A stretch of 64,000 nucleotides of DNA, from assembly GCA_002839095.1 (NCBI GenBank), contig PGXL01000002.1, positions 62,001 through 126,000 of the forward strand, written 5' to 3'. Source of the stretch: Tenericutes bacterium HGW-Tenericutes-2. GTDB lineage: Bacteria > Bacillota_I > Bacilli_A > Acholeplasmatales > Acholeplasmataceae. Made by a program: the position numbers and the translations under genes. Below are positions 1 to 64,000 of this stretch, one piece after another. Every line of letters begins with the position of its first letter. Position 1 is the stretch's first letter. The notes beneath the pieces were generated by a model that was not told where the DNA came from, did not search any database, and was given only the letters and a program-made list of their open reading frames with translations.

Positions 1-1647
1 GCTCTCTTCATCTTTGGGATCAACATGATGAGTGATTCCCTAAAGGCTGCAGCTGGAAACAAGCTGAAGGCAATTATTGAAAAAACAACGAATACACCAC
101 TCAAAGGTATTATCGTAGGTATTCTTTTAACTATCTTGATTCAGTCATCCTCAGGAACGACTGCATTAATGATAGGCTTGCTTAGAGCAGGGTTAATGAC
201 CCTTCCTCAAGCAGTTGGAATTATTATGGGTGCAAATATTGGAACAACAGTCACTGCATTCATTATCGGTTTACCTGTAGCAGATTATGGTTTATATATA
301 CTTTTCGTAGGTGTCGTGATGTCATTTATGAAAAATAGAAAAGTGCATCACTTCGGTGGAGTACTTGTCGGATTAGGGATGCTATTTGTAGGGTTAAACA
401 CGATGTCAGATGGACTTAAACCACTAGCAGCAACCCCAACAGCAGAAGCTATGTTTCAAACATTTTCGAATAGTTGGTTTTTAGGAACTATTTTTGGTAC
501 ATTATTTACAGCACTTGTTCAATCCTCATCGGCAGCGATTGGGGTATTAGAAAAACTTTACGCACTGAATGCAGAGGGTATTGAAACTATAACTTTACAT
601 GGAGCAATTCCAATCTTATTAGGCGCGAATATAGGAACTACAATTACTGCCTTATTAGCATCCATTGGTGGTAATATTGAAAGTAGAAGAGCATCATTTA
701 TACACATTTTGTTTAATGTCGTGAGTGCTGTTATTTTCTTAATTATTCTTGTGCCATATGAAGCATTAATTGTTTGGGTTGAAGCAAGATTCCTACAGCC
801 ATTCTCTATGCTAACCATCGCATTTGCACATGCATTCCAAAATATCGCAATGACTTTTGTTATGTACTTCTTTATCAAGCAAATGATTTATCTTGCTAAG
901 CTTGTTGTTAAAGATAAGAGTGGTAAGGTTATCCCAGAGGATATGTTTGATGAAAAGATTATCGAGGAATCACCTTCACTCGCATTAGAATTTGTTAAAA
1001 AAGCGATTCTATACATGGGATCTATCGTTAAAGACTATTTTGATATAGTTAGAGTTTACAGCTTTAAGGAAAATTCAAAGCTTGTTGAAGAAGGCTTTCA
1101 GCATGAAATGATGATTGATACCTATGATCAAAAGCTGCATGACTATTTAATTAAAATCTCAAGAGCAGGATTAGATAAACAAGACTCATTAAAACTTTCA
1201 AGAGACTTAGATACCATTAAAGATTTTGAACGTATTGGAGATCATTTAACAAACATCATTCAATTCTTCGAAGAAAGATATCAAGAATCTCAGCTCTTAT
1301 CGGTAGAAGGAACAAGAGATCTTCATGAATTATATGATGTCATAGGACAAATGCTCGAAGATACATTAAATAGCTTTGAAAATCAAGATGTACTACTCGC
1401 AAGAAAAGTAGTAAAAACTGAAGATTTGGTCGATGAACTCGAAGAAAAATTCAGATATAGATATATTGAAAGACTTAAAAATGGTGATATCACCTTCGTT
1501 ACAGCAGCGAATTTCCCTGATATTCTAGCGAATTTAGAAAGAATCGGTGACCATTTAATGAACATTGTTAGCTCAGTAATTGAACCAATGTACGTTCCAC
1601 AAAGCATATTAGTACCAAAACCTCACGAAATAGATAAAGATATATAA
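1..1647 (+). CDS. Na/phosphate cotransporter family protein with PhoU-like tail (5' partial)
   Basis: The reading frame is open from the first base, so the true start lies before the window; about 548 residues are visible. The membrane part shows the two QSSS repeats of the Na/Pi symporter family (about visible residues 48 and 174), each followed by a GANIGTT loop, the inverted-repeat signature of NptA/YjbB-type transporters. From about residue 340 the protein becomes a helical PhoU-like domain with repeated ERIGDHL motifs, which in this family is fused to sense or regulate phosphate flux. Expected role: sodium-coupled inorganic phosphate movement at the cell membrane. The internal ATG at 25 is not the start, because family homology continues upstream of it. 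uvrB follows 16 bases later. Confidence 0.88.
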
Positions 1648-1663
1648 TAAGGAGTTGGTAATC

Positions 1664-3619
1664 ATGTTTGAACTCAAAGCACCATATACACCAAAGGGTG
1701 ACCAAATTAAAGCAATTGAAACTTTAAAAGATAACTTTGAAAAGAATATCAATGAGCAAGTCCTTTTGGGTGCGACAGGTACAGGGAAAACATTTACGAT
1801 TGCCAATATCGTCCAGCATCTACAAAAGAAAACCCTTGTGCTCGCCCCAAATAAGACCCTAGCGGGTCAATTATATGGCGAGCTTAAGGCTTTTTTTCCT
1901 AATAATAGAGTAGAATACTTTATTTCCTACTATGACTATTATCAACCAGAAGCCTATGTTGTTTCCTCAGATACCTATATCGAAAAGGATTCCTCCATCA
2001 ATGATGAAATTGATGAATTAAGACATAGTGCAACATCCTCTTTATTAGATAATGAAGATGTAATTGTTGTAGCATCCGTCTCCTGTATTTACGGGATTGG
2101 AGACCCAGAAGACTATAAAAACTCTATGATTGCTGTGCGTATTGGTGATGACTATGGAAGAGATAAACTCATCAATAAGCTAGTAGAACAAACCTATCAA
2201 CGAAACGATATGGATTTTCATAGAGGAACCTTTAGAGTTAGAGGCGATTCAATCGAAGTCATTCCAGCCTATGAAAGAGCGAATGGTATTCGTATTTCAT
2301 TTTTTGGTGATGAAATAGAAGAAATTAAAAGATTTGATGTCTTAACTGGACAGCCCTTAGAAAGCTTAAACTACGTCACGATATTTCCTGCATCTCACTT
2401 CATGACCAATAAGGATAAGCTAAAGGAATCGATTCGTAGAATTAAAAACGAACTTCAGGAGCAAATCGCCTATTTCAAGGGTAATAATTTATTACTAGAG
2501 GCTCAAAGAATCGAACAAAGAACGAAATACGATATGGAAATGCTTGAAGAAATCGGAATTTGTAGTGGGATTGAAAACTATTCAAGACATTTATCACTAC
2601 GTGAAGCTGGTGAAACTCCCTCGACTTTAATTGATTTCTTTGGTGATGACTTTATTATGATCGTCGATGAATCACATGTAACAATCCCTCAGGTTAGAGG
2701 TATGTATTTTGGAGACCGCTCCAGAAAAACAACCCTAGTCAATTACGGCTTTAGACTTCCAAGTGCGCTGGATAATAGACCACTTCAATTCGATGAATTT
2801 GAAAAGAAATTTTCTAAGGTTATATATTTATCAGCAACTCCTGGTGCATATGAACTAGAAAAGGGATTACCCATCGTTGAACAAATTATACGTCCAACCT
2901 ATTTATTAGATCCTGAAATTGAAATTAGACCATCCAAGGGACAAATGGATGATTTATACTTTGAAATTAAAAAAAGAATAAGCGCTGGCGAACGTGTTTT
3001 AGTTACCACACTTACCATTCGTATGAGTGAGGATTTAACAGCGTATTTTAAACAGCTTGGATTAAAGGTTGCTTATCTACATAGTGAAATTAAATCATTG
3101 GATCGTATCACAATATTAAGAGATTTAAGAATTGGTAAATATGACTGCTTAATCGGTATTAACCTACTTCGTGAAGGTCTAGACCTACCAGAAGTTTCAC
3201 TTGTCGCGATTTTAGATGCAGATAAACAAGGATTCCTAAGAAGTGAAAGGTCACTTATTCAAACGATTGGTAGAGCAGCTAGAAACCAAAATGGTCGAGT
3301 CATTATGTATGCAGATAACATGAGTGACGCGATGAATTTCGCAATTAAGGAAACCAATCGAAGAAGAGCGCTTCAGCTTGAGTTCAATTTGAAATATAAT
3401 GTCGTTCCAGTAACCATTCAAAAGGATATTAGAGATAAAATTAGCGTGCGTGAAGATGTGATTGAAGAAGCTAAGGATTACTCTAAGATTTCGAAGAAGG
3501 AAAGAGAAAAGATGACCAGACAGATTGAAGCTGAAATGAAGGCTGCTGCTAAAAATCTTGACTTTGAAAAGGCTGCAGAGCTTAGAGATCTACTATTTGA
3601 ATTGAAAGCAGAAGACTAA
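1664..3619 (+). CDS. uvrB: UvrABC excinuclease subunit B
   Basis: UvrB is the helicase-like damage-verification subunit of nucleotide excision repair; it receives DNA from UvrA and recruits UvrC. The 651-residue protein has Walker A GATGTGKT (36-43), the Tyr-rich beta-hairpin [11 protein letters not shown] near 92, a DESH box near 335, helicase motif [11 protein letters not shown] near 535 and a C-terminal UVR coiled coil (about 615-650) for UvrC contact. Length is normal. I place the start at ATG 1664, nine bases after AAGGAG; a TTG at 1655 abuts that site and is unlikely. uvrA is not adjacent, unlike in many Bacillota. A terminator overlaps the stop codon. Confidence 0.96.
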
Positions 3620-3632
3620 TGTCTTCTTTTTT
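3610..3632 (+). terminator. Intrinsic terminator after uvrB
   Basis: AGAAGAC and GTCTTCT pair across a 4-base TAAT loop and run into five more Ts. The left arm overlaps the last uvrB codons. Confidence 0.75.
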
Positions 3633-3645
3633 CTAGGGTGAGAAA

Positions 3646-4269
3646 ATGGAAAAAGATATAGAAACAATCAAAAAAATAATTAGAGAAGATTATGACAGAA
3701 AAGTCAAAAAATTCAGTGATTTGAATGAATTCAACAAGGTAATTATTATTGGCGATTCGATGGTCGCTTATTTGAATTTAAATAAGTTTGGATTAGCAAA
3801 GGAAGTCATTAACCAAGGTATTGCCGGTGATACAACCATCGGAGTTATAAAAAGACTTGATTTGGCAATTCGATTGAAACCATCCAAGGTTATCTTAAGT
3901 ATTGGATCTAATGATATAGTCTTAACTGATTTAACTCTTCAAGAAACAGTAGAAAATATTATAAAGATCAAGGAAGAAATTGAAGCGAAATCAAATTCAA
4001 AGGTTTATGTTATGAATCTCACACCTGTCTTAAGGGATCATGAGATTACAAACATGGATTATGTATCCAGTAGAACCAATGATGATATTAAGAAAATTAA
4101 CAAGGAACTTAAAAAACAAATTGTTAAAGAGCAATACATCAATATTTATGATGAATTGATTGATAAAGATGGAAGTTTAAACTTAAAATATACAACCGAT
4201 GGTATACACTTGAATCCAGAAGGATATGAAATATATCTGAATTTTATTCATCAAATCATGAAGCAGTAA
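3646..4269 (+). CDS. SGNH/GDSL-family hydrolase
   Basis: A 207-residue protein with the conserved blocks of SGNH hydrolases: block I as GDSM near residue 37 (nucleophile Ser), block III as GSND near 87, and block V as DGIHLN near 185, giving the Asp-x-x-His pair. These enzymes cleave ester bonds in lipids, acylated sugars or similar substrates; the substrate here cannot be read from sequence. There is no signal peptide, so it is probably cytoplasmic. The start is ATG 3646 after AGGGTGAG. It lies alone between two terminators and probably depends on read-through from uvrB or an unseen promoter. Confidence 0.82.
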   Translation: MEKDIETIKKIIREDYDRKVKKFSDLNEFNKVIIIGDSMVAYLNLNKFGLAKEVINQGIAGDTTIGVIKRLDLAIRLKPSKVILSIGSNDIVLTDLTLQETVENIIKIKEEIEAKSNSKVYVMNLTPVLRDHEITNMDYVSSRTNDDIKKINKELKKQIVKEQYINIYDELIDKDGSLNLKYTTDGIHLNPEGYEIYLNFIHQIMKQ

Positions 4270-4294
4270 AAAGGCTTTTAAGCCTTTCGTTTTA
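4269..4294 (+). terminator. Hairpin terminator after the SGNH hydrolase gene
   Basis: AAAGGCTT and AAGCCTTT form a perfect 8-bp stem with a 2-base loop directly after the stop codon, followed by CGTTTT. The T tract is short. Confidence 0.6.
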
Positions 4295-4315
4295 AGGGAT
4301 TTATAAGTCTAGTTA

Positions 4316-4324
4316 TGGTATCAT
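4316..4324 (+). promoter_or_regulatory. Extended -10 promoter for the Sel1-repeat gene
   Basis: TG-G-TATCAT (TG at 4316-4317, hexamer 4319-4324) matches an extended -10 element, 18 bases before the ATG at 4343. No clear -35 hexamer is visible. Confidence 0.4.
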
Positions 4325-4342
4325 AGATTTGGAGTTGATTAT

Positions 4343-5605
4343 ATGAATGCAAACACGCATTATCAAGCAGGTTTATCCAATTATTTATTAAATACACCAA
4401 AGAAAAATATTATGGTAGCTATTGAGCATTTCAATCAGGCTGCTGTTTTAGGTCATGCCGATTCTCACTACTTTTTAGGTCGCTTTTATGGTTTAGGAGA
4501 TGGTATTTCCTTAGACTTTGTTAAAGCAAGAGAACACTATGAAAAAGGTGTTTCATTAGGCTCTTATAAGTGTGGATATGCCCTAGGCTTAATTTACCAT
4601 AGCGGTATGGGTGTCGAAAAGGATGAAACAACCGCTAAAGACTATTTTAAACAAAACTACGAAATTCTTTTATCAGAGGCTGAGGGTAAGGACCCTGTTT
4701 CAATGCATATCCTAGGAACCTATTTTTACTACGGCTTTTATGTGCAAAGATACATCTTTAAAGCAATCGAATGGTTTATCAAAGCTGCAGAGCTTGGATA
4801 TAGCGATTCACAATATATGCTTGGTATGATTTATGAAACCATTGGTCATGACGCTAAGGATAAAGAAAAGGCAGCACACTATTACGAGCTCGCGAGTAAG
4901 CAGGATCATCCATATGCACAGTATGCCTTAGGCATTAACGCACTTGAAGAAGAAAGATGGAGAGATGCCGTCTTCTATCTTGAAAAGGCTGCAAACCAGC
5001 AATATGCACTAGCTTGTTACTCGCTCGCAATGTATTATCATGAAAAGGAACCAAAATTCCCTTTAAAAGCATTTGAATGGTTTATGATAGCAGCAAAACA
5101 AAATCATACAGAGTCTCAATATTATGTTGGTCTTTATTATCAAAACGGTAGAGGAGTTCCACATAATATAGAACAAGCGATTTATTGGCTGGAAAAAGCA
5201 GCAGTTAAAAAAGAAAAGAATGCTTTATATCATTTAGCAATGATTTTAATTAAACAAGAGATTAAGGATTATCAAACGATTGCTAAATTACTAGAGCAAG
5301 CAGCAGCACTTGATCACCCACATGCACAATATAATCTCGCAGTGATGTATCAAAAGGGTGATGGTGTTCCTCAAAACATGCAAAAATCATTTTTCTGGTA
5401 TGAAAAAGCAGCAAATGCGAATCTTGCAATTGCTCAATATAATTTAGGTATGATCTATTTTGAAGGATCAATTGTTGAAAAGGATGAAGCAAAGGCTAAG
5501 GAGCTGTGGCAAAAGGCTGCAGATCAAGGCTTGGAGGCTGCAGTAAAATTAATGCTATCCATTAATAATTACGAGAAATTGCAGAAGTCGTCATGGCAAT
5601 CCTAA
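4343..5605 (+). CDS. Sel1-like repeat (TPR-related) protein
   Basis: The 420-residue protein consists almost entirely of about ten Sel1-type repeats of 35-38 residues, each with the pattern LG-x-x-Y-x-x-G ... A-x-x-W/Y-x-x-x-A-A-x-x-G, for example near residues 35-75, 150-185, 255-290 and 320-395. Sel1 repeats form alpha-solenoid scaffolds that bind other proteins, often in signalling or stress complexes. No signal peptide or catalytic domain is seen, so the role is probably cytoplasmic and structural. The start at ATG 4343 follows GGAG with suitable spacing. The next small membrane-protein gene overlaps its 3' end by 13 bases, suggesting coupled translation. Confidence 0.87.
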   Translation: MNANTHYQAGLSNYLLNTPKKNIMVAIEHFNQAAVLGHADSHYFLGRFYGLGDGISLDFVKAREHYEKGVSLGSYKCGYALGLIYHSGMGVEKDETTAKDYFKQNYEILLSEAEGKDPVSMHILGTYFYYGFYVQRYIFKAIEWFIKAAELGYSDSQYMLGMIYETIGHDAKDKEKAAHYYELASKQDHPYAQYALGINALEEERWRDAVFYLEKAANQQYALACYSLAMYYHEKEPKFPLKAFEWFMIAAKQNHTESQYYVGLYYQNGRGVPHNIEQAIYWLEKAAVKKEKNALYHLAMILIKQEIKDYQTIAKLLEQAAALDHPHAQYNLAVMYQKGDGVPQNMQKSFFWYEKAANANLAIAQYNLGMIYFEGSIVEKDEAKAKELWQKAADQGLEAAVKLMLSINNYEKLQKSSWQS

Positions 5606-5868
5606 AATATCTATATTTATCTTTCGGTATTATATTATATGTATTTATTAATATCGTATCCTACACGAATCCAAATTTTTCAGGGGAAATGTCTATAAAG
5701 ATTATTTACAGCACGATTTCATTTGTATTACTGGTTTTGAATTATGCGAGTATTCTTTTCCCTAAGAAGCTATACAAAAAGGATTTTTCTCAATATACGA
5801 CATACGTCAAGATATCCTTATATTTAGGTGTTATCGTTATCCCACTGATTAGCTTGTACTATACATAA
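5593..5868 (+). CDS. Small membrane protein of unknown function
   Basis: I do not recognise this 91-residue protein. It shows three hydrophobic segments (about residues 5-22, 35-53 and 70-88) separated by short polar stretches with several lysines, as expected for a small integral membrane protein. Its ATG lies inside the end of the Sel1-repeat gene (13-base overlap) without a strong ribosome binding site, so expression is probably coupled to that gene. A bidirectional terminator follows. The start and the gene itself are moderately certain. Confidence 0.6.
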   Translation: MAILKYLYLSFGIILYVFINIVSYTNPNFSGEMSIKIIYSTISFVLLVLNYASILFPKKLYKKDFSQYTTYVKISLYLGVIVIPLISLYYT

Positions 5869-5884
5869 GATAATAAATCAAACA

Positions 5885-5916
5885 AAAAAGGGTGAAATTT
5901 TATTTTCACCCTTTTT
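5885..5916. terminator. Bidirectional terminator between convergent genes
   Basis: AAAAAGGGTGAAA (5885-5897) and TTTCACCCTTTTT (5904-5916) are perfect complements around a 6-base loop. The A and T tracts let it end transcription from both the Sel1 operon and leftward pepT. Confidence 0.85.
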
Positions 5917-5928
5917 CTTATTTGCAGT

Positions 5929-7143
5929 TTATTTTTTTGCAGAAATTTTAACAATCTCAATTAAGACTTGAACTGCTTTTCTCATTTGATCGATTGAGCA
6001 AAACTCCATACGACCGTGGAATTGATATCCACCAGTTCCAATATTTGGACAAATTAAGCCCTCATAGGTTAGTCTAGCACCATCAGTACCTCCGCGAATA
6101 GCCTTAGTAAATGGAGTTAGTCCAACATTTTTAACTGCTTGAAGTGCCAACTCAACAACATACATATGATCTTTAATGACTTCATACATATTGAAATAGC
6201 TATCTGTGATGTTTAATTCAACTGCTTGATAACCATATTTTTCATTCATGAATTTAGCAATCAATTCAAATTCATTTTTTTGTTCTCTAAATTTCTTCAT
6301 ATCATGATTTCTTATAATGTAATTTGCATGAGCCTTTTCAACCTCACCCTTTAAACCTGTTAAATGATTAAATCCTTCATATTTTTCAGTAATTGCAGGA
6401 TTTAGGAATACAGGTAGCATCGAATGAAATTCAAATGCTAAATGAAGTGCATTAATCATCTTATTTTTTGCAGATCCAGGATGGATACTTTTACCGATAA
6501 AATCGATTTTTGCAGTTGCAGCATTAAAGTTTTCATATTCTATACCACCAACTTCATCTCCATCTGCTGTATATGCGAAATCAGCCTTAAACCAATCATA
6601 ATTGAAGTGGTCAGCACCTTCACCTATTTCTTCATCAGGAGTAAAGCAGACATAAATATCTCCATGCTTTTCATTTGGATTCGCTACAAAGTATTCAACA
6701 AGCTCCATAATTTCAGCGACACCACATTTATCATCAGCACCTAAAAGTGTGTTTCCATCAGTGACGATAATATCTTCACCAATGACTCTAGATAGACTTG
6801 GATATTTACTTGGTTCCATAGATAGCTTATCATTTAATTGAATGACAGATCCATCATACTTATCAATAATTCTTGGATTTACATCCTTACCAGGTGCATC
6901 AGGCGAAGTATCGACATGCGCGACAAACCCTATCGCAGGCGCGCCTTCCATATTCTTATTGATTTTTGTATAGACATAACCAAAATCATCTAAGAATGCA
7001 TCTAAGCCTAAATCCTTTAGTTCCTTAACGAGAATTCTACTCAAATTCTTTTGTTTTTCTGTTGATGGATGGGTTCCAGTTTCATGATCTGACTGTGTAT
7101 CCACCTTCACGTAACGTAAAAATCTTTCAATTAATCGATCCAT
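5929..7143 (-). CDS. pepT: Peptidase T (tripeptide aminopeptidase)
   Basis: PepT removes N-terminal residues from tripeptides in the cytoplasm using two zinc ions. The 404-residue sequence matches M20B peptidases throughout: HVDTSPD near residue 80 (zinc His and general Asp), GADDKCG near 142, the EE pair in PDEEIGEG near 175 (catalytic Glu), TADGDEVG near 198 and IRGGTDGARL near 355. Length is that of typical PepT (about 405-410). The start is ATG at 7143, with AAGGAAGG upstream. A TATAAT box on the minus strand (7173-7178) is a likely -10. It is divergent from the DUF2089 operon and shares a 180-bp AT-rich intergenic region with it. Confidence 0.95.
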   Translation of the reverse strand: MDRLIERFLRYVKVDTQSDHETGTHPSTEKQKNLSRILVKELKDLGLDAFLDDFGYVYTKINKNMEGAPAIGFVAHVDTSPDAPGKDVNPRIIDKYDGSVIQLNDKLSMEPSKYPSLSRVIGEDIIVTDGNTLLGADDKCGVAEIMELVEYFVANPNEKHGDIYVCFTPDEEIGEGADHFNYDWFKADFAYTADGDEVGGIEYENFNAATAKIDFIGKSIHPGSAKNKMINALHLAFEFHSMLPVFLNPAITEKYEGFNHLTGLKGEVEKAHANYIIRNHDMKKFREQKNEFELIAKFMNEKYGYQAVELNITDSYFNMYEVIKDHMYVVELALQAVKNVGLTPFTKAIRGGTDGARLTYEGLICPNIGTGGYQFHGRMEFCSIDQMRKAVQVLIEIVKISAKK

Positions 7144-7210
7144 ATTTTGATAACCTTCCTTTTCTAAGTCATATTATAACGCATAAATCACATAAAATAC
7201 AGTAAATGAT

Positions 7211-7315
7211 TGAAAAAATTAAGCACAAAATTAATTTTTTTAATATTTTTGCATAAAAAGTGTTGACAAATCAATTGTAAATGAATATAATTAAGGTGTG
7301 AATTAAAAAAATTAA
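7211..7315. repeat. Repeated TTAATTTTTTTAA motif flanking the DUF2089-operon promoter
   Basis: TTAATTTTTTTAA at 7231-7243 recurs as its exact reverse complement TTAAAAAAATTAA at 7303-7315, on either side of the -35/-10 hexamers. A third partial copy, AAAAAATTAA, lies at 7213-7222 and forms a 10-bp inverted repeat with 7231-7240. Centres of the two full copies are 72 bp apart. This could be an operator pair, but base composition is very AT-rich. Confidence 0.45.
7263..7291 (+). promoter_or_regulatory. Consensus promoter of the SHOCT/DUF2089 operon
   Basis: TTGACA (7263-7268), a 17-bp spacer and TATAAT (7286-7291) match the housekeeping sigma consensus exactly, placing the transcript start near 7298. 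Confidence 0.85.
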
Positions 7316-7331
7316 CAAAGGTGTGATGAAA

Positions 7332-7685
7332 TTGACAAAAAATGAAGTGCTCACTCAATTGAGTAACAAAGAGATATCTAAAAAGGAAGCATACAAGTTA
7401 CTCTATGGTGAAACGAAACAAAGAAAGCCTAGAAGAGCTCATTTTCTAAAAGTGAAGATTAGAGTTCCCGATGAAGGACCAGCTAATTTCTTCCTAGGTC
7501 TCATCCTATTTTTTCCAATCCCTATGTTTTTAGTAAGAATGGTTCTTAGAAGATTTGTAAAGGATGAAGTTACAGAACAGTTTCAAATGTCTAAAGCAGA
7601 ATTAATTCGATTGGTTTCAATTAGAGGAGTAAAAATTAAAGTCAATACACACACAAATGAAAAAATTTATGTGAGAACATTCTAA
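7332..7685 (+). CDS. SHOCT-like hairpin protein with one membrane segment
   Basis: About 117 residues of unknown function. The N-terminus (about residues 4-27) is a helical hairpin of the SHOCT/YvlB type, ending in KEAYKLLYGE. A basic stretch, one hydrophobic segment (about 52-70) and a basic C-terminal part with a beta-strand-like end follow. I prefer TTG 7332 as the start because AAAGGTG lies eight bases upstream; ATG 7326 and GTG 7323 are in frame but too close to that site. First gene of a three-gene operon with a DUF2089 regulator; both downstream proteins carry the same hairpin, which suggests that the three products contact one another. Confidence 0.72.
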   Translation: MTKNEVLTQLSNKEISKKEAYKLLYGETKQRKPRRAHFLKVKIRVPDEGPANFFLGLILFFPIPMFLVRMVLRRFVKDEVTEQFQMSKAELIRLVSIRGVKIKVNTHTNEKIYVRTF

Positions 7686-7701
7686 AAGGAGAAATAAAAC
7701 T

Positions 7702-8118
7702 ATGAAAGAAAAAAACAAAGTAAACCCAGTATTATCCACTTGCCCAGTTTGTAAACATGAACTCAGAGTAGCTAGATTACATTGTGACTATTGCGAAACG
7801 ACCATCGAGGGGTCCTTCACATTATCAAAGTTCAATTATCTAGAAACTGAAAAATTATATTTTATTGAGATCTTTATCAAAAACAGAGGAAACATTAAGC
7901 AAATAGAAAAAGAGTTAAATATTAGTTATCCAACTGTTAAAAAGATGTTAGACGATGTCATTGTCGGTCTAGGATATTCAGTAGAAGATGATGATGCAAT
8001 GTTTACAAAAGAAAAAGAAGAACCAAAAAGTGCTTTGAAGCAAAGCATCCTAGATAAGATCGAAAAGGGAGAAATGACAGTACAAGCTGCATTAGAACTC
8101 CTAAACAAAAAGAAATAG
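7702..8118 (+). CDS. DUF2089-family zinc-ribbon/HTH regulator with C-terminal SHOCT-like hairpin
   Basis: The 138-residue protein opens with a CPVC...CDYC zinc ribbon (Cys 14, 17, 28, 31), then a helix-turn-helix part in which NRGNIKQIEKELNISYPTVKK resembles the recognition unit of the DUF2089 family. It ends with a SHOCT-like hairpin (about 114-137, ILDKIEKGEMTVQAALELL). DUF2089 proteins are annotated as putative transcription factors; target and signal are unknown. The start at ATG 7702 follows AAAGGAG, 16 bases after the preceding stop. Autoregulation of the operon is plausible given repeated motifs at its promoter, but this is inference. Confidence 0.82.
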   Translation: MKEKNKVNPVLSTCPVCKHELRVARLHCDYCETTIEGSFTLSKFNYLETEKLYFIEIFIKNRGNIKQIEKELNISYPTVKKMLDDVIVGLGYSVEDDDAMFTKEKEEPKSALKQSILDKIEKGEMTVQAALELLNKKK

Positions 8119-8142
8119 TATAAAACCACAAAGGAAAGGTGA

Positions 8143-8544
8143 ATGAATATGTCAAAAGAACAATTAAGAGAAGAAAGAATGAAAATATTAGATTTACTCG
8201 CTAAAGGAGTCGTTTCAGCAGAAGAAGCTGAAAAACTACTTGGAGCGATGAACACGCCAGAAGCCAATTTTGGTGAACAAATTGTAGTACCAGGAGTCCC
8301 AAGCAAGAAGTTTCCATTTAGAATGCTAAGAATTTATGTAGACTCTAAAGATGGAGATGTTGTCAAGATCCAAATTCCAATCGAATTTGCTAAGCTTCTC
8401 AAAACTGGCAAGTTCAATGTTAACTTACAGCAATCAGATATCGATATTGATGCTATACTAGATATGATCAATCAAGGATTTGTTGGAGAATTAGTCAATG
8501 TTGAATCTGCTGATGGTGACATCGTTAAAATTGTTGTTGAATAA
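8143..8544 (+). CDS. SHOCT-like domain protein
   Basis: A 133-residue cytoplasmic protein starting with the same hairpin as its neighbours (about residues 12-35, ILDLLAKGVVSAEEAEKLL). After a Pro/Gly linker, residues 58-133 form an alternating beta pattern like the C-terminal domain seen in YvlB/LiaX-type SHOCT-like proteins. Function is unknown; relatives occur with envelope-stress regulators. The ATG at 8143 (or 8149) follows AAGGAAAGG. Last gene of the operon; an inverted repeat follows. Confidence 0.75.
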   Translation: MNMSKEQLREERMKILDLLAKGVVSAEEAEKLLGAMNTPEANFGEQIVVPGVPSKKFPFRMLRIYVDSKDGDVVKIQIPIEFAKLLKTGKFNVNLQQSDIDIDAILDMINQGFVGELVNVESADGDIVKIVVE

Positions 8545-8573
8545 GTCAATTTGCAATAATTGAATCAATTAAA

Positions 8574-8600
8574 CAATAAGACGGGAAATCCGTCTTATTG
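8574..8600 (+). terminator. Hairpin after the DUF2089 operon, without T tract
   Basis: CAATAAGACGG and CCGTCTTATTG pair perfectly (11 bp) around GAAAT, but no run of Ts follows. It may be a weak terminator or a transcript-stabilising structure. Confidence 0.5.
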
Positions 8601-8653
8601 TCATGTATGAGTTTATGCTTGATGTATAACTTACTCGAAGAAGGAGAAACACC

Positions 8654-10429
8654 ATGCTATTCGGGAAACACTTTAGAAAGTACTATTTAAAATATAGCTT
8701 GTTCTTTTTAGTTGGAGCGGCTGTTTTAATATTTGTTGACTGGGTCCAACTTGATATTCCAATGCTTGTAGGACGTATTATTGATACCTTAAAATCAGGT
8801 AGTGCAAGTAGTGAGTCTATTGAAGCAGCGATCTTAAGAATTGCATCACTAGCAGTCATGATCACTGTTGGTAGATTTTTATGGAGATATACTATCTTTG
8901 GAGCATCTAGAAGAATTGAATATCATTTAAGAAATGAGATGTTTGGCCAAGCGACTAAGCTATCACAAAGCTTTTATAGTCAAGAAAAGGTCGGAGGCTT
9001 AATGACTCACTTCATTAATGACCTAGAAGCTGTTCGTATGTCATTCGGTCCAGGGATTTTAATGCTCGTTGATGGTTTAACATTAGGTGGCTTTGCATTA
9101 TATAGAATGGCTAACTTGAATGCTAGACTTACATTTTATGCAGCAATCCCAATGGTTTTATTAACAATCATTTTAGTATTTATTAGAAAGGTTATTTCTA
9201 AAAAGTTTAAGGAACGCCAACAAGCGTTTGAGAATTTAAGTGACTTTACTCAAGAAAACTTTTCTGGTATTACAGTTATTAAAGCATTCGTTAGGGAATT
9301 AAAGGAAGCAATGTTCTTTAATAAGAAGAATATGGAGCTTTACGATAAAAATTTAAAATTTATTAAATACATTATTATAATTAATATTGCAGTAGGTATC
9401 GCTTTAAATATCGTGATCTTGTCAATCCTATTGTTTGGTAGTTATCTTGTCATCTACGGTGGAGCAAATGGCTTTACTGCGGGACAATTAACAGAATATT
9501 TAAGCTATTTCTTCGCACTTATTTGGCCAACCATGGCAATCTCACAATTTATTCAAATTCAAAGTCAGGCTAAGGGTAGTGCTGATCGAATTGGTAAATT
9601 TTTAGACCGAGAAATTGAAATTAAAGATAGCGAAAATGCGATTGTCAATGATAATTTAAAGGGTTCAATAAAGGTAGATAACTTAACATTCCAATATCCC
9701 GATGGATCTTCACCAGTTTTAAATAATGTCTCATTTGAAATTAACCAGGGTGAAATGGTTGGGGTTTTAGGTCGTACAGGAAGTGGTAAGAGTAGCTTAG
9801 TAGATCTATTACTACGTATCTATAACTTAGATAAAAATCAAGTTTATATCGATGGCATCGATATTATGGATTTATCGATTCATTCCGTTAGAAACGCGAT
9901 AGGATATGTCCCTCAGGATAATTTCTTATTCTCGGATACAATTACAAATAACATTGGCTTTGCCTTAGAAAATCCGACTGAAGATATGGTTGTTGAATCA
10001 GCAAAGCTAGCAGATGTCTATGAAAATGTTTCCGAATTTAAGGAAGGCTTTGAAACGATGCTTGGTGAACGAGGTGTAACGGTATCTGGTGGTCAAAAAC
10101 AAAGAATATCGATTGCACGTGCATTAGCTAAAAATCCAGAAGTACTCATATTAGATGATTCAGTTTCAGCAGTAGATACTAAAACTGAGGAAGCTATCAT
10201 TAAAAATCTTCACCGGATTAGAAAAGGAAAAACAACTATATTTATTGCACATCGAATTTCAACTGTTAAAAAGATGGATAAAATCATTTTACTTGACCAA
10301 GGAAGAGTTGTAGCAATTGGTAATCATCAACAATTGATGAAGACCTCTGAGCTATATCAAGATATGGTTAAGCGTCAAACATTAGAAAATCTAGTTCAAG
10401 GAGGTGGAGTACAGCATGAAGGACTTTAA
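8654..10429 (+). CDS. ABC exporter, degenerate-site half of a heterodimer
   Basis: A 591-residue type IV (multidrug-type) ABC exporter: six membrane helices in the first 320 residues, then a nucleotide-binding domain with Walker A GRTGSGKS near 377, signature VSGGQKQR near 478 and Walker B LILDDS near 501. The residue after Walker B is Asp rather than the catalytic Glu, as in the degenerate subunits of BmrCD/LmrCD-type heterodimers. The partner gene overlaps its end by 14 bases and has the canonical Glu. The pair probably exports drugs, lipids or peptides; the substrate is not readable. The start at ATG 8654 follows AAGGAG. Confidence 0.88.
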   Translation: MLFGKHFRKYYLKYSLFFLVGAAVLIFVDWVQLDIPMLVGRIIDTLKSGSASSESIEAAILRIASLAVMITVGRFLWRYTIFGASRRIEYHLRNEMFGQATKLSQSFYSQEKVGGLMTHFINDLEAVRMSFGPGILMLVDGLTLGGFALYRMANLNARLTFYAAIPMVLLTIILVFIRKVISKKFKERQQAFENLSDFTQENFSGITVIKAFVRELKEAMFFNKKNMELYDKNLKFIKYIIIINIAVGIALNIVILSILLFGSYLVIYGGANGFTAGQLTEYLSYFFALIWPTMAISQFIQIQSQAKGSADRIGKFLDREIEIKDSENAIVNDNLKGSIKVDNLTFQYPDGSSPVLNNVSFEINQGEMVGVLGRTGSGKSSLVDLLLRIYNLDKNQVYIDGIDIMDLSIHSVRNAIGYVPQDNFLFSDTITNNIGFALENPTEDMVVESAKLADVYENVSEFKEGFETMLGERGVTVSGGQKQRISIARALAKNPEVLILDDSVSAVDTKTEEAIIKNLHRIRKGKTTIFIAHRISTVKKMDKIILLDQGRVVAIGNHQQLMKTSELYQDMVKRQTLENLVQGGGVQHEGL

Positions 10430-12212
10430 GGACAACACCCGTGAACGTAGTGACAAAGAGGTATTAAGACGTCTTGTAGGCTATATGAAGCCTTATTGGA
10501 AGGAATTTATAGTCATTTCTTTATTGTTATTAATTTCCTTAGCAATCCAATTGTTACCTCCATTCTTAATTGGTAGAACAGTGGATACAGTCAGTGATCC
10601 AATATTATCTAGGGATGAAAAGATTCAGTACATGATTTTACTGAGCATCTTCTTTATCATCGCACTAGCAATAGGTAATTTTGTTCAATATATTCAAAAC
10701 ATCATGCTACAAAAGGTTGGTCAAAAGACAGTTGTTACATTAAGAAATGAAGTTTTCAATCATATCGAGAATCTTTCAATTGGTCAAATCAATCAAGTCC
10801 CTGTAGGGAAGCTTGTTACTAGAGTAACCAATGATACCAATACGATTAGCGATATGTACACCAATGTAGCAATTAATCTAGTTAAAAATATGCTCTATTT
10901 AGTTGCAGTACTTGTTGTATTATTAATTATTAGCATTAAAATCACTTTATACTTAATGCTTGTTATTCCTGTATTATTATTCGCAACCTATTTATTCAGA
11001 AAGTTTTCTAGAGCATCCTATCGAAGAGTTCGTGCAAATGTCTCTGAGGTCAATGCATTTTTATCAGAAAATCTATCCGGTATGAAGGTCACTCAAATTT
11101 TCAATCAAGAAACAAAGAAAAGAAGAGAATTTAAAGGACATAGCTTAAAGCTAAGAAATAGCTATCTACAAGAAATACTAGTATTTGGTATTTATAGACC
11201 AATCGTCTATGCATTATCGATGGTTGGAGCTGTGATTGCACTTTATTTAGGATATCAAGAAGTTATGGCAGGTATCTTAACAGCAGGTATCCTATTCACC
11301 TATTATACCTATGTAGGTGACTTCTTTGAACCAGTTCAGCAGTTAGCTGAACAGTTTAATACACTTCAAAATGCCTTTGCAAGTGCTGAAAAAGTATTTG
11401 ACGTATTGGATACAAAACCAGATATTGTTGATCAAGAGGATGCAATCGAATTAGAAAGATTTAGTGGAGCAATCGAATTTAGGGATGTATGGTTTTCCTA
11501 TCTTCCAGATGAATGGGTTTTAAGAGGTGTATCCTTTAAGGTCAATCCAGGTGATACAGTAGCCTTTGTAGGTGCAACCGGTTCAGGTAAAACAACAATC
11601 CTAGGATTAATTGTTAGAAACTATGAAATTCAAAAGGGTCAAATTTTAATTGATGGTATTGATATCCATCAAATCAAGCGCTCAAGCTTGAGAAAGCATA
11701 TCGGTCAAATGCTTCAGGATGTATTCCTATTTAGTGGAACTATTGAAGAAAATATCACGCTACGTGATGACTCAATCACGAAGGATGAAGTGATTCATGC
11801 ATCCGAATATGTTGGAGCGAATACATTTATTGATAAGCTTCCTGAAGGATACAATCACGTTGTTTTAGAAAGAGGAAACAATTTTTCTAGTGGACAACGT
11901 CAATTGATTTCATTTGCTAGAGCACTCGTTTATAAGCCTAGCCTAATGATTTTAGATGAAGCAACAGCAAATATTGATAGTGAAACCGAAGAGTTAATTC
12001 AAGAATCATTAGAAAAAATGATGAACATCTCAACGATGTTAATCGTTGCCCATAGACTTTCAACCATTCAGCATGCCGATAAGATTATCGTGATGCAAAA
12101 GGGTGAAATCAAGGAAAGTGGAAGTCATCAAGAGCTACTTAGACAAAAGGGCTTATATTACAATCTTTACCAGCTTCAATATGATGAAAAGGAAGCTACA
12201 ACTGAAATATAA
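10416..12212 (+). CDS. ABC exporter, catalytic half of a heterodimer
   Basis: About 598 residues: six-helix membrane domain (to about 325), then a nucleotide-binding domain with Walker A GATGSGKT, signature FSSGQRQ and Walker B LMILDEAT with the canonical Glu. The signature starts with SSGQ, not SGGQ, as expected for the half whose signature faces the degenerate site. It works with the preceding gene (14-base overlap). I take ATG 10416, after AAGGAGG; a GTG at 10404 lies within that ribosome binding site. A terminator follows, separating it from tldD. Confidence 0.89.
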   Translation: MKDFKDNTRERSDKEVLRRLVGYMKPYWKEFIVISLLLLISLAIQLLPPFLIGRTVDTVSDPILSRDEKIQYMILLSIFFIIALAIGNFVQYIQNIMLQKVGQKTVVTLRNEVFNHIENLSIGQINQVPVGKLVTRVTNDTNTISDMYTNVAINLVKNMLYLVAVLVVLLIISIKITLYLMLVIPVLLFATYLFRKFSRASYRRVRANVSEVNAFLSENLSGMKVTQIFNQETKKRREFKGHSLKLRNSYLQEILVFGIYRPIVYALSMVGAVIALYLGYQEVMAGILTAGILFTYYTYVGDFFEPVQQLAEQFNTLQNAFASAEKVFDVLDTKPDIVDQEDAIELERFSGAIEFRDVWFSYLPDEWVLRGVSFKVNPGDTVAFVGATGSGKTTILGLIVRNYEIQKGQILIDGIDIHQIKRSSLRKHIGQMLQDVFLFSGTIEENITLRDDSITKDEVIHASEYVGANTFIDKLPEGYNHVVLERGNNFSSGQRQLISFARALVYKPSLMILDEATANIDSETEELIQESLEKMMNISTMLIVAHRLSTIQHADKIIVMQKGEIKESGSHQELLRQKGLYYNLYQLQYDEKEATTEI

Positions 12213-12222
12213 AAGGTAAATT

Positions 12223-12249
12223 AAGGAGATTTTTAATAGTCTCCTTTTT
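12223..12249 (+). terminator. Terminator after the first ABC exporter operon
   Basis: AAGGAGA (12223-12229) pairs with TCTCCTT (12240-12246), followed by TTT. The stem is short (7 bp) with a 10-base AT loop. Confidence 0.6.
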
Positions 12250-12308
12250 ATTCGTTTGATATATTAACTAAAATCCCTTACAATAGATATGAGAAAAGAG
12301 GTAATGTT

Positions 12309-13694
12309 ATGCTAGAAAAAGATATATTACAAAGACTATTAAATGAAGCAATGACAACAGGTGCTGATTTCGCAGAAATCTATTTAGAAGACACCAAATC
12401 ATCAATGATTCGAGTGATGAATGGCGATGTAACATCCATAGATAGAGGAAATGTATTTGGTGCAGGTATTAGACTAATTTTAGGTCTTGATGAGGTTTAT
12501 GGATATACCAATCAAATATCCGAGGATGCAATCCTAACAATTATTAAGAATTTGAGAGCATCATTTCATTCGACTCCTATTCAAGCAAAGCCTTTAGGAG
12601 CGAAAAAACCATTTCAGTATCTCATCAAAAAGCCAATGCATAAGGTTCCTGTCAAAGTCAAAACAGATCAGCTTCAAGAGCTTTCTAAAATCATGAGTGC
12701 GAAGGATAAAAGAATTGTTCAAGCAGTTGCTGTTTTAGTTGAGAATGAACAAAATGTTTTGATTGCGAATTCAGATGGTATTTATCAAGATGATATAAGA
12801 ACTTATACAAGATTAACATTGATGTCAGCAGCAGAAGAAAATGGATTAATGCAACAAGCATATGAAAGTCCAGGACGTCATATGGGCTATGAGCTACTAG
12901 ATGAAATAGATTTCAAAACACTCGCTGATGAGGTTGCTACTTCGGCAATTACTTTATTATCAGCAGAAGAAATGACACCACAGGTTATGCCAGTCGTACT
13001 TCATAATGGATTTGGAGGAGTTATTTTCCATGAAGCATGTGGTCACCCACTTGAAGCAACTGCGGTTGCTAAAGGATTATCACCATTCGCGAATAAGCTG
13101 GGTGAAAGAATTGGTAGTGATAAGGTCACTGCCTATGATGAAGGCGACTTAGATGGTGAATGGGGTAGTCTTAACTTTGATGATGAAGGCATGAAAACTC
13201 AGAAAAATCTATTAATAGAAAACGGAATTTTAAAGGGTTATTTAATCGATTATCGGAATGCTAGAAAAATGAAGATGGATCCAACAGGATCTGGAAGAAG
13301 ACAATCCTATAAATTCTCACCAACCTCGAGAATGAATTCAACCTATATCGCGAAGGGTACAGATAAGTTTGAAGATATTATAAAGGATACAAAATATGGA
13401 TTATTTGCTAAAAAGCTAGGTGGTGGTACGGTTGTACCAGCAACTGGTGAGTTTAACTTCGCAGTTCAAGAGGGATATATGATTGAAGATGGCAGGATAA
13501 CTAAGCCTGTAAGAGGAGCGATGCTCATCGGTCATGGTAAGGATATTTTGTTTAAAATTGATAGAGTATCCGATAATCTATCATTTGGACAAGGCATGTG
13601 TGGTTCAATATCTGGAAGTATTCCAGTTGATGTTGGTCAACCATCAATCCGTGTATCAGAAATGACCGTCGGTGGTTCAGGAGGTAAGAAATAA
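12309..13694 (+). CDS. tldD: TldD-family metalloprotease, catalytic subunit
   Basis: TldD and TldE form a heterodimeric zinc protease that cuts unfolded peptides; in E. coli it matures microcin B17 and degrades CcdA. The 461-residue protein has the zinc-binding HEACGHPLEA motif (HExxxH, near residue 242) that marks the active TldD subunit, and the family C-terminal segment ending in a Gly/Ser-rich VGGSGGKK. Length is close to the usual 450-480. Its stop overlaps the start of the partner by one base (TAATG), so the two are translationally coupled. No modified-peptide gene or gyrase-toxin module is visible nearby, so the natural substrate is unknown. Confidence 0.93.
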   Translation: MLEKDILQRLLNEAMTTGADFAEIYLEDTKSSMIRVMNGDVTSIDRGNVFGAGIRLILGLDEVYGYTNQISEDAILTIIKNLRASFHSTPIQAKPLGAKKPFQYLIKKPMHKVPVKVKTDQLQELSKIMSAKDKRIVQAVAVLVENEQNVLIANSDGIYQDDIRTYTRLTLMSAAEENGLMQQAYESPGRHMGYELLDEIDFKTLADEVATSAITLLSAEEMTPQVMPVVLHNGFGGVIFHEACGHPLEATAVAKGLSPFANKLGERIGSDKVTAYDEGDLDGEWGSLNFDDEGMKTQKNLLIENGILKGYLIDYRNARKMKMDPTGSGRRQSYKFSPTSRMNSTYIAKGTDKFEDIIKDTKYGLFAKKLGGGTVVPATGEFNFAVQEGYMIEDGRITKPVRGAMLIGHGKDILFKIDRVSDNLSFGQGMCGSISGSIPVDVGQPSIRVSEMTVGGSGGKK

Positions 13695-15001
13695 TGTTTA
13701 AAAAATGGATAGCATTAGGCTTATCAAAGGGAATTACTGATCTTGAAATATTTGCAGTTCAAAGTCAAAGCTTGAAGCTTTCAGTATATCAAGGAAAGCT
13801 TGATCAACACGTTCAAAGTAATGTTGAATCGGTAACGATTAGAGGAATTTATGACAGTAAGCTTTCAACAGTTCGCTTTGAAAATCTATCAGATGAAAAT
13901 GCAGCATTGATGCTAGATGAGCTGATAGAAAATGCAAAAGCACTTACTGTAGTAGAACCAGCAATCATTTATGAAGGCTCAAAGGAATACCCTGTGGTTA
14001 AGGATGAACTGTTCGATTTCTCAGCAGTTGATGTAACAAAGAAAATCCAATTATTACTCGATTTAGAAAAATACATATTAGAGAATAAGCTCACAAGTCA
14101 GGTTCAAACATCTCTATATCAAGAAGTAGATACTAAGACAACCTTAGTCAATTCAAAAGGATTAAACCTAACAAGAAGAAATCGATTCGCATACGCATAT
14201 GCAATTGCTGTCCTTGGAATAGATAACGATATCGTGACATCCTATGATGTTAAGCTAGCTAAATCCTTTGATGAATTTAACGCTAGAGAAATGGCAAATG
14301 AAACCGTACAAAAAGGAATTATCAAATTAGGGGGAACCTCTATACCTTCAGGTGAATACCCAGTCGTATTTTCTAATGAAATGTTTTCAGATTTAATCGA
14401 AGTATTTTCTCCTGTTTTTTCAGGAGAAGCTGCCTATAGAAAGCTTACTCAATTAAAGGATAAAGTCAATCAACAGATTGCAGGAAAAGAAATTAATATC
14501 ATTGATGACCCACTATCAGATTTAGCTTATTTTAAAAATCCTTTTGATGATGAAGGGGTCGCATGTAAAAAAAGATATGTTATCGAAAATGGCGTCTTTA
14601 AGGGATTTAATCACAATCTTAAAACAGCAAAAATATTTAATGAAGAACCAACTGGTAATGGATTTGGTGGAGGTATATCCTCTACGAACTTATACCTAGA
14701 ACCAACCAATTTATCCTTTGATGAAATGATTAAGCCAATTGAAAAAGGAGTTTATATTACTTCATTAATTGGACTTCATGCAGGTGTTAAAACAGTTTCA
14801 GGAGCTTTCAATTTACAGGCATCTGGACAAATGATCGAAAGTGGGAAATTAACTAAAGCTGTCAAAATGATTGTAGTTTCAGGTAACTTCTTTGAAATAC
14901 TAAATCAGGTTTCAGGAATATCATCTGACCTTAAATTTAACACTTCAGGAACAGGTAGTCCATCGGTATTTATTAAGTCATTAGTTATAGGAGGAGAATA
15001 A
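13694..15001 (+). CDS. pmbA: TldE/PmbA-family subunit of the TldD protease
   Basis: A 435-residue member of the PmbA/TldE family, the non-catalytic partner that shapes the chamber of the TldD heterodimer. It aligns with the family along its length (for example SKGLNLTRRNRFAYAYA near 155 and PTGNGFGGG near 318) and lacks the HExxxH zinc motif, as expected. Coupled to tldD by a one-base stop/start overlap and followed after two bases by an aldo/keto reductase, giving a three-gene operon. Confidence 0.92.
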   Translation: MFKKWIALGLSKGITDLEIFAVQSQSLKLSVYQGKLDQHVQSNVESVTIRGIYDSKLSTVRFENLSDENAALMLDELIENAKALTVVEPAIIYEGSKEYPVVKDELFDFSAVDVTKKIQLLLDLEKYILENKLTSQVQTSLYQEVDTKTTLVNSKGLNLTRRNRFAYAYAIAVLGIDNDIVTSYDVKLAKSFDEFNAREMANETVQKGIIKLGGTSIPSGEYPVVFSNEMFSDLIEVFSPVFSGEAAYRKLTQLKDKVNQQIAGKEINIIDDPLSDLAYFKNPFDDEGVACKKRYVIENGVFKGFNHNLKTAKIFNEEPTGNGFGGGISSTNLYLEPTNLSFDEMIKPIEKGVYITSLIGLHAGVKTVSGAFNLQASGQMIESGKLTKAVKMIVVSGNFFEILNQVSGISSDLKFNTSGTGSPSVFIKSLVIGGE

Positions 15002-15003
15002 TA

Positions 15004-15996
15004 ATGTTTGAAGCAAACGAAGATCGTTATCAAAAAATGATATATCGTAGATTAGGAACAAGTGGGCTAAAACTCCCTGTTTTATCCATGGGTTTATGGC
15101 AAAACTTTGGTGCGGATAATGACTATGAAAAATGCTATGAAATTATTAAAGAAGCATTCAATCATGGGATTACGCACTTCGACTTAGCTAACAATTATGG
15201 TCCACCTCCAGGATATGCAGAAAGCATGTTTGGAAGAATGCTTAAGGATGGTTTAATGAAGTACCGTGACGAATTAATTATTTCTACGAAGGCTGGATAT
15301 GGCATGTGGGCTGGTCCATATGGCGACCTTGGTTCTAGAAAATATTTGATGGCCTCAATCGATCAATCCTTAGCAAGACTAGGTATTTCATACGTTGATA
15401 TTTTTTATCACCACCGCTTTGATTATGATACTGACCTAAGAGAAACCATGCTAGCATTAAGAGATATAGTATTACAAGGAAAAGCATTATATGTTGGACT
15501 TTCTAACTATAATAGTGAACAACTCAAAAGAGCTTCAGCAATATTAAATGAGTTGAATGTTCCATTTGTAATCACTCAACCGTCCTATAGCATGCTCAAC
15601 AAATGGATTGAAAAGGATAACCTATTAGAAACACAATATAGCTTAGGTGGCGGAACCATTTGTTTTTCTGCACTCCAACAAGGTCTATTAACTAATAAAT
15701 ACATCAATGAAATTCCTGAGGACTCAAGAGCAAAAAATCCTAATTCAATGTGGTTAAAGGAAAAAGATATTACTCCAGAGTATAGAGCAAAAATGAAAAA
15801 GCTTGATGTGATTGCTAAAAATAGAAATCAATCGATTGCTCAACTCGCACTCGCATGGACGTTACGAAATGAGAAAATGACATCAACACTGATCTCAACA
15901 TCAAAAATTTCTCAGCTTTATGAAAACCTTGAAACACTCAAGCATCTTGAGTTTACTAAAGAAGAACTTAACGCAATTGAAGATGCTTTAAAGTAA
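15004..15996 (+). CDS. Aldo/keto reductase, YghZ-like (AKR14)
   Basis: The 330-residue protein has the (beta/alpha)8 aldo/keto reductase tetrad: Asp in HFDLANNYG, Tyr four residues later, Lys in STKAGYG and His in FYHHRFD. The N-terminus (RRLGTSGLKLPVLSMGLWQNFG) and the NNYGPPPGYAE insert match the YghZ subfamily, which reduces L-glyceraldehyde 3-phosphate and methylglyoxal with NADPH. Role here is likely detoxification of reactive aldehydes, inferred from the family. Last gene of the tldD operon; a clear terminator follows. Confidence 0.9.
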   Translation: MFEANEDRYQKMIYRRLGTSGLKLPVLSMGLWQNFGADNDYEKCYEIIKEAFNHGITHFDLANNYGPPPGYAESMFGRMLKDGLMKYRDELIISTKAGYGMWAGPYGDLGSRKYLMASIDQSLARLGISYVDIFYHHRFDYDTDLRETMLALRDIVLQGKALYVGLSNYNSEQLKRASAILNELNVPFVITQPSYSMLNKWIEKDNLLETQYSLGGGTICFSALQQGLLTNKYINEIPEDSRAKNPNSMWLKEKDITPEYRAKMKKLDVIAKNRNQSIAQLALAWTLRNEKMTSTLISTSKISQLYENLETLKHLEFTKEELNAIEDALK

Positions 15997-16000
15997 ACCA

Positions 16001-16030
16001 AAAGACCGATTTTTATCGGTTTTTTCTTTT
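16001..16030 (+). terminator. Terminator after the aldo/keto reductase gene
   Basis: AAAGACCGAT and ATCGGTTTTT pair (one G-T) around TTTT and lead into a T-rich tract. Confidence 0.85.
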
Positions 16031-16035
16031 TTCTA

Positions 16036-16064
16036 TTGACAATTAGATTTTATAGTGCTAAACT
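16036..16064 (+). promoter_or_regulatory. Promoter of the ZIP transporter/DtxR operon
   Basis: TTGACA (16036-16041), 17-bp spacer, TAAACT (16059-16064). The -35 is perfect and the -10 is partial, consistent with a regulated promoter. Confidence 0.6.
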
Positions 16065-16072
16065 TAACTTGG

Positions 16073-16092
16073 TTTTAAGGCATACCTGAAAA
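16073..16092. promoter_or_regulatory. Probable DtxR/MntR-type operator
   Basis: TTTTAAGG, CATA, CCTGAAAA: an inverted repeat with 7 of 8 matching positions placed just downstream of the -10 box. The AAGG-CATA-CCT core resembles the AGGxxNNxxCCT operators of DtxR/MntR/IdeR proteins, and the operon encodes such a regulator. Confidence 0.55.
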
Positions 16093-16115
16093 CTAGAAAG
16101 AATTTGGTGATTATA

Positions 16116-16940
16116 ATGCTAACTTGGTTTATGGGCTTAGATGGTTGGGTACAAGCATTAATCGGAACATTATTTACATGGGGATTAACAGCGCTTGGTG
16201 CTGGTCTTGTTTTCTTTTTCAAAAACATCCAGCGTGATATATTTAATTTAATGCTTGGTTTCGCATCAGGTGTTATGATTGCAGCAAGCTTTTGGAGCCT
16301 ACTTGCTCCTGCTATAGAAATGGCTGATGAGCAAGGAGCTATTTCATGGCTTGTTGTTGCTATAGGTTTTGCATTAGGTGGAATTTTCTTATTCATCGCA
16401 GACAAAACAGTTCCTCATATGCATTTTGGCTTCAATCATGATAAAGAAGGTTTACCCACAAAATTAAAAAGAAATATTTTATTAGTTTTTTCTATCACAC
16501 TACATAACATACCTGAAGGTTTAGCAGTTGGTGTAGCATTTGGTGCTATCCAATACATTTCAGGTGATCCACTCGCTGCAACACTATCTGCAATTGGTCT
16601 AGCAATAGGGATTGGTATTCAAAACTTTCCAGAAGGTGCAGCAGTTTCCATTCCTCTTAGACAAGAGGGGATGTCTAGAAGAAAGGCATTCATGTATGGA
16701 CAAGCATCTGGCTTAGTAGAACCTATAGCTGGGGTATTTGGAGCTATTTTAGTGACCTACGTAAGTGTTATACTTCCTTATGCATTAGCATTTGCTGCAG
16801 GAGCAATGATTTATGTTGTTGTTGAAGAACTAATTCCAGAAGCACAGCAAAAACAAACTCCAAAGGGTGCACACTATGCAGTTTTAGGTGTGATGGTTGG
16901 ATTTATTATAATGATGATGCTAGATGTAGCATTAGGATGA
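16116..16940 (+). CDS. ZIP-family metal transporter (GufA-like)
   Basis: About 274 residues with eight predicted membrane helices. The metal path of the ZIP family is clear: HNIPEGLAVG in helix 4 and NFPEGAAVS in helix 5, with EEL in a later helix. ZIP proteins move Zn, Fe or Mn into the cytoplasm. ATG 16116 has GGTGA five bases upstream; GTG 16107 and TTG 16104 are alternatives. Followed after 19 bases by a DtxR-family regulator gene and preceded by a DtxR-like operator, so metal-repressed uptake is the likely logic. Confidence 0.92.
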   Translation: MLTWFMGLDGWVQALIGTLFTWGLTALGAGLVFFFKNIQRDIFNLMLGFASGVMIAASFWSLLAPAIEMADEQGAISWLVVAIGFALGGIFLFIADKTVPHMHFGFNHDKEGLPTKLKRNILLVFSITLHNIPEGLAVGVAFGAIQYISGDPLAATLSAIGLAIGIGIQNFPEGAAVSIPLRQEGMSRRKAFMYGQASGLVEPIAGVFGAILVTYVSVILPYALAFAAGAMIYVVVEELIPEAQQKQTPKGAHYAVLGVMVGFIIMMMLDVALG

Positions 16941-16959
16941 AAAAAAGAGGTGAGTTATT

Positions 16960-17619
16960 TTGAATAGGGCGGAAGAAGATTATATAAAAATGATTTATGA
17001 GTTAACCGTTGAAAAAGATCTTTTAATGATCAAAACCAACGAACTATCTGAACGCTTCGGATTTTCTGATCAAAGTGTCAATGAAATGATCAAAAAACTT
17101 GAGGTTAAGCATCTTGTATCATTTGTTCCCTACAAGGGAGTCTCTTTAACTTCTAAGGGTAAGTCGGTTGCTATTCGAATGATTCGAGCACACCGTATTT
17201 GGGAAGTCTTTTTAACACAAAAATTAGGGTTTTCTTGGGAGAGTGTACATGAGGATGCAGAAATGCTCGAGCATGCAACAAGCCCTGAGGTTCTTGAAAG
17301 TCTCTATAAATATTTAGGTAGTCCAAAATTTTGTCAGCATGGTAATCCAATTCCTGATTTAAAGGGTAAAATGGAAAAATCAGCGACACTATCTTTAGAT
17401 GAACTTGAAAAGGGTGAGGTTTTCGAAATCACTAGAGTTCTTGATGTTAAGGAACTTCTCGTCTTCTTAAATGAAAATGAGATTAAATTACATGATCGAT
17501 ATGAATTGATTGAAAAAGATAGTTTTAATGGAATGATTAAAATCAAAGATCAAGATAGGACAAAGATTATCAGTATAAAAACTGCAAAAATGCTCTTTGG
17601 ACATCGGTTTAACTCATAA
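16960..17619 (+). CDS. DtxR/MntR-family metal-dependent repressor
   Basis: A 219-residue regulator with the DtxR layout: winged HTH (about 1-70, SDQSVNEMIKKLEVKHL as recognition region), dimerisation helices with metal-site residues (RAHRIWEVF, HEDAEMLEHA) and CQHGNPIPD, like the CPxGNPIP segment of DtxR/IdeR, then a C-terminal FeoA/SH3-like domain (about 145-219). Such proteins repress metal importers when Fe or Mn is sufficient. TTG 16960 is the start, eight bases after AGAGGTG. In an operon with the ZIP gene; it probably binds the inverted repeat at 16073-16092. Confidence 0.9.
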   Translation: MNRAEEDYIKMIYELTVEKDLLMIKTNELSERFGFSDQSVNEMIKKLEVKHLVSFVPYKGVSLTSKGKSVAIRMIRAHRIWEVFLTQKLGFSWESVHEDAEMLEHATSPEVLESLYKYLGSPKFCQHGNPIPDLKGKMEKSATLSLDELEKGEVFEITRVLDVKELLVFLNENEIKLHDRYELIEKDSFNGMIKIKDQDRTKIISIKTAKMLFGHRFNS

Positions 17620-17645
17620 ACACCAATCGATTTGGTGTTTTTTCT
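17618..17645 (+). terminator. Terminator between dtxR-type gene and mgtE
   Basis: AAACACCAA and TTGGTGTTT pair perfectly around TCGAT and run into more Ts. It overlaps the stop codon of the regulator and separates it from mgtE. Confidence 0.88.
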
Positions 17646-17701
17646 TAAGAAAGATAAAGAAAATCCGTGTTAAAATAGAAGAAATGGAAAGGGGTAGTAC
17701 A

Positions 17702-19021
17702 ATGCTAAAAGATATGGTTCAACATGCAAATGACCAAGTACTAAAGGAATATTTAGAAGATATTCATGCCCATGATCTGTCTGAGCTTTTTGTTGATTTA
17801 TCCAAAGAAGAAAGACATCGTGTCTATGTTCTATTAGGTAATGAAAAGCTTGCAGATCTTGTTTCCTATTTAGATGCTGAAGAGGCTGCTGAAATTATCG
17901 TTGAGTTTGATATCAATAGACAAAAAGAAATTGTTGAAATGATGGAACCAGACGATGCAGTTGACATGATTCAAGAGCTTGAGGAAGATGATCAGGAAGA
18001 GCTTCTTGAGATACTTGGTGAAGAATCAGAAATTGCGCAGTTAATCAGCTATGATGAAGATGAAACAGGATCCGCAATGACAACACTCATGGTTGTAGTT
18101 ACTCCAGATATGGATGTAAAACAAGCAACCAAAAAAGTGATTAAAGAGGCTGCTGATGTTGAATCAATTTCTACGATTTTCGTAGTTGATCAACAAGGTA
18201 TATATTTAGGAGTTGTACCTCTTAAGGTTCTACTTAAGGCAAAAACACCCTTAAACATTGAAGAAATTATGGAAGAGTATCCATTTGCATATGATAAAGA
18301 ATCTATTGAACACACTGTTCAAGCAATTAGAAATTATGCGATTTATGAGCTTCCAGTAGTCGATGAGAATCGAAAGCTTCTTGGGATGATTACATTAGAT
18401 GACGCATTAGATATTTACCAGGAGGAAGCACAAGAAGACTTTGAAAAGCTTGCAGGTCTACCAGAAACGATTGAGGATAGTGGACCAGTTCGTACCGCTT
18501 TCCATAGACTTCCATGGCTACTTACATTACTTCTTATTTCAGTACCTATTTCATTAGTTACTCATTCTTTTGAGCAGGTTTTAGCTGCTGTAGCTATATT
18601 AGTGGTTTTTCAGCCTTTAATTTTAGACTCTGCAGGTAATGTTGCAACACAAACACTCGCCGTGACTTTAAAAATGTTTTCTACCAATGAAAAGGGATTA
18701 ATTCGTAACTCATATCGAGAAATTTTAACTGGCTTAATGAATGGATTTGCTATTGGACTTGTTGCTTTTATCATGACACTTGTCTTTGCATATTTAAATA
18801 CGTCATTGACACAAAACCCATTTTTAATAGCATTTGTTGTAGGTTTGTCCTTATGGCTAACATTATTTTTAGCCCCAATAGTGGCTATATTGATTCCATT
18901 AACACTTAGATTTCTTAAATTCGACCCTGCTGTTGCATCAGGTCCATTTATAACTACGGTTATAGATGTTGCCGCATTGATCATTTACTTTGGTCTTGCT
19001 GGCATGATGTTGGGGGTGTAA
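17702..19021 (+). CDS. mgtE: MgtE magnesium channel, first of two tandem copies
   Basis: A 439-residue MgtE: cytosolic N domain of acidic helical repeats (about 1-130), two CBS domains (about 135-255) that sense intracellular Mg, a connecting helix, and five membrane helices from about 280. The pore region keeps AGNVATQ and the Asp of the last helix pair (FITTVIDVAAL), the site known to select Mg in the Thermus protein. The start is ATG 17702 after GGAAAGGGG. A longer frame from 17597 is rejected because it would cross the upstream terminator. A TAAAAT (17671-17676) may be its -10. A second mgtE begins two bases after the stop. Confidence 0.95.
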   Translation: MLKDMVQHANDQVLKEYLEDIHAHDLSELFVDLSKEERHRVYVLLGNEKLADLVSYLDAEEAAEIIVEFDINRQKEIVEMMEPDDAVDMIQELEEDDQEELLEILGEESEIAQLISYDEDETGSAMTTLMVVVTPDMDVKQATKKVIKEAADVESISTIFVVDQQGIYLGVVPLKVLLKAKTPLNIEEIMEEYPFAYDKESIEHTVQAIRNYAIYELPVVDENRKLLGMITLDDALDIYQEEAQEDFEKLAGLPETIEDSGPVRTAFHRLPWLLTLLLISVPISLVTHSFEQVLAAVAILVVFQPLILDSAGNVATQTLAVTLKMFSTNEKGLIRNSYREILTGLMNGFAIGLVAFIMTLVFAYLNTSLTQNPFLIAFVVGLSLWLTLFLAPIVAILIPLTLRFLKFDPAVASGPFITTVIDVAALIIYFGLAGMMLGV

Positions 19022-19023
19022 TC

Positions 19024-20361
19024 ATGAAAAAAATAAATTTTAAGAGCTCAGATAACGCATTAAGAAAACATTTTAAATCAATGTTTGCGTATGATATTGC
19101 AGTGATGTTTAATGATTTTGATCAGGATGAAAGAAAACGCCTTTTATCGCTTATTAACTTAGATAAAATTGCAGATATATTTGTTGAACTCGATACTGAA
19201 GATCAATTAGAATTACTTGAGATACTAGAACCTGTTAGAAGAAAATCACTTTTAAAAACACTCGAAAACGATGATTTAAAGGAGTTTATTGAGAGTTTAG
19301 AAGAGGATAAACAAAAAGAGATAATCGCGCTTTTACCAATGGTTAAGGCAAAGACAATCCAGTTATTAATGACTTATGAAGAGGATACAGCAGCATCCAT
19401 TATGACTACTGATTTTCTAACCATTAGTAAGGATGCTTCAATTAAAGAAACAACGAATAAGATCACAACAACTTCTACAGAAAATGATTATATCGATACC
19501 ATCTTTATTCTTGGTGATGATAAAAGAATTGAGGGTATTGTTGACTTAAAAGAATTAATCAGAGCTAGAAGTAATCAGCTTCTCGAAAACATTATGATGG
19601 ACGACTTTCATTTTGTATATGAAGATGAATCCATTGAAAAAGCGATTGAGACGATTCAGGATTATGACAGAAATGCAATTCCAGTGCTTGATCGTGATGA
19701 TCATGTCATCGGGATTATTACTGCGGATGACATCTTTGATGAAATCATTGAAGACACTGAATATGATTATCAAAAGATGGCATTATTAAGTGACCATGAA
19801 TCAACATCAAGTGCTTTTAAAAGAACAAAGCAAAGATTACCATGGTTAATGTTAGCTGTTGTACTTAATTTACTGATCGCATCATTTCTATCCATATTTG
19901 AAGCGACCATTGCACAGGTTACAGCACTTGTTCTATTCCAACCACTGATTTTAGGGATGGCAGGAAATATTGGTACACAATCACTTGCGGTTACTATTTT
20001 AGGACTTCATTTAAAGGAAATCGATACAAAATCTCTACCTAAGGCACATGTAAAAAAAGAAGTACTTATTGGTTTTATGAATAGTACATTGCTTGCTATC
20101 GCATCATTTGGATTTGTTACAATGTTTCTATCCATATTTCCTACAATAGGTTCACAGCTACCTATTGAGATTGCATTTGTTGTCGGAATAGCTATTTTTT
20201 CTTCAATGTTTATCTCAGCAATCATCGGAGTATTAATACCGATTGTTTTGACAAAATACAAACAAGATCCATCTGCTGCAGCTGGTCCAATCATTACAAC
20301 AATCAATGATATTGTAGCGCTTGTAATCTATTTTGGAGTAGCAACCATTGTCTTCTTGTGA
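19024..20361 (+). CDS. mgtE: MgtE magnesium channel, second of two tandem copies
   Basis: A 445-residue MgtE with the same layout as the preceding gene: N domain, CBS pair (about 135-255), five membrane helices, pore motif AGNIGTQS and terminal TTINDIVAL with the conserved Asp. The two proteins are clearly diverged paralogues. MgtE works as a dimer, so either two homodimers or a mixed dimer is possible; the sequence does not decide. Transcribed with the first copy and followed by a terminator. Confidence 0.95.
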   Translation: MKKINFKSSDNALRKHFKSMFAYDIAVMFNDFDQDERKRLLSLINLDKIADIFVELDTEDQLELLEILEPVRRKSLLKTLENDDLKEFIESLEEDKQKEIIALLPMVKAKTIQLLMTYEEDTAASIMTTDFLTISKDASIKETTNKITTTSTENDYIDTIFILGDDKRIEGIVDLKELIRARSNQLLENIMMDDFHFVYEDESIEKAIETIQDYDRNAIPVLDRDDHVIGIITADDIFDEIIEDTEYDYQKMALLSDHESTSSAFKRTKQRLPWLMLAVVLNLLIASFLSIFEATIAQVTALVLFQPLILGMAGNIGTQSLAVTILGLHLKEIDTKSLPKAHVKKEVLIGFMNSTLLAIASFGFVTMFLSIFPTIGSQLPIEIAFVVGIAIFSSMFISAIIGVLIPIVLTKYKQDPSAAAGPIITTINDIVALVIYFGVATIVFL

Positions 20362-20367
20362 GAATGT

Positions 20368-20394
20368 GGGATTTCACAAAGTGAAGTCCCTTTT
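20368..20394 (+). terminator. Terminator after the mgtE pair
   Basis: GGGATTTCAC and GTGAAGTCCC pair with one G-T around AAA, then TTTT. Confidence 0.75.
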
Positions 20395-20398
20395 ATGT

Positions 20399-20404
20399 TA
20401 TAAT
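20399..20404 (+). promoter_or_regulatory. -10 box for the M32 carboxypeptidase gene
   Basis: A perfect TATAAT 32 bases before the ATG at 20436. No convincing -35 at 16-18 bp. Confidence 0.45.
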
Positions 20405-20435
20405 AATAGAAAAGAATTAAGTATAAGGAGAGAAT

Positions 20436-21923
20436 ATGGAAAACTACATTAAAGTGTATGAAGCAACAAGAAAGAAATTAAAGGCATATCAATATTTTGG
20501 ATGGTTGATGAGCTGGGATCAAGAAACTGAAGCTCCTGAATTATCTGTTGTTCACCGCACGAAGCAATACCAAGTCTTGGCAGAGGAAATGTATATGCTA
20601 CAGGCGGATCCAAAATATGTAGAAGCAATCGAAAAGCTCTATGAAATGAAGGATCAATTAGATCCAGAATTTAGAGTTGAAATTAAGAATGAATTTAAAG
20701 ACCTTAGATTAGTTAAAAAAGTTCCTAAGGATGAATTAATAGCTTATCAAGTTTTAACTTCACAGGCATCACAAATTTGGGCAAAGGCTAAGAATGAAGA
20801 TAATTTTGAAGCCTTCGCACCAACCCTAGAAAAAATTGTTGAATTCAGTAGAAAATTTGTAAAATATCTTGAAACAGATGAATTAAAGGGCTATGATATT
20901 TTACTTGATATGTTTGAAGAAGGCTTTGGTGTTAAGGAATATGATTTATTCTTTAATACATTAAAGGATGAACTCGTTCCATTTGTTTTAGAAGTAACAA
21001 AAACAAAGGAAAGATTTCCAAGACGATTAACTAAATCAGTTTGGCCAATCGATAAACAAAAGGAATTTTCTGAATATTTACTAGATGTATTTGATTATGA
21101 TAGAAAACGTGGATTACTTAAAGAAAGTGCACATCCATTTACTTCAGGTGTAAGTACCTCAGATACAAGAATCACTACACATTATCATGAGGATAACCCA
21201 GTGTCTGCTATTTTTTCTACGATTCATGAAATGGGACACGGTATTTATGAATTGCAATGTGATCCTAAATATGATGATACCTTCCTACATGGTGGAACAT
21301 CATTAGGTATCCATGAGTCACAATCCAGAATGGCTGAAAATATGCTTGGACGCTCTCTAGCATTTTGGACAGTACATTATCCAAAACTTGTTGAACTATT
21401 CCCAAAACAACTTAAAGATATTCCCGTTGAAATGTGGGTTAGATTCATTAATCAAGCTGAAAGATCACTTATTCGTATTGAAGCAGATGAGTTAACCTAT
21501 TCATTACATATTATGGTGCGTTATGAAATTGAAAAGCAATTGATTAGCGGAAAGCTCAAGGTTAGAGACCTTCCTAAAAAGTGGAAGACTTTAATGGGTC
21601 AATATGTAGGCGTTAAACCCAAGACAGATAAAGAAGGTGTCTTACAGGACATTCACTGGTCAGGTGGTATGATTGGTTATTTCCCAACCTATGCACTCGG
21701 CTCAGCATATGCAGCACAAATCTATGAATCAATGAATCTAGATTTTAATATTGATGATGCACTTCGCAATAATGACATTAAAAAGATTAATGCTTGGAAT
21801 AAAGAGCATATTCATCAATTCGGTCGCTCAAAATCACCAAAGGAAATATTAATGATCGCGACAAAACAAGAGTTTAACCCACAATATTATGTCAATTATT
21901 TAAAGAAGAAATTTAACAAGTAA
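20436..21923 (+). CDS. M32-family metallocarboxypeptidase (Taq-type)
   Basis: A 495-residue M32 carboxypeptidase, a mostly helical zinc or cobalt enzyme that trims C-terminal residues from peptides in the cytoplasm. Visible marks: HPFTSG near 235, the HEMGHG zinc motif (HExxH) near 267, the downstream Glu segment HESQSRMAEN near 293, and the family motif RIEADE near 350. Length equals the family norm (about 500). The start is ATG 20436 after AAGGAG. No close operon partner is obvious; sdaA follows after 19 bases. Confidence 0.94.
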   Translation: MENYIKVYEATRKKLKAYQYFGWLMSWDQETEAPELSVVHRTKQYQVLAEEMYMLQADPKYVEAIEKLYEMKDQLDPEFRVEIKNEFKDLRLVKKVPKDELIAYQVLTSQASQIWAKAKNEDNFEAFAPTLEKIVEFSRKFVKYLETDELKGYDILLDMFEEGFGVKEYDLFFNTLKDELVPFVLEVTKTKERFPRRLTKSVWPIDKQKEFSEYLLDVFDYDRKRGLLKESAHPFTSGVSTSDTRITTHYHEDNPVSAIFSTIHEMGHGIYELQCDPKYDDTFLHGGTSLGIHESQSRMAENMLGRSLAFWTVHYPKLVELFPKQLKDIPVEMWVRFINQAERSLIRIEADELTYSLHIMVRYEIEKQLISGKLKVRDLPKKWKTLMGQYVGVKPKTDKEGVLQDIHWSGGMIGYFPTYALGSAYAAQIYESMNLDFNIDDALRNNDIKKINAWNKEHIHQFGRSKSPKEILMIATKQEFNPQYYVNYLKKKFNK

Positions 21924-21942
21924 AAAGGAATGTGAAATAGAA

Positions 21943-23157
21943 ATGCTCTCGATTCGATCACTTTATAACGTCGGATATGGCCCATCAAGCTCTCATACGA
22001 TGGGTCCTGCCAAGGCTGTAAAAATGATTAGGGATGAATATCAAGACCTTGATCATTATGAAATAACGCTTTACAATTCTTTAGCCTTGACTGGAAGAGG
22101 GCATTTAACAGAGGAAGCCATCAAGGAGTCACTAGGACATTGTCCTGTGACTTTTTTGACTTCAATTGAATTAGGTAAGCATCCCAATACCTTAATGATT
22201 AGAGGATTTAAGGAAAATCAGCTAATTGTAGAAAAGGAAGTTCAAAGTGTTGGTGGTGGAAGAATTCTTTTTGTTGGACAAGAGGATTATGAAAAACCAA
22301 TTTATCCCCATAAAACCTTTAAGGAAATAAAAAAATATTGTAAGGATCATAAAATGAATCTTGCAGATTATGTCTTTATGGTTGAGGGTGAAGGGTTCCA
22401 TGATTTTTTGGAAGGCATTTGGGAAGCGATGAAGGCATCGATTATGAAGGGTATTTCAACAAAAGGAACACTACCAGGACCCTTGAAGCTTAAGAGAAAA
22501 GCACCATCCCTATATGCTAGAGATTCTGAAAGAGAAGCTATAGAAATCACTGAAAATAGATTGGTTGCTAGCTATGCATTCGCTGTCAGTGAAGAAAATG
22601 CTTCAGGAGGAATTATCGTTACAGCTCCGACCTGCGGTGCTTGTGGTGTATTACCAGCAGTTCTTTATTACATGCATGAAAAACATGATGTCGTCAATAA
22701 AGAGCGTATTTTAAATGGTTTAGCTGTTGCAGGATTAATTGGTAATTTGATTAAGCATAACGCATCTATTTCTGGTGCAGTTGCAGGATGTCAGGCAGAG
22801 ATAGGTAGTGCATGCGCTATGGCTGCTGCAGCACATGCAACACTATTTAATCTATCCATGGATCAGGTGGAATACGCAGCTGAAATCGCAATTGAGCATC
22901 ATTTAGGACTGACGTGCGATCCGATTAACGGATACGTACAAATTCCTTGTATAGAAAGAAATGCGGTTGCCGCACTGCGTGCAATCGATGCTTGTGGACT
23001 TGCATATTTTTTAACAGACTCAAGAAAGATCTCTTTAGATATGGTGATTCAAACCATGTATCAAACCGGTCTTGATATGCATTCGTCCTATAAGGAAACC
23101 TCACAGGGTGGACTCGCGTTTTACTTTAAGGAGGAAGAAGATGTTAACTGTTGGTAA
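21943..23157 (+). CDS. sdaA: L-serine dehydratase, iron-sulfur type, single chain
   Basis: Deaminates L-serine to pyruvate and ammonia using a [4Fe-4S] cluster. The 404-residue chain joins the beta domain (about 1-150, GPSSSHTMGP near 15) to the alpha domain (about 185-404) with cluster cysteines in PTCGACG, GCQAEIGSACAM and IPCIERN. In Bacillus these are two proteins (SdaAB and SdaAA); the single-chain form is as in E. coli SdaA, but this one is some 50 residues shorter and has no ACT domain. The ribosome binding site is weak. Its 3' end overlaps the next gene by 17 bases. Confidence 0.92.
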   Translation: MLSIRSLYNVGYGPSSSHTMGPAKAVKMIRDEYQDLDHYEITLYNSLALTGRGHLTEEAIKESLGHCPVTFLTSIELGKHPNTLMIRGFKENQLIVEKEVQSVGGGRILFVGQEDYEKPIYPHKTFKEIKKYCKDHKMNLADYVFMVEGEGFHDFLEGIWEAMKASIMKGISTKGTLPGPLKLKRKAPSLYARDSEREAIEITENRLVASYAFAVSEENASGGIIVTAPTCGACGVLPAVLYYMHEKHDVVNKERILNGLAVAGLIGNLIKHNASISGAVAGCQAEIGSACAMAAAAHATLFNLSMDQVEYAAEIAIEHHLGLTCDPINGYVQIPCIERNAVAALRAIDACGLAYFLTDSRKISLDMVIQTMYQTGLDMHSSYKETSQGGLAFYFKEEEDVNCW

Positions 23158-24421
23158 TGTAATTAGAGGAGTTGCTGTTGATCTAGACTATCAGGGGCAA
23201 GGTGTTGTTAGACATGATAATTATGTCATATTTGTAAAGGGCTTAATTGATGGTGAAGAAGCAGAAATCAAAATAACAAAGCTCAATAAAAACTTTGGAC
23301 AAGGTGTTGTTTTAAAGCTAACTAAAAAAAGTAAGCATCGAATCAATCATAAGGACGAAGTGCTTGGAAGCTGTGATATGATTCATGTCGACCCTATTAA
23401 ACAGCTTGAATGGCAGGTAAGAATTACTGAAGAAACAATGAAAAAAATTGGGAAAATAGATTTTAAAATAGAGCATATTTTATCCAATAATATAACTTCA
23501 AACTATAGAAATAAAAATGTTTTTCATGTAATGGATGAACCGTTTTTAAAGCTAGGCTTATATGATTTAAGCGGAAGAAATTTAATTGCTGTGGATAGCT
23601 TTGTCTTAGCGGATGATAAGACCAATGAAGTCTTAAAATACATCAGTGAAAATAGTGTCCTAATCGATCCAAACAAATTAAAGCATATCGCATTTAGAAC
23701 CAATTTAAAAAAAGAAATATTGATTACCCTAATTGCTACTGAAGATCATTTTCTTGGAAAAGGTGAATTACTTACCAAACTAAAAAAAATACCAAACGTT
23801 GTTGGTATTACACTGAATATCAAGGATAATCCGAAGAGCATTTTAGGAAAAGTTTCAAAGGTTCTATTTGGCGAAAATCTCATTACTGAGCCAATTGGAA
23901 GTATGGAGATGCTTGTCAGTGATCGTTCGTTTTTCCAGGTAAATCTACCGGTGATTCAAATGGCTTATCAAATGATTAAGGAAAAAATTGAAAAAAATCA
24001 ATACATCATTGATGCATATAGTGGAAATGGATCCATTGGATTTTATCTATCAGATACTGCATCTAAAGTTGTCATGGTTGAATCCAATATTGAATCCGTT
24101 GAAATGGCTAGATTGATTAAGGACAAATATAATCTTGAAAAAGTAGAAGTCATTGATGCGAAGGCCGAAGAAATAATTAAATTATTAGACGCAGATGTTT
24201 TAATAGTTGATCCACCAAGAAATGGATTGATGCCTGAATTCATTGAAACAGTTCTAACGAAATCATTTAAGCAAATATTCTATTTATCATGTGACGCGAA
24301 GACGCTTGCTAGAGATTTAGCAGAATTAACTAAAGCATTTGATATTGAAGATATAATTCCAATTAAGATGTTTTATCATACATCAGAGTTAGAAACATTA
24401 GTCATATTAAAGAAAAAATAA
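23141..24421 (+). CDS. TrmA/RlmD-family 23S rRNA (uracil-5-)-methyltransferase
   Basis: A 426-residue SAM-dependent RNA m5U methyltransferase: TRAM RNA-binding domain (about 1-60), then a Rossmann domain with DAYSGNGSIG (SAM loop, near 289), LIVDPPRNGL (near 353), the nucleophile in YLSCDAKTLARDL (near 380) and LETLVIL near the end. The start is ATG 23141, six bases after AAGGAGG. The CxxxxxCxxC cluster of E. coli RlmD is absent: only one Cys (GSCDMIH) remains, so no [4Fe-4S] site is expected. RlmD/RlmCD-type activity on 23S rRNA is the likely role; the exact target U is not readable. Confidence 0.88.
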   Translation: MLTVGNVIRGVAVDLDYQGQGVVRHDNYVIFVKGLIDGEEAEIKITKLNKNFGQGVVLKLTKKSKHRINHKDEVLGSCDMIHVDPIKQLEWQVRITEETMKKIGKIDFKIEHILSNNITSNYRNKNVFHVMDEPFLKLGLYDLSGRNLIAVDSFVLADDKTNEVLKYISENSVLIDPNKLKHIAFRTNLKKEILITLIATEDHFLGKGELLTKLKKIPNVVGITLNIKDNPKSILGKVSKVLFGENLITEPIGSMEMLVSDRSFFQVNLPVIQMAYQMIKEKIEKNQYIIDAYSGNGSIGFYLSDTASKVVMVESNIESVEMARLIKDKYNLEKVEVIDAKAEEIIKLLDADVLIVDPPRNGLMPEFIETVLTKSFKQIFYLSCDAKTLARDLAELTKAFDIEDIIPIKMFYHTSELETLVILKKK

Positions 24422-24500
24422 GTAAGAATAAAACTATATTATAAAGGGCATGATTTGGCTAAAACATTTAGTCTATTCAGCCTTTTTATTTTTCTCAATA
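24422..24500 (+). terminator. Possible nested hairpin terminator after the rRNA methyltransferase gene
   Basis: GGCTAAA and TTTAGTC form an inner stem (one G-T), flanked by AAAGGGC and GCCTTTTT arms, then TTTTTATTTTT. Weak but T-rich. Confidence 0.4.
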
Positions 24501-24504
24501 AATA

Positions 24505-24533
24505 TTGACAACTACCCCAATGGGGTATATAAT
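24505..24533 (+). promoter_or_regulatory. Consensus promoter of the HEPN-MNT pair
   Basis: TTGACA (24505-24510), 17-bp spacer, TATAAT (24528-24533): a perfect match, typical of a promoter held down by a repressor. Confidence 0.85.
24513..24527. promoter_or_regulatory. Palindromic operator inside the HEPN-MNT promoter spacer
   Basis: TACCCCA-A-TGGGGTA is a perfect 7+1+7 palindrome that fills the spacer between -35 and -10. Its GC-rich arms stand out in AT-rich surroundings. The HTH domain of the downstream antitoxin is the obvious candidate ligand. Confidence 0.7.
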
Positions 24534-24552
24534 CAAACTAGAGGTGATATAT

Positions 24553-25047
24553 ATGATTCATCAAATCAAGACTATTAGAGAAAATACTGGTTTGACACAA
24601 GAGGAAGTATCCTTGATGACTGGAATTCCAGTGAAAACAATAAGAAATTGGGAGCAAGATATTAGAAGACCAAGTGATTGGACAATTGATCTAATTATTG
24701 ATCGGATACTTAGAGAGAAGAATGAGGAGTGTATGTATGTGAGCGAGACTACAGGAATTTTATCTTTTTTAACCATAAAGAAAGTTATTCATCAAATAGC
24801 GAATCACTATGATATAGATCGTATTTATTTGTTTGGATCATATGCCAAAGGTCAAGCTAAGGAAGAAAGCGATGTAGATTTATATATGGAATCTAGTTTA
24901 TTCGGGTTAGATTTTTTTGAATTTGTAGAAATACTAAGAGAACACTTAAACAAAAAAGTAGGACTTCTTAGTGATAAAACCGTTATAGCAAAATCAAAAA
25001 TAGAATATGAAATCAAAAAAACTGGAGTGTTGATTTATGAGAGATAA
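24553..25047 (+). CDS. HTH-MNT nucleotidyltransferase antitoxin (MntA-like)
   Basis: A 164-residue fusion. Residues 1-55 are an XRE-type helix-turn-helix (TQEEVSLMTGIPVKTIRNWE). Residues 65-164 are a minimal nucleotidyltransferase with GSYAKG (95-100) and the metal pair Asp107/Asp109 in SDVDL, as in MntA antitoxins that AMPylate HepT toxins. Start ATG 24553 follows GAGGTGAT; an upstream TTG at 24505 is part of the -35 box. The gene overlaps the HepT-like gene by 11 bases, the usual coupled arrangement. The HTH suggests that it also represses its own promoter through the palindrome at 24513-24527. Confidence 0.88.
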   Translation: MIHQIKTIRENTGLTQEEVSLMTGIPVKTIRNWEQDIRRPSDWTIDLIIDRILREKNEECMYVSETTGILSFLTIKKVIHQIANHYDIDRIYLFGSYAKGQAKEESDVDLYMESSLFGLDFFEFVEILREHLNKKVGLLSDKTVIAKSKIEYEIKKTGVLIYER

Positions 25048-25360
25048 TGATTATATAGAACGCATAAAAAAGTATGCAATAAAAATTACTAATTACATGA
25101 GTGTCATTCACTCCTATGAAGAGTTTGAGTCCAATGACGAGAAAATAGATGCTGTCATTCTAAATTTAGAGCAAATAGGAGAAACAGCTAAAAAAATATC
25201 ATTTGAAACAAGAAATCATTATATTGATGTGAATTGGCCAAGTATTATTGGTTTAAGAAATATGATTTCGCATGAATACGAAGGGGTAAAGCTAGTCATC
25301 ATATATGAAATTGCTACAAAAAATATTCCTGATTTACTTATAAAATTAAGTGCACCTTAA
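25037..25360 (+). CDS. HepT-like HEPN toxin (DUF86)
   Basis: A 107-residue all-helical HEPN-domain protein with the HepT motif R-x4-H-x-Y at Arg74, His79 and Tyr81 (RNMISHEY). In characterised systems the Arg/His pair forms the RNase site and the Tyr is AMPylated by MntA to silence the toxin; all are retained here, so the toxin looks intact. Its ATG sits within the end of the antitoxin gene. Function is assigned by family and context. Confidence 0.88.
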   Translation: MRDNDYIERIKKYAIKITNYMSVIHSYEEFESNDEKIDAVILNLEQIGETAKKISFETRNHYIDVNWPSIIGLRNMISHEYEGVKLVIIYEIATKNIPDLLIKLSAP

Positions 25361-25386
25361 GAATCATCTCAAGGTGCACTTTTTTA
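25348..25386. terminator. Bidirectional terminator between HepT gene and MBL hydrolase gene
   Basis: AAGTGCACCTT (25348-25358) and AAGGTGCACTT (25371-25381) pair perfectly with a 12-base loop, then TTTT. It serves both convergent genes. Confidence 0.82.
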
Positions 25387-25983
25387 TGCTTTTACAAACG
25401 GATTAAATTTCTTTTCGTGTCCAATATCTGTGGCACGACCATGTCCTGGATAAACAATAACATCCTCATTAAATAGTGAATAAATTCTTTTTATACTTTT
25501 ATAGATAGCCATTGAATCAGATAGTGGAATGTCAGTTCTACCGATGCTTTGGAAAAAGAGTGTGTCACCTGAAAATAAAATAGAGTCGTAATGAAGAACT
25601 GTGCTACCCTCAGAATGACCAGGAGTATCATATACTGTGAATGTATGTCCTAATAAATCAATTTTATCTAAATCCTTAACCCAATGATCAACAGGTATTT
25701 CATAACCAAATTGATTATATGTCGTTTTGCTCATCCATATCTTATCTTTAATAGGAGCGTATACGGCACAACCGTATAAATCCTTCAATTGTTTGACTCC
25801 ACCGACATGATCAAAATGACCATGTGTAATATAAATCGCTTCAACATCAAGATTATATTTTTTAATATATTTTACTACATCCTCGGATTCATAGCCTGGA
25901 TCGACAATAAATGTTTTTTTTGCTTCTGAAACGATGTAGCAGTTACTTTTTAAATTTCCTAAAGAGAATCTCATGATTTCCAT
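25384..25983 (-). CDS. MBL-fold metallohydrolase (glyoxalase II-like)
   Basis: A 199-residue metallo-beta-lactamase fold protein with the THGHFDH metal motif near 55, DTPGHSEGS near 118, FSGDTLF near 137 and PGHGR near 180. Size and motifs match the YcbL/GloB-like subgroup that hydrolyses thioesters such as S-lactoylglutathione; substrate is uncertain because many Bacillota lack glutathione. Start is the ATG at 25983, preceded by GGTGGGTGAT; an upstream frame adds 21 unlikely residues. Divergent from cysK. Confidence 0.86.
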   Translation of the reverse strand: MEIMRFSLGNLKSNCYIVSEAKKTFIVDPGYESEDVVKYIKKYNLDVEAIYITHGHFDHVGGVKQLKDLYGCAVYAPIKDKIWMSKTTYNQFGYEIPVDHWVKDLDKIDLLGHTFTVYDTPGHSEGSTVLHYDSILFSGDTLFFQSIGRTDIPLSDSMAIYKSIKRIYSLFNEDVIVYPGHGRATDIGHEKKFNPFVKA

Positions 25984-26056
25984 TTTATCACCCACCGTAT
26001 TATAACATAAAACGTATTCATATATCGTTTTGCAAGCATTCTTCAACTATAAAATG

Positions 26057-26062
26057 TATAAT
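26057..26062 (+). promoter_or_regulatory. -10 box upstream of cysK
   Basis: A perfect TATAAT 26 bases before the cysK ATG. No good -35 hexamer at the normal distance, so activation or a weak promoter is possible. Confidence 0.45.
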
Positions 26063-26087
26063 AAAAACGTTAAGGAGAGTAATCAAA

Positions 26088-27014
26088 ATGAAAATTGCAA
26101 ACAACTATACTGAGCTTATCGGAAAGACTCCGTTACTCAGATTAAACAAATATGAAAAATTAATCAATTCAAAGGCTGAAATTATTGTAAAGCTAGAAAA
26201 TCATAATCCATTATCCAGTGTAAAGGATAGATTAGCTTTTGCATTAATAGAATCGATTGAAAAGCTTGGACTTGTTACAGATCAAACTGTATTCGTAGAA
26301 CCAACAAGTGGAAATACTGGAATTGGACTTGCATTCATTTGTGCTGCTAAAGGCTATAAGCTTATTTTAACAATGCCAGAAACAGTAACAAAGGAACGTG
26401 TTCAAATCGTTAAAGCATTAGGTGCGACTGTATATTTAACAGAAGCTGCACTTGGAATGAAGGGTGCTATTGCTAAGGCGAATGAAATTAAAGCACAGGG
26501 AAATCACTATGTTATACCCATGCAGTTTGAAAACCTTGCAAATCCTGAAATACATAGAAAAACAACTGCGATTGAAATCCTAGAGGATACAGATCGTCAA
26601 GTCGATATATTTGTTGCTGGTGTAGGTACCGGTGGAACAATTACTGGTGTTGGTGAAATCTTAAAAAAAGAATTAAAAAATGTTCAAATCATTGCTGTAG
26701 AACCAAAAGACTCTGCTGTATTATCAGGAGGAGCACCTGGTCCACATAAGATTCAAGGCATTGGTGCAGGGTTTATTCCTGCAGTTTTAAATAGAAATGT
26801 AATTGATGAAATTATTCAAGTATCTAATGAGGATGCATTTGAAACAGCTAGAATACTAGCGAAAACAGAGGGTGTTTTTGCAGGTATATCATCTGGTGCG
26901 ATTTTATTTGCTGCAAGAGAACTCGCACAACGCGAAGAAAATAAAGGAAAGAGAATTGTTGCTATCGTTTGCGATACCGGTGAACGTTACTTGTCAACAA
27001 CACTATACGAATGA
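26088..27014 (+). CDS. cysK: Cysteine synthase (O-acetylserine sulfhydrylase)
   Basis: Makes L-cysteine from O-acetylserine and sulfide with PLP. The 308-residue protein has the PLP lysine in SSVKDRLA (Lys46), the substrate loop EPTSGNTGIGLAF near 80, the PLP-phosphate loop GTGGTITGVG near 185 and the C-terminal SSGAILFAA region. Length is standard. AAGGAGAG precedes ATG 26088. It overlaps cysE by four bases (ATGA), so the two last steps of cysteine synthesis are translated together and may form the cysteine synthase complex; the CysE C-terminus, however, ends in N rather than the classical Ile. Confidence 0.95.
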   Translation: MKIANNYTELIGKTPLLRLNKYEKLINSKAEIIVKLENHNPLSSVKDRLAFALIESIEKLGLVTDQTVFVEPTSGNTGIGLAFICAAKGYKLILTMPETVTKERVQIVKALGATVYLTEAALGMKGAIAKANEIKAQGNHYVIPMQFENLANPEIHRKTTAIEILEDTDRQVDIFVAGVGTGGTITGVGEILKKELKNVQIIAVEPKDSAVLSGGAPGPHKIQGIGAGFIPAVLNRNVIDEIIQVSNEDAFETARILAKTEGVFAGISSGAILFAARELAQREENKGKRIVAIVCDTGERYLSTTLYE

Positions 27015-27529
27015 AATCATTTCAATGTACAAAAGAAGATGTTTTAGCTGCTAAGAAATTTGATCCTGCAGCTCCATGCTGCATGATGATCTATTTCACA
27101 TATCCAGGAGTTATTGCTTTAAGAAGACATAGAAGAGCACATAAACTATGGAATAAAGGATTCAAAAATTGGGCTAGAATCATTAGCTATAAAACAAGAA
27201 AGAAAACAGGAATCGATATTCATCCTGCTGCACGTATTGGTCATGGTGTATTTATTGATCATGGCATGGGACTTGTCATTGGTGAAACAGCAAGTGTTGG
27301 AGATAACTGTGTACTCTATCACGGTGTTACCCTTGGTGCGAACACCTTCGATAAAGTAGACCGTCATCCCAAGTTAGGTAATGGTGTCATTGTATATGCA
27401 GGAGCAACCATTATTGGACCAATCCATATTGGAGATAATTCTATCATTGCAGCAAACGCAGTTGTCCTAAAAGAAGCACCAGCAAATTCAAGATTAATTG
27501 GTGTACCTGCGCACAAAAACGGCAATTAA
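27011..27529 (+). CDS. cysE: Serine O-acetyltransferase
   Basis: Transfers acetyl from acetyl-CoA to L-serine, the first step of cysteine synthesis. The 172-residue protein is the short form of the family: helical N-terminal part (about 1-65), then a left-handed beta-helix of hexapeptide repeats including GIDIHPAARIGHGVFIDHG and GLVIGETASVGDN with the active-site His and Asp. The ATG lies in the ATGA overlap with cysK. An intrinsic terminator overlaps the 3' end. Confidence 0.94.
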   Translation: MKSFQCTKEDVLAAKKFDPAAPCCMMIYFTYPGVIALRRHRRAHKLWNKGFKNWARIISYKTRKKTGIDIHPAARIGHGVFIDHGMGLVIGETASVGDNCVLYHGVTLGANTFDKVDRHPKLGNGVIVYAGATIIGPIHIGDNSIIAANAVVLKEAPANSRLIGVPAHKNGN

Positions 27530-27543
27530 ATTGCTGTTTTTTT
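27516..27543 (+). terminator. Terminator after cysE
   Basis: AAAACGGCAAT and ATTGCTGTTTT pair (one G-T) around TAA and continue into Ts. The left arm lies in the last cysE codons. Confidence 0.85.
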
Positions 27544-27572
27544 CTTATTTATCATAAAATAGCCCACTGTTT

Positions 27573-27591
27573 AGAATGCAACTCATATTCT
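27573..27591. promoter_or_regulatory. Possible operator upstream of the iron-transport promoter
   Basis: AGAAT (27573-27577) and ATTCT (27587-27591) are inverted repeats bounding a 19-bp element abutting the -35 box, the size of a Fur-type site. The match to the Fur consensus is poor. Confidence 0.25.
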
Positions 27592-27620
27592 TTGACTTTA
27601 AGTGATAGAAAACATAAAAT
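27592..27620 (+). promoter_or_regulatory. Promoter of the ferric iron ABC transporter operon
   Basis: TTGACT (27592-27597), 17-bp spacer, TAAAAT (27615-27620). Confidence 0.7.
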
Positions 27621-27658
27621 TATTCATGTTAACTATCAAACTCAAGGGAGAGAAGAAA

Positions 27659-28693
27659 ATGAAAAAAACGATACTAACTTTTGTTTTATTTTTTATATCA
27701 ATCATACTAACCGCTTGTCAATTTGGCAATGTCGGAACAGATAAAGTCATTACTGTCTATACAGAAAGACATTATGATACGGATCAATTGCTATATGATA
27801 GATTTACTGAATTAACTGGCATCGGTGTCAATCTAATTAGAGATGATGCTGATAAATTAATCACAAGAATGGATAATGAAGGTGAAGATTCACCTGCAGA
27901 TATCTTGATTATTGCTGACGCAGGACGTTTACATCGTGCAAAGGAAATGAATTTGTTTCAATCAGTAACATCTGATACATTATCAGATAACGTACCAAAT
28001 CAGTATAAGGATCCAAATAACTTTTGGTATGGATTGACAATGCGTGCTAGAGTATTTGTTTATCACCCTGAACGCGTTAACATCAGTGATTTATCAACCT
28101 ATGAAGATTTAACTGACCCAAAATGGGAAGGACGCATTATCACACGCACTTCAACCAATATTTATAATCAAAGCTTAATGTCATCAATGATTGAAATCAT
28201 GGGTGAAGAAGCAGCTAGAGCTTGGGCTACAGGATTAGTTCAAAACTTTGCAAGAGATCCTCAAGGTAATGATAGAGATCAAGCGAAAGCAGTTGTCTCA
28301 GGTGTAGCAGATTTAGCAATCATGAATACCTATTATATTGGAAGAATGATCAATTCAAGCGATCCATATGAAGTTGAAGTTGGAGAAACTGTTCGTATTT
28401 TCTTTCCTAATCAAGATACAACAGGAACGCATATCAATGTCAGTGGTGCTGGAGTTGCTAAGTATTCAAAAAATGTAGATGAAGCTATTCAACTAATTGA
28501 GTTTTTAACAAGCGAAGAAGCACAAAAATCCTATGCGGATGCGAATTTTGAATATCCAATTAATCCAGCAGTTGAACCACACGATTTATTAAAGTCATGG
28601 GGAAGTTTTAAGGCACAGGATATTCCATTAAGCAAATTAGGCGAACATAGTGTTTTAGCAATCATTATTATGAATGAGATTGGATGGAAGTAA
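27659..28693 (+). CDS. Ferric iron ABC transporter, substrate-binding lipoprotein (FutA/FbpA-like)
   Basis: A 344-residue periplasmic-binding-type lipoprotein: signal peptide with lipobox ILTAC (Cys20), then the FutA/FbpA fold with VYTERHYDTD near 33, SPADILIIADAGRLHRA near 78 and Tyr-containing MNTYYIGRM near 225, where the family binds Fe(III). It would sit on the outer face of the membrane and hand iron to the permease encoded next. Start ATG 27659 follows AAGGGAG; the earlier in-frame TTG-type start would break the signal peptide. First gene of a three-gene operon. Confidence 0.92.
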   Translation: MKKTILTFVLFFISIILTACQFGNVGTDKVITVYTERHYDTDQLLYDRFTELTGIGVNLIRDDADKLITRMDNEGEDSPADILIIADAGRLHRAKEMNLFQSVTSDTLSDNVPNQYKDPNNFWYGLTMRARVFVYHPERVNISDLSTYEDLTDPKWEGRIITRTSTNIYNQSLMSSMIEIMGEEAARAWATGLVQNFARDPQGNDRDQAKAVVSGVADLAIMNTYYIGRMINSSDPYEVEVGETVRIFFPNQDTTGTHINVSGAGVAKYSKNVDEAIQLIEFLTSEEAQKSYADANFEYPINPAVEPHDLLKSWGSFKAQDIPLSKLGEHSVLAIIIMNEIGWK

Positions 28694-28709
28694 GTATTAA
28701 CTAAAGGAT

Positions 28710-30356
28710 GTGTATTTTATTATAATCAATAAGATCAAGCGTCATTTAAATATATTTTCAATCATGAGTATTGTCATTGGCGTCTTAATCTTGTTGCCTA
28801 TTGTCAATATTCTTTTTGAGTTTTTCGGATCTAGCAGTGTCACATGGGAACACATTAAAAATTACTTATTAGCAGAATATATTAAAAATTCAATTGTTTT
28901 AATTATAATCGTTGCCATACTTTCTTTAATTATTGGATTTACCTCAGCATATTTTGTAGCAAGATACGACTTCAAGGGGCGTAAATTCCTAAGCTGGATG
29001 CTTGTTATACCACTTGCTGTGCCGTCCTATATTGCTGCATATGTTTATGCAGATATGATGAGCTATACAGGAACGATTGGTAGATTATTAAACTGGATTG
29101 GAATTAGTGGTCAGATCAATATTATGAATATGACTGGTGCAGCACTCATTTTCGCGTTTACTCTTTATCCATACATCTATCTTTTAACACTCACATCACT
29201 TTCTAGACAAAGCGCATCCTATTTGGAAAGTGCGACATTACTTGGTGCAAATCGCTGGAAAAGGTTATTTTCAATTACGATTCCACTCGCTAGACCTGCG
29301 CTTGTCGCAGGATCACTACTCGTCATTTTAGAAACCTTAAATGACTATGGTGTGGTTCAGTATTTCAATGTAAGAGTATTTAGCTTTGCTATCTTTAATG
29401 CATGGTTTTCATTAGGTGATGTAACGAGTGCAATTCGTTTATCTGCATATCTAATGTTACTTGTTTTTGGAGTCATCTTAATTGAACGCATTTTAAGAGG
29501 AAGAAGACAGTTTCAAATGCATGTTAAAACAAAGCTGATTTCAAGAAGAAAAATTCATGGGTGGAAACATTTAGGTGTTGTTTCATTTCTATGGTTTGTT
29601 TTAGCCGTTGGATTTATTATTCCGTTCCTACAGCTCTTATGGTATTTAGTACTAACCATCAATAAATCATTCAACATGAGAATTGTTCTTGCAACATTGA
29701 ATACTGTTTTCAATTCTATTATTACAGCTGTTATTATTGTTATCATCGCATTATTTATGGCTAATTTCAGCCGTATGAAAGCTAGAAGTAAAGCTAGTAA
29801 ATCATGGGTTAAGCTTGCAAATCTTGGATATGCAATACCTGGAGCAGTTATCGCAGTTGCAGTCCATGTGTTCTTCGTGGATATCGATCGACTTTTAGCA
29901 CCAATTTATTCAGTTATTATTCCAAATGGACCAAGACTTGTGATCACAATGAGCCTATTTACATTGATATTCGCTTATGTTTTAAGATTCCTATCCATAG
30001 GATTCAATAGTATTGACAGTCAATACGATAAAATCGGAACAAAGTTTACCGAATCTGCATACACTCTAGGCTCTAGTAGGATGGATGCGTTGATTAGAGT
30101 TGACATACCCTTGATTTATCCAGGATTAATTGGAGCATTCATTTTAGCATTCGTAGATATCATCAAAGAACTCCCCCTAACACTGATTTTAAGACCTGCG
30201 AACTATGATTCGCTATCTACAATCGTTCATACCTATGCGAGAGATGAAATGATTCAGGAGTCAAGTCTTCCCTCATTAATTTTAATTACTATTGCCGGTG
30301 TGTTAATTTATTTACTAACACATTATAAGAAAGGACTGTTCAATAATGTATATTGA
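28710..30356 (+). CDS. Ferric iron ABC transporter, fused permease (FbpB/FutB-like)
   Basis: A 548-residue permease with two internally repeated binding-protein-dependent transport domains of six helices each (about 55-255 and 310-545), each ending in an EAA loop (ESATLLGANRWKRLFSITIP and ESAYTLGSSRMDALIRVDIP). This duplicated layout is typical of FbpB-type iron permeases, which form the channel with one polypeptide. The only canonical in-frame start near the AAAGGA site is GTG 28710, only one base after it; an ATT at 28719 would have normal spacing, so the exact start is uncertain. Overlaps the ATPase gene by 11 bases. Confidence 0.92.
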   Translation: MYFIIINKIKRHLNIFSIMSIVIGVLILLPIVNILFEFFGSSSVTWEHIKNYLLAEYIKNSIVLIIIVAILSLIIGFTSAYFVARYDFKGRKFLSWMLVIPLAVPSYIAAYVYADMMSYTGTIGRLLNWIGISGQINIMNMTGAALIFAFTLYPYIYLLTLTSLSRQSASYLESATLLGANRWKRLFSITIPLARPALVAGSLLVILETLNDYGVVQYFNVRVFSFAIFNAWFSLGDVTSAIRLSAYLMLLVFGVILIERILRGRRQFQMHVKTKLISRRKIHGWKHLGVVSFLWFVLAVGFIIPFLQLLWYLVLTINKSFNMRIVLATLNTVFNSIITAVIIVIIALFMANFSRMKARSKASKSWVKLANLGYAIPGAVIAVAVHVFFVDIDRLLAPIYSVIIPNGPRLVITMSLFTLIFAYVLRFLSIGFNSIDSQYDKIGTKFTESAYTLGSSRMDALIRVDIPLIYPGLIGAFILAFVDIIKELPLTLILRPANYDSLSTIVHTYARDEMIQESSLPSLILITIAGVLIYLLTHYKKGLFNNVY

Positions 30357-31011
30357 TATCAGCAAAATCAATTTCGGATACGATAAAAACCAGATGGTTT
30401 TAAATGACTGCACAACAGGAATAGAAAAAGGCGAAATCGTCGCTATTCTAGGAAAAAGTGGATCAGGAAAAAGCACGCTTTTACGCATATTATCAGGGCT
30501 AGAAATACCCTCAAACGGAGAAATAAAAATCGATAATGAAATCATGGTTTCAAATCATCATTTTGTTGAACCAAATAAAAGACAAATCGGTATGGTTTTT
30601 CAGGATTATGCGCTATTTCCTCATTTAACTATTATGCAAAATATTCAATATGGTTTAATTAAAAAAACTAAAATTGAAAGAGAAAAGATTGCATTAGAAA
30701 TGCTCGATTTAATCAGCTTAAATGAGAAGAATACAAAGTATCCACACGAACTATCTGGTGGACAGCAACAAAGAGTAGCACTAGCTCGAGCACTTGCTCC
30801 GAATCCTAAAATGCTATTGTTAGACGAACCATTCAGTAATTTGGATAAGGATCTTAGAAAACAAATCAGACAAGATTTAAAACGGATTATGAATAAGCAA
30901 AATATGTCCTGTATTTTTGCTACTCATGATTATGAGGATGCAAAGGACATTGCAAATCGTATTTTATATTTAGAAGATGGAAAGATTGTTAAAATCGAGA
31001 AAAACATTTAA
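30346..31011 (+). CDS. Ferric iron ABC transporter, ATPase (FbpC/FutC-like, minimal)
   Basis: A 221-residue ABC ATPase with Walker A GKSGSGKST near 35, Q-loop MVFQDYALFPHL near 85, signature LSGGQQQRVALARAL near 135, Walker B LLLDEPFSNLD near 158 and the switch His in ATHDY near 193. It drives the iron permease encoded just upstream. FbpC proteins are usually near 350 residues with C-terminal regulatory OB domains; here the protein ends right after the ATPase core, so the regulatory part is missing by nature rather than by frameshift (no remnant downstream). Confidence 0.92.
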   Translation: MYIDISKINFGYDKNQMVLNDCTTGIEKGEIVAILGKSGSGKSTLLRILSGLEIPSNGEIKIDNEIMVSNHHFVEPNKRQIGMVFQDYALFPHLTIMQNIQYGLIKKTKIEREKIALEMLDLISLNEKNTKYPHELSGGQQQRVALARALAPNPKMLLLDEPFSNLDKDLRKQIRQDLKRIMNKQNMSCIFATHDYEDAKDIANRILYLEDGKIVKIEKNI

Positions 31012-31034
31012 TCATAGATTATCAAAACTTATAA

Positions 31035-31063
31035 TTGACAAAAAAATGAAAATTTGATATCAT
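31035..31063 (+). promoter_or_regulatory. Promoter of secG
   Basis: TTGACA (31035-31040), 17-bp spacer, TATCAT (31058-31063), 26 bases before the secG ATG. Confidence 0.75.
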
Positions 31064-31088
31064 TAGTTGGAGTTTTAGGAGGAATCAT

Positions 31089-31313
31089 ATGATCTGGGTA
31101 GACTATTTAATAATTATCGTTGCAATCTTACTTGTGATAACAGTTTTACTACAACATTCACAAGATAACATTCAAGATGCATTTAGTGGTGAAAAATCAG
31201 AATTATTTAAAAATAAAAAAACACGCGGTCTTGAACTATTTTTAGTTCGTTCATCTGCAGTGCTTGCTTTACTTTTAATTGTTTTGGTCGTCACATCGAA
31301 TTTATTACATTAA
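31089..31313 (+). CDS. secG: Preprotein translocase subunit SecG
   Basis: A 74-residue membrane protein with two hydrophobic helices (about 3-22 and 50-72) and the conserved connecting loop (QDAFSGEKSELFKNKKTRGLE), the usual SecG form. SecG aids protein movement through the SecYE channel. Strong AGGAGGAAT precedes ATG 31089. It has its own promoter and terminator; the common partner rnr/smpB genes are not next to it. Confidence 0.92.
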   Translation: MIWVDYLIIIVAILLVITVLLQHSQDNIQDAFSGEKSELFKNKKTRGLELFLVRSSAVLALLLIVLVVTSNLLH

Positions 31314-31342
31314 TTGCTTTTAAATTCTCGAAGAAATTAGAC

Positions 31343-31372
31343 AAAAAGTGTTTCTTTTGAAACGCTTTTTTC
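31343..31372 (+). terminator. Terminator after secG
   Basis: AAAAAGTGTTTC and GAAACGCTTTTT pair (one G-T) around TTTT, with one further T. Confidence 0.85.
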
Positions 31373-31390
31373 ATCAGTAAAGGTGAGATT

Positions 31391-32086
31391 ATGCCTCAAC
31401 GTTATTTTATTGAAAATCAGAATAACATAATTACAGGACAAGACGCACATCATATTAAGAAAGTGATGCGGATGAAGACTGGTGATGAAATCATTGTTTG
31501 CAATGCTGGCAAATGCTTTTTATCTATTTTGAATCTAGAAACTGAAGAAGTGAAATACGACATTGTTCAAGAGCTTATCAAGCATGATCAACCAGAAATC
31601 ACTTTAATTCAAGGATTACCAAAAAACCCTAAATCGGATATAGTTATTAAATATGCAACCATCTTTGGAGCGTCTATAATTATTCTAGCAGGCATGCACC
31701 GAAGTATTACTAAGCTAGATAATGAGGATAATAAAACCAAGAGATTTCAAATGATTGCTAAGGAAGCAGCTGAGCTTGCTCATCGCTTCGAAGTACCAAC
31801 TATTGAAATGAAGAAGAGCTTGGATAAAATAGATTTATCATTATATGATATTGTACTATTAGCTGATGAGAATGAGCGATCAACAACTCTAGAAAAAGCA
31901 CTTCCAAAGATTCAAAAAGAGATGAAAATAGCCTTAATCATTGGTCCTGAAGGTGGGATTAGTGAAGCAGAAAGAAACTCTTTATTATCAAAAAAAGTGA
32001 TACCAGTAACACTGGGTCACTACATTTTACCTACAGAAATCGCTAGCCTATATATACTGACCTATCTATCTGTCAAAAATATCTGA
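31391..32086 (+). CDS. rsmE: 16S rRNA (uracil1498-N3)-methyltransferase
   Basis: RsmE methylates U1498 in the small-subunit decoding region. The 231-residue protein has an N-terminal PUA-like domain (about 1-70, DAHHIKKVMRMKTGD) and a SPOUT knot methyltransferase domain with IGPEGGISEAE near 180. The C-terminal knot segment, usually LGxRILRTETA, reads LGHYILPTEIAS here, a somewhat divergent version. No obvious operon partner; the rpsU promoter lies immediately downstream. Confidence 0.9.
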   Translation: MPQRYFIENQNNIITGQDAHHIKKVMRMKTGDEIIVCNAGKCFLSILNLETEEVKYDIVQELIKHDQPEITLIQGLPKNPKSDIVIKYATIFGASIIILAGMHRSITKLDNEDNKTKRFQMIAKEAAELAHRFEVPTIEMKKSLDKIDLSLYDIVLLADENERSTTLEKALPKIQKEMKIALIIGPEGGISEAERNSLLSKKVIPVTLGHYILPTEIASLYILTYLSVKNI

Positions 32087-32092
32087 ATTTTT

Positions 32093-32121
32093 TTGACAAA
32101 TTAAAAAAAATCATATATAAT
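32093..32121 (+). promoter_or_regulatory. Consensus promoter of rpsU
   Basis: TTGACA (32093-32098), 17-bp spacer, TATAAT (32116-32121): exact consensus for a highly expressed ribosomal gene. Confidence 0.88.
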
Positions 32122-32162
32122 GTAAAAGGCTAATCAATCTAAGCGTGGAAGGAGGGCAGACA

Positions 32163-32336
32163 ATGCCTAAAACAGTCGTTCGCGAAAAAGAATCAATTGA
32201 AGATGCTTTACGTCGCTTTAAACGTGATGTTTCTAAGTCAGGAAACCTCCAAGAAGCACGCAAGCGTGAGTTTTACGTGAAACCAAGTGTAGCACGTAAG
32301 GACGCACAACGTGCAGCACGCGCTAAAAAAAAGTAA
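32163..32336 (+). CDS. rpsU: 30S ribosomal protein S21
   Basis: A 57-residue basic protein with the S21 pattern ([29 protein letters not shown], then a Lys/Arg-rich tail). Part of the 30S platform near the anti-Shine-Dalgarno region. The start is ATG 32163, after GGAAGGAGGG; an upstream in-frame start would overlap that site. Codon use is strongly biased toward CGT for Arg, unlike neighbouring genes that favour AGA, as expected for a highly expressed gene. Confidence 0.95.
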
Positions 32337-32345
32337 AGTAAAATT

Positions 32346-32367
32346 CGCACCTTTTTGGTGCGTTTTT
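32346..32367 (+). terminator. Terminator after rpsU
   Basis: CGCACC and GGTGCG pair around TTTTT and are followed by TTTTT. Confidence 0.88.
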
Positions 32368-32418
32368 ATATGTTTTCACCTAAAAAAGTACAGCAGTGCT
32401 TTTTTATTTTTTCTGGTG

Positions 32419-32427
32419 TGGTATAAT
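32419..32427 (+). promoter_or_regulatory. Extended -10 promoter of the phoH operon
   Basis: TG-G-TATAAT: a perfect extended -10 element (hexamer 32422-32427), 26 bases before the phoH ATG. No clear -35. Confidence 0.65.
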
Positions 32428-32452
32428 GAAAACACGATAAGGAGCGGATTTA

Positions 32453-33415
32453 ATGAAATTAAATCGACAAATTCATCATGCTGAAGCCATAGCAAGACTG
32501 GTGGGCATACAAGATCGTAATTTATTAGTTTTCAAGCAATATCTAGGTATTCATGTTTCTATTTTAGGCTCTGAGATTGTTACAGATGCTAAGAAAGAAC
32601 AGTTACCATTGTTGGAAGCTATTTTTGCTGTCTTAATAGAACTTGCAGAGCATCAAGTACAACTAACGGAAAGAGATGTTATGTATATTATTAAGCTTGC
32701 AGAAAAGAATGAATTAGAGGATGTTTTTGATTTGTATCGTAATAGAAAAAAGATTTTAGTTAATGATCAAGGAAAATCAATATATCCCAAAACGTTTAAT
32801 CAAAGAAGCTATGTAGAAGGCATTAATAACTACGATTTAGTTTTCGGAGTTGGACCTGCTGGAACCGGAAAAACATATCTTGCAGTTGCTCAGGCGGTTG
32901 CAGATTTAAAAAATAATAAAGTCAAAAAATTAATACTTACAAGACCAGTTGTTGAAGCTGGAGAAAATTTAGGATTTTTACCTGGAGACTTAAAAGAAAA
33001 AGTCGATCCATATTTAGTGCCTTTATATGACGCGCTCTATGAGATGCTAGGCATGCAGACAACATTAAGCCTTTTAGAAAAGGGAATCATCGAAATCGCA
33101 CCACTCGCCTATATGAGAGGAAGAACTTTAGAAAATGCATTTGTCATTTTAGATGAAGCTCAAAATACAACGAAGGTTCAAATGAAGATGTTTTTAACAA
33201 GATTAGGGTTTGCATCAAAGATGGTTATTACAGGAGACCCTTCTCAATCTGATTTACCTAAAGGTACACCTTCGGGATTAAATCAGGCACTCACTTTACT
33301 TCAAGGATTAGAGGATATAAAAATTATTACTTTTGACAAAATAGATGTCGTTAGACATCCATTGGTGCAAAGAATACTTGAAAGGTATGAAAATAGTGAA
33401 AATCAACCTATATAA
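32453..33415 (+). CDS. phoH: PhoH-family ATPase
   Basis: A 320-residue cytoplasmic P-loop ATPase/putative RNA helicase with Walker A GPAGTGKT (134-141), Walker B FVILDEAQN near 240 and TGDPSQSDLP near 268. PhoH is nearly always beside ybeY, as here, and is thought to act in RNA metabolism or ribosome quality control. Start ATG 32453 follows AAGGAG. First gene of a run reaching era and recO. Confidence 0.93.
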   Translation: MKLNRQIHHAEAIARLVGIQDRNLLVFKQYLGIHVSILGSEIVTDAKKEQLPLLEAIFAVLIELAEHQVQLTERDVMYIIKLAEKNELEDVFDLYRNRKKILVNDQGKSIYPKTFNQRSYVEGINNYDLVFGVGPAGTGKTYLAVAQAVADLKNNKVKKLILTRPVVEAGENLGFLPGDLKEKVDPYLVPLYDALYEMLGMQTTLSLLEKGIIEIAPLAYMRGRTLENAFVILDEAQNTTKVQMKMFLTRLGFASKMVITGDPSQSDLPKGTPSGLNQALTLLQGLEDIKIITFDKIDVVRHPLVQRILERYENSENQPI

Positions 33416-33812
33416 TCAAACAAGTGAAGATATCAAGGAAATCAAAAAACTTTTAAAAAAGGTTTTTCGTTCCATCAAACAAAAAAACAATATGCAAATC
33501 ATCTTTGTATCTCAAGAAGAGATTAGAGAACTAAATAAAAATTTCAGAAATATTGATAAATCGACAGATGTATTATCATTTCCAAATGATGATGAGCTAG
33601 ATAGCTCGATTGGTGATGTCTTCATCTCGATTGAACAAGCAAGACTACAAGCAAATGATTACGGACATTCATTTGAAAGAGAAATTGGATTTCTTGCAGT
33701 TCACGGATACCTACATTTACTAGGATTTGATCATCACTCTGAATCCGAAGAAAAATTGATGATTGAAGCACAAGAAAATATATTAAAAAAGGCAAAACTG
33801 GAAAGGAAATAA
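33387..33812 (+). CDS. ybeY: Endoribonuclease YbeY (rRNA maturation factor)
   Basis: About 141 residues. YbeY is a zinc RNase needed for 16S rRNA 3'-end maturation and ribosome quality control. The zinc motif HGYLHLLGFDH (H-x3-H-x5-H) is present near residue 110, with RNIDKSTDVLSFP near 52, also conserved. ATG 33387 is in frame but only one base after AAAGG; GTG 33396 has better spacing (10 bases) and may be the true start. The gene begins inside the end of phoH. Confidence 0.93.
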   Translation: MKIVKINLYNQTSEDIKEIKKLLKKVFRSIKQKNNMQIIFVSQEEIRELNKNFRNIDKSTDVLSFPNDDELDSSIGDVFISIEQARLQANDYGHSFEREIGFLAVHGYLHLLGFDHHSESEEKLMIEAQENILKKAKLERK

Positions 33813-33813
33813 C

Positions 33814-34215
33814 ATGAAAAATATTAATGAAGCTTTACTTGCAAGAAGTAAGGCATATACCCCATACTCCAATTTCAAGGTTGGTGCAGCAATTCTTCTT
33901 AAGGACGGCACTTATATTCACGGAGCTAATGTTGAAAATGCATCCTTTGGACTATCTAATTGTGCAGAAAGAAGTGCTCTATTCTCACTTTATAGTCAAG
34001 GCTATAAAAAGGAAGATATCGTATCCATTACCATTATCGCAAACGATCACACACCTGTATCTCCATGCGGAGCATGCAGACAGGTTATGCATGAACTTAT
34101 GCCAAAAAATACAAAGGTATATCTAGCAAATACGAAGGGTGAAATCAAAGAAACGACAACTGATGAACTGCTACCCTATGCATTCGTCCTAGATGAAAAA
34201 CCTAAAGATGAGTAG
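33814..34215 (+). CDS. cdd: Cytidine deaminase
   Basis: Converts cytidine and deoxycytidine to uridine forms in pyrimidine salvage. The 133-residue tetrameric-type enzyme has zinc ligands Cys50, Cys85 and Cys88 with catalytic Glu52 (NCAERSAL and PCGACR), and the YSNFKVGAA start. ATG 33814 lies one base after the ybeY stop, preceded by GGAAAGGAA. Placement between ybeY and era is common in Bacillota. Confidence 0.95.
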   Translation: MKNINEALLARSKAYTPYSNFKVGAAILLKDGTYIHGANVENASFGLSNCAERSALFSLYSQGYKKEDIVSITIIANDHTPVSPCGACRQVMHELMPKNTKVYLANTKGEIKETTTDELLPYAFVLDEKPKDE

Positions 34216-35098
34216 TCATAAGTCTGGATTTATCGCGATTGTTGGCAGACCAAATGTTGGGAAATCAACATTAATCAATCAATTGATAGGTGAAAAGATC
34301 GCGATTATGAGTCCTAAGCCACAAACGACTAGAAATCGAATTTTAGGCGTGCTATCAACAGATGAATATCAAATGATCTTTGTCGATACCCCAGGCATGC
34401 ACAAGGGAAGAGATTTACTTAACAAGTCAATCGATAAGGTTGCAGTATCTTCAATTAATGATGTCGATATCGTCTTATTTGTTGTTGATTCAATGAAGGG
34501 TGCAGCAGAGGATCACATCATCGATTACTTTAGAGGAATAAAAATACCAGTATTCTTGGTCATCAATAAAATCGATGAGCTAAAAAATAAATCAGCAATC
34601 GATGAAATCATTATTAGCTATTTAAATGCCTATCCTTTTGAGGGTGTCATTCCAATTTCAGCAAAGGAAAAAACGCATTTAAATCGTTTGATCGAAATGC
34701 TAGTTCCTTTATTAGAGGAAGGGCCTGAGTTTTTCCCTGCTGATATGAAAAGTGACCAAAGTGAAGAAAAGCTTATGTCTGAGCTAATCAGAGAAAAGAT
34801 TTTATATCATACCGAACAAGAGGTTCCTCACGCTGTAGCGGTTGTGATTGAATCCTTAGTAGAAAACCCTGAATTAAACACATTAGATGTGACTGCATTA
34901 ATTATTGTTGAACGCACTACGCAAAAACAAATATTAATCGGTAAGGGTGGAGAAAAGATTAAAAAGATCGGCACCGAAGCGAGAAAAGAAATCAATTCCT
35001 TATTAAACACAAAGATTCATCTTACCCTATGGGTTAAGATTAAAAAGGATTGGAGAAATAGACCGAATGACTTAAAGGCATTTGGCTATGGTGAGTAA
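34208..35098 (+). CDS. era: GTPase Era
   Basis: Era binds GTP and the 3' end of 16S rRNA during 30S assembly. The 296-residue protein has G1 GRPNVGKS (13-20), G3 DTPG near 62, G4 NKID near 123, and a C-terminal KH domain (about 200-290, LIGKGGEKIKKIG). I choose ATG 34208 (8-base overlap with cdd, ATGAGTAG); ATG 34193 adds five residues. Neither has a strong ribosome binding site, so coupling to cdd is likely. Confidence 0.95.
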   Translation: MSSHKSGFIAIVGRPNVGKSTLINQLIGEKIAIMSPKPQTTRNRILGVLSTDEYQMIFVDTPGMHKGRDLLNKSIDKVAVSSINDVDIVLFVVDSMKGAAEDHIIDYFRGIKIPVFLVINKIDELKNKSAIDEIIISYLNAYPFEGVIPISAKEKTHLNRLIEMLVPLLEEGPEFFPADMKSDQSEEKLMSELIREKILYHTEQEVPHAVAVVIESLVENPELNTLDVTALIIVERTTQKQILIGKGGEKIKKIGTEARKEINSLLNTKIHLTLWVKIKKDWRNRPNDLKAFGYGE

Positions 35099-35756
35099 TT
35101 CAATGGAAGGGCTCATTTACCGGGTACAACCCTATCAGGAAAATGCGAGACTTTTATTTGTTTATACTCCAAAGGGTAAGAAAACATTGCTTGCTCAAGG
35201 TTCACAAAAGATGAATCAAGTCTCAAGAGTACTTTCTCAGTTTTTAACTCATATAGAGTTTAAGGACTCAGAAAAATCATTTGTTACACTTGCAGAATCT
35301 AAGATATTAAATGATTTTTCGTTGGTAAAAAATGATTTTCATCAAACAAAAAGCGCAGCACTTATTTTAGAGATTATTGATCATTTAATTGTCGAAAACT
35401 ACAATCATCAACAAATCTATCATGAAATGATGCTTGCGTTATCTGCTTCAAATATCTTAGAATCTTCAATAAGCTTTGCTTTAAAGATTTTAAAGCCGCT
35501 AGGATATCCTTTGGATTTATCTGGTGATGGTAGAAAAATTAAGGGCATCAATATTGAAAAGGGTGGTTTAGTTTACCAGGGTGAACTTGATTATCTAGAT
35601 TTAGATGTTAAAGATGCGATAACCCTATTAAAACTTACATTAATGCCTTATACTGAACTAGAATCACTGGATCAAGAGATTCTTTCTAAAATAAAAGGAT
35701 TTATTTTAAAATATTACCAGTTTCATTTACAAACTACACTAAAAAATCTACAATAG
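35088..35756 (+). CDS. recO: DNA repair protein RecO
   Basis: RecO helps RecR load RecA onto SSB-coated single strands. The 222-residue protein has the N-terminal OB fold (about 1-80, with YTPKGKKTLLAQGSQK) and a helical C-terminal domain. It contains no cysteines at all, so the zinc site found in Bacillus RecO is absent, and it is about 30 residues shorter. Identity rests on N-terminal pattern and position between era and glyS. ATG 35088, nine bases after AAAGG; it overlaps era by 11 bases. Confidence 0.85.
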   Translation: MVSNSMEGLIYRVQPYQENARLLFVYTPKGKKTLLAQGSQKMNQVSRVLSQFLTHIEFKDSEKSFVTLAESKILNDFSLVKNDFHQTKSAALILEIIDHLIVENYNHQQIYHEMMLALSASNILESSISFALKILKPLGYPLDLSGDGRKIKGINIEKGGLVYQGELDYLDLDVKDAITLLKLTLMPYTELESLDQEILSKIKGFILKYYQFHLQTTLKNLQ

Positions 35757-35776
35757 ACATTAAAGGATGTGTTCAC

Positions 35777-37147
35777 ATGGTTACATTAGATATGATTGTT
35801 CAATACGCAAAAACCACTGGCTTTATTTATCAAGGAAGCGAATTATATGGTGGGCTTGCAAATACTTGGGACTATGGTCCTTTAGGAAGCCTTCTTAAGA
35901 AGAATATTAAGAATGCATGGGTTCAAAAATTTCAAAGAGAAAGTGCGAATAACGTCTTATTAGACAGTTCGATTCTTTTAAATAGCGAAGTATGGAAGGC
36001 TAGCGGACACGTTGGTGGCTTTAGCGACCCTCTAACAGAATGTAAGAGCTGTAATCAAAGATTTAGAGCAGATAAATTAATTGAAGAGCATGATCATTCA
36101 GTCAATGCAGATGGTTGGGATACAGATAAGATGTATAACTACCTAATAGAAAATAAGGTGAAGTGCCCAAGCTGTGGAAAAACAGATTTTCTTCCAATTC
36201 GTAAATTTAATATGATGTTTCAAACCTTTCAGGGTGTAGTTTTAGAGCAAGCAAATCAAATTTATCTAAGACCTGAAACGGCACAAGGAATTTTTATTCA
36301 GTTTAAAAACATTCAAAGATCAACTAGAAAAAAGGTTCCATTTGGAGTATGTCAGGTTGGTAAATCATTTAGAAATGAAATTACCCCAGGTAACTTCATT
36401 TTCAGAACAAGAGAATTCGAACAAATGGAAATGGAATTCTTTGTTAAGCCTGGAACTGAAATGGAATACTTCGAGTATTGGAAATCATTTTGCATGAATT
36501 GGTTAACCAATTTAGGTTTAAAGAGAGAAAATCTTGAATTTGATGATCATAAGCCTGAGGCATTAAGTCATTATTCGAATGCGACAACAGATATTCGCTA
36601 TAGATTCCCATGGGGATTTGATGAATTATGGGGGATTGCGTCTAGAACTGATTATGATTTGAAGGCACATCAACTTCACTCAGGTGAAAACCTAACCTAT
36701 TTAGACCCAGATACCAATGAAAAGTATCTACCCTATGTTGTAGAACCAGCAGTTGGTGTGGAAAGATTAGTTTTAGCATTTTTAACAGATGCACTAGATG
36801 AAGAAACATTAGATAGTGGAGATACACGCCAAATACTAAGAATTCATCCAGCGCTTGCTCCATATAAAGCAGCAATCCTTCCTTTAATGAAAAAGGAACA
36901 TGCAGATAAAGCATTTGAAATCTATACTGAGCTAACTAAATATTTTGATGTGATCTATGATGAAACACAAAATATCGGTAAAAGATATCGTAGACAGGAT
37001 GCAATTGGAACCTACCTATGTATTACCGTAGACCACGATACAGCAGCTGACAATTCAGTAACTGTTCGTAATAGGGATACAATGGAACAGGTTCGTATCC
37101 CAATCAAAGAATTAAGAGGCTATATCGAAGAACAATCTAAATTCTAA
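35777..37147 (+). CDS. glyS: Glycyl-tRNA synthetase (homodimeric, GRS1 type)
   Basis: A 456-residue class II synthetase of the alpha2 form, with YGGLANTWDYGPLG near 25, a zinc-binding insert with Cys pairs (CKSC near 94, CPSC near 136), motif 2 FRNEITPG near 202, and the C-terminal anticodon-binding domain (about 355-456). Charges tRNA-Gly. The start at ATG 35777 follows AAAGGATG. Only 20 bases separate it from recO, so no T-box leader is possible; it is co-transcribed with the era-rpoD run. Confidence 0.95.
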   Translation: MVTLDMIVQYAKTTGFIYQGSELYGGLANTWDYGPLGSLLKKNIKNAWVQKFQRESANNVLLDSSILLNSEVWKASGHVGGFSDPLTECKSCNQRFRADKLIEEHDHSVNADGWDTDKMYNYLIENKVKCPSCGKTDFLPIRKFNMMFQTFQGVVLEQANQIYLRPETAQGIFIQFKNIQRSTRKKVPFGVCQVGKSFRNEITPGNFIFRTREFEQMEMEFFVKPGTEMEYFEYWKSFCMNWLTNLGLKRENLEFDDHKPEALSHYSNATTDIRYRFPWGFDELWGIASRTDYDLKAHQLHSGENLTYLDPDTNEKYLPYVVEPAVGVERLVLAFLTDALDEETLDSGDTRQILRIHPALAPYKAAILPLMKKEHADKAFEIYTELTKYFDVIYDETQNIGKRYRRQDAIGTYLCITVDHDTAADNSVTVRNRDTMEQVRIPIKELRGYIEEQSKF

Positions 37148-37163
37148 AAAAAGGAGGGAAACC

Positions 37164-38903
37164 ATGGACAATAAGCTACTCGATGAAATCAATGAGAAAA
37201 CAGCGATTGTTGACTTAGTCAGTGAGTTCGTCTCACTTTCAAAAAAAGGCAAGAACTTCATGGGTTTATGTCCCTTCCATCAGGAAAAAACACCAAGCTT
37301 TTCAGTTTCTCCTGAAAAAAATATCGCAATGTGTATGAGCTGTCATGAAGGCGGAAACCCAATCAATTTCTACCGTAAAATCAAAAACATCTCATTAAAT
37401 GAAGCAGCACAAGAATTAGCACTTCGTGCAGGTATTGAAATCAAGGATGTTAAAATCAAAAAAGACCCCTACGAAAATTTTTATAAGCTGATGAATGAGG
37501 TTTCCTCATTTTATAGCTTTAATTTGAAAAATAGTGAAAAGGGTCAAGAGGCTTTATCCTACCTATATAAAAGACAAATGACGGATGAATTAATCGATCA
37601 CTTTAGATTAGGCTACGCACCAACTCACGGTGATGCACTTTATCAGCTCTTAAAGGATAAAGGATACGCAGTATCTGATATGATTAAGCTTGGAGTTGTT
37701 AAACAAAAGGATGATGGTTCATATTACGATTTATTTTCAGATCGTATCATCTTTCCTATCACAAACCCGAAGGGTTTAGTTGTTGGTTTAAGTGGAAGAA
37801 CGATGAGTGCCAAGGAATCAGTAAAATATATCAACAGTCCTGAAACAGTCATCTTTAAAAAAGGTTTACTGCTCTATCATTTATATGAAGCATTAAATGA
37901 TATTAGAGTTGAAAAACAAGTGGTTTTATATGAAGGATTCTTCGATGTCATCAGCTCCTATAGTGCTGGTGTAAAAAATGGAGTTGCTACCATGGGTACA
38001 GCCCTAACGAAGGATCAAGCAAAATTGATACGAAGTGTCGCTCCATCTGTTATTATTGCTTACGATGGTGATATGGCTGGTCTCAAGGCATCTGACCATG
38101 CGATACCTATTCTAGAAAAAGAAACACTCAAGGTTGAAGTATTATCCATTCCTGAAAAAATGGATCCAGACGACTTCGTGAAGTCATATGGTCCAGAAAA
38201 GTTTGAAGCGCTTTTTGGTGAGTATACGCTAGATGCATATGCATTTAGATACAATTACTACAAAATAGGTAAAAACCTACAAAATGCCAATGACTTAAAG
38301 GAATTCAAGAAACAAGTGATGACGATGATACAGTCATCCGATAGTTCGATTCGTGCATTTTATGTACAAAAGCTATCGACCGAATTGAATATTCCACTTT
38401 CCGAATTGGAGTTTAAAAGAAAACCTCCAACTGTAGTGGAACCTGTTATACCAAAGGCTGAACGGCCAAGGATGTTAAACAAGAATGAAAAAGCGGAACG
38501 CATCTTAATCTTTTCCATGTTAAGATCAAGAGATGTATGCATGAATGTCGTTAAAGAACTTAAACCGACAGACTTTGCAGATCACATCACCGCGACTATC
38601 CGTATCCAATTGGAGCACTATTATGAAGATCATCTAGAGTTTAATTTAAACGAATTTTTAGATGGACTTGCGAGTGACCAAAGGGAGCACATGGAAAAAA
38701 ATTTATTGAAAGATATGTATTGGGTCAATAATTTTTCGACTTCTGATGAAGAAATTGAAAATTATATTCGACTAATCAAGGAAGCTAATTTGAAGAGAAG
38801 ATATGATTATCTAAATGATAAGATAAACAACTTAGAAGAATATAGTGAACACTTGGTTAAGGAAAGAGACGCAATCAAGCTTCAATTGATGAAGAAAAAT
38901 TAG
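37164..38903 (+). CDS. dnaG: DNA primase
   Basis: Makes RNA primers at the replication fork. The 579-residue protein has the CHC2 zinc finger (Cys36, His39, Cys57, Cys60), the RNA polymerase core and Toprim fold (YEGFFDVIS near 257 and IAYDGDMAG near 298), and a C-terminal helicase-binding region from about 430. Strong AAGGAGGG precedes ATG 37164. It sits between glyS and rpoD, the classical macromolecular-synthesis arrangement. Confidence 0.96.
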
Positions 38904-38913
38904 GAGGTATACT

Positions 38914-40173
38914 GTGGATCGAGAAAAAATAATTGCACAATTAATCAAAAAAGCTGGCAAAGATAAGTTTTTAAACCAAGAGGATGTCACTCCTTTCGCT
39001 AATCTAAACAGTGAAGACTATTTTGAAATTGAAAGAGCGCTTTTAAACGAGGATATTGATATCATCGCCTTAGAAGATCTTGAAGATGAAGAAGAAACTA
39101 CTGCTGTTTTAGAAATCGAAGAGGATGATGATGACGAGGTTGAGTTTGAATTAGAGGAAGAAGAACCAGATGATCTATCTCTAAGCGGACTTGAAGTTGA
39201 GGAAGAAGAATTAATCAACATTGAAACCATCGCATCCAATATCAAGATTGATGACCCAGTACGTATGTATTTAAAGGAAATCGGTCAAATTCCTCTACTC
39301 AATCATGAAGATGAAAAGAAATATGCTGTTGCAGTTTCTAATGGAAGATATGCCAAAGAACAGCTTGATGAAATCAAGGAAGGTTTATTAGAACTTGATG
39401 AAGCTGACGTTGATGAACTCAAAAGAGCATTAGAAAAAGCACATCATGCTAAAAATAAGCTTGTTGAAGCGAACTACCGTTTGGTTGTATCGATTGCTAA
39501 GCGTTATGTTGGAAGAGGTTTATTATTCCTAGATTTAATTCAAGAAGGTAATATGGGCTTAATGCGTGCAGTCGATAAATTCGACTACGAAAAGGGTTTT
39601 AAGTTTTCAACCTATGCAACATGGTGGATTCGTCAAGCAATCACACGTGCTGTAGCCGACCAAGCAAGAACAATTCGTATTCCAGTCCATATGGTTGAAA
39701 CCATTAACAAAATGATTCGTATTCAAAGACAACTCATCCAGGATTTAGGAAGAGAACCTTCCTTAGAGGAAATCGCACAAAAAATGGGAATTACACCTGA
39801 AAAGGTTCAAAATATCCAAAGAATTGCGAAGGAACCTATTTCATTAGAAGCACATGTCGGTGAGGAAGAAGATTCATCATTAGGTGACTTTATCTCAGAT
39901 CCAAATGCACTCACTCCTCATGAATTTATGCTACAAGAAATGGTGAAGCAAACCTTAGATGAAGTTCTAGAAACTTTAACTGATCGTGAAGAAAAGGTCT
40001 TACGTTTGAGATACGGTTTATTTGATGGAAAGAATCATACATTAGAAGAAGTAGGTCGTGAATTTGGCGTAACACGTGAACGTATTCGTCAGATTGAAGC
40101 AAAGGCATTAAGAAAACTAAGAAGTCCATCAAGACAAAACAAACTGCGCGAATTTTATTATGGCAAGAAGTAA
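38914..40173 (+). CDS. rpoD: Primary RNA polymerase sigma factor
   Basis: The housekeeping sigma factor (SigA), 419 residues. An N-terminal region 1.1 is followed by a very acidic stretch (about 45-105), region 1.2 [16 protein letters not shown] near 116, region 2 with [13 protein letters not shown] near 230 that melts the -10 box, region 3, and region 4 with [20 protein letters not shown] near 375 that reads the -35. The start is GTG 38914 after AGGAGGT. It overlaps trmK by 14 bases. The TTGACA/TATAAT promoters in this window fit its recognition regions. Confidence 0.97.
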
Positions 40174-40789
40174 GAGAATTCTCTTCCTAGCTGAATTAAC
40201 CCAAGGATATCATTCAGTTCTAGATATTGGTACAGATCATGGATTTGTATTAGAAAAAGCCTTTGAAAAGGGTTATATCCAAAAAGGTATTGCTAGTGAT
40301 CTACGGGAACAACCTTTAAAATCTGCAAAAAACAATTTAAAAAACTATCCAGTGACATTTGTCATCTCGGATGGTTTTTTAGCTATCAAAGAGGACTATG
40401 ATTTAGCAATTATTGCTGGTATGGGTGCTCATTTAATTAAAGACATCATGAATCACGCACCAAAAAAGGATATCACCTATATACTTCAGCCAAATGATAA
40501 GACAGATATATTAAGAGAATATTTAATGAATCATGGATTTTCTATAATCGATGAATATCTCGTTAAGGATAAATTTTACTATGTAATTTTAAAGGTAAAA
40601 AGAGGCGAGTCCAAGCTAACTCCAGAGGATATTCTTTTAGGACCTATCCTAAGACATAAGCCTGAATCGCGAGTGCTATATGATTATAAATTAAAACAAA
40701 TCGATAAAATATATGAAAATGCAGATGAAAAAAGAAGAGAAGAATTGGATGCAATGCGTAAAATATATAAAAATATCGAAATATGTTAA
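40160..40789 (+). CDS. trmK: tRNA (adenine22-N1)-methyltransferase
   Basis: TrmK forms m1A22 in the D-loop of tRNAs. The 209-residue protein has the SAM-binding LDIGTDHGF near 22, [17 protein letters not shown] near 45, [10 protein letters not shown] near 83 (NPPY-like position) and the LQPN motif near 108, all typical of the COG2384 family. ATG 40160 overlaps rpoD; the sigA-trmK order is conserved in Bacillota, where a Nif3-like gene usually follows but is absent here. Confidence 0.9.
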
Positions 40790-40811
40790 AATTTATATAT
40801 AGCAATTTCAC

Positions 40812-40840
40812 TTTACATGTATGTATATATTAGGTAAAAT
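40812..40840 (+). promoter_or_regulatory. Promoter of the marR/ABC exporter operon
   Basis: TTTACA (40812-40817), 17-bp spacer, TAAAAT (40835-40840). Confidence 0.65.
40814..40825. promoter_or_regulatory. Candidate MarR operator
   Basis: TACAT-GT-ATGTA is a perfect inverted repeat overlapping the -35 box and the start of the spacer. MarR proteins often bind such AT-rich palindromes in their own promoters. Confidence 0.5.
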
Positions 40841-40883
40841 AGTCTATGGGCACTTATGGAGCACTATGGAGGAGGAAAGAAAG

Positions 40884-41312
40884 TTGAAGGAATATAGAAC
40901 TTTACAAAAGTTGGATCGTTCAATGCAAACTTTTAGAAGAAGTGGAATTTATAAGAGAGCAAAGACATCCTTAAGTGATGCAGATATTATGGTTTTGTTT
41001 TGTATCGCATTTTGTGATTTAAATCAAAAGGTTAAGCTATCTGATGTAGCAAAAACACTTCGGGTAACACTTCCCGCAGTTACACATAAAGTCAATGATC
41101 TAGTGGATAAGAACTACGTAGAAAAAGAAACATCATCTAAAGATTTACGTATCACATATATAAAGCTTACCCCTCAAGGGAAGGCATACGTAGAATTAGT
41201 TAAAGATGAATATTATAAGCCTCTTAAGGATCTTGTTAAGCATCTTGGAGAAGAGGACACACAAACTTTCATGCGTATCCTAGACAAAATTAGTCAGTTA
41301 GGAAAGATGTAA
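40884..41312 (+). CDS. MarR-family transcriptional regulator
   Basis: A 142-residue winged-helix regulator: an N-terminal dimer helix, HTH with KLSDVAKTLRVTLPAVTHKVNDL (about 50-75) and a wing with DLRITYIKLTPQGKAYV, typical MarR features. TTG 40884 is the best start because AGGAGG lies eight bases upstream; ATG 40866 would put that site inside the gene. Directly upstream of a two-gene ABC exporter, so it probably represses the exporter until a ligand binds. The ligand is unknown. Confidence 0.87.
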   Translation: MKEYRTLQKLDRSMQTFRRSGIYKRAKTSLSDADIMVLFCIAFCDLNQKVKLSDVAKTLRVTLPAVTHKVNDLVDKNYVEKETSSKDLRITYIKLTPQGKAYVELVKDEYYKPLKDLVKHLGEEDTQTFMRILDKISQLGKM

Positions 41313-41326
41313 AAGTCTTTCCTTTT
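41301..41326 (+). terminator. Attenuator-like hairpin between marR and the exporter genes
   Basis: GGAAAGA and TCTTTCC pair around an 8-base loop, then TTTT. It overlaps the end of marR and could let only part of the transcripts reach the ABC genes. Confidence 0.55.
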
Positions 41327-41348
41327 CATTAGAAAGAAGGGGTTTTTC

Positions 41349-43094
41349 TTGATTAAGGCACTTAAATTTTTAAAGCCCTATAAGTGGGGAGTTTTATTCG
41401 TTTTTATTTTTGTCGGGCTGCGCGCTTTTCTAGATCTTTTATTACCTTTAGTTTTAGGACTACTTGTAAATGAAGGGATAGGTCTAGGGGAAAACTCTGT
41501 CGATCCCAATATTCAAAAAATTTGGGAGTACGCAATCTTGATGCTAGCAGCAACAGTAATTAGTATTATCATTACAATTATTAGTGGCTACACCGAATCT
41601 AGAATTTCTGCATCATTCGCACTCGATTTAAGAAGAGCTGTATATAAAAAGATCCAACAATTCTCGCTAAGAGAAATGGATCATTTTACGACTTCTTCAT
41701 TAATTACTAGATCTACTAATGACATTCAACAGCTTCAAGGTATTGTCAATACATTACTCAGAATGATTATTTTATCACCATTTTTAGCAATCGGAGCGAT
41801 TGCTTTTTCGATTGCTCAGCATCCGACTTTATCGATGTTACTCATTGTTTCAGTCATTAGCTTAGTCGTGATGATGGTCATCATTTTTTCAATCACACTA
41901 CCAAGATTTCAATTGGTTCAAAAGCTCGTTGATAAACTCAATTTAGTAACTAGAGAAAATCTAACAGGTCTAAGAGTTGTACGTGCATATAATACGCAAA
42001 GCTATCAAGCAAAGCGTATTGATGATACAAGCTATGAGTCAATGAAATTAAATATTTTCGTGAATAGAGTCATGAGTTTTATGTGGCCAACCATGGGATT
42101 AATCATGGGTTTAACTTCACTCGCAATTGTATATTTAGGAGCTGAATTTTTCATTGGTATCGATGGTTTTGACCCAGGTACAATGATGGCATTAATGCAA
42201 TATTCGATGCGTGCAATTATGGCGTTTATGTTTCTAACATTTATCTTTATTATGATACCTAGAGCATCTATTTCTGCGAAGCGTATTATGGAAGTTTTAG
42301 AAATGGAAATTGATATTAATGATCCTGTGAATCCGGTATCATTACCAAGTGATATGAAGGGTGAAGTGACATTTCAAAATGTCTCATTTCAATATCCAGA
42401 TGCACAGGAACCAGTCTTATCCAATATAACATTTACAGCAAAACCAGGTACTGTTACAGCATTTATTGGCTCAACTGGATCAGGAAAATCGACACTGATT
42501 AATTTAATTCCACGCTTTTATGAACGCTCACATGGTGATATTTTAATCGATGGAATTGATATTAAGGATATGACTCAGCATGATCTACATAGCCTGATGG
42601 GATACGTTCCACAAAAGGGTGTTTTATTCGGTGGAACTATTCGCCAAAACATTCTATTTGGTAAGGATGAAGATGATGAAGAGTTAATGATTAAGGCGGC
42701 GAAAATCGCCCAAGCAAAGGATTTCATAGATGAGATGGAGGATAAGTATGAACATAACATCTCCCAGGGTGGAACCAACGTTTCAGGCGGTCAACGTCAA
42801 CGTTTAAGCATCGCTAGAGCGATTGCTAAAGGTCCATTAATTTATATCTTTGATGACTCATTTTCAGCGCTTGATTATAAGACAGATCAAAAGCTTAGAA
42901 AGATGCTTGATAAGGAAGTATCAGCTACTAAATTAATTGTTGCACAAAGAATTAATACGATCCGTCATGCAGATCAAATTATTGTATTAGACCAAGGAAC
43001 AATCGTTGGTAAGGGAACACATGAAGAACTACTTATATCATGTTCAGTTTATCAAGAAATTGCCTCCTCACAGCTATCAAAGGAGGAGATGTAA
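41349..43094 (+). CDS. ABC exporter, degenerate-site half of a second heterodimer
   Basis: A 581-residue multidrug-type exporter: six membrane helices (to about 310), then an ATPase domain with Walker A GSTGSGKS near 375, signature VSGGQRQR near 477 and Walker B IYIFDDS near 500, where Asp replaces the catalytic Glu. The partner follows after one base. TTG 41349 is the start, after AGAAAGAAGGGG. Regulated together with the MarR gene upstream. The pair is of LmrCD/BmrCD type by architecture; substrate unknown. Confidence 0.88.
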   Translation: MIKALKFLKPYKWGVLFVFIFVGLRAFLDLLLPLVLGLLVNEGIGLGENSVDPNIQKIWEYAILMLAATVISIIITIISGYTESRISASFALDLRRAVYKKIQQFSLREMDHFTTSSLITRSTNDIQQLQGIVNTLLRMIILSPFLAIGAIAFSIAQHPTLSMLLIVSVISLVVMMVIIFSITLPRFQLVQKLVDKLNLVTRENLTGLRVVRAYNTQSYQAKRIDDTSYESMKLNIFVNRVMSFMWPTMGLIMGLTSLAIVYLGAEFFIGIDGFDPGTMMALMQYSMRAIMAFMFLTFIFIMIPRASISAKRIMEVLEMEIDINDPVNPVSLPSDMKGEVTFQNVSFQYPDAQEPVLSNITFTAKPGTVTAFIGSTGSGKSTLINLIPRFYERSHGDILIDGIDIKDMTQHDLHSLMGYVPQKGVLFGGTIRQNILFGKDEDDEELMIKAAKIAQAKDFIDEMEDKYEHNISQGGTNVSGGQRQRLSIARAIAKGPLIYIFDDSFSALDYKTDQKLRKMLDKEVSATKLIVAQRINTIRHADQIIVLDQGTIVGKGTHEELLISCSVYQEIASSQLSKEEM

Positions 43095-43095
43095 G

Positions 43096-44994
43096 ATGAA
43101 CCAAAATCAAGATAAGAATAAAGATAAAAACGCTCCTCGTCCGATGATGGGTGGCGGTATGCGAGGAATGAATTATACAGAAAAACCTCAAGATTTTAAG
43201 GGAACTATGAAGAAGCTTGGAGCTTATTTAAAGCCCTTTAGAATTCGAATTTTATTCGCTGCAATCATGGCTGTGACAGCTGCATTATTATCTGTACTAT
43301 CACCATGGCTTTTAGGGTTAATCACCTCAGAGGTAGCAAGAGCATTTAAGCTAGCCTCAGAAACGAATACTGATATTATCTTTGGATTAATTAGAGTATT
43401 TCCTAATCTGAATTTATCGATTGGTGAGATAGCATTATTTATTGCAGGAACCTATTTTTTATCATTTGTTTTCAACTATTTCCAAGCCTTCTTATTAATT
43501 GGAATGACTCAAAATTTGACATATTCAATGAGAAGAGAATTATCAAGTAAGCTCAATCGATTACCACTTAAGTTTTTTGATACACAAAGCTTTGGTGACA
43601 TTTTAGGTCGAGTCACAAATGACGTGGAAACGATCAATATGACGTTAACGCAAAGTGTTTCAGAAATTTTTAGATCGATTACTTTAATTATCGGTATATT
43701 TGTGATGATGTTTATTCTATCACCCATATTAACTGGTATTGTATTTATTACAACTACACTTGCTTTAATGATTGCAGGTAAATTCGTTAAACTTTCTCAA
43801 GGCTATTTTAGAAGTCAAGCAAAATCTTTTGGTGAATTGAACGGTCACATTGAAGAAACCTATAGTGGACACACTGTAGTTAAAATCTTTAACCATCAAA
43901 AACAATCAGAGGAAGCCTTCGAGAAAATCAATGGGGATCTCTTTAAGAGTGCTGTTAAATCACAATTTATTTCAGGAATCATGTTTCCTGTTCAATTCTT
44001 TATTGGAAATATCGCATATATCGCGATTGCAGTTGTTGGAGCGTTCTTAGTGCTAACAACCAATCCATTAATAGCAATCCAAGTCGGTATTATTCAAACA
44101 TTTATTCAATATACAAGACAAATCAATCAACCAGTTCAACAAATTGGTAGTATAGCAAATGTATTACAGTCTACAGCAGCAGCTTCTGAACGTATCTTTA
44201 ATTTACTCAATGAACCAGAGGAATCAGTTGAAAGAGAAGACTTAGTTGAGCTTAAAAAGATAAAGGGTCATGTAGTTTTCAAAAATGTTTATTTTGGATA
44301 TGCTGATGATGTCGATGTGATCAAGAACTTCAGTGCTGAAATAAAACCAGGACAAAAGGTAGCTATTGTAGGACCTACTGGTGCTGGTAAAACAACCATT
44401 GTTAATCTGTTGATGCGCTTTTATGAAATTAAGTCAGGTTCAATTGAAATCGATGGTGTTGATATTAGAAACATGTCAAGAGCAAGCGTAAGAAGTTTAT
44501 TTGGTATGGTTCTTCAAGATACTTGGTTATTTGAAGGATCCGTTTATGAAAATATAACTTATGGTTCACAGGACAAAACAAAAGAAGATGTGGAAAATGC
44601 TGCAAGACTTTCTCAAACACATCACTTTATTGAATCCTTATCCGCAGGATATGATTTCCAACTGCTAGAAAATGGATCCAATATCTCTCAAGGACAAAGA
44701 CAGCTTCTAACAATTAGTAGAGCAATGCTTGCCGATCGTCCAATGCTTATTTTAGATGAAGCGACCTCATCAGTCGATACAAGAACAGAGGTTCTTATTC
44801 AACACGCGATGGAAGCACTCATGGAAAATAGAACAAGCTTTGTGATTGCACACCGCCTATCTACGATTAAGGATGCAGACGTAATCTTTGTTATGAATGA
44901 TGGTAATATTTTAGAGCAAGGAAACCACGAAGAACTACTCAAACGAGATGGATTCTACGCGAAGCTCTATTATAGTCAATTTGATACAAATTAA
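43096..44994 (+). CDS. ABC exporter, catalytic half of a second heterodimer
   Basis: A 632-residue exporter with a basic/Gly-rich N-terminal tail (about 1-35, MMGGGMRGM), six membrane helices, Walker A GPTGAGKT, signature ISQGQRQL and Walker B LILDEAT with the canonical Glu. The tail and longer first loop are usual for the LmrD/YheH-type partner. ATG 43096 follows AAAGGAGGAG, one base after the preceding stop, so both halves are made together. The ORF could be read from 43006, but that lies within the partner gene. Confidence 0.9.
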   Translation: MNQNQDKNKDKNAPRPMMGGGMRGMNYTEKPQDFKGTMKKLGAYLKPFRIRILFAAIMAVTAALLSVLSPWLLGLITSEVARAFKLASETNTDIIFGLIRVFPNLNLSIGEIALFIAGTYFLSFVFNYFQAFLLIGMTQNLTYSMRRELSSKLNRLPLKFFDTQSFGDILGRVTNDVETINMTLTQSVSEIFRSITLIIGIFVMMFILSPILTGIVFITTTLALMIAGKFVKLSQGYFRSQAKSFGELNGHIEETYSGHTVVKIFNHQKQSEEAFEKINGDLFKSAVKSQFISGIMFPVQFFIGNIAYIAIAVVGAFLVLTTNPLIAIQVGIIQTFIQYTRQINQPVQQIGSIANVLQSTAAASERIFNLLNEPEESVEREDLVELKKIKGHVVFKNVYFGYADDVDVIKNFSAEIKPGQKVAIVGPTGAGKTTIVNLLMRFYEIKSGSIEIDGVDIRNMSRASVRSLFGMVLQDTWLFEGSVYENITYGSQDKTKEDVENAARLSQTHHFIESLSAGYDFQLLENGSNISQGQRQLLTISRAMLADRPMLILDEATSSVDTRTEVLIQHAMEALMENRTSFVIAHRLSTIKDADVIFVMNDGNILEQGNHEELLKRDGFYAKLYYSQFDTN

Positions 44995-44997
44995 CAC

Positions 44998-45026
44998 TTT
45001 ACATTCGGCAGTGATTAGTATATAAT
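44998..45026 (+). promoter_or_regulatory. Promoter of tRNA-Arg
   Basis: TTTACA (44998-45003), 17-bp spacer, TATAAT (45021-45026), 21 bases before the tRNA. Confidence 0.7.
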
Positions 45027-45037
45027 AATCATTGCCG
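45006..45037. repeat. Long inverted repeat enclosing the tRNA-Arg -10 box
   Basis: CGGCAGTGATTA (45006-45017) and TAATCATTGCCG (45026-45037) match as inverted repeats at 11 of 12 positions around GTATATAA. No T tract follows, so a simple terminator is unlikely; an operator or cruciform at the promoter is possible. Confidence 0.6.
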
Positions 45038-45046
45038 ACTAGTTAC

Positions 45047-45123
<77 letters not shown>

Positions 45124-45136
45124 CTTTATATAAATT

Positions 45137-45156
45137 CCCCGACCTCGGGGTTTTTT
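45137..45156 (+). terminator. Terminator after tRNA-Arg
   Basis: CCCCGA and TCGGGG pair around CC, followed by six Ts. Confidence 0.9.
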
Positions 45157-45272
45157 ATTTTTACGCATTAAAATTTTTTTTCCCCTTTCAATATCGTTTT
45201 AGAGTAGAAAACAAATGAACACATTTTTTTAATCAAAACTTAAATCCAATGCAACTAATGTATCAAAATATA

Positions 45273-45301
45273 TTGATAAAGAAACTATTTAGAATTATAA
45301 T
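45273..45301 (+). promoter_or_regulatory. Promoter of the YwaF-like membrane protein gene
   Basis: TTGATA (45273-45278), 17-bp spacer, TATAAT (45296-45301). The preceding 45157-45272 is AT-rich and shows no gene. Confidence 0.72.
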
Positions 45302-45343
45302 ACTTGGTGGATATATATTAAAAAAACTTAGGAGTAATTCAAC

Positions 45344-46096
45344 ATGAAGGATTTTTTTAGCGATGTTATTGGTCAAACCATAGGCTGGTTTAGTTTCACT
45401 CATATTTTACTATTATTTGGTTTTCTTTCTTCACTTATAATCTTGTGGCTTCTCGGACCAAAAATCAAGAATAGTAAATATGAAAAAATAATTAGATTTA
45501 CCTTAATTGGTTTAGCTATTCTATTTGAATACAAGGTGTTTGAAAGTAGAATATTAAATAACTCGATTTTTAGAATTCCATTATGCGGAATTGCATTATA
45601 TGGTTTAATATATGCTATTGCATTTAAAAACAAGAAGATATTTAACATTACCTATTTTTATGCTTTTGGTACTTTACTTACCTTTCTATTCTTTGATACT
45701 TTATGGGGATTAGATCGATGGAATGGTTGGACATACTTCGGTGCTCATGCTGCGATTGGATGGTTTGCTATTTATGGATATAGAGTATTAGGCTTTACCC
45801 CATTAAAAAAGGATTTATACCTATCAATGTTCTATTTAGCAATATATGCACTTATCTCAGGATATGCGACATATGTATTTGGTGGATCTGATGAGCTCTT
45901 TTTAAAAAATCCACCTGTAGATTTTTTAAATGGTATAAAAGATATCCATCAAATACTTTATCTATCGGTCATTATTTTACTTGCAGCATTATTTATGAAT
46001 GGAATGTATTTAATTATCTATTTAAATGAAAAGGTTGAAATGAGTCTCAAATATGATAAAAAGCAAAGTAAAAAAGAAGTCATTGCTATTCAGTAG
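45344..46096 (+). CDS. Multi-pass membrane protein, possibly YwaF/TMEM164-like
   Basis: A 250-residue protein with about seven hydrophobic segments and a lysine-rich cytoplasmic tail (about 228-250). The layout (short first loop, RIPLCGIALYGLIYA near 78, an aromatic-rich WGLDRWNGWTYFGAHAAIG loop near 122 with a conserved-looking His) recalls the TIGR02206/YwaF family of integral membrane proteins, but I am not certain. No enzymatic motif is evident. It is a single-gene unit with its own promoter and a shared convergent terminator. Confidence 0.6.
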   Translation: MKDFFSDVIGQTIGWFSFTHILLLFGFLSSLIILWLLGPKIKNSKYEKIIRFTLIGLAILFEYKVFESRILNNSIFRIPLCGIALYGLIYAIAFKNKKIFNITYFYAFGTLLTFLFFDTLWGLDRWNGWTYFGAHAAIGWFAIYGYRVLGFTPLKKDLYLSMFYLAIYALISGYATYVFGGSDELFLKNPPVDFLNGIKDIHQILYLSVIILLAALFMNGMYLIIYLNEKVEMSLKYDKKQSKKEVIAIQ

Positions 46097-46179
46097 TAAT
46101 TTGAAGTGAATGCATCTCAAATGAGTTTTTCTTATGGAAAGAAAAAGGACATGTGTTAAAATTTTGTAACTCAATTATA

Positions 46180-46213
46180 AAAAAGTAGCCACTATTTTAA
46201 GTGTCTACTTTTT
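46180..46213. terminator. Bidirectional terminator between YwaF-like and HAD genes
   Basis: AAAAAGTAGCCAC and GTGTCTACTTTTT pair with one mismatch around an 8-base loop; A and T tracts serve both strands. Confidence 0.8.
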
Positions 46214-46244
46214 TGTTCATTTTATATCGAAAAGTCTCTTTTTA

Positions 46245-47060
46245 TTAGATATTTAAATTGAAATATTTAATTAAGTATTTTGCAAATCCCTCTTCATCAT
46301 GTGTATATTCTGTAACATCCTTACAAACAACCTTTAATTCAGGAACCGAGTTTTTCATTGCTACACCCCAAGCTGCATCTCTAATCATTTCAACATCATT
46401 GATTCCATCACCGATAGATATCCAGTTTTTTGGATCAATTTCATAATGATCTAAAAGATACTTAATTGCTGAAGATTTAGATACATGCTTTAAATAAACC
46501 TCATAAATCGCGTATTCCTTAGCTGCATCCCAAAGTCTATAGGAAAGTGTATGACCATACTCTTTATCAATAAAGCCTTCAAAATCCTTTTGTTTATCAA
46601 AATCAATTAAATAGATTAAGCCAGTTGGTTCTACATTAAATTCAGTCATTTCTTTATCAATCACTCGATCACTATGAATACCACTAAAGAATTCTTCCAA
46701 TCTCTTATCATATTTATAGGCATAAACCACGTTATCCACACTAAAGAATGTAGAAATAATAAATGGTTTACTAAAGGTAAATAAGCCATGCATCATATGA
46801 ATTGGAATAAAGGTTCTTTGTTTAGCAAATGTTAAATCCATTGGATTATCGATTGCTCCACCATTATCTGTAATCATTGCTGTATTCAAGCCTAATTCTT
46901 CATATTTTGAAATTGCTCCACTATAGGGTCTACCTGTAGCAATCACAACAACATGCCCCATATCCTTTAAAGTCTTAATGACTTCGACTGTTTTTTTAGT
47001 TAATTCACCTTGACGGTTTAAGAGTGATCCATCTAGATCACATGCGATTAAATACTTCAT
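46245..47060 (-). CDS. Cof-type HAD-superfamily phosphatase
   Basis: A 271-residue HAD hydrolase of the Cof/YkrA type: motif I DLDGSLL near residue 7 with nucleophile Asp, motif II ATGRPYSG near 43, a C2B cap (about 85-190), motif III Lys near 195 and motif IV GDGINDVEM near 215. Such enzymes dephosphorylate sugar phosphates, FMN or pyridoxal phosphate; the substrate is not predictable. Start is the ATG at 47060 after AAGGAGGTG; a longer frame to 47090 would contain that site. Confidence 0.92.
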   Translation of the reverse strand: MKYLIACDLDGSLLNRQGELTKKTVEVIKTLKDMGHVVVIATGRPYSGAISKYEELGLNTAMITDNGGAIDNPMDLTFAKQRTFIPIHMMHGLFTFSKPFIISTFFSVDNVVYAYKYDKRLEEFFSGIHSDRVIDKEMTEFNVEPTGLIYLIDFDKQKDFEGFIDKEYGHTLSYRLWDAAKEYAIYEVYLKHVSKSSAIKYLLDHYEIDPKNWISIGDGINDVEMIRDAAWGVAMKNSVPELKVVCKDVTEYTHDEEGFAKYLIKYFNLNI

Positions 47061-47078
47061 GAATAACACCTCCTTATC

Positions 47079-47106
47079 ATTATCCCACAAACGAAATAAA
47101 TATCAA
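47079..47106 (-). promoter_or_regulatory. Promoter of the HAD phosphatase gene
   Basis: On the minus strand TTGATA (47101-47106), 16-bp spacer, GATAAT (47079-47084). Confidence 0.6.
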
Positions 47107-47136
47107 GTGAAAGGTGTAAAGGTTATGAAAAGAATT

Positions 47137-47164
47137 AAAAAAAAGATGAGATGGACTCATCTTT
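47137..47164 (-). terminator. Terminator of the minor-pilin operon
   Basis: Read leftward, AAAGATGAG and CTCATCTTT pair around 5 bases and run into a T tract (A tract 47137-47144 on the plus strand). It overlaps the stop codon of the last pilin gene. Confidence 0.8.
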
Positions 47165-48314
47165 ATGAAATAATTTTTGGGGATGTGTATTTAAATTCAC
47201 CTGTGAAACCAGAATTTGGATCAGTACTTTCGATTTCGATATAAGTAGGAACTGCATAATCATAGAACTCATCAGTATTTAAGTTCGTGTATTCTCCAAT
47301 AGATCTTTGGATATTTTGATCCTCTGAAGTGTATACACCACCAACAATATAAATATTACCTTGTTTCGCAGTGAAATTTCTGCATAAGAAGAAGCCGTAA
47401 CCATTGATGATATTATCCAATGTTATATCATATTCAGCAAACACAAAGCTTGGACGATTTTCTAAACCAAAATTTAGGTTCTTTGCAAAATTTACATTTC
47501 CATTCGCATAAATCGTACCCTGTAATCCCTGTGAACTATTTCCTTGACCATTGATGACTACATTGCCATTGACTACAACATTACCATATATCGTACTTCC
47601 ACGATTCATGGTTAGATTTCCATCGATAACAAGTAATCTGTTTTCAGGTATCGTTAAATTTCTATTATTTGGTATGACAACACTTCCTTCGATATACATA
47701 TGTCCTATGGCAGTTGGATTGGATTGAGACTCAAGACCACTTGGAAAATATCTTTGAAAGCCATTATTAGCGAGTGCGAGTGTTCTTATATAAGTAATTA
47801 CACTTTGAAAATCTGTGAAATCTGTTTGAGGTGTCAACCATGGGAAGTTCGTATTGATATACTGCGGTAGGTAAGATGAAACCATATTGGCAGGAGTGAT
47901 TAATGGATTTAAGCTGAAGGTTGGTTCCTCACCTGTATTTTGAAATATTAAATCATAGGTGCTTGCTGAAGTAACAGAACCAGTGATATAGCTTGTTACT
48001 GCCTTTGAATCATTAATCATTGATGAAACCGTATAAAGATTTTCACTGTATAACTCAATAGAAACACCCATATAAGCTTCTAGACTACTTAAATATTCAG
48101 GATCAAGCAATTGATCTCTTGAAATAATTTTTAATGTTGCATCGACCTTTTGAACTGCATTTTCATAGGCTTCTGTATCTTCAATACTAATATTGATAAG
48201 TCTGGACTGGAAAAACACATAAGATAAAAGAGTAGCTGTTGTGCCAAGCACAAAAGCAACAATACCGAGTACGGTTGGTAAACTCATTCCCTTGCGTGAT
48301 TTTAATATGTTCAT
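47163..48314 (-). CDS. Minor-pilin-like protein with beta-helix domain
   Basis: A 383-residue protein with a prepilin-type N-terminus: basic KSRKG followed by MSLPTVLGIVAFVLGTTATL, where cleavage would fall after Gly9. The residue five positions after cleavage is Thr rather than the usual Glu, as in some GspK/PilX-type tip pilins. Residues 205-285 form repeated short strands (VVIPNNRNLTI, LLVIDGNLTM, TIYGNVVVNGNVVI, GTIYANGNVNF) resembling a bactofilin- or polymer-like beta-helix. Third gene of a leftward minor-pilin operon. A tip or adhesive role is inferred from size and position. Confidence 0.75.
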   Translation of the reverse strand: MNILKSRKGMSLPTVLGIVAFVLGTTATLLSYVFFQSRLINISIEDTEAYENAVQKVDATLKIISRDQLLDPEYLSSLEAYMGVSIELYSENLYTVSSMINDSKAVTSYITGSVTSASTYDLIFQNTGEEPTFSLNPLITPANMVSSYLPQYINTNFPWLTPQTDFTDFQSVITYIRTLALANNGFQRYFPSGLESQSNPTAIGHMYIEGSVVIPNNRNLTIPENRLLVIDGNLTMNRGSTIYGNVVVNGNVVINGQGNSSQGLQGTIYANGNVNFAKNLNFGLENRPSFVFAEYDITLDNIINGYGFFLCRNFTAKQGNIYIVGGVYTSEDQNIQRSIGEYTNLNTDEFYDYAVPTYIEIESTDPNSGFTGEFKYTSPKIIS

Positions 48315-48323
48315 AGGTCCTCC

Positions 48324-48854
48324 TTAAGAAGCGGGTACATCAGATAAATCAAATGTTTGATTGGAGGTAAATGTATATGTTTTACCTTCATTTATGTATA
48401 GTATAATGACTATTTTTAGTTTAAGTTGATTATTCACAGTCGTTTTTTCTATATAGGAATCACTGTGAATTTCGAAATTTCTAATTTCATGAACCACACC
48501 ATTGATATAGAGTTGATTATTGAGAATACTAATTTGAAGTGTGTTTGGTGGAGTATGTGTGACTAAAATAATACTGGAAGAATCCCCACTGAGCTCATAG
48601 GTGTAATGTGATTCTAGAGTTACACAGTTTGGATTATCAATACAAGTTGAATAGTCCGTAACGGCGAAGTTTCTCATTAAATCCTCTAGATGTGCTATAA
48701 CAATTGTACCCTCAGTGTTTGCTCTACTTTGTTCTAGAATTTTATCATTTGCATTAAAGATAACAGATAGAAGTAATGCGATGAGTGATATGGATATTCC
48801 AAATATAACTACTGCACCAAGTAGTTCTACTAAAGTTAACCCTTTTTTATTCAT
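48324..48854 (-). CDS. Minor prepilin (type IV pilin-like)
   Basis: A 176-residue prepilin: MNKKG then LTLVELLGAVVIFGISI, the canonical class III signal with Glu at position 5 after the Gly cleavage site. It has a hydrophobic helix (about 6-30) and a C-terminal beta-rich domain with a Cys pair (TCIDNPNC near 70) that could form a disulfide. It overlaps the first operon gene by 8 bases and is followed by the beta-helix pilin after 9 bases. Processed by the peptidase encoded at 54121. Confidence 0.85.
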   Translation of the reverse strand: MNKKGLTLVELLGAVVIFGISISLIALLLSVIFNANDKILEQSRANTEGTIVIAHLEDLMRNFAVTDYSTCIDNPNCVTLESHYTYELSGDSSSIILVTHTPPNTLQISILNNQLYINGVVHEIRNFEIHSDSYIEKTTVNNQLKLKIVIILYINEGKTYTFTSNQTFDLSDVPAS

Positions 48855-49293
48855 AAATGATACCTTCTAAGGTGATGGTTAATCCTTTATAGTACTCGAT
48901 AATAATTTGAAAATGGATAACCTTGTAGCTGATTGAATCTGGGGTTGGTGCTAGAAATATAACTTCAATCTCATTATCATAAACCTTTTGATTTGCTTCA
49001 AATTCAAATAATGAACAAGAGATAGGATTATCAAGATCTCTACAATTTAAATAATCGACAGTTTTTTCACCATCAAGAATCCACGTGGAAATCGATAAAT
49101 AGGTGTAATTTTGAACGATTTCATCTCTAATTAATGATCCGATTTCAACAGCATAACGTTTTTCTTCAGTTGCTATTGTTCGGTTTCTCATCGCAACAAT
49201 AACAGTGAAAGCAGTAGTAAACACAAGTGAAATGATAAAGACAGAAGCAACAGCTTCTAATACGCTAAACCCTCTTTTATTTAAAACGCGCAT
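48847..49293 (-). CDS. Minor prepilin (type IV pilin-like)
   Basis: A 148-residue prepilin with NKRG then FSVLEAVASVFIISLVF (Glu at position 5 after cleavage) and a small extracellular domain with two Cys (NCRDLDNPISC near 84-95). The start is ATG at 49293, eight bases after GGAGG; an upstream GTG at 49302 lies within that site. First gene of a leftward operon divergent from the pilB side. It probably helps prime pilus assembly, as minor pilins do, though this is by analogy. Confidence 0.82.
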   Translation of the reverse strand: MRVLNKRGFSVLEAVASVFIISLVFTTAFTVIVAMRNRTIATEEKRYAVEIGSLIRDEIVQNYTYLSISTWILDGEKTVDYLNCRDLDNPISCSLFEFEANQKVYDNEIEVIFLAPTPDSISYKVIHFQIIIEYYKGLTITLEGIIYE

Positions 49294-49423
49294 CCTTATC
49301 ACCTCCGATACTAACTCACTTTAATTATAATCTATTTTAAATAAATGGAACGTACTTATATATTACAAATTCATTAACTCTTACAAATAATCTATAAGTT
49401 TCAAGCATATTCATAAAGATGTT

Positions 49424-49432
49424 TGCTATAAT
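49424..49432 (+). promoter_or_regulatory. Extended -10 promoter of the pilB operon
   Basis: TG-C-TATAAT (hexamer 49427-49432), 24 bases before the first start codon. A minus-strand TATAAT (about 49323-49328) probably serves the divergent minor-pilin operon. Confidence 0.6.
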
Positions 49433-49455
49433 AGGGTTAAGCAGAGGTGATTGGA

Positions 49456-50655
49456 TTGAAACGTATCGCTTTTTACTTCAAACATAATCTTTATTTTATG
49501 ATATCGCTTATTACGGTATCTCTTTCTGTTATGTTTGCAGTTGTCATGTTATTTGTATTAGATTTAGGTGAATCTGTTGAAGAGACCAGTGTTGGATTCA
49601 TTTATCTAGGTAGCTATTCACAGGAACAGTATGCAGGTGTATTAACATCAAAGGTTGCTCAGTGGCAGGAAACCGCTGATTTCGAGCTCGTTTATCATGG
49701 TTATGAAATAGAAATTGATTTATCGCTTTTTAATTTCAATGTAACTGAAACAGTAAGTCAAATTCAAACCAATCAAACCAATCAAGCATTTTTTACAATC
49801 AGTACTGAAAATAGAGCAATTCTAATGACTCATTTTGAAGATCATATGACGCCAACGATTCTTTCATCCTTTGATATGGATAGTTTTTTAGAGGATGTTT
49901 TATCTGATATGAGTAGCTTAAAAAATCGAAAGGTTTATCAATTAAAATTATATTTGGCTGAAGGTTTATCACAATCTGTGATTCAAACGATAACAATCGA
50001 TCAAATCTCGCTAGCTGATGTTAACCAAATTATTGAAGAAGTTGAATCGATTCAAATACTCGGAACTTCAAGATTTTCTATATTAAAATCATTAGGAACA
50101 AACCCAAATTTAGATAACAATCAATTAAGTATTATCGCATCTGCCCTACAAAAGTTAACGATAGATACACATTTTGAAGGGTATGTCTATACGAGCTATT
50201 TAACACTACCTTCCTGGGCAGAGCCTGGAATGAATGTAAGAATTTTAAAGGTCAATCAATTTGATTTCTCATTTTACAATAGATTAATTGATCCATATAC
50301 AGTTGAAATCAATCAAGTGAGTAATGATACTTTATCCTTTACATTAAAAGGATATCCATATATGACAACCTATGTATCATCCATTGATGAAAGTATAGTG
50401 ATACCATTTAGTACACATTACATAGAGAATCTAACAATTGATGAAACGACACCTGGTGTGATTATTACTGAAACTGATACAGAATTTATTTATGAAATGA
50501 TTATCACCCCGGGTCAAACAGGCAAAGTCATTTCATACTTTAAGACAATTACACCACTTAATGGAAGCAGTACTACCATAAAAATATATGATGAACAATA
50601 TGTGGCTTCACCAGAAATTAGAGAACAAAATATTGTTTTAAAGGATGGTGATTGA
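49456..50655 (+). CDS. Membrane-anchored extracellular protein of unknown function, pilus locus
   Basis: I do not recognise this 399-residue protein. A basic start (MKRIAFYFKHN) and one membrane helix (about 12-35) are followed by an extracellular part. The segment around 48-110 (YLGSYSQEQ, then alternating strands) loosely recalls the N-terminal domain of VanW/YoaR proteins, but the VanW core is missing. The C-terminus is beta-rich. TTG 49456 fits AGAGGTG six bases upstream; GTG 49447 overlaps it. It heads the pilB operon, ending one base before pilB, so a pilus-assembly or surface role is likely. Confidence 0.72.
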   Translation: MKRIAFYFKHNLYFMISLITVSLSVMFAVVMLFVLDLGESVEETSVGFIYLGSYSQEQYAGVLTSKVAQWQETADFELVYHGYEIEIDLSLFNFNVTETVSQIQTNQTNQAFFTISTENRAILMTHFEDHMTPTILSSFDMDSFLEDVLSDMSSLKNRKVYQLKLYLAEGLSQSVIQTITIDQISLADVNQIIEEVESIQILGTSRFSILKSLGTNPNLDNNQLSIIASALQKLTIDTHFEGYVYTSYLTLPSWAEPGMNVRILKVNQFDFSFYNRLIDPYTVEINQVSNDTLSFTLKGYPYMTTYVSSIDESIVIPFSTHYIENLTIDETTPGVIITETDTEFIYEMIITPGQTGKVISYFKTITPLNGSSTTIKIYDEQYVASPEIREQNIVLKDGD

Positions 50656-50656
50656 G

Positions 50657-52315
50657 ATGGCTCTCAGACGTATAGGTGATGTTTTATTACAAGCCAGAGT
50701 AATTACTGCTGACCAGCTTAAAGATGCTTTATCCAAGCAAGAAAAAAATGAAAGACTTGGTGAAACGCTATCTAGATTAGAATATGCAACAGAAATGCAA
50801 ATTCTTAAAGCCTTAGAGGACTCTACAGGAGTTCAAAGAGTATCCTTATCCAATTTCACCATTGATGAAAATGTATTAGCGATTGTAGATGAAGAGTTTT
50901 GTAGAAGACATGTAATCATTCCACTTCGTATCGAAGGGAAGAATTTAATGTTTGCTACATCAGATCCTCTCGATTTCGCAGTAATAGAGGATTTGCGTGT
51001 TAGAACTGGATATCGCCCTAAGCCTTTTTCAGCTCCTAAAAATGAAATCATTACACAAATAGAAAAATATTATGGCTTTACTAGAACCTTAGAGGCTCTT
51101 GGAGCGAAACAAAGTATTTCTAAGGAAGAAGAGTTTCAAGATGACGAAGAAGATGATACACCAATGGTTAAATTGGTGAATCAAATTCTAACATCTGCGG
51201 TTTTTCAAAGAGCTTCAGATATCCATATTGACCCATTAGATGATAAGGTATTGATTCGTTATCGTGTGGATGGAGTATTGGATGTTGTAAAAGAGTTTCC
51301 AATCAAAATTCATAATCAAATGATTAGTAGAATCAAGGTTATGTCAGGGATGGATATTACAGAAACTAGAGTTCCTCAGGATGGAAGAATTCAAACTGCG
51401 ATCCAACAAAAAAATATTGACCTTCGTATTTCAACGCTACCTACGGTACGCGGCGAAAAGGTTGTTATGCGTATTCTAGATTTATCTGGCTCCATGAACA
51501 AGATTACTGCAATTGGTCTTTCTGCAAAGGAAGAACGATTGGTTAGAGATATGATAGATCGTCCAAATGGTATTGTTTTAGTTAGTGGACCAACAGGTTC
51601 TGGTAAAACAACAACTCTTTATGCTTGCTTAAATGAGCTCAATCAACCAGGAGTAAATATCGTCACTGTAGAAGACCCAGTTGAAATTAAAATGACTGGT
51701 GTGAATCAGGTTCAAGTTCATCCTGAAGTTGAACTCACATTTGCCAAAGCATTAAGATCTATTTTAAGACAAGATCCAAATATTGTAATGGTCGGTGAAA
51801 TTAGAGACGTTGAAACCGCGGAAATCGCGATTCGTGCGTCCCTAACGGGACACTTAGTCCTTTCAACAATCCATACCAATGACGCGGTTAAAACCGTAAC
51901 AAGACTTCTAGATATGGATATAGAACCCTTCTTAATCGCATCATCCCTTTCTGGAATTATTTCTCAAAGACTTGTACGATGCTTATGCACTGAATGTAGT
52001 GTTGAAGAAGAAGCAAGTCCAAGTGAAGTGGTCATGTTTAAGAAATATGGCATGAACATTGATAAAGTCAAGCATGCTAGAGGATGTCCATCCTGTAATT
52101 TTAAGGGATTTGCAGGACGTATCGGTATATTTGAAGTATTGCCTATTACAAGAAATATGCAAAAGCTGATTGCAGAAAATGCGAATGTCATTGAACTGAG
52201 TAAACAAGCAAGAAATGAAGGTATGATGACAATTCTTGAATCTGGATTACTCAAGGTCAAGCAGGGCATTACCACTTTAGAAGAAGTCTTAAAAGTAGCT
52301 AGTGATTGGGAGTGA
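50657..52315 (+). CDS. pilB: Type IV pilus assembly ATPase PilB
   Basis: The 552-residue hexameric motor that drives pilin extrusion (GspE/PilB family). An N-terminal MshEN-type domain (about 1-140), Walker A GPTGSGKT (311-318), Asp box TVEDPVE near 337, Walker B NIVMVGEIRD near 375, His box near 405 and a zinc site from Cys444, Cys447, Cys477 and Cys480 are all visible. Start ATG 50657 after AAGGATGG, one base after the preceding stop. No PilT retraction ATPase occurs in the window. Confidence 0.95.
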   Translation: MALRRIGDVLLQARVITADQLKDALSKQEKNERLGETLSRLEYATEMQILKALEDSTGVQRVSLSNFTIDENVLAIVDEEFCRRHVIIPLRIEGKNLMFATSDPLDFAVIEDLRVRTGYRPKPFSAPKNEIITQIEKYYGFTRTLEALGAKQSISKEEEFQDDEEDDTPMVKLVNQILTSAVFQRASDIHIDPLDDKVLIRYRVDGVLDVVKEFPIKIHNQMISRIKVMSGMDITETRVPQDGRIQTAIQQKNIDLRISTLPTVRGEKVVMRILDLSGSMNKITAIGLSAKEERLVRDMIDRPNGIVLVSGPTGSGKTTTLYACLNELNQPGVNIVTVEDPVEIKMTGVNQVQVHPEVELTFAKALRSILRQDPNIVMVGEIRDVETAEIAIRASLTGHLVLSTIHTNDAVKTVTRLLDMDIEPFLIASSLSGIISQRLVRCLCTECSVEEEASPSEVVMFKKYGMNIDKVKHARGCPSCNFKGFAGRIGIFEVLPITRNMQKLIAENANVIELSKQARNEGMMTILESGLLKVKQGITTLEEVLKVASDWE

Positions 52316-52321
52316 TGATGA

Positions 52322-53542
52322 ATGGAACTCCGTAATTACAAGTATATTGCTACAAACGCTGAAGGAAAATCAATTCACGGAAAAATCGAAGCCTTAAATC
52401 GAAATGTAGTTGTCAAATATTTACAATCCAAAAATTATGTTATCAAAAATATTACCGAATATAATAATATTTTAGGTAGGCTAGATCAAATAACTTTTGG
52501 TAGTCAATTAAGCACAAAGAATTTAATTTTCTTTTTGAAGCAGTTAGGATCCTTATTGAATGCTGGGGTGAAATTAATATCTGCACTAGAACTTCTATCA
52601 CTTCAACAAGAAAATAGAGTCCAGCGTAAACTTTATTTTGAACTTTATCAGCAAATCAACAATGGATTAACATTTTCTAAGGCTTTATCAAAAAGACCTA
52701 AGGAATTTCCTAACTTATTAGTTCAAATGGTTGAAATCGGTGAAATTTCTGGAGAACTAGGACCTACAGTTATCAAAATGGCTGAATATTATGAGCACCA
52801 GATGAAATTAACCACAGAGATTAAGGCAGCATTAAGAATGCCACTCATTTATTTAGCAGCAGCATTATTAATTTCCGCAGGTATGTTAATCTTTGTATTT
52901 CCTAATATTACTGGATTATTCGCATCCTTTGAAGGAGCAGAATTACCTGGGATTACCCAAATGTTTTTAAATGTTGGGGTATTTATGAAGGAATATGCAC
53001 TCATGATCTTTGGTGGATTGATTGTTTTATCGGGAATTTTCATTTATATTGATAGAAAAGTTCCCAAATTTCATCGATTCCTAACCCTGCTCGGGTTAAA
53101 GATCCCGATTTTTGGAAGCTTGATTCAAATGAACAATCAAATCCTAATCGCAAACTCATTGAGTCAAATGCTATCCAATGGTGTCAATTCAATTAAAGCC
53201 TTACAAACAACCAGAGGAATCATAACCAATGTGATTTATAAGGAATTGATATTAAAAACCTTAAAATACATTGAAGATGGTAAACCATTCGCAAAGGCAT
53301 TTGAAGAAAGCAATTTTATCGATCCAATCATGGCAAGAATGATATCAACCGGTGAGAAGACTGGTAACATTCCAAAGCTGATGGAGAATTTATCAGCGTA
53401 CTATAATGGAGTATCAGAAATGAGAATTCAACAGTTGAAAAACTCGATACAACCTATCTTGTTGCTTGTTGTATACGCAATAGTTGGTATTTTGATTCTA
53501 GCTATCATGCTACCAATGCTTTCATTAGGCTCACAAATATAG
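52322..53542 (+). CDS. pilC: Type IV pilus inner-membrane platform protein PilC
   Basis: A 406-residue GspF/PilC protein: cytoplasmic N-terminal part (about 1-65), then two T2SSF domains (about 70-195 and 272-395) with three membrane helices, and the repeat marker GEISGELG / GEKTGNIPKLM at matching positions of the two halves. It forms the platform that couples PilB rotation to pilin extraction. Six bases after pilB, same operon. Confidence 0.94.
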   Translation: MELRNYKYIATNAEGKSIHGKIEALNRNVVVKYLQSKNYVIKNITEYNNILGRLDQITFGSQLSTKNLIFFLKQLGSLLNAGVKLISALELLSLQQENRVQRKLYFELYQQINNGLTFSKALSKRPKEFPNLLVQMVEIGEISGELGPTVIKMAEYYEHQMKLTTEIKAALRMPLIYLAAALLISAGMLIFVFPNITGLFASFEGAELPGITQMFLNVGVFMKEYALMIFGGLIVLSGIFIYIDRKVPKFHRFLTLLGLKIPIFGSLIQMNNQILIANSLSQMLSNGVNSIKALQTTRGIITNVIYKELILKTLKYIEDGKPFAKAFEESNFIDPIMARMISTGEKTGNIPKLMENLSAYYNGVSEMRIQQLKNSIQPILLLVVYAIVGILILAIMLPMLSLGSQI

Positions 53543-53580
53543 TTAAATATTACAATTTTATTAAATCTCATGAAGTATTA

Positions 53581-53608
53581 TTGACATAATGTAAAACAGT
53601 GTTAATAT
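53581..53608 (+). promoter_or_regulatory. Promoter of the major prepilin gene
   Basis: TTGACA (53581-53586) and TAATAT (53603-53608) with a 16-bp spacer. A separate start for the pilin suits its need for high expression. Confidence 0.55.
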
Positions 53609-53644
53609 TAGATTAGATATGACAAATATAAGGAGGAACTAAAA

Positions 53645-54040
53645 ATGTTTAAAATTCTTAAAAATAGAAAAGGTGTTACTTTAGTAGAACTACTAGCAGT
53701 AGTTGTTATTCTAGGGATTATCGCAGCAATCGCTGTACCAACAATTGGTGGTTTAATTGCAAGACAACAAGCGAATGCAGATACAGCTACATATAATGCA
53801 ATCGTTGATGCTGCAGAACTATATGGTGGAACAGCAGTATTTACACTTGATAAGCTTGAAACTGATGATTTCATTGATTTAAAAACTAATACATTCTCAT
53901 TTGATGGTGAAACTCCAGTAGCTAAAACAGCAGTCTATATTAAGATTACTGGTGGGGTTGTAGGATTCTATTCAGATCTCGCAGGTACAGTTGCAGTTGA
54001 TTTCTACGTTAACGACACATTGGTTTACGAAAAACCATAA
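53645..54040 (+). CDS. Probable major type IV prepilin
   Basis: A 131-residue prepilin: short basic leader MFKILKNRKG, then VTLVELLAVVVILGIIAAIAVP with Glu5 and Pro22, the textbook type IV pilin start helix, and a compact beta-rich domain without cysteines. AAGGAGG gives a strong translation start, and the gene has its own promoter and terminator, which marks it as the likely main subunit. Similar in size to ComGC-like and Gram-positive PilA pilins. Confidence 0.9.
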   Translation: MFKILKNRKGVTLVELLAVVVILGIIAAIAVPTIGGLIARQQANADTATYNAIVDAAELYGGTAVFTLDKLETDDFIDLKTNTFSFDGETPVAKTAVYIKITGGVVGFYSDLAGTVAVDFYVNDTLVYEKP

Positions 54041-54061
54041 GTTTTAAAAATTAAACTCAAT

Positions 54062-54093
54062 GGAGGTCTCTAACTCTAGAAACCTCCTTTTTT
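54062..54093 (+). terminator. Terminator after the major prepilin gene
   Basis: GGAGGT and ACCTCC pair around a 14-base loop, followed by six Ts. Confidence 0.78.
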
Positions 54094-54120
54094 AATAACA
54101 AACTATAGGAGTAAGTCAAT

Positions 54121-54873
54121 ATGACCATCCTTTACGCAAGCCTCATCTTCATCCTTGGTAGTTTACTTACCTCTTTTTATCATGTTTTAGGTGATAGATT
54201 ACCCAAGTTTGAATCCATCAATGGTAGATCACACTGTGATACATGCAAAAAAGAATTAAGATGGATTGATATAATCCCAATCCTTGGTTATTTAATCAAT
54301 AGAGGAAAATGTCATTTTTGCAAATCCAAAATTCCAATTTGTCACTTACTATTAGAATTATTAGGTGGAGCCCTATTCTCAATCTCCTTCCTAATCTATG
54401 GTTTTTCATTAGAGCTCGCTATTGTCTTAATCTTTATATCCGTATTTATCATCGAATCAATAAGTGATCAAAAGTATATGATTGTTCTTGATCGTATATG
54501 GATAATTGGAATCATTCCAGTCATCGCTATTCGAATCATTCAAGGTGAATTTTTCACACATTTAATCTCATCAGCAGTACTATTTTCAATACTTTTTCTT
54601 ATCGCTTATCTTTCTCAAAAGATATATAAGAAGGATGCACTAGGTGGAGGAGATGTAAAACTCTTTATCTTTATCGGTTTTATCTTAACCTTAGGACAAG
54701 GATTACTCGCTCTATTTCTAACATCACTTTTCGGTTTTATTTATGGTATGATTAAATTAAGAACGAAGCATCAAGAATTTCCACTTGTACCGTTTATCTT
54801 TCTTGGTGTCATGATTTCATATTTATATGGTCAAGACATTATCAATTGGTATTTAAGTCTATTAAGGATGTGA
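54121..54873 (+). CDS. pilD: Prepilin leader peptidase / N-methyltransferase
   Basis: A 250-residue membrane aspartyl protease that cuts prepilins after Gly and methylates the new N-terminus. An N-terminal cytoplasmic loop holds the tetra-Cys zinc site (CDTCKKE near 40 and CHFCKSK near 63) of bifunctional enzymes; the catalytic GGGDVKLF motif is near 178 and its partner Asp in ISDQKYMIVLD near 116. About seven membrane helices. It overlaps the pilM gene by one base and serves all four prepilins here. Confidence 0.94.
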   Translation: MTILYASLIFILGSLLTSFYHVLGDRLPKFESINGRSHCDTCKKELRWIDIIPILGYLINRGKCHFCKSKIPICHLLLELLGGALFSISFLIYGFSLELAIVLIFISVFIIESISDQKYMIVLDRIWIIGIIPVIAIRIIQGEFFTHLISSAVLFSILFLIAYLSQKIYKKDALGGGDVKLFIFIGFILTLGQGLLALFLTSLFGFIYGMIKLRTKHQEFPLVPFIFLGVMISYLYGQDIINWYLSLLRM

Positions 54874-56333
54874 TGACGATGTTTACAAAAAGCTCAGATT
54901 TTAGTGTCTTCTTCACTGATGACTATGTCAGTTTTTTTGAATTGGCACCTTTTTTAGATCAATCACGCTATGGACAAGTAAAACTTGATACAGGTATTAT
55001 CGAAAATGGTTATATTAAGGAGCCTGAAGCACTATTAAATGTTTTACAGCAGCTTTTTAAACAATATGAAGTTAAACCAAGAAAAATCACTCATATCATT
55101 CATGACCAAAATATTCTCATTCGAGATATTAAAATTATCAAAGAACAACTTGGCAAAAAGTCAGTTGATGAATACATAAAGGAACAACAAGGGAAGACGT
55201 TATTACTTCCATTTAGCGAATCTACAATCTCCCATATCGTCAGATATGAAAATGATGTAGAAATTAGAGTCATAGCAATCATTATTGACTCCAATTTACT
55301 ACATGATTATCATGATGTTTTTGACCGCTTAAAAGCGAAGGAAGTTAAGTTTGAAATATCATCGCTACCACTATATGAACAATATCTTCAAAAGGGTGGA
55401 TTCAAGGCATCTAATTCAATGCTTGTTTCTATATATGAAGGTATGTTTAGTCTTCAAATTATTGAAGAGCATATTCCAATATTTAATCTAATTGAAGAAA
55501 TTGATGGTGGTCTTGAAGAGTACGACATGATTATTGAAAATTATGTTGAACGTATCGCAAATTACTATAAGTACAACATGAGAAAAGGTAAAACTGAAAT
55601 TCAAAATGTAATATTTTTTAATTTCAATCCTGATTTATCAATCTTTCAGCTTCAACAAGGCCTATGCGTTAAACTAAAGAACTATCAAGCAAAGGTTTGT
55701 GATCTTTATCTAGAGGATCCACTGGCTAAGATATTACCATTTGAAACGATGTTACCTTACGCTGTTGCTAGAAATAGACAAATCACGTCACCGGTAAAAT
55801 TCGATTTCAAATTGGATAGAGTTAAACAACTCAATTTACATGCGAATTATTTATTGATTGCTGCATTTTTCATTGTTTCCACAACCCTTCTTGTATATAT
55901 TCCATATTTTTCTATGAATGAAGAAATTAAGATTGAGCAAAACAATGTCAACGCACTTCAAAATCAATTACAGGTCTTAATTGAAGAAACACCACCAACT
56001 CCATCATTTTCAGTCATTCAACAAAATTATAGTAATGCATTTCAATATTTAATGAATCAAGAAATAGATCCTAAACCGATGCTTCTTGATTTAATGAGTG
56101 AATTAAATGCTAATGTTATAATCAATAGCTATCAGGTAAAGAGCCAAACGAAGGAAATAGTTATTATTCTTCAGGGAAATACGGAATCAGATCTATTTGA
56201 ATATATGATTGAAGTCTATGAAGCTTTCGGTATTGTTTCAGGAACTGATGATGAAGCTAGATGGATTATATCTGAACCAACCTATAAGTTCAATAACCCA
56301 CTACAAGTGGAGGTGACAATCCGCTATGCGTAA
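54873..56333 (+). CDS. PilM-PilN fusion (GspL-like pilus assembly protein)
   Basis: A 486-residue protein combining two usually separate parts. Residues 1-315 look like the actin-like cytoplasmic PilM (SVFFTDDYVSFFEL, IIENGYIKEPEALLNVLQ, dimer-like ATPase fold). Residues 325-345 are one membrane helix, followed by a coiled coil (348-372) and a small extracytoplasmic alpha/beta domain as in PilN. The overall order matches GspL of type II secretion systems. The start is ATG 54873 (1-base overlap with pilD), or ATG 54879, both after AAGGATG. It should bind the PilO-like product encoded next. Confidence 0.82.
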   Translation: MTMFTKSSDFSVFFTDDYVSFFELAPFLDQSRYGQVKLDTGIIENGYIKEPEALLNVLQQLFKQYEVKPRKITHIIHDQNILIRDIKIIKEQLGKKSVDEYIKEQQGKTLLLPFSESTISHIVRYENDVEIRVIAIIIDSNLLHDYHDVFDRLKAKEVKFEISSLPLYEQYLQKGGFKASNSMLVSIYEGMFSLQIIEEHIPIFNLIEEIDGGLEEYDMIIENYVERIANYYKYNMRKGKTEIQNVIFFNFNPDLSIFQLQQGLCVKLKNYQAKVCDLYLEDPLAKILPFETMLPYAVARNRQITSPVKFDFKLDRVKQLNLHANYLLIAAFFIVSTTLLVYIPYFSMNEEIKIEQNNVNALQNQLQVLIEETPPTPSFSVIQQNYSNAFQYLMNQEIDPKPMLLDLMSELNANVIINSYQVKSQTKEIVIILQGNTESDLFEYMIEVYEAFGIVSGTDDEARWIISEPTYKFNNPLQVEVTIRYA

Positions 56334-56889
56334 ATATGATGTTTTTGGTAAAAAGATTAGCCAAGCAAAGTTTTTATATATGATTTTCTTCGTATTTTTA
56401 ATTGTCATTGGTGGTTATTTTGGTGTATTAAGAATTCAACAAAATAGATTGAGTCAGCTTGCTGAAGAGGAAAGAAGTATTCAAAGACAAATCAATTCAC
56501 TTCTACAAAGTGGTCAAACAGTAGACTATTACACGATAGATGAATTAATTCCATATCTTCCAACCTCATATGATCAAATGACGATCGCTAATAGACTTGA
56601 ATATGTTAGAAACATTTCAGGTTTAGGTGATGCAATCGACTATAGAATTACATACAATGCACAAGCGACTACTCCATTTACTGATCCATTACCAGCTAGT
56701 GTAAAGTTTGTTAGCATGACAGTAACTATGCATATTGATGATCCTTTACTCATTCTTGATTACATTGAAAATCTTTATGCAGAAGATTTAATCTTCTATG
56801 TTAGACAAGTTAACGTCTCCTATACCATTGATGATACAGCGTTAATCCAAATGTCTATATTTACATTTTATAATGATGTAAACCCGTAG
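56326..56889 (+). CDS. PilO-like pilus assembly protein
   Basis: A 187-residue bitopic membrane protein: basic cytoplasmic tail (1-16), one helix (about 17-38), a coiled coil (about 40-60) and an alpha/beta domain resembling PilO/GspM. The ferredoxin-like fold is suggested by KFVSMTVTMHIDDPLLILDYIENLY near 130. Overlaps the PilM-PilN gene by 8 bases, as pilN and pilO usually do. It would bridge the cytoplasmic PilM-PilB motor and the pilus outside. Sequence identity is low, so the call relies on layout and context. Confidence 0.72.
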   Translation: MRKYDVFGKKISQAKFLYMIFFVFLIVIGGYFGVLRIQQNRLSQLAEEERSIQRQINSLLQSGQTVDYYTIDELIPYLPTSYDQMTIANRLEYVRNISGLGDAIDYRITYNAQATTPFTDPLPASVKFVSMTVTMHIDDPLLILDYIENLYAEDLIFYVRQVNVSYTIDDTALIQMSIFTFYNDVNP

Positions 56890-56905
56890 AAAAAGTTATT
56901 CAGTC

Positions 56906-56933
56906 AAAAGCACCATGATTTGGTGCTTTTTTT
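56906..56933 (+). terminator. Terminator at the end of the pilus operon
   Basis: AAAAGCACCA and TGGTGCTTTT pair perfectly around TGATT and run into more Ts. Confidence 0.88.
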
Positions 56934-56977
56934 GATGTTTCAGATAAACATCAATACTTTCAGTAATTGATTAACCG

Positions 56978-56986
56978 TGATATAAT
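56978..56986 (+). promoter_or_regulatory. Extended -10 promoter upstream of the membrane protein/ftsK operon
   Basis: TG-A-TATAAT (hexamer 56981-56986), 24 bases before the ATG at 57010. Confidence 0.6.
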
Positions 56987-57009
56987 ATTCTATAGGGAGG
57001 ATTTTCCAA

Positions 57010-57789
57010 ATGACTGATATTCTTTTATCTTTATGGCCAATTCGCTTTGATTTTTCGACAATGATTAGCTTTCTCATCGGATTAAGCTTTGGTTTTTTCC
57101 TTTTACTACTCATCTATCTATATGCTGTTTTAAAAAGTCTAAATAAAGGATTAAAACTTAGAGGTGCAGATGAACAAGATATTGATGAAGAAGAAATCAA
57201 ATGGTTAATCGAGGATGCTCAAAAGCAATTTAAGGATAAAGAAACAAGAAATGCAATTGGATATCCTAAATATTTATTACAGATTAATAGAGATTTATCA
57301 GTTGATATTGCAAAGAAGTTTTATCCTAAATCCAAATATCCTTACCTAGAATTAACGATTGATGAAACACTCAGACTAAATCATTACATCACCAATCGTC
57401 TAGAAGAGCTTCTTCAAGGAAGAATTCTAAGATTAACAAGAGGATTAACATTAAGTAAAATCGTTGAAATGAACGAAGTAAAAACAAAAATTGATAATAA
57501 CCCAATTGTAAAAGCAGCGGTTAAATATAAAAAGGTTACCAAAGCAGCAGTTAGCATACTAAATGCAGTCAATCCAGTATATTGGGGAAGAAGAATCACT
57601 CAGGAAGTCACGTTAAACGTGATTGTCGTTAGAATCGGATTAGCATTAATCGCGATTACTGGTGAAGAAACCTATAAGATTTATAGTAAAAAAGTGTTTG
57701 ATGAAGAGATGTCAATCGATACTGGCGTAGATTCTATATATGAAGACATCAATAGAGATTTGGCTAGAGAGGATGCTAAAGATGAGTAA
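57010..57789 (+). CDS. Membrane-anchored protein of unknown function, coupled to ftsK
   Basis: Not recognised. 259 residues: a membrane helix near the N-terminus (about 17-43), then a helical cytoplasmic part with IDEEEIKWLIEDAQKQFKDKETRNAIG (about 58-82) and a second mildly hydrophobic region near 180-220 (NPVYWGRRITQEV, VIVVRIGLALIAITGEETYKIYS). No enzyme motif. Its stop overlaps the ftsK start by 8 bases. AGGGAGG gives a strong start. The coupling suggests that it might anchor or recruit the FtsK motor, which itself lacks membrane helices. Confidence 0.75.
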   Translation: MTDILLSLWPIRFDFSTMISFLIGLSFGFFLLLLIYLYAVLKSLNKGLKLRGADEQDIDEEEIKWLIEDAQKQFKDKETRNAIGYPKYLLQINRDLSVDIAKKFYPKSKYPYLELTIDETLRLNHYITNRLEELLQGRILRLTRGLTLSKIVEMNEVKTKIDNNPIVKAAVKYKKVTKAAVSILNAVNPVYWGRRITQEVTLNVIVVRIGLALIAITGEETYKIYSKKVFDEEMSIDTGVDSIYEDINRDLAREDAKDE

Positions 57790-59869
57790 ACGTAAACAAT
57801 CAGTAGAACTACCTTTAGAAAAAGATCCTTTTGTAATCTTCCAGTTTATCAAGCTTGAAGGTATCAGAGGTAAAGAAAAGTATAAGAAGAGTCGTTTCGT
57901 CTCTCCTATTTTTGGCCGTAGTGTCAAGGATGTTGTAACAGTACCCTTTACGATCAAGGATACCGGAGATACTACTAGACGCTTTGATGCGTTTAGAACA
58001 AAACCTAAGCTTACTGAAGAGGAAGCGAAACGTAAGCACGGTAATAAATATTACGAGTTTACTAATATTGTCTCCAATAAAACTAGAGCTGAATACTTTG
58101 GCGAGTCTAGCTATGTCCCAACCAATGAAAAGGATGTAGAGGAATCACATGAAAGAAAAATAATTAGTCCAATTGGTGGACATTATAAGGATCGCTCAGC
58201 AAAACCAGATCCAATGCCATTTAAGGCGAATCCAGAGCCTCAAAGAAGAGTAGCTTCAGTAGCTCCAGTTATTGAAGAAAGAAAAGTTGAATCAGAGCCA
58301 GTAGTTGATACCTATGTTAGAAGAGCACCAGTGGATCCAAGCTCAATTAAGTCATCTGATTTTGGAACGAATCCCAATTCAAATATAACACCTGTTGAAC
58401 AAAAGAGATTTGAACCACCTATTCGTTTACAAAAGGTGGAGGAAGACCATTACATCCTTCCTTCCATTAAGCTTTTCTCTAAAAAGGAAAGAGATTTAAA
58501 TGAAAAGCCACAATGGCTACTAGACCAAATTGATGTTATTAACGCAACACTTTCACAATTTGGTATTGAAGGATTTGTCAGTGGATCTAAAAAAGGACCT
58601 ACTGTTACCAGATATGAAGTATCCTTAGATCCAGGTGTCAACGTTAAAAGAATTTTAAGTATTCAAGATAATTTAATGATGAATCTAGCTTCACAATCCT
58701 TGCGTATTGAAGCACCAGTTCCTGGTAAACCATACGTAGGACTTGAAGTACCAAACTATAAGCCTGAAATCGTAGCCTTTGGTAATGTAGTCGATACAAA
58801 GGAATTCCTAGATGATATGGATCACCCATTAAAGATTGCCTTAGGTGTCGATATTGATGGTGAAAACATTTATGTTGACATTCAATCCATGCCTCATGGA
58901 TTGATTGCAGGTGCTACCAATTCTGGTAAGAGTGTTTGTGTGAACACAGTGCTTGTAAGCTTACTTCTTAAAAACTCACCTAAAGATTTAAAAATGATCT
59001 TAATTGATCCTAAAATGGTTGAGCTTACACCTTATAACGATTTACCACATTTGATTACACCGGTAATTACCGATGTTAAAATGGCTGCTGCAGCATTAAA
59101 TTGGGCAGTCAATGAAATGGAAAAAAGATATCAAACCTTCGCAAATAGTCGTTCAAGAGATATCAAGTCATTCAATGACAATGTCAAGCGTGGTCTTGTA
59201 GATTTAGAAAAAATGCCATTCATCGTTATCGTGATTGATGAATTAGCAGACTTAATGGCAGTTGCTGCACATGAAGTTGAAGATGCCATTCAAAGACTTA
59301 CACAAAAGGCTAGAGCTGCAGGTATTCATTTATTAGTTGCTACGCAAAGACCATCAACAGATGTTGTCAAGGGAACGATTAAATCAAACATTCCAGCAAG
59401 AATTGCATTTAAGGTAGCTTCCTTCGTGGATTCTACAACCATCCTTGATGGAGCAGGTGCTGAAGCACTGCTCGGTAAAGGGGATATGCTTCTCAAGAGA
59501 AGTGATCGTACACATCGTTTACAGGGTGCATTTATACCTGACGAAGAAATTTATGCAGTTACTGATTTTATTAGAAAGCAAAGTGGTGGATCGAACTACA
59601 TCTTTGAGCATGATGCCTTAAAACAACAAGCAAGAGCTAGAGAAGCCGTTAATGATGAATTATTCCAAGATGTTGCATATTTTGTTGTGGAATCAGGTAA
59701 TGCTTCGATTAACTCCATTCAAAAGGAATTTACAATTGGCTTTAATAGAGCTCAAAAGCTTGTTGAAATGCTAGAGGAATATGAAATAGTAGCACCTAAC
59801 CAAGGAACAAAGGCTAGAGAAGTTTTAGTAACTATCTCTGAACTAAACGACATTTTAGCAGATTTATAA
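57782..59869 (+). CDS. Soluble FtsK/SpoIIIE-family DNA translocase (SftA-like)
   Basis: A 695-residue DNA pump. Residues 1-235 are a charged, low-complexity linker without membrane helices; the alpha domain (about 240-350) and the RecA-like motor follow with Walker A GATNSGKS (377-384), Walker B VIVIDELADL near 490, and the winged-helix gamma domain (about 630-690, ISELNDIL end) that reads KOPS/SRS-type DNA polarity sites. FtsK and SpoIIIE have N-terminal membrane segments; their absence makes it like Bacillus SftA, which acts at the closing septum. ATG 57782 overlaps the preceding membrane-protein gene. Confidence 0.92.
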   Translation: MSKRKQSVELPLEKDPFVIFQFIKLEGIRGKEKYKKSRFVSPIFGRSVKDVVTVPFTIKDTGDTTRRFDAFRTKPKLTEEEAKRKHGNKYYEFTNIVSNKTRAEYFGESSYVPTNEKDVEESHERKIISPIGGHYKDRSAKPDPMPFKANPEPQRRVASVAPVIEERKVESEPVVDTYVRRAPVDPSSIKSSDFGTNPNSNITPVEQKRFEPPIRLQKVEEDHYILPSIKLFSKKERDLNEKPQWLLDQIDVINATLSQFGIEGFVSGSKKGPTVTRYEVSLDPGVNVKRILSIQDNLMMNLASQSLRIEAPVPGKPYVGLEVPNYKPEIVAFGNVVDTKEFLDDMDHPLKIALGVDIDGENIYVDIQSMPHGLIAGATNSGKSVCVNTVLVSLLLKNSPKDLKMILIDPKMVELTPYNDLPHLITPVITDVKMAAAALNWAVNEMEKRYQTFANSRSRDIKSFNDNVKRGLVDLEKMPFIVIVIDELADLMAVAAHEVEDAIQRLTQKARAAGIHLLVATQRPSTDVVKGTIKSNIPARIAFKVASFVDSTTILDGAGAEALLGKGDMLLKRSDRTHRLQGAFIPDEEIYAVTDFIRKQSGGSNYIFEHDALKQQARAREAVNDELFQDVAYFVVESGNASINSIQKEFTIGFNRAQKLVEMLEEYEIVAPNQGTKAREVLVTISELNDILADL

Positions 59870-59893
59870 GATTATAAAATTAAGGATGACGTC

Positions 59894-60796
59894 ATGACAT
59901 TAAAGAAAGCCTATCAAACATTAATCATCACTGTAATTCTTATGATGTTAACCATCATTCTTTACGCGTTAAGAGTTACGAGATTAAAATTAGATTGGGG
60001 GATGACCGGATTTGTTATAGCCGCGATTCTCTCCTTATTTTCTGTTGTCTTCGCAATCCATCAAAACAAGCATTTAAAGGATATTAAACAGTCCAATTGG
60101 ATTTCAAAGCATCGATTTGAAATCCTCGATTGGTTTACATTCCTAAGTGTTTCATTAATGGCTATTTTCGTTTTATTTCTATTTTTTATCTTACCTTCAG
60201 ATGTTTCACAAGGGTCAATGACACCAACATTAGAGGATGGAAATAGAATTATTGTCTATCATTTTAAATATGAACCAAAGCTAGATGATATTGTAATCAT
60301 CAAGATTACTCAAGATGAATTTCCAGAATTAAATGATTCATATTTTTATAAGAAGAAAACAGTTTGTCCCCTCGTTTTCAAATTTTTAAATAACGATTGT
60401 GTAACGACAATTGTTTTAGATGATACCAATAGTCCGGTTATGCTTGATGCGATTTACTTCGTAAAAAGAGTTGCAGGTGTTGAAGGTGATTTAGTAACTT
60501 TTATAGAAGCTGAAGATTATGCAGTAGATTTTATTGAACAAAATAAACGATATCATATTTCAATTAATGGTAGGATTTATCAAAACCCTTATAATGAAAT
60601 CTATGAATTTACCTATCTTCAAAAAGCAATCATTCAAGAAGGGCTAATCGCTAACAAGCTACCTGATAACAAGCTTTTAGTTTTTGGTGATAACAAAAAT
60701 AACTCAACGGATTCCAAAAATTTTGGAGTTGTTGAAAATAGTAGTATTATGGGTAAAGTCATTTTCAAGCTTTCTCCATTCGGAGGTGTAAAATGA
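59894..60796 (+). CDS. lepB: Signal peptidase I with extra membrane segments
   Basis: Removes signal peptides from exported proteins. The 300-residue protein has the catalytic Ser in VSQGSMTPTL (Ser108), the general-base Lys in FVKRVAGVEGD (Lys191) and the box E segment VFGDNKNNSTDSKNFG near 270. It carries three N-terminal hydrophobic segments (about 9-26, 37-56, 80-102) rather than the single one of most Bacillota enzymes, and a longer insert with two Cys (158, 169) between the catalytic residues. The overlap with rbgA is 4 bases (ATGA). Confidence 0.92.
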   Translation: MTLKKAYQTLIITVILMMLTIILYALRVTRLKLDWGMTGFVIAAILSLFSVVFAIHQNKHLKDIKQSNWISKHRFEILDWFTFLSVSLMAIFVLFLFFILPSDVSQGSMTPTLEDGNRIIVYHFKYEPKLDDIVIIKITQDEFPELNDSYFYKKKTVCPLVFKFLNNDCVTTIVLDDTNSPVMLDAIYFVKRVAGVEGDLVTFIEAEDYAVDFIEQNKRYHISINGRIYQNPYNEIYEFTYLQKAIIQEGLIANKLPDNKLLVFGDNKNNSTDSKNFGVVENSSIMGKVIFKLSPFGGVK

Positions 60797-61653
60797 TGAA
60801 ACAAATTCAGTGGTTTCCTGGCCACATGTTTAAATCGCTTAGACAAATCAGAGAAAAGATATCCATCATGGATATCGTTTTAGTTTTAGTGGATTCTAGA
60901 CTTCCATTATCTTCAATCAACCCTGAATTATTTAAAATCATTAGTCATAAACCCAAGGTTATGCTCTTTAACAAAATGGATTTAGCTGATGAGAATGTTT
61001 TAAATGAATGGGTGAATTATTACCAAAAGGAAGGATTCGCAACCTTAAAGATTGATTCAGTCACAGGAAAAAATGTTAATAAAATACATCCTTTATGCCA
61101 AGAAGTCCTAAAGGAAAAACTAGAGCGTGAAAAAAGTAAAGGACTTAAGCCAAGACCTTTACGTACCATGATTTTAGGTATTCCTAATGTTGGTAAATCA
61201 ACATTGATTAATCAGCTATCCAAATCCAGTGCAACCAAGACTGGAAACACTCCTGGAGTAACGAAGGCTCAGCAATGGATTAAGCTTGGTGAGAATTTTG
61301 AATTATTAGATACTCCTGGTGTTTTATGGCCAAAGTTTGAGGATCCCATTGTAGGCTATCATCTAGCGATTACTGGAGCAATCAAGGATAAAATATTACC
61401 TGAGGATGATGTTGTTCAATATGCAATCAAATTCCTAAGGAAATATTACCCCAATCGCTTAAAGGATCGATACGGTATTAATATAGAAAGTGATTATGTC
61501 GAAACGCTAGATACAATCGGTAGACTTAGAGGTTGTCTAATTAAAAATGGTGAGATTGATTATTCAAGAGTTTACACGATCATCTTAACCGATATTAGAA
61601 ATAAAATGCTTGGAGGTTTATCTTTTGACAGACTTAGTGATGTATCAATATGA
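60793..61653 (+). CDS. rbgA: Ribosome biogenesis GTPase RbgA (YlqF)
   Basis: A circularly permuted GTPase needed for late 50S subunit assembly. In 286 residues the motifs come in the order G4 NKMD near 60, G1 GIPNVGKS near 130, G3 DTPG near 172, followed by the helical RNA-binding domain. The WFPGHM N-terminal signature is present. GGAGGTG precedes ATG 60793. In the conserved Bacillota order lepB-rbgA-rnhB. Confidence 0.96.
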   Translation: MMKQIQWFPGHMFKSLRQIREKISIMDIVLVLVDSRLPLSSINPELFKIISHKPKVMLFNKMDLADENVLNEWVNYYQKEGFATLKIDSVTGKNVNKIHPLCQEVLKEKLEREKSKGLKPRPLRTMILGIPNVGKSTLINQLSKSSATKTGNTPGVTKAQQWIKLGENFELLDTPGVLWPKFEDPIVGYHLAITGAIKDKILPEDDVVQYAIKFLRKYYPNRLKDRYGINIESDYVETLDTIGRLRGCLIKNGEIDYSRVYTIILTDIRNKMLGGLSFDRLSDVSI

Positions 61654-62242
61654 AAATGAATTGTATAACAGTGGATTTACCTATATAGCAGGTGTAGATG
61701 AAGCTGGAAGAGGACCATTGGCAGGACCTGTAGTTGCTGCTGCAGTAATCCTAAAAAAGGGAGCAATCCTAAAATATACAAATGATTCTAAGCAATTAAC
61801 TGAAAAACAAAGAGATAAAGCATTAATCGAAATCAAAGAAAATGCACTATCTATTGGTATTGGAATATCATCAGTTGAAGAAATTGACTTGATCAATATT
61901 TATAGAGCTAGCAGAGAAGCAATGCTATCTGCAATCAAGCAATTAAAGATCAAACCAGAGTTTTTATTAATTGATGCAATGCCAATGGAAATTGACATTC
62001 CATTAAAGAGTATCATTAAAGGAGATACACTATCGATATCGATTGCTGCAGCATCAATTGTTGCTAAAACAACAAGAGATGCCTATATGCTTGAAATGGA
62101 TAAGGTATTCCCAGAGTATGGATTTAAGAATCATAAGGGCTATGGTACAAAGGAACATTTAGAAGCAATTCAAAAATATGGAATTACTCCGATTCACAGA
62201 AAAACATATGAACCTGTCAAATCAATGCTAAAAAAGAAGTAA
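61625..62242 (+). CDS. rnhB: Ribonuclease HII
   Basis: Removes ribonucleotides from DNA duplexes. The 205-residue protein has GVDEAGRGPLAGPVVAAAV near 23 (catalytic Asp25 and Glu26), LLIDAMP near 117 (third Asp) and the C-terminal NHKGYGTKEH motif. TTG 61625 is chosen since GGAGG lies eight bases upstream; ATG 61640 is further down. It overlaps rbgA by 29 bases, so the pair is translationally linked. dprA, which often follows rnhB and precedes topA, is absent. Confidence 0.95.
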   Translation: MTDLVMYQYENELYNSGFTYIAGVDEAGRGPLAGPVVAAAVILKKGAILKYTNDSKQLTEKQRDKALIEIKENALSIGIGISSVEEIDLINIYRASREAMLSAIKQLKIKPEFLLIDAMPMEIDIPLKSIIKGDTLSISIAAASIVAKTTRDAYMLEMDKVFPEYGFKNHKGYGTKEHLEAIQKYGITPIHRKTYEPVKSMLKKK

Positions 62243-62258
62243 CGCACTTCTTTTTTTT
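62231..62258 (+). terminator. Terminator after rnhB
   Basis: AAAAAGAAGT and ACTTCTTTTT pair around AACGC, followed by more Ts. It overlaps the rnhB stop. Confidence 0.85.
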
Positions 62259-62404
62259 ATGAATGAATAATAAAAAAAGTGTAAGCGATTACTTATTTTC
62301 AATTCAAAATTAAAGCATTTTTCACATATTTTAACTACCATAAAGTAGGGAAAAAATCATATATATTTAAATAATATATATAAAAAATTATCTTTACTTT
62401 CTTC

Positions 62405-62432
62405 TTGACATAGAAAATTATTACACTATAAT
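62405..62432 (+). promoter_or_regulatory. Promoter of topA
   Basis: TTGACA (62405-62410), 16-bp spacer, TATAAT (62427-62432). The 140 bases before it (62260-62400) are extremely AT-rich and hold no gene. Confidence 0.82.
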
Positions 62433-62455
62433 TGTAATGGAAATGGAGTGTTGTC

Positions 62456-64000
62456 ATGAATAAGAAATTAATCATCGTTGAGTCACCATCTAAATCGAAG
62501 ACCATAGCTAGTTACGTCGGATCCGATGTAATTGTTTTATCTTCAAAGGGGCATGTAAGAGATTTAGCAACTTCAGGTGTTGATGGACTTGGGCTTGATT
62601 TAAAAAACAATTTCGCTCCACATTATAAAATCATACCTACAAAACAAGCATTAGTTAAGGATTTAATCGCTAAGGCAAAGGGAAGAGATGTTTTAATTGC
62701 AACCGACCCTGATAGAGAAGGGGAGGCAATCGGCTGGCATTTAGCTGAGCTTCTTGGTCTAGATCCAGAAGCAAGCAACCGTATTGTTTTTAGAGAAATC
62801 ACAAAACCTGCAATATTAGAAGCGTTAAACCATCCAAGACCTATCGATTCACATCTTGTCTATTCCCAAGAGTTTAGACGCATATTAGATAGAATCATTG
62901 GATTTAAGCTTTCTAAACTATTACAGTCTAAAATTAAGAGTAAATCAGCAGGGCGTGTTCAATCTGTAGCTTTGAAGCTAATTGTTGACTTGGAGCATGA
63001 GATTGAAGCATTTATCCCTGAAACCTATTATGAAATTGAAGCAACCTTTCATCATTTAAAGGCTGACTATATTATCCCTGATAAAAAAAGACTTGGTAAG
63101 GATGAAGCAGATTTAATCGTTAAGGAATCAACCAATCCATTCATCGTTAAGGATATTCAAGTTAAGGAATCTAGAAGAAATTCTAAACCTCCATTTATTA
63201 CCTCTACTTTACAACAAGATGCAATATCAAGCTTAGGCATGAGTGCGAGTCGTGCAATGATGGTTGCACAAGCACTTTATGAAGGTAAGGAAATACATGG
63301 TGAGCTTGTTGGGTTAATCACTTATATGAGAACTGACTCCAACAGACTTGCTGAACCATTCGTTCACGAAGCACAGTCTTATATAGAAAAGAACTTTGGT
63401 AAAAATTACTTAGGTAAATATACTGTATCTACCAAAGCGAATGCACAGGACGCCCATGAAGCAATCCGTCCAACCTCTATTGATAGAACACCAGATTCAT
63501 TAGAATCCTATTTATCTAAGGATGAACTCAGACTTTACAAGCGCATTTATAATCGTGCTGTAGCATCTCTAATGGCACCAGCAGTCTTTGATATTACAAA
63601 GGTTACATTATCCTCTAATGGACATGACTATTTAGTTGAAGGTTCAGTTGAAAAGTTTGAAGGTCATTTAAAGATGTATAGTGAATCAAAGAACAAAGAT
63701 AAAATATTACCTAAGATGGAACTAAATCAAGAGTTGAATGCAAAGGATGTATTATCGATTGAAAAGGTAACGACACCAAAAACAAGATATTCTGAAGCAA
63801 CCTTAATTAAGGAATTAGAATCTCTAGGTATCGGTAGACCATCTACCTATGCTCAAATCATTCAAACATTAAAAAATAGAGATTATGTAGATATTGAAGA
63901 AAAAAGATTTAAGCCTACCAAGCAAGGAAGACTGACTGCAGAACAGCTTGATCTATTCTTTAACAAAATCATTAATGTCGAGTACACATCTAAAATGGAA
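62456..64000 (+). CDS. topA: DNA topoisomerase I (3' partial)
   Basis: Relaxes negative supercoils with a transient Tyr-DNA link. The frame is open to the window end (515 codons seen of about 690). An N-terminal Toprim domain has VESPSK near 9, the DPDREGE acidic triad near 84, the RRILDRIIGFKLS region near 141, SAGRVQSVA near 160, and active-site Tyr290 in YMRTDSNR. EITKPAI and DAHEAIRPT are also typical. ATG 62456 follows GGAGTG. The zinc-finger C-terminus would lie beyond the window. Confidence 0.96.
   Translation, partial: MNKKLIIVESPSKSKTIASYVGSDVIVLSSKGHVRDLATSGVDGLGLDLKNNFAPHYKIIPTKQALVKDLIAKAKGRDVLIATDPDREGEAIGWHLAELLGLDPEASNRIVFREITKPAILEALNHPRPIDSHLVYSQEFRRILDRIIGFKLSKLLQSKIKSKSAGRVQSVALKLIVDLEHEIEAFIPETYYEIEATFHHLKADYIIPDKKRLGKDEADLIVKESTNPFIVKDIQVKESRRNSKPPFITSTLQQDAISSLGMSASRAMMVAQALYEGKEIHGELVGLITYMRTDSNRLAEPFVHEAQSYIEKNFGKNYLGKYTVSTKANAQDAHEAIRPTSIDRTPDSLESYLSKDELRLYKRIYNRAVASLMAPAVFDITKVTLSSNGHDYLVEGSVEKFEGHLKMYSESKNKDKILPKMELNQELNAKDVLSIEKVTTPKTRYSEATLIKELESLGIGRPSTYAQIIQTLKNRDYVDIEEKRFKPTKQGRLTAEQLDLFFNKIINVEYTSKME

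Follow-up and report, generated by a model that had tools for sequence, protein, structure and literature searches.

We describe a three-gene locus, P1-P2-P3, in the window (the whole 64,000-nucleotide stretch of DNA that was analyzed), whose products carry the same SHOCT-like hairpin and whose promoter is bracketed by operator-like arrays of a kind that accompanies DUF2089 genes irrespective of the partner genes beside them. We give an even chance to the view that the three products constitute a self-regulating, probably membrane-linked transcription switch, in which P2, a DUF2089 protein, would sit on the arrays, and P1 and P3 on the tail of P2. DUF2089 is a domain of unknown function that is widespread in bacteria, and few regulators are known from wall-less bacteria.

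The source genome measures 2.3 Mb, and its nearest named relatives are Acholeplasmataceae, including Peloplasma aerotolerans. According to the list of open reading frames (ORFs), P1 (7323–7685), P2 (7702–8118), and P3 (8143–8544) all lie on the + strand with small gaps between them; an alignment with relatives suggests that the true start of P1 may be TTG 7332, where the P1 starts of those relatives align. Two genes for ABC exporter subunits follow on the + strand, one at 8654–10429 (Pfam ABC_membrane and ABC_tran) and another, likewise an ABC gene by Pfam, that overlaps it at 10404–12212. The former is a probable downstream member of the P1-P2-P3 transcription unit; an ABC exporter gene is also the next gene after P3 in the genomes of relatives, and a terminator scan of the gap between P3 and the ABC gene found no canonical intrinsic terminator. 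The same gap holds a perfect stem at 8575–8599, AATAAGACGG-GAAAT-CCGTCTTATT, which is not followed by a T run and is perhaps an RNA control element.

All three parts of DUF2089 are present in P2, namely a zinc ribbon (7741–7833, + strand; PF22747, 55.5 bits against a cut-off of 27.6), an HTH domain (7840–7977, + strand; PF09862, 77.7 bits against a cut-off of 33.4), and a C-terminal SHOCT-like domain. The original prediction held that the hairpin of this last domain recurs at the N-terminus of both P1 and P3, and profile as well as profile-profile comparisons bear this out. A hairpin HMM trained on the tails of P2 and the heads of P3 from other genera, with P1 and the own genus excluded, matched exactly P3, P2, and P1 among the 146 ORFs that encode 50 aa or more in the window, with E-values of 6e-11, 2e-9, and 2e-7 for the three products and 0.19 for the next-best ORF; the P2 tail matched it at E 1.6e-9. 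With wide alignments, hhalign joined the N-terminus of P1 to the C-terminus of P2 over 29 columns (prob 92.8, P 4e-7), and the C-terminus of P2 to the N-terminus of P3 over 31 columns (prob 91, P 1e-6). The Pfam model PF22746 matched the P3 hairpin (8170–8262, + strand) with 35.6 bits, above the cut-off of 27, and the P2 hairpin (8038–8109, + strand) with 19.7 bits, below that cut-off, and these two proteins are its only matches across the 2.3-Mb genome. The P1 hairpin (7332–7406, + strand) was placed by hhalign, by the hairpin HMM, and by AlphaFold2 on locus L021; it has no Pfam match to PF22746, and its homology is visible solely with wider profiles. No significant match to P2 or P3 was found among PDB sequences.

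The common ground between P1 and P3 extends beyond the hairpin. As judged from their sequences, the two are full-length paralogues, homologous over 107 columns in hhalign with wide alignments (prob 96.6, P 6e-10). P1 has no Pfam or NCBIfam match, and the C-terminal domain of P3 (8305–8541, + strand), delimited by hhalign and AlphaFold2, belongs to no Pfam family. For structure prediction we used locus L021, in which all three genes lie in one frame, and read the fusion through its stops; the AlphaFold2 model of this 402-aa chain reached a pLDDT of 82.8 and a pTM of 0.53. P3 is modelled there as a beta-beta-alpha-alpha-beta-beta domain behind its SHOCT-like hairpin, and P1, an N-terminal hairpin followed by an alpha/beta domain with a hydrophobic insert, has its elements in the order seen in P3, except that a hydrophobic helix-LPIP-helix (pLDDT 96–97) stands in the place of strand 2, the hydrophobic stretch being modelled as two 10-residue helices. 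In the P1 of the window, the corresponding segment NFFLGLILFFPIPMFLVRMVLR (7485–7550, + strand) is a predicted helix-PIP-helix that replaces strand 2 of P3. Of the earlier division into one membrane protein, one regulator, and one beta-rich protein, the putative regulator with SHOCT-like partners stands, but the unrelated membrane/beta pair gives way to paralogues, and on the model the "membrane segment" of P1 is an altered part of the fold that P1 and P3 have in common. A Foldseek search of the PDB with the fusion model returned nothing at E < 0.1.

The P1 promoter agrees with the consensus at 12 of 12 positions, its −35 box TTGACA (7263–7268, + strand) and −10 box TATAAT (7286–7291, + strand) being separated by a 17-bp spacer. 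It is bracketed by two operator-like arrays, to which no strand is assigned. The upstream array (7210–7243) has TTAA at 7219, 7231, and 7240, spaced 12 and then 9 bp, with an additional degenerate half-site at 7210 (TTGA, that is, TCAA on the − strand); the downstream array (7291–7315) has TTAA at 7291, 7303, and 7312, again spaced 12 and then 9 bp, begins on the last T of the −10 box, and overlaps the −10 and start region. Relative to the first −10 base, the half-sites lie at −67, −55, −46, +5, +17, and +26. The grammar of the arrays can be written as T[T/C]AA half-sites spaced alternately by 9 and 12 bp, giving a 21-bp unit of two helical turns.

The same spacings recur upstream of P1 in other genomes. 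Among 59 non-redundant P1 upstream regions, TTAA-N5-TTAA is present in 40 (shuffles: mean 4.6, maximum 8) and TTAA-N8-TTAA in 36 (shuffles: mean 4.0, maximum 7), and spacings other than 9 or 12 bp stay near background; the two spacings are also present in control regions of the same loci (17/89 and 15/89), given which the cleaner test is a count in a Bacillota sample to which each of 30 genomes contributed one DUF2089 locus. In that sample, 22 of the 30 loci have a three-site array at most 600 bp upstream of DUF2089 (200 shuffles: mean 0.16, maximum 2), and 49 arrays were observed against 0.41 expected from the remainder of the same loci; the other eight loci have no exact three-site array within those 600 bp. 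For Clostridia, the count was three of six loci. Arrays also stand upstream of DUF2089 genes of the Toastrack type (e.g., L122 and L126), and since they occur in both SHOCT- and Toastrack-partner loci, the array tracks the DUF2089 gene rather than the type of partner. A four-site pattern is by itself frequent by chance, and evidence was taken from its position only: by comparison of coordinates, 13 four-site matches in 10 genomes, among the matches listed, lie upstream of and close to DUF2089.

That these genes keep company in related genomes was a point on which the original prediction had staked itself, and they do: a P1-type gene upstream and a P3-type gene downstream of DUF2089 were found at 61 of 74 readable loci chosen as P2 relatives, and at 20 of 30 loci in the Bacillota sample. 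In the latter, PF22746 matches the P2 tail at E 0.05 in 25 of the 30 loci, and the downstream gene carries PF22746 in 24 loci and Toastrack in six, five of these six with HAAS. A partner of DUF2089 thus need not bear a SHOCT hairpin: none was detected in the Toastrack partner at 6 of the 30 loci, so that a hairpin in common is not a requirement. The gene that follows P3 encodes an ABC exporter subunit in loci of the Acholeplasmataceae type and an MFS permease in many others, often only 0 to 22 bp away (exporter identity was established by Pfam for the two ABC genes of the window and for two MFS genes); in some relatives with P1-P3, a housekeeping-like gene takes the place of the exporter. Small ORFs of 45–73 aa were seen between P2 and P3 at L010, L011, L015, L032, L033, and L035. 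Another ORF in this gap, of 61 aa (L039:4411–4593, and the matching place in L043), reads as a tandem of two SHOCT-like hairpins, with 35.1 bits for PF22746 on the scanned part.

The predicted regulon was sought in the own genome by pattern and by family. Of the 17 three-site matches, only two fall between genes with a gene downstream of them, both at the P1 promoter; the matches at 4088 and 14598 fall within ORFs and were dismissed as chance. A pattern of four TYAA half-sites gave four matches, including the P1 promoter and the promoter of a putative lipoprotein gene at C47:206453, whose half-sites keep the offsets of the P1 promoter (−67, −55, −46, +5, +17, +26); judged by their spacers, the remaining two look like coding sequence. 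The gene at the C47:206453 promoter encodes a putative lipoprotein, as its signal sequence reads, and has no Pfam family above the cut-off. Across 20 genomes of the same genus, a combined −10-plus-operator pattern yielded 22 matches, against none for a reversed control. Ten of these are P1 promoters by position, and the 12 found elsewhere are followed by an ORF with a lipobox-like start (seven cases, approximately 150 aa), an anchored homologue (two), or a small ORF (three). In two genomes of the genus, G003 and G005, the gene behind a further intergenic four-site array encodes an ABC exporter of 547 aa (Pfam on G005). Small ORFs of 69–87 aa also stand behind second promoters at L169, L170, and L172, and some of these and of the small ORFs in the P2–P3 gap are perhaps related to each other. 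In an Izemoplasma-like genome (L152 position 1932, G156:C2), a promoter preceded by a four-site array has two very short ORFs that are related, one of 37 aa and the other similar.

According to the mechanism that we propose, P2 would bind the T[T/C]AA arrays on either side of its own strong promoter; we infer this role for P2, which has good indirect support, because it is the DNA-binding protein encoded together with the arrays. It would most likely act as a repressor of the operon it belongs to and of a few envelope/export genes, since the −10 box and the start of a consensus promoter overlap with one array. Its targets would be few, comprising the own operon together with the exporter genes that follow it, the putative lipoprotein gene, and, in some relatives, the further ABC exporter. 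P1 and P3 would dock on the tail of P2 via the same hairpin, P1 at the membrane through its hydrophobic helix-PxP-helix and P3 as a soluble protein, and envelope or export stress would alter P1 and thereby change the amount of P2 available on DNA. If this is true, wall-less bacteria gain a kinase-free coupling of exporters and lipoproteins to the state of the membrane, and the SHOCT-like hairpin becomes a candidate for a docking tag that can be swapped. More tentatively, and with distinctly less confidence than in the switch itself, one may imagine that DUF2089 proteins across Bacillota use one DNA code, the T[T/C]AA half-sites with their alternating 9- and 12-bp spacing, assemble as oligomers on arrays, and are loaded or unloaded from the membrane by hairpin swapping with paralogous partners, some membrane-bound and some soluble, which would make them a one-component, kinase-free envelope-stress switch for exporters and surface lipoproteins. 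The predicted operator is tied to DUF2089 whatever its partner, which makes the function of DUF2089 testable by a single gel-shift experiment.

P2 could instead be an ordinary autoregulator on the arrays, with hairpins that do not join the proteins and with P1 and P3 as co-expressed envelope-stress effectors of the YvlB/LiaX kind. We regard this account as possible but somewhat doubtful. It gains from the only published test of a SHOCT domain that we found, which did not support oligomerization (PMC3581485), so that the function of oligomerization module earlier assigned to SHOCT is not established; from the DUF2089 loci in which the partner is a HAAS-Toastrack protein with no detected SHOCT hairpin; and from the AlphaFold2 prediction for the joined P2 and P3 hairpins, whose scores (pTM 0.57, pLDDT 70) are ambiguous as to contact between the two. 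The presence of three hairpins in one operon, an association kept across related genera, and the confinement of genome-wide PF22746 matches to P2 and P3 weigh in favor of docking. It seems very unlikely to us that P2 is not the binder and that the arrays serve some other DNA-binding protein or act as bent or UP-like DNA: they accompany DUF2089 with two types of partner, the DNA-binding protein encoded there is P2, and they occur at very few promoters per genome, unlike general UP elements, even though the half-sites are AT-rich and the 21-bp unit is compatible with phased bending. G009 and G018, the two genomes of the genus in which DUF2089 was not matched, also have no match to the promoter pattern, which likewise points to P2, although G009 is incomplete and two genus genomes with DUF2089 likewise have no promoter-pattern match.

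The location of P1 bears on what the proposed switch would sense. The best 19-residue hydropathy has a median of 2.09 in P1 and 1.03 in P3, and rises to 2.6 in P1. At nine loci (L046, L047, L049, L051, L072, L074, L075, L041, and L055), a long N-terminal part precedes P1 in a fusion protein; in L074, the only one tested with Pfam, this part is VanZ, and the other eight long hydrophobic N-terminal parts are taken from their sequence to be like it. Because of this hydropathy and these fusions, P1 is likely located at the membrane. The segment might also form a greasy core or a dimer surface in a cytosolic system that senses something soluble, such as the substrate of the exporter. AlphaFold2 does split it into two 10-residue helices inside the shared fold, P1-type proteins without a hydrophobic segment exist (L128 and L129), and the exporter behind the operon would suit a substrate sensor; set against the hydropathy values and the nine fusions, we consider this option unlikely.

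The original prediction knew of no described system of this kind, but the DUF2089/SHOCT/Toastrack context had already been described: the passages of the PSP survey available to us (mSystems 2024; PMC11237479) give DUF2089 a zinc ribbon, an HTH, and a SHOCT-like domain and place it with Toastrack in a four-gene context, which is proposed to convert a membrane signal into transcription. In the window, by contrast, P2 has as partners two SHOCT-plus-alpha/beta proteins that are paralogues of each other. P1 and P3 have no Pfam match to Toastrack (DUF4097), and neither they nor the two ABC genes have one to LiaI-LiaF-TM or PspC. The operator array, the regulon, and the exporter linkage seen here are absent from those passages, and the words "operator," Acholeplasma, Mollicutes, and Tenericutes do not occur in the main text of that survey (PMC11237479). 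Likewise, neither the operator nor the regulon nor the P1–P3 paralogy is reported in the parts of the DUF2089 literature available to us, a comparison that excludes Table S4 of PMC5138195 (28 predicted Acholeplasma laidlawii binding sites). The operator-like arrays at DUF2089 promoters are what is new here; the arrangement is a variant and not new in kind.

P3 resembles YvlB/LiaX of Bacillus and Enterococcus in its N-terminal SHOCT-like hairpin, but the likeness is confined to the hairpin and does not include a DUF4097/Toastrack C-terminus; the NCBIfam LiaX model scores 17.4 bits on P3 over residues 10–39, against a cut-off of 350 bits. HAAS-PadR systems likewise pair a membrane-linked helper with a DNA-binding protein, and a HAAS-Toastrack protein takes the place of P3 in some DUF2089 loci, whereas P2 is a DUF2089 protein and not PadR, and the operon of the window has no HAAS. 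DUF2089 genes of unknown function are also described, in the parts of these papers available to us, from leaderless bacteriocin clusters, namely ddC of enterocin DD14 (PMC7332713) and bawC of bawcin (PMC10707071). Their products, of 89–98 aa, are likened to P2 here by description and not by sequence, and a neighborhood of membrane proteins and an ABC exporter is common to both settings (PMC7332713; PMC10707071). Outside the operon, the own genome does encode Toastrack (DUF4097) proteins, at G000:C49:4760–5428, C28:5290–5976, and C27:46845–47687.
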